NCBI GenBank assembly: GCA_015658495.1
Contig: DQOT01000241.1
Span: 1-12,738, forward strand
DNA: 12,738 bases
Direction: 5' to 3'
Origin: Fidelibacterota bacterium
GTDB lineage: Bacteria > Fidelibacterota > Marinisomatia > Marinisomatales > UBA1611
The position numbers and the translations under genes are program-made. Below, in pieces: positions 1-12,738 of the stretch. The notes under the pieces were generated by a model, which was given only the letters and a program-made list of their open reading frames with translations, was not told the origin of the DNA and made no database searches. The stretch's first letter is position 1. Each line of letters starts with the position of its first letter.

Positions 1-143
1 ATTTACAAAAAAAGAAATTTTGGCTTCCAGATGAGAAACGATATGTGACCTTGCGTTTGTCAACCCGCGGTATGCGGATCATTGATAAAAAAGGGATTCG
101 CAGAGTCGTAAATGAATTGAGAGCTAAAGGGGTTAAGGTCTAA
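1..143 (+). CDS. rpmB: 50S ribosomal protein L28, 3' end (partial)
   Basis: The last 46 codons of L28, a small basic protein of the large ribosomal subunit. The reading frame enters at base 3 (bases 1-2 finish a codon that begins outside the window) and stops at TAA 141-143. The visible part begins [17 protein letters not shown], contains [13 protein letters not shown] and ends in AKGVKV. This is the typical L28 C-terminal half, with the conserved N-L-Q-x-K-x-F, R-x-V-T-L and R-x-I-x-K-x-G elements. L28 is about 78 residues in E. coli, so a little over half is visible. No rpmG (L33) follows it; a terminator hairpin does. It converges on the dcw operon. The family assignment is secure; the start and promoter are not visible. 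Confidence 0.93.
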
Positions 144-173
144 AACTCCTTTCCTTATATCCTCCTTTGTTGT

Positions 174-205
174 AAAAGCCCTTCTGATTTCGGAGGGCTT
201 TTTTT
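174..205 (+). terminator. Rho-independent terminator of rpmB
   Basis: AAAAGCCCT (174-182) pairs perfectly with AGGGCTTTT (194-202), and the stem can extend two pairs inward (T183-G193, C184-G192). The loop is about 7 bases and a run of seven T (199-205) follows. It sits 30 bases after the rpmB stop codon in the orientation expected for an intrinsic terminator of the plus-strand transcript. On the minus strand the hairpin also forms but is followed by ACAAC rather than a U tract, so it would be a weaker stop in that direction. Confidence 0.9.
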
Positions 206-209
206 GTTT

Positions 210-241
210 AAAAACGCCCCTGCAAGAAGCAAGGGCGTTTT
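210..241 (-). terminator. Rho-independent terminator of the dcw operon (after ftsZ)
   Basis: AAAACGCCC (211-219) pairs perfectly with GGGCGTTTT (233-241) around a 13-base loop. Read on the minus strand, the hairpin is followed by TTTTT (214-210) and then AAAC, and it begins 37 bases after the ftsZ stop. It is the first and best terminator met by the dcw transcript. The plus-strand reading also ends in four T, so it may act in both directions and back up the rpmB terminator. The two hairpins together separate the convergent units. Confidence 0.82.
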
Positions 242-278
242 CATCTATCAACCTTTTCAGATTAATAGCCAACCAGTT

Positions 279-1490
279 TTAATCATGCTGTCTCCTGATA
301 AAGGCAGGGATTTGCAGATCCTGCCCGTAGATAACAGGAGAATCCTTGGTGTCGTCAAAAGTGAGAACGGGTTTCGGTTTAATTAGTTCTTCCAGTTTTT
401 CTTCTGTAACAACACCTTTTTGTGCATGGAGAGGTTTGTTCTCTTGTTCTTGCAATTCACGTGTATGTGGTATTGATGGCGTGTGTGTTTCAGTCCGTGG
501 TTCAAAATCTGCCACTTGGGAAGCGGCCTTTGGAATGTTGAATCCGGTGGCAATAACCGTCACACGAATCTCATCCTTCAGTTCATCATCGATTACCGCA
601 CCAAAGATGATATTGGCAGAAGGACCTGCTTCCTCGAAGATAATGAGTGTCGCTTCGTTTGCTTCCATCAGTGTGAGATCACTTCCGCCTGTGATATTCA
701 CCAATACACCTTGTGCGCCTTTGATGGATGCATCATCCAGGAGCGGACTTGAAATAGCTTGTTGGGCCGCCAGGGTTGCCCGTTCTTCGCCGGAGGCAAC
801 ACCGGTCCCCATGATGGCTTCACCCATATTTTTCATAATGGTTTCCACATCAGCAAAATCCAGGTTGATCACACCCTGAACATTGATAAGATCAGAAATG
901 CCTTTTGCAGCTTGATGAAGGATCGTGTCCGCCATCTGAAACGCTTCGGTCAAAGTGGTGGATTTATCCACTATGGACATGAGTTTTTGATTCGGAATTG
1001 CGATAAGTGTGTCACAGGCCTTCTTCATTTCTGCTATGCCTTCCAGGGCACGGTTCATCCGTTTTGGTCCTTCAAAACTGAAGGGGAGTGTTACAATCCC
1101 AACTGTGAGAATGCCCAATTCCCGGGAAATTTGTGAAATAACGGGTGCTGCACCGGTTCCGGTTCCACCACCCATTCCGCCCGTAATGAACACCATATCT
1201 GCTCCTTCCAATAGGGATGTAATGGCTTCACGATCTGCTTCGATTGCTTCTCGTCCCACAGTGGAATTTGCGCCGGCTCCCAGGCCCTTGGTCAGGTTTT
1301 TTCCAACTTGGATCTTTTGTTCAGAAGGATTGTTGTCCAGGTCCTGGGCATCCGTGTTAATGGCAATGAAATCCACACCCTGCATTCCAGATGTGATCAT
1401 TCGGGTTACCGCATTTCCACCCGCGCCGCCGACACCGACAACTTTTAGTTTCGCTTTTTGTTCAGATAGACTATCAAACTCAAACAGCAT
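279..1490 (-). CDS. ftsZ: Cell division protein FtsZ (tubulin-like GTPase)
   Basis: FtsZ polymerises with GTP into the Z ring at midcell and recruits the rest of the divisome. The protein is 403 residues, a normal length. Visible motifs are [11 protein letters not shown] near residues 18-28 (nucleotide binding), the tubulin signature GGGTGTG at 107-113, and the T7 synergy loop NLDFADV at 209-215 with the GTPase-completing Asp211 and Asp214. The core ends near residue 320. A variable, hydrophilic linker of about 65 residues follows, and then the conserved C-terminal peptide ending [12 protein letters not shown], the docking site for FtsA and other partners. The ATG at 1490 has a strong Shine-Dalgarno sequence 7 bases upstream. 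It is last in the operon, 27 bases after ftsA, and ends in TAA. Nothing is missing or odd. Confidence 0.98.
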
Positions 1491-1497
1491 GATATTT

Positions 1498-1503
1498 CTC
1501 CTT
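1498..1503 (-). promoter_or_regulatory. Shine-Dalgarno sequence of ftsZ
   Basis: On the minus strand this reads AAGGAG, a near-perfect anti-16S match, 7 bases before the ftsZ ATG. It lies in the 27-base ftsA-ftsZ spacer, the only real spacer inside the operon. It is therefore the one ribosome site here that does not depend on translation of the gene before it. Confidence 0.85.
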
Positions 1504-1517
1504 GGTTACTGGTTTGG

Positions 1518-2795
1518 TTAAAACAGGTCTTCGATGGTATGTCGAATCTTTTCAAACAGCCCCGTTATGCCTCTACCTGTGGGCTGTTGCAACCGAACAT
1601 GATCGGTGGCATACAACGGCCAAAGTAAGAGCCCCATGACTGTAGCGTGACTAGGCCCATCTGCAATATCCTGGACCCCATCAATTTTTATGGGATTTCC
1701 CTGGCGTACTTTTACACCAAGAGAATTTTCTGCAAGTGGTAGAATATTTCTTAACTGTGCTCCACCACCGGTCATGACGATCCCGTATGTGAGAGGATCT
1801 TTAATATCTGCCCGGGAAATTTCCCGGATGACCATGTGAAATATTTCCAGCATCCGTGCTTCCACATATCGTGAAACTTCCTGCTCTGGAACAGATCGTT
1901 CCAATTGACCCGCCTGTGATGGGAGATCGATCTTCAATTTTGGAGAAGACATGGATGCCCGGGCTGATGCATACTTCATTTTAATTTTTTCTGCTTCATC
2001 GATACTGATCTGCAACATGACCGCAATATCATTCGTAATACTAGATGAGCCGATGGGGATAATGGCAGAATGACGAATCGCGCTACCGTGATAAATTGCT
2101 ATATTGGTTGTAGAAGATCCGATCTCAACCAGCGTTACACCCAATTCCATTTCATCTTTATGGAGTGTGGCCAACGCTGAGGCTAATGGCTGGAAAACCA
2201 ATCCGTCTACCGTGATCCCTAATTCTTCAACACAACTGACTAAATTATTCATGGCTGTTGTTGCAGCAGTAACCAAATGAACGCGCCCTTCCAATCGTCG
2301 TCCAGTCATCCCTATTGGATTTTTTATCTCTTCCAATGTATCCACCAAATATTCCTGGGGAAGTGTGTGCAGAATATCGCGATCAATAGGGAGAGAGACT
2401 GCTTGTGCAAGATCCAAAACCTGAAAAAGGTCATCATCATTGATGGCACGTTCTGTGAGACCACCCGTCACTCCGCTGGCACGATTCAATACAATGGCTG
2501 CCTGAGTATTCAAGCATCGGATATGATCTCCCGTGATCGAAAGAATCGCTTTCATCACTTTTGTACTGGCCATCAATTCGGCTTCCGTCATGGCTTTTTC
2601 AAGCCTCTCGATCAACTCATCACGATTGGTAATCGTTCCGTGACGAAAGCCTGCTGAGGGAATCGACGCAATGCCCAATAATTTGACACGTTTTGTTTCC
2701 GGAATGATTTGACCGATAGCACATGTAATTGTGCAGGCACCAATGTCGAGACCAACGGTGGTCTGGCGATCATGTCCGTTTCCGATAGGACTCAA
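1518..2795 (-). CDS. ftsA: Cell division protein FtsA (actin-like Z-ring membrane anchor)
   Basis: FtsA is an actin-fold ATPase that tethers FtsZ filaments to the inner membrane and helps activate septal synthesis. The protein is 425 residues. Phosphate-1 is VGLDIGACT (14-22), the SHS2/1C region lies around 85-180, phosphate-2 is VEIGSSTTNIAI (223-234), and the adenosine motif is VMTGGGAQL (340-348). The C-terminal LFEKIRHTIEDLF is an amphipathic membrane-targeting helix. The start is TTG, overlapping the ftsQ stop as TTGA, with AAGGA 8 bases upstream. The next in-frame ATG comes only at codon 69, past the nucleotide-binding loop, so TTG is the credible start. Odd: phosphate-1 has GACT where GTxK is usual, and phosphate-2 has E and SS where D and GG are usual. 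The identity is not in doubt. Confidence 0.96.
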   Translation of the reverse strand: MSPIGNGHDRQTTVGLDIGACTITCAIGQIIPETKRVKLLGIASIPSAGFRHGTITNRDELIERLEKAMTEAELMASTKVMKAILSITGDHIRCLNTQAAIVLNRASGVTGGLTERAINDDDLFQVLDLAQAVSLPIDRDILHTLPQEYLVDTLEEIKNPIGMTGRRLEGRVHLVTAATTAMNNLVSCVEELGITVDGLVFQPLASALATLHKDEMELGVTLVEIGSSTTNIAIYHGSAIRHSAIIPIGSSSITNDIAVMLQISIDEAEKIKMKYASARASMSSPKLKIDLPSQAGQLERSVPEQEVSRYVEARMLEIFHMVIREISRADIKDPLTYGIVMTGGGAQLRNILPLAENSLGVKVRQGNPIKIDGVQDIADGPSHATVMGLLLWPLYATDHVRLQQPTGRGITGLFEKIRHTIEDLF

Positions 2796-3559
2796 GATCG
2801 CCGTCCTTTTGCGATAATCTGGTTTTCATAGCGCATATCTAAATAACTGAAATCTGAAATTTTCTTAGACCCTAATTCTTCCTCGAATTGTTTCAAGATC
2901 TCGATTCGTGCCCACAATTGATCCTGACCGAGATAAATGTGGGTGGGATGGTCTGCTAAAATGAGTTCCATCTCATTCGTGGATGTCATTTTCATTTCAG
3001 ATAAATTGTCGTACAGTGATTCATATTCAACCTGAATTCGTGATAACCAATCGATGCATTCCCTTACTTTTACAGAAAGTACTTTTTTCCCCGCTGGGTA
3101 TAGTTCAGGCTCAGGATTAAAATTGGTCAGGACAGGTAAATTAAAATCACCAAAATTATTTAGGGTAGGGAGCACCACTCCTTCCGCGTCCAGCATGACC
3201 ATGGGGTCCATTTTCAAAAGTGCGATCGGTTGCCGTTCCAGTATCTCGATTTGAATTGTTCCCGGGTATTGATGACTCACACGAGCCGCTTTCACATAAG
3301 GGTGACTTTCCATGAGATCGCTGATGTCATTTAATCGAATTTGCTCTGGGCTGATGCCAATAATATTACCCAAGGTTGCTTCATAAACGCGTGATTCTAA
3401 CACAGTCGTTTTTCCAAATTTTACCTGATCGATGACAAGCGAATTCCTGAATTCAGACCACCAGAACGCTGTCCAGATCAGGGCAATAACCATGGAAACG
3501 GAAATGAACGAAATGATCATTCTGATCCAATTGATTTTTTGTTTTTTCTTACGCGTCAT
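2792..3559 (-). CDS. ftsQ: Cell division protein FtsQ/DivIB
   Basis: A bitopic inner-membrane divisome protein that links early and late division proteins through FtsB/FtsL. The protein is 255 residues. It has a short basic cytoplasmic start (TRKKKQK), one membrane segment at about 13-33, and then a POTRA domain at about 42-112 running from VIDQVKFGK through SHPYVKAARV to ERQPIALL. A beta domain follows with LDAEGVVL (123-130) and LPVLTNF (141-147), the usual FtsQ hallmarks. Its ATG at 3559 overlaps the murB end by 11 bases, and its TGA overlaps the ftsA TTG. No clear Shine-Dalgarno sequence is seen (AGGA about 12 bases upstream), so translation is probably coupled to murB. FtsQ diverges quickly; the call rests on domain layout plus position between murB and ftsA. 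Confidence 0.93.
   Translation of the reverse strand: MTRKKKQKINWIRMIISFISVSMVIALIWTAFWWSEFRNSLVIDQVKFGKTTVLESRVYEATLGNIIGISPEQIRLNDISDLMESHPYVKAARVSHQYPGTIQIEILERQPIALLKMDPMVMLDAEGVVLPTLNNFGDFNLPVLTNFNPEPELYPAGKKVLSVKVRECIDWLSRIQVEYESLYDNLSEMKMTSTNEMELILADHPTHIYLGQDQLWARIEILKQFEEELGSKKISDFSYLDMRYENQIIAKGRRS
2804..2808 (-). promoter_or_regulatory. Shine-Dalgarno sequence fixing the TTG start of ftsA
   Basis: Minus-strand AAGGA lies 8 bases before TTG 2795-2793, inside the end of ftsQ. The spacing is ideal, and no ATG or GTG in frame nearby would use it, so it supports initiation at the TTG. Confidence 0.7.
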
Positions 3560-4475
3560 CTGCTTCTAATTCCTGTGGATCAATACCAATTGTTTTGACT
3601 TCTAATTCCAATTTGATTCCGAATTTTTCAAAAACAGTTTTCCGTGCCAATCGGATCAATGCTGTGATATCAGACGATTTCGCCTGACCATGATTCACAA
3701 AAAAATTTGCGTGATGTTCAGAAATTTCTGCATTACCAACACGTGTTCCCTTGAGCCCGGCTTGGTCAATCAAATAACCAGCTGCATGCTTCGGCGGGTT
3801 TTTGAAAACACTGCCGGCAGAACGAAATCGGAGTGGTTGGTTTGTTTTCCGTCCTTTGCTGGCTTTATTTCTTTTTTCCTGGATGATCTCCGGATTTTCT
3901 TCCTTGAGTTCAAATCGAACCAGTAAAACGAATTCATCAGATCGAATCGTGGAAAACCTGTATGCAAAATCGATGTCACCGGGATAATAGGTTTTGACTT
4001 TGCCTGTCATATCCATGATTTCCACCGAATTCAAATAATTAGAGATCTCACCGCCAAATGCACCTGCATTCATGACCAATGCGCCACCCAATGTTCCGGG
4101 TACACCAATCAAACTTTCCACACCTGTCAGGTTCCGTTTGATGCACTCTTTCACCAATCGCCCGAGCATGACACCGGATTCTGCGATCACGTTTCCACCA
4201 TCAAATTCCAAATGCGTGAGCGCTTTTGCTGGGGTGAGAACAATTCCATTAATACCGGAATCGGCAACAAGTAGGTTTGAGCCAGACCCCACAAAATAGG
4301 TTTGAATCGAGTGTTGATTTGCAAATTTTAAAATTTCACCCAGATCATACCGATCCTTGGGTGTGATATAGGCTGCAGCCGGACCACCAATTCCATAAGA
4401 TGTATGACCAGACATGGGCTCATTCTCAAGCAGTGTTCCCTGGACAATATTTCTTAATTCAGCCATATGCTTCAA
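3549..4475 (-). CDS. murB: UDP-N-acetylenolpyruvoylglucosamine reductase MurB
   Basis: A cytoplasmic FAD enzyme that uses NADPH to reduce UDP-GlcNAc-enolpyruvate to UDP-MurNAc. The protein is 308 residues. FAD-binding motifs are VGSGSNLLV (62-70) and GVPGTLGGALVMNAGAFGGE (124-143). YRFS (172-175) holds the substrate Tyr. SAGSVFKNP (219-227) holds the proton-donating serine, Ser222. The C-terminal LELEVKTIG (289-297) carries the acidic catalytic residue. The length and SAGSVFKNP form fit the shorter type II enzymes of the Bacillus/Staphylococcus kind rather than the E. coli type. The start is TTG at 4475, overlapping the murC TGA as TTGA with GGAG 7 bases upstream. The alternative ATG at codon 4 (4466) would leave GGAG 16 bases away. 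No ddl lies between this gene and ftsQ. Confidence 0.97.
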   Translation of the reverse strand: MKHMAELRNIVQGTLLENEPMSGHTSYGIGGPAAAYITPKDRYDLGEILKFANQHSIQTYFVGSGSNLLVADSGINGIVLTPAKALTHLEFDGGNVIAESGVMLGRLVKECIKRNLTGVESLIGVPGTLGGALVMNAGAFGGEISNYLNSVEIMDMTGKVKTYYPGDIDFAYRFSTIRSDEFVLLVRFELKEENPEIIQEKRNKASKGRKTNQPLRFRSAGSVFKNPPKHAAGYLIDQAGLKGTRVGNAEISEHHANFFVNHGQAKSSDITALIRLARKTVFEKFGIKLELEVKTIGIDPQELEADDA

Positions 4476-5869
4476 CTTTTTACTCCATCTGCCAGAAATG
4501 CTAAATGATTTGTGTAAGACTCACTGTATCGCCAAATGCTGCCGGCTCCCATGGTGATGATCAGATCATTGGGTTTAACAATCTCATCCAAGATTTTTTC
4601 CAGATCATCCAAATCAGGAATATGGAAACATTGGTCTCCCATGGATCTCTGGCATTCAACATAGATCAATTTTGCTGTGACGCCTGGAATCGGTTGTTCC
4701 CGGGCAGGATAAATATCGGTAATCACAACTACATCTGCGATTTGAAGTGTCTTTGCAAATTCACGGAAAAATGCTTGTGTTCTTGTAAAAAGATGAGGCT
4801 GGAATACTGCAACGATCCGGCGATCCCATCCTGCTTTGGCTGCCTGTAATGTGGCTTCTACTTCCGTGGGATGGTGGGCATAATCATCCACAACCATTAT
4901 GTCATTGTGAATCCCTTTAATTTCAAAGCGGCGACGAACTCCTTGGTATGTAGAGATTCCTTTTTGGATCATTTGGAAAGAAAGGCCCATTTCCAAACCT
5001 AAAACAACCGCAGCCAGGGAGTTCAGTACATTATGCTCACCAGGAACATTTAACTGAATATCTCCCAGGTTTTCCTCCGTGCGAAAAACAGAGTATGTAG
5101 AACTGTTCTCGTCAAATCGTAGGTTTTCCGCCCGATAGGCCGCATCCCTTGACCGTCCGTAGGTGGTCATGGGCCTTTCAATTTTGGGTAAAATTTCCTG
5201 AACTGCCGGTGAGTCTGCACAAAGGATCACCTCGCCATAAAATGGCACAGATTGGCAAAATTGGAGGAACGCATTTTGCAGATCTTCCAGGTCTTCATAA
5301 CAGTCAGTATGTTCTAATTCTATGTTGGTGATAATGCCGATGGTGGGTTTTAAAGCCAGAAAACTGCGGTCAAATTCATCCGCTTCCACAACGATTATGT
5401 CACCGGAGCCCAATTTCGAATTCGTATCTAAATTCTGAACCAATCCCCCCACAACCAGAGTTGGATCCATTTTTGCATGAGATAAAACCGCACCGATCAT
5501 AGACGATGTGGTTGTTTTTCCATGGGTGCCGCCCACTGCAATACTGGTCTCCTTTACATTGATCAATTCGCCTAACATTTCCGCCCGGCGAATCACCGGA
5601 ATCCCTTTTTGACGTGCTTTGATTATTTCGGGATTTTCCAACGAGACAGCGCTGGAATAGACCAAAACATCTGCATCGGTTAAATTCGCCGGATCATGGC
5701 CAATCTTTATATCAACTCCGAGACTTTTGAGCCGCTCTACATTGTCATTTTCATTCATATCCGATCCGGAAACCTGGAATTCCAGATTGAGAAGGAGTTC
5801 TGCAATCCCACTCATGCCAATACCACCAATGCCGACAAAATAGACTTTATTGATTTTTCGGAAGGTCAT
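4472..5869 (-). CDS. murC: UDP-N-acetylmuramate--L-alanine ligase MurC
   Basis: A cytoplasmic Mur ligase that adds L-Ala to UDP-MurNAc with ATP, the first amino acid of the stem peptide. The protein is 465 residues, a normal length. The N-terminal UDP-binding Rossmann domain starts VYFVGIGGIGMSGIAELL (9-26), the MurC form. The ATP P-loop is GGTHGKTTT (113-121) with Lys118. The central domain has VEADEFDRSF (161-170) and NIELEHTDCY (182-191). GEHNVLNSLAA (277-287) is the Asn/helix element before the C-terminal domain. VDDYAHHPTE (327-336) opens that domain. The ATG at 5869 forms ATGA with the murG stop, and GAGG lies 7 bases upstream. It ends in TGA overlapping the murB TTG. It is intact and typical. 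Confidence 0.98.
   Translation of the reverse strand: MTFRKINKVYFVGIGGIGMSGIAELLLNLEFQVSGSDMNENDNVERLKSLGVDIKIGHDPANLTDADVLVYSSAVSLENPEIIKARQKGIPVIRRAEMLGELINVKETSIAVGGTHGKTTTSSMIGAVLSHAKMDPTLVVGGLVQNLDTNSKLGSGDIIVVEADEFDRSFLALKPTIGIITNIELEHTDCYEDLEDLQNAFLQFCQSVPFYGEVILCADSPAVQEILPKIERPMTTYGRSRDAAYRAENLRFDENSSTYSVFRTEENLGDIQLNVPGEHNVLNSLAAVVLGLEMGLSFQMIQKGISTYQGVRRRFEIKGIHNDIMVVDDYAHHPTEVEATLQAAKAGWDRRIVAVFQPHLFTRTQAFFREFAKTLQIADVVVITDIYPAREQPIPGVTAKLIYVECQRSMGDQCFHIPDLDDLEKILDEIVKPNDLIITMGAGSIWRYSESYTNHLAFLADGVKS
4483..4486 (-). promoter_or_regulatory. Shine-Dalgarno sequence favouring the TTG start of murB
   Basis: Minus-strand GGAG lies 7 bases before TTG 4475-4473 but 16 bases before the ATG at 4466. 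The spacing favours the TTG, which also makes the usual 4-base overlap with the murC stop. Confidence 0.6.
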
Positions 5870-6966
5870 GCTGCAGCCTCGAAAATATGATTCACAATCT
5901 CTTTGGTCGCATCCGGTCTTCCCAATTTTTTAGACGCTGCACTCATTTTTTCTAATTCTGGTTTGTCATGAATCAAATTCATGACTGCATGAAAGAAATC
6001 TTGTGCATGGAGTGATTTTTCAAATAGAATACGTGAAGCTCCGGCATTCACCAATGCTTGTGCATTTTTTGTTTGATGATCCGCTGCTGCCGAAGGAAAG
6101 GGGACCAGTATGCTGGGCTTGCCGCAAACAGTGACTTCTGCTAAGGTCAGCGCACCACTTCGGCAAATAATGAGATCAGCCACGGCATAGGCATCCGCCA
6201 TATTATGTATGAAAGACACAACCCGAATATTGTCTGCTTCACGATGCTTATATTTGGCATATTCCAGATCACCGGTTTGCCAGAGTACCTGTAAGCCTGC
6301 ACCGGCAATATTGGACACAACCTGGTTCATCATTTTATTGAGATAGGCCGATCCCTGGCTACCACCAAAAAGAAAAATGGTTTGGTGGTCTTTCTCCATT
6401 TTGAATTCATTCATGCCGTTGGTTCGATCTCCGTCTGCGATGCCTTGTCGTACCGGATTACCGGTGAGGATCGTTTCTTTTTCCAAATGATCATTGGCTT
6501 CGTTGAATGCCACACAAATGGTTTTTGCTTTTTGTGCAAACCAACGGGTTGTAACCCCGGGGAATGAATTTTGCTCCTGAAGGACGATGGGCAATGGTTC
6601 TTCCTTTTTGGATGCCATATAAAGGGGTAGGGCTGAAGCGTATCCACCCGTTCCAACCACGACTTGCGGCAGAAAATCTTTCATGAGTGACCGCAATTTC
6701 AACATGGATCGAATGATCCGTACCGGCAGCAATAAATTTCTTCCTATACTTTGCATACTGATCCCACGCTGAAACCCTCGTATGGGAAGCAAGGTATGCC
6801 AAACATCCTTCACCGGAAAAACCCGAGCCTCCAATCCAAATTTGGAGCCCACATAGTGGATCTTTGTATCCGGCTCACGACGATGAATTTCTTCACCGAT
6901 GGCCAAGGCAGGAAAAAGGTGTCCCCCTGTTCCACCACCCGCGATCAGAATTTTACGATCAGCCAT
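5866..6966 (-). CDS. murG: UDP-GlcNAc:lipid I N-acetylglucosaminyltransferase MurG
   Basis: A peripheral inner-membrane GT-B glycosyltransferase that adds GlcNAc to lipid I to make lipid II. With the start chosen here the protein is 366 residues and begins MADRKILIAGGGTGGH, placing the acceptor-side glycine loop GGGTGGH at 10-16, as in the family. Further motifs are GTGGYAS (105-111), QEQNSFPG (130-137), the second glycine loop GGSQGS (201-206), the donor-binding RSGALTLAE (269-277) and PFPSAAADHQTKNA (289-302). The frame stays open upstream to an ATG at 7023. That would add 19 residues with no family counterpart, lacks a Shine-Dalgarno sequence and would overlap ftsW by 65 bases. The 6966 ATG overlaps ftsW by only 8 bases. 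GGAG is 11 bases upstream, slightly long. Confidence 0.96.
   Translation of the reverse strand: MADRKILIAGGGTGGHLFPALAIGEEIHRREPDTKIHYVGSKFGLEARVFPVKDVWHTLLPIRGFQRGISMQSIGRNLLLPVRIIRSMLKLRSLMKDFLPQVVVGTGGYASALPLYMASKKEEPLPIVLQEQNSFPGVTTRWFAQKAKTICVAFNEANDHLEKETILTGNPVRQGIADGDRTNGMNEFKMEKDHQTIFLFGGSQGSAYLNKMMNQVVSNIAGAGLQVLWQTGDLEYAKYKHREADNIRVVSFIHNMADAYAVADLIICRSGALTLAEVTVCGKPSILVPFPSAAADHQTKNAQALVNAGASRILFEKSLHAQDFFHAVMNLIHDKPELEKMSAASKKLGRPDATKEIVNHIFEAAA
5877..5880 (-). promoter_or_regulatory. Shine-Dalgarno sequence of murC
   Basis: Minus-strand GAGG, 7 bases before the murC ATG, inside the last codons of murG. It supports the ATGA-overlap start. Confidence 0.55.
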
Positions 6967-8113
6967 AAAGCGATGGACTCCACCCACGGTTGCCACCCAC
7001 AGACCTGCGTGCTTGGGATACATTTAATAAAATGCCAATGAGAGCCATGTTGATCACCATCCCTGAACCACCATAACTCACCATTGGCATTGGTAAACCT
7101 GTAACCGGGAAAATGCCCGTTACAACTGCTGCATTCACAAATGCATATAAGATGAAATTGAAGGAGATACCCACTGCGAGAAATACACCGAATGGATCGG
7201 TACATTCCTTCGCAACTTTTAATCCACGAAAGAATATGAGCAGGAAAAGGGTTAGCACCGGTACGGTTCCCAAGATAAATCCCAATTCTTCACCGATGAT
7301 GGCAAAAATGAAATCTGTATGCGGTGTTGGCAAAAAGTGGTTTTTCTCAATACTGTTTCCCAATCCAACACCAAAAATACCGCCATTCCCGAGACTGATG
7401 AGCGACTGGCCTGCCTGATACCCAACTTCGGGATTATCGCCGATTCCAAAAAAAGAAAAAATGCGTTGTCTTCTGTATTCTCGCGAAAGCAAGACAGGAA
7501 TACCAACCAATAGAGCGCCAGCACCTGCCAGAGAAAGTTGGGAAATTTTTGCTCCGCCAATAAATAGAATCAGGACACCAATTGCACCAATCATTAATGC
7601 TGTGCTGTAATCCGGTTGAATAACGATTAATCCCATGGTGACAGCTAAAACGCTCAAGGCGGGGAGGAGCCCCATTTGAAAATCTTTGAGTTGATCCCGT
7701 TTTTTATCTATGTAATAGGCCATGAAAACAATAATAGCCATCCGTGCGAAATCTGAAGTTTGAAGCGTAAAAGGACCCACAAAGAGCCAACGTGCCGGTT
7801 TATACCAACCAAATCCTTTTGCAAGGTAATAGGCCTTTGTGGCAATTAATAAAATTATGGCTCCAATGACGAGATAGGGAGCGATCTCCTTTAAACGACG
7901 ATAATCCAGGATCAAAAAACCAAATAGAAAGAAAACTCCCACCAGCATCCGTTTGAGATGACCCTGTAAATATAGCATATCCGTCCGTCCGTTTGAACTG
8001 GCGAAAGATTCGTACCAACTGGCGCTGTAAAGCATCACCGTTCCCATGACTGTAAGAACTCCAAGGTAGATCAGGAGTTGACGGTCGTATCGTTGGATCA
8101 GCATATCAATCAT
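6959..8113 (-). CDS. ftsW: Peptidoglycan glycosyltransferase FtsW (SEDS family)
   Basis: A polytopic SEDS protein that polymerises lipid II into septal glycan with its class B PBP partner FtsI. The protein is 384 residues with about ten hydrophobic segments, the first near 13-30. Family landmarks are ARWLFVGPFTLQTSDFA (107-123, the equivalent of the usual RW...QPSE block), VIQPDYSTA (164-172), GYQAGQSLISLGNGG (231-245), HTDFIFAIIGEELGF (265-279) with the essential Asp267, and GLPMPMVSYGGSGM (339-352). The family's usual QPSE(F/L)AK reads QTSDFAR here. Position between murD and murG indicates FtsW rather than RodA. The ATG at 8113 makes ATGA with murD; a second ATG at codon 4 (8104) is less well placed. 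Confidence 0.97.
   Translation of the reverse strand: MIDMLIQRYDRQLLIYLGVLTVMGTVMLYSASWYESFASSNGRTDMLYLQGHLKRMLVGVFFLFGFLILDYRRLKEIAPYLVIGAIILLIATKAYYLAKGFGWYKPARWLFVGPFTLQTSDFARMAIIVFMAYYIDKKRDQLKDFQMGLLPALSVLAVTMGLIVIQPDYSTALMIGAIGVLILFIGGAKISQLSLAGAGALLVGIPVLLSREYRRQRIFSFFGIGDNPEVGYQAGQSLISLGNGGIFGVGLGNSIEKNHFLPTPHTDFIFAIIGEELGFILGTVPVLTLFLLIFFRGLKVAKECTDPFGVFLAVGISFNFILYAFVNAAVVTGIFPVTGLPMPMVSYGGSGMVINMALIGILLNVSQARRSVGGNRGWSPSLYG
6978..6981 (-). promoter_or_regulatory. Possible Shine-Dalgarno sequence of murG
   Basis: Minus-strand GGAG (part of GGTGGAG) lies 11 bases before the ATG at 6966, at the end of ftsW. The spacing is on the long side, but the ATG at 7023 has nothing comparable, so this favours the shorter MurG. 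Confidence 0.4.
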
Positions 8114-9492
8114 GCTGCCCCCATCTCCACCACCAGGGATTTAAAATATTTTCCTCGCTCTTCAAAATTCGAAAATTGGTCGAAACTGGCGCATCCCGGA
8201 GATAACAATACAACATCCCCGGGAGCAGCCAGAGACTGGGCTGTCCGCACTGCAGAGTTAAGATCAGTGACTTGCACCGATCTTACCGCATCCCCTATTG
8301 CAGTGCTTATTTGCCCCCCGGCATCTCCATAAGAGATAATATCCCTTACATGACTTGACTTGATATGTGGAAGGAGTAGCCGAAAATCTGCGCCTTTGTT
8401 TCGTCCGCCAAGGATCAAAACAACCGGCTTTTTAAAACTTTGAATCGCCACAGTAACCGAATCCAAATTTGTGGCTTTCGAATCATTGATATAAGTGACA
8501 TCGTTGATGGTAGCGACGTTTTCCAAACGATGCTCTACACCGGTAAATGTTTTCATGACCTGCGCGATATGGTCGTCAGAAATACCCATAAGATTAGAGG
8601 ATGTGGCTGCACCGAGCATATTCGATAAATTATGTTTCCCGGGCAGAGCAATATCATCCACTGCGATAAGTGGATTTCCACTCAAAGTGTTGATGTGGTT
8701 TGAATCGAGAGAATAGGTCATCCCGGTACGCATCATACTGAACGGCGCTAATTGGGCATCGTGGCCTTCAACAGCCAAGGTTAACTGTGGATCATCAGCA
8801 TTAAAAACAATGTATCCATCGTCCCTCATATTTTTGGCCATTTTCAATTTCATATTTACATATTCATCCATGGAACCATGACGGTCCAAATGATCGGGAG
8901 AGAGATTTGTATACACTGCGATTTTTGGACAAAAGTGCTGGACAAATTCCATTTGAAAACTAGAAATCTCAAGAATGAATACCCGGTTTTGTTTTGGATT
9001 TATGATCTCTTTCAATACCCGTTCAGAAAAGGGTATGCCCATATTTCCGCCCATTATGGATTGTACATATTCCGATTGACACATTTCGGACAAAATGTAC
9101 ACCGTGGTCGTTTTACCATTGGATCCCGTCACCGCAACGATGGGTGCATCCGTGAACCAACTGGCGAATTCTATTTCCCCTACGATTGGTACCCCGATTT
9201 TCTGGGCTTTTTTCACAATGTCAGCATCTTTGGGAACACCCGGTGAAATGATCCAAAGATCTGTATCATAGATCTTATCGGAATGGAGTCCTGTTTCACT
9301 GGCAATATGGTGGTGCAATAAATACAATGCATTATCGCTGATTTGGAATTCACTTGATGGATCACTGCCAAAAACGCGGGCGCCGAGATGATTTGCCAAT
9401 AATGCCGCCGCGACACCGCTCATGCCCAGACCGATCACAGTGACCTTTTTATCCCGAATATCAATTTTTTCTCTGTTGGAAATATTGATCAT
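8110..9492 (-). CDS. murD: UDP-N-acetylmuramoylalanine--D-glutamate ligase MurD
   Basis: A cytoplasmic Mur ligase that adds D-Glu to UDP-MurNAc-L-Ala. From the chosen start the protein is 460 residues. The N-terminal Rossmann domain has VTVIGLGMSGVA (17-28). The ATP P-loop is TGSNGKTTT (122-130) with Lys127. EISSFQ (175-180) and NLSPDHLDRHGS (196-207) are MurD-type central motifs, and the lysines just after (around 215) include the expected carbamoylated residue. PGKHNLSNMLGA is the adenine-side Asn and helix. GVEHRLE (318-324) and NDSKATN (336-342) mark the C-terminal domain. The frame continues upstream to a TTG at 9546, but the ATG at 9492 overlaps the mraY TGA as ATGA and puts the glycine loop at the family position. 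No strong Shine-Dalgarno sequence is seen, so coupling to mraY is likely. Confidence 0.97.
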   Translation of the reverse strand: MINISNREKIDIRDKKVTVIGLGMSGVAAALLANHLGARVFGSDPSSEFQISDNALYLLHHHIASETGLHSDKIYDTDLWIISPGVPKDADIVKKAQKIGVPIVGEIEFASWFTDAPIVAVTGSNGKTTTVYILSEMCQSEYVQSIMGGNMGIPFSERVLKEIINPKQNRVFILEISSFQMEFVQHFCPKIAVYTNLSPDHLDRHGSMDEYVNMKLKMAKNMRDDGYIVFNADDPQLTLAVEGHDAQLAPFSMMRTGMTYSLDSNHINTLSGNPLIAVDDIALPGKHNLSNMLGAATSSNLMGISDDHIAQVMKTFTGVEHRLENVATINDVTYINDSKATNLDSVTVAIQSFKKPVVLILGGRNKGADFRLLLPHIKSSHVRDIISYGDAGGQISTAIGDAVRSVQVTDLNSAVRTAQSLAAPGDVVLLSPGCASFDQFSNFEERGKYFKSLVVEMGAA

Positions 9493-10592
9493 CGAATCTT
9501 GAATGTTGTGAGTGAAAAAAGAGCGAGTAATAGTCCAATAATCCAAAATCGAACGACAACTTTTGTTTCGGGCCAGCCCACCAATTCAAAATGATGATGG
9601 ATCGGTGCCATCTTGAAATATCGTTTCCCGGTACCAGTTTTGGTTCTTGTCCAATGGAAATAGGAAACCTGGATCATGACGGAAACCGCTTCCCAGACGA
9701 AAACGCCACCAATGATGAAAAGGAGTAATTCCTTTTTGAGAAGCACGGCAAGCGTGCCCAAGGCCGCACCGGTGGAAAGAGAACCTGTGTCTCCCATAAA
9801 TACTTCAGCCGGAGAAGAATTGAACCAGAGATATCCGATGCAGGCTCCAGCCATGGCTGCCGTAAAAATGGTCAGCTCTCCCGCACCAGGCAAATAAATG
9901 ATGTTTAGATAAGCGGAGAAATCTACGCGGCCCGAAATGTAGGCAATGGCCGCGAATACGGTGAAACAGATCGCCAAAAGACCCGCTGCCAATCCGTCCA
10001 ATCCATCCGTGAGATTCACTGCATTGGAGGTACCCGTGATCACAAGAATTACCATCAATGGATAAAGCAAACCCAGGTCAATTTCCACATTCTTCAGAAA
10101 AGGGACTGTCGTTTTTGTGCTGAATTCAGCAAACTCTGGTGTATTGAAGATCCAAAGGCTCACAATGGTACCGAGAGCGATTTGTCCTGCCATTTTGTAA
10201 CGGGCGATGAGTCCCCTTTTCATTTTTTTGACGACTTTCAAATAATCATCAATGAAACCAAAAATGCCCATCCAAATGGTGGCAATAATTATGATCTGGA
10301 TCATCGGATTGTTCAACTTGGCGAAAAGGAGGGTTGGGAGGAGTACAGCCATTAAAATGATGACTCCTCCCATTGTAGGCGTGCCCCTTTTCTTCATGTG
10401 TGATTCTGGCCCTGTGGGGCGAATTTCTTCGCCGATCTGGTTTTTGTGTAGTATGTGGATAACCCAGGGCCCTACGATGAAGCTTATGATAAGTGCGGCA
10501 ATCGCTGCGGATGCTGCACGAAAGGTGATGTACTCAAATAAATTGAGGGCAGAAAAGGATTCTTTAAGTGGTGTCAGGAAATAATACAGCAT
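9489..10592 (-). CDS. mraY: Phospho-N-acetylmuramoyl-pentapeptide-transferase MraY
   Basis: An integral inner-membrane enzyme that transfers phospho-MurNAc-pentapeptide to undecaprenyl phosphate, giving lipid I. The protein is 367 residues with about ten membrane segments. Signature elements are KKRGTPTMGG (67-76), the Mg-binding FIDDYLKV (113-120, Asp115/Asp116), NAVNLTDGLDGL (190-201), FMGDTGSL (265-272, Asp268) and the histidine motif KMAPIHHHFE (327-336). The ATG at 10592 shares one base with the murF stop (TGATG), a tight coupling arrangement. The only purine-rich stretch upstream, GGGGG, is 13 bases away, so reinitiation after murF is the likely route. Its TGA overlaps the murD ATG. It is intact and typical. 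Confidence 0.98.
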   Translation of the reverse strand: MLYYFLTPLKESFSALNLFEYITFRAASAAIAALIISFIVGPWVIHILHKNQIGEEIRPTGPESHMKKRGTPTMGGVIILMAVLLPTLLFAKLNNPMIQIIIIATIWMGIFGFIDDYLKVVKKMKRGLIARYKMAGQIALGTIVSLWIFNTPEFAEFSTKTTVPFLKNVEIDLGLLYPLMVILVITGTSNAVNLTDGLDGLAAGLLAICFTVFAAIAYISGRVDFSAYLNIIYLPGAGELTIFTAAMAGACIGYLWFNSSPAEVFMGDTGSLSTGAALGTLAVLLKKELLLFIIGGVFVWEAVSVMIQVSYFHWTRTKTGTGKRYFKMAPIHHHFELVGWPETKVVVRFWIIGLLLALFSLTTFKIR

Positions 10593-11041
10593 CAGTCTGT
10601 GAAAACCCCCTGAATCACTTTTTCCATAGTCATACCACGGGATCCCTTAAATAAAATTTTATCTCCTGAATGAATGAGATCTTTCAATGAATGGATTAAT
10701 TCATCATGAGAGTCGAAATGTTTGTGGTCAATTCCACTGTTGAGCGCAGAATCGGTGTGAATTGTATTTTCACCCAACGTAAAAACACCATCTAACCCCA
10801 ATTCAGCACATTTTTTTCCGACCTTGCGGTGTTGTTCATGGGATGTTGGTCCCAATTCAAACATATCACCAAAAACAAAGATCCGTCGTCCGTTTCCTGA
10901 AAATGCTTTTAAATAATCCAATGCCGCCAGGGAAGAGATCAAATTGGCGTTGTAGGTATCGTCAATGACGGTAATATCATCAAACTGCTTTACTTGGCAG
11001 CGCCCGGAAGGTGGCGTAAAGGATTGAATTCTTTCAATCAC
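10592..11041 (-). CDS. murF: MurF C-terminal domain (149 aa if begun at GTG 11041)
   Basis: The open frame after the internal TGA encodes the complete MurF C-terminal domain: SGRCQVKQF (domain entry), VIDDTYNANL (25-34), VFGDMFELG (56-64) and LFKGSRGMTMEKV (130-142). The frame is open back to the TGA, so MurF homology extends 21 codons further, starting near NSIAVSAIAV. GTG 11041 is the first conventional start apart from a CTG, and it happens to fall about ten residues before the domain boundary. GGGA lies only 4 bases upstream, which is weak. Whether it is translated separately, by readthrough or not at all cannot be decided from sequence. Its TGA overlaps the mraY ATG. Confidence 0.5.
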   Translation of the reverse strand: MIERIQSFTPPSGRCQVKQFDDITVIDDTYNANLISSLAALDYLKAFSGNGRRIFVFGDMFELGPTSHEQHRKVGKKCAELGLDGVFTLGENTIHTDSALNSGIDHKHFDSHDELIHSLKDLIHSGDKILFKGSRGMTMEKVIQGVFTD

Positions 11042-11098
11042 ATTATCCCATTCTACACCCAGCGTGACAGCGATAGCGGAAACAGCAATACTGTTTTT

Positions 11099-11107
11099 AA
11101 TAAATCA
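11099..11107 (-). other. Candidate 9-base in-frame insertion carrying the stop codon in murF
   Basis: On the minus strand TGATTTATT lies between codons for QNL and KNS. The family motif, and the murC and murD genes of this same window (HNVLN and HNLSN), have two residues between the two Asn; here there are five. Taking out these nine bases restores the spacing. The hexamer ATTTAT occurs twice at the site (11112-11107 and 11105-11100, 7-base period), as expected if slippage or a small duplication produced it. The exact borders of the insertion are ambiguous by a few bases. Confidence 0.5.
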
Positions 11108-11932
11108 TAAATTCTGGCTTCCGGTTGGAATGTCATGGGCATCCAGGATCAATGTGAGCGAGCCGTCTTCTTCCTGATGAATGTCAGCAGGAAAGTCGCA
11201 GTTTTGCGTAAGTCCGAAAGTTACTTTTTCACCGAAAATTTCCAAGCCCGCTACTTTATCATCAGCCAAATTCACAAATGAGATGCCATTTTCCAGTGCA
11301 CGGAAAAGTGCACTTTTTTCTTCTGTAATGGTTTTGATGGAACCGAATCCTTCCAGATGGGCCGGTGCAATGTTGGTAATGATCCCATGTGTCGGTTCTG
11401 CAATTTGGCTAAGCACTTTAATTTCACCGGGAACGCTGGCACCCATTTCAAGGACAGAAACCGAATGCTCATCATCCAATTGCAGGAGGGTGAGGGGAAG
11501 TCCAATGGTGGTATTGAAATTCCCCTGTGTGGCGTGCACTTTGTAACTGCTTTGCAGCACATGTACGAGTAAATCTTTCGTGGATGTTTTTCCATTGGAA
11601 CCGGTAATACCGATCACATGAATATCAAATTGGTTCCGCCAGGCATTGGCAATATTGCCAATCATACTTAACGGATCATCACCTTCGATCTGCTGGAAAT
11701 CCAAGTCTTCATTGATCTGTGAAACCAGGGCAACGGAGGCACCGGATTTTTCCACAGAACCGAGAAAAGAATGACCGTCAACCCGTTCACCTTTTAAAGC
11801 GATGTAGAGATCATTTTCTTGTATTTCCCGACTGTCGGTTGTTATTCCCAGAATAGGTCGATGAAGTTTTTTGCTGGTAACGGCTTTAAAAACTGTGGCA
11901 AATCTCTCGGGATGTTTGATGTCAATTCTCAT
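11105..11932 (-). CDS. murF: MurF N-terminal and ATP-binding part (275 aa, ends at the internal TGA)
   Basis: The part of murF that is certainly readable from its own start. The ATG at 11932 forms ATGA with the murE stop. The N-terminal domain holds ITTDSREIQENDLYIALKGE (30-49), the UDP-sugar recognition region. The central ATPase domain has TGSNGKTST (110-118, Lys115), GNFNTTIGLP (137-146), VLEMGAS (160-166) and NIAPAHLEGFGS (187-198), all in the MurF form. It stops after IPTGSQNL, before the last helices of the central domain and without the C-terminal domain that binds D-Ala-D-Ala and closes over ATP. Alone it should not be a complete ligase. The family call is firm; whether this product is stable is unknown. 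Confidence 0.75.
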   Translation of the reverse strand: MRIDIKHPERFATVFKAVTSKKLHRPILGITTDSREIQENDLYIALKGERVDGHSFLGSVEKSGASVALVSQINEDLDFQQIEGDDPLSMIGNIANAWRNQFDIHVIGITGSNGKTSTKDLLVHVLQSSYKVHATQGNFNTTIGLPLTLLQLDDEHSVSVLEMGASVPGEIKVLSQIAEPTHGIITNIAPAHLEGFGSIKTITEEKSALFRALENGISFVNLADDKVAGLEIFGEKVTFGLTQNCDFPADIHQEEDGSLTLILDAHDIPTGSQNL

Positions 11933-12738
11933 TGATATTGCCTGATGATCTTTAGATCGGAGTAGAATTCTTTTTCACCCATGATATCCTGATATTCTTC
12001 CCGGCCTTTTCCTAAGATAACGACTGTATCATTTTTTGCAGTACGATCCAGGGCAATCTTTAAACCTTCACCACGATTCGAAAAAAGGCTGAATTCATGC
12101 CCGGAAAAACCGGAAACCACTTCTTTTGATATTTGATCCGGATCTTCAGTCCGTGGATTATCCGGCGTCACGAAACAATGGGTCGCAAATACTTCAGCAA
12201 TCCTCGCCATTTCCGGGCGTTTGCTTGCATCGCGATCTCCACCCGCACCAAAGACCACATATATATTGGAATCATCCACAGACATTTCTTTTAAGGTACC
12301 GAGCACCTTTTCGTAAGCGTCGGGTGTGTGGGCATAATCCACAATTGCTGTTGCGCCGTTAGCGAGAGGGAATGATTCCATTCTTCCGGGAATGGCAGGG
12401 CAATTTATGATCCCTGCTTCAATGGCATTTTTATCAATGCCTAGGGCATGACCCACCGAAACAGCGGCCAGAATATTTTCAGCATTGAATTCACCCACCA
12501 GGTTTGAATCAATCTCATAGGTAACATTACCTGCGAGGATCTTTCCTTGAATCCCGGAAATGGAAATATCCAGATCGGAAAAATGAATGGATGTCCCGTT
12601 TGATCGAGAAAAGGTTAAGGTAGGTGCATTCGTTTCTTCTGCCATTCTCAACCCATTGGGATCAGACTCATTCACAATGGCTGTGGAATCCAGGGGCAAC
12701 ATCCTGAAGAGACGCGCTTTAGCCTGGTAGTAGGATTC
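11929..12738 (-). CDS. murE: UDP-MurNAc-L-Ala-D-Glu--meso-DAP ligase MurE (C-terminal 269 aa, partial)
   Basis: A cytoplasmic Mur ligase that adds the third stem-peptide residue. The frame is open to the right edge, so the N-terminal half, including the P-loop, lies outside the window; the ATG at 12702 is internal. The visible part begins ESYYQAKARLF, the MurE block with the carbamoylated lysine. GEFNAEN (82-88 of the visible part) is the adenine-side Asn element. PGRME (117-121), VDYAHTPD (133-140) and FGAGGDRD (163-170) mark the C-terminal domain. DNPRTEDP (193-200) holds the DNPR signature that selects meso-diaminopimelate rather than lysine, and GKGREEYQ (243-250) completes that site. It ends in TGA overlapping the murF ATG. 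Confidence 0.96.
   Translation of the reverse strand, partial: ESYYQAKARLFRMLPLDSTAIVNESDPNGLRMAEETNAPTLTFSRSNGTSIHFSDLDISISGIQGKILAGNVTYEIDSNLVGEFNAENILAAVSVGHALGIDKNAIEAGIINCPAIPGRMESFPLANGATAIVDYAHTPDAYEKVLGTLKEMSVDDSNIYVVFGAGGDRDASKRPEMARIAEVFATHCFVTPDNPRTEDPDQISKEVVSGFSGHEFSLFSNRGEGLKIALDRTAKNDTVVILGKGREEYQDIMGEKEFYSDLKIIRQYQ

Follow-up and report, generated by a model that had tools for sequence, protein, structure and literature searches.

An in-frame TGA in murF of a Fidelibacterota draft genome, with sequence error or very recent mutation as its most likely origin

In the stretch of DNA analysed here, murF is interrupted by a TGA codon between two halves that otherwise form a single gene. 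The question is whether the organism makes some use of this codon, or whether it marks damage to the gene or a fault in its deposited sequence. The window, by which we mean the whole stretch of 12,738 nucleotides, belongs to the draft genome of an uncultured marine bacterium, which has 1,787,588 bases on 388 contigs, a completeness of 81.67%, and a contamination of 5.01%. An initial annotation, made from the sequence without database searches, had offered four explanations: a real two-piece MurF, readthrough of the TGA, a recent lesion compensated by another ligase copy, and a strain or assembly error.

An interrupted murF in a division and cell-wall cluster

The three bases in question are tca on the plus strand and TGA when read on the minus strand, which carries murF and its neighbors; the coordinates first given for the codon were correct, and the strand, which had been left out, is supplied in Table 1. 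Read through the TGA, the frame scores 397.2 bits against TIGR01143, the MurF family, for which the cut-off is 288.6, with one TGA inside the match. The upstream 275 codons alone give 243 bits (TIGR01143 positions 1-231) and the downstream 170 codons alone 147 bits (positions 255-416), so that neither piece exceeds the cut-off by itself; the two match in the correct order, which is more than chance would give. The gene thus has the domains of the family in the family's order and differs from it in lacking a single uninterrupted frame, owing to the one internal TGA at codon 276. Direct reading and the family score therefore bear out the initial description of an in-frame TGA in an otherwise intact murF, as well as the claim that both halves lie in one frame, given that each piece matches MurF and that the Pfam domains are kept. 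At 446 codons, murF has the same length as its closest relative, with neither an insertion nor a frameshift at the site. A short insertion at the TGA was considered and rejected, since the codon alignment with relatives gives equal length and a Ser codon in 28 of 29. Solved structures related to an intact MurF protein (P0003) include 1gg4 and 4cvk.

Table 1. Positions of the TGA, of the two parts of murF, and of the adjoining genes in the window
Feature	Position	Strand	Content	Basis
In-frame TGA, codon 276 of murF	11105-11107	minus		direct reading; Ser in relatives
murF, whole frame	10592-11932	minus	275 codons + TGA + 170 codons + terminal TGA	
murF, upstream part	11105..11932	minus	275 codons + TGA; N-terminal domain and most of middle domain	PF01225, PF08245
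murF, downstream part	10592..11104	minus	170 codons + normal TGA stop; end of middle domain and C-terminal domain	PF02875
murE	11929..12738	minus	truncated by contig end; stop overlaps murF start	TIGR01085
mraY	9489..10592	minus		TIGR00445, 381 bits, over cut-off

The cluster in the window comprises 11 division and cell-wall genes, all on the minus strand, in the order murE, murF, mraY, murD, ftsW, murG, murC, murB, ftsQ, ftsA, and ftsZ. NCBIfam tests covered murE, both parts of murF, mraY, murD, and ftsW; the last six genes carry names that we presume from a reading of their sequences and from gene order. Like mraY, murD exceeds its NCBIfam cut-off. The murE gene scores 231 bits, below the TIGR01085 cut-off of 257.3 because it is truncated by the contig end, and ftsW scores 311.4 bits against a cut-off of 337.5; for both genes the family is the best or near-best match. 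On the minus strand, murE and murF overlap in ATGA (11929-11932), and murF and mraY in TGATG (10590-10594), where the last base of the murF stop is the first base of the mraY ATG. These start and stop overlaps suggest that translation is coupled from gene to gene in the cluster. Among named genomes, a scan returned three loci at 73-81% identity, all of them from metagenome-assembled Candidatus Neomarinimicrobiota, the group to which the draft is thereby related.

Codon 276 in relatives and in near-identical proteins

A search for murF covered 61 genomes, the source genome included, and found a match in 55. Near-full-length copies (>90% of the query) account for 51 rows, one per genome, and an internal stop occurs in the window's copy only. 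Four of the matched genomes gave partial or weak rows only (G010, at a contig end, G013, G025, and G056), and G037 has an extra partial murF row on another contig. We aligned the codons of the window with those of 29 relatives, using the loci returned by this search. In this alignment with close relatives, which the initial annotation had proposed as a check, TGA is found in none of the 29; 28 of them have Ser here, and the remaining one, from a genome of the same order, has Ile. TCA is the codon most often used for this residue (11 of the 30 aligned rows), and the nearest relative (L008) has TCT. Ambiguous bases occur elsewhere in the gene in five of the 29 relative sequences, none of which has a stop. 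In an alignment of 31 chosen related proteins, position 276 is an invariant Ser.

Protein databases hold even closer sequences. In a search space of 5.8 billion proteins, clustered at 90%, the matches listed include ten MurF proteins of 446 aa that are 97-99% identical and come from several sources and contigs. Each of them has Ser at position 276; their kinship to the window species is judged from amino-acid identity alone, and one of them, P0001, has no source shown. By a match to the flanking pattern, Ser is at the site in 124 of the 127 MurF proteins listed. The three without a pattern match are P0082, P0090, and P0123, the last of which has the Ser and then diverges. Three positions set the window apart from all ten, namely V173, N244, and the stop; the downstream 170-codon part has none, and is identical in amino-acid sequence to P0001. 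The stop thus looks private to this sequence, as no other sequence checked has it, and intact near-identical proteins exist.

No truncated protein of >90% identity ending at the site was found among the 120 of 206 matches listed to the upstream 275 residues, in a database where a rare truncated MurF could be hidden because of the clustering at 90%. P0101 (387 aa) is the only shorter protein above 90% identity among the matches listed; it lacks the N-terminal part and has Ser at the site. Among short homologues at 63-74% identity, P0122 and P0126 extend past the site with Ser, and P0123 is the divergent sequence mentioned above. A search of viral contigs for the murF locus found nothing. As a separate observation, P0121 and P0123 are MurF proteins that end in unrelated tails, SDAADE and SLIHI, which we take to resemble translated sequencing adapter; artefactual truncated murF frames are present in the protein database.

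The downstream part has kept its sequence. Between the window and L008, 19 of 63 codon differences are non-synonymous downstream of the TGA and 52 of 137 upstream of it, and changes assigned to the window branch number 1 in 168 sites downstream and 6 in 275 upstream. On these counts selection does not appear to be relaxed in the downstream part, which, with so recent a change, would say only that the stop is young. The initial annotation had read the lack of a second lesion downstream as a sign either of a very recent change or of continued function of the C-terminal part. The former holds; the latter does not, since the change is in no other sequence checked and the intact downstream part is thus no argument for function.

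Readings in which the TGA is used or compensated

A genuine two-piece MurF would obtain its C-terminal piece from a restart downstream of the TGA. Both pieces retain Pfam domains, and in-frame starts are present, the first four at codons 298 (GTG), 331 and 338 (TTG), and 357 (ATG). However, the placement of the domains by Pfam matches puts the TGA within the middle domain, whose match ends at position 167 of the 200 in the profile; PF02875, the C-terminal domain, begins only 34 codons past the TGA. The sole start at the TGA itself, in an overlapping ATGA, is out of frame and runs into TAA after two further codons, and a restart at codon 298 would lose codons 277-297. The gene therefore shows no break at a domain boundary with a start of its own, as a split enzyme would. 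Moreover, all 50 near-full-length relatives have the gene in one piece, a count that leaves aside the partial rows of G010, G013, G037, and G056, that of G010 being cut by a contig end. With the break inside the middle domain and no in-frame start at the TGA, we regard the two-piece explanation as exceedingly improbable. As to compensation by another ligase copy, a second murF over the TIGR01143 cut-off is absent from the assembly (82% complete), in which the DNA around the TGA occurs once, and outside the window there are weaker Mur-ligase-like matches on contig 310 (69.6 bits) and contig 140 (37.4 bits).

Could the TGA be decoded as an amino acid? The RF2 gene, prfB, is present (520.8 bits against a cut-off of 370), and TGA is the terminator of eight of the 11 window genes. 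In a sample of 335,281 bases (18.8% of the genome; 60 contigs and the window) it closes 75 of the 198 long frames. Recoding of TGA throughout the genome was rejected on these two grounds, release factor and terminator use, and TGA is a normal terminator in the source genome, with no sign of sense use. Among the 16 tRNAs found, which in an 82% complete genome are surely not the full set, none has a UCA anticodon. In bacterial lineages with reassigned TGA, the codon means Gly in Gracilibacteria and Absconditabacteria and Trp in Mycoplasmatales and others (PMC8629427); the main text of that survey makes no mention of Marinimicrobia. The murF case resembles these in having an in-frame TGA, and differs in that the codon is isolated rather than genome-wide and that RF2 is kept.

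Alternatively, a real TGA might be read by a near-cognate tRNA at a useful level, so that enough full-length MurF is made. According to PMC7918605, TGA is leaky in E. coli and S. typhimurium, prokaryotic in-frame stops can be read through, and in-frame stops under purifying selection are reported across prokaryotes; many such events are short-lived. The downstream part is consistent with continued translation, in that its single window-derived change in 168 sites is no excess over the four of the sister sequence. But with a change this recent, the absence of decay tells us nothing, and RF2, the common use of TGA as terminator, and the tRNAs found all speak against the idea. Nor is there any sign of conserved readthrough, because TGA was not seen at the site in the 29 aligned relatives or in the ten near-identical proteins. 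Readthrough, another of the four options, thus finds no sign of recoding behind it in release factor, terminator use, tRNAs, or RNA fold (below), and we consider it improbable. One further tRNA deserves mention. On contig 193 of the source genome (L066:1501-1575) there is a 75-base tRNA called as Ser with anticodon cga, and contig 78 has two tRNA-Ser genes, 89-90 bases long. A length of 75 bases is short for a serine tRNA, and the contig 193 gene may be mis-called or foreign.

Insertion of selenocysteine at the murF TGA was worth testing because the lineage has the machinery for it. A strong SelB match occurs in 20 of 21 genomes, the source genome among them (in the exception, G006, the best row is a shorter frame, 36% identical), and G001 and G002, both of the same genus, have tRNA-Sec matches of 58.1 and 67.2 bits, respectively, against a cut-off of 47 bits. 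In G004, also of the same genus, a thioredoxin-like domain carries a TGA where U-x-x-C would stand. In the source genome, however, selB is itself interrupted and no tRNA-Sec exceeds the 47-bit cut-off, the best match (45.1 bits) being located on a tRNA-Ser gene; none exceeds it in same-genus G003 and G004 either. In addition, the murF site corresponds to Ser in the relatives and to no Cys-equivalent site. The RNA 3' of the TGA folds with z +0.49, 134 of 200 shuffles being at least as good, whereas the nearest relative with Ser has a better fold in the equivalent stretch (z -2.27). The stretch in another Ser-bearing relative gives z -0.72, and thus fold energy does not go with the TGA. The fold-energy test is a weak one, since the candidate selenoprotein site of G004 itself reaches only z -0.52. 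Selenocysteine at this codon is, on balance, scarcely credible.

The G004 site is of interest in its own right. It lies on contig 36 (L158:5371-5373), where a TGA precedes P-V-C in a thioredoxin-like (AhpC/TSA) domain of a protein that also has LVIVD repeats and a Por secretion tail. From its sequence, this protein is a candidate selenoprotein, with the TGA where selenocysteine would be expected.

Sequence error, recent mutation, and what the stop means

Of the options first listed, only a strain or assembly error fits what was found, and beside it an uncompensated recent lesion; the two-piece enzyme, readthrough, and the compensated lesion do not. In the 335,281-base sample of the draft, by a screen that was not fully systematic, there are two further isolated interruptions, in a DinG-like helicase and in selB. 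The DinG-like exonuclease-helicase has an in-frame TAA (contig 120, L055:7231-7233, minus strand) that replaces the Glu before an A-G-T-G-x-G-K motif. This Glu is found in all seven relatives checked and in P0128 (940 aa, 99% identical, source not shown), which is the only DinG-like protein above 90% identity among the matches listed. In selB (contig 280, L091, ~1430-3280), a frame change yields frames of 465 aa and 208 aa, the switch lying near codon 436, where the same-genus matches end; in the 19 relatives with a strong match, selB is a single frame of 620-736 aa.

When the sample was screened with frames of G004, 47 frames matched at an identity of at least 55%. Internal stops were present in four of these, and a frame switch in none. 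Three of the four were short and were judged by eye to be shadow frames; the remaining one was murF. The G004 stretches used lacked its DinG and SelB genes. In the reverse screen, six of 46 matched frames had internal stops, all of them short and, by eye, shadow frames. A scan for same-frame junctions gave 27 in the sample, two of which, murF and DinG, were judged by eye to be breaks within one gene; on 789,291 bases of G004 it gave 65, of which only those 13 whose first Met comes late were read by eye, and the three interruptions of the source draft are accordingly a count, not an excess over a comparison genome.

Such cases have a precedent. A significant proportion of the interrupted genes in the deposited genome of M. 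smegmatis are reported to have been sequencing errors (PMC1852416). Like those interrupted coding sequences, the window has a conserved gene with a single in-frame stop or frameshift and intact orthologues. It differs in that the interrupted gene should be an essential one.

The explanation towards which we lean, from comparison of the sequences, is that the murF TGA goes back to one wrong base in the consensus or assembly, or else to a minority read variant that was promoted to the consensus. We infer an error, and not a true mutation of the sampled cells, from the ten proteins at 97-99% identity with Ser, the presence of the stop in one of 51 near-full-length rows, and the fragmented draft with its two other isolated interruptions. 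MurF is expected to be essential, so that its real loss should be lethal. The private V173 and N244 in the same murF count against an error; both could be strain variation, which makes real private changes plausible too. If the TGA is an error, murF would be full-length in the organism and the TGA would exist only in the draft consensus, with neither recoding nor a split enzyme involved.

The rival that we take seriously, while holding it doubtful, is a real and very recent nonsense mutation that some of the sampled population carries. The affected cells would have a truncated MurF and, since the start of mraY overlaps the stop of murF, probably a reduced translation of mraY. Their lineage would not last long, unless misreading at a low level rescued it. 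A single base separates TGA from TCA, the commonest Ser codon at the site, and the two other private amino-acid differences, the lack of any further lesion downstream, and the identity of the downstream part to P0001 all fit such a mutation. Nevertheless, the ancestral codon may have been other than TCA, given that the nearest relative has TCT; there is no second murF over the cut-off to support cells without an enzyme expected to be essential; and the isolated interruptions in other conserved genes fit sequence error at least as well.

Among the titles listed in literature searches, none describes such an in-frame stop in murF. A natural Neomarinimicrobiota population with TGA in its only murF and tolerated near-cognate readthrough at a conserved Ser site is, in our estimate, very improbable; if the TGA did exist in the cells and were tolerated, nature would offer an example of readthrough in an essential gene, but nothing here requires it. 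The murF stop is more likely ordinary: because near-identical full-length copies exist elsewhere, its most likely origin is an error in the sequence or a mutation of very recent date. The case carries a caution: when a draft genome shows a lone in-frame stop in an essential gene, near-identical full-length proteins should be consulted first, and only then should recoding or a split gene be put forward.
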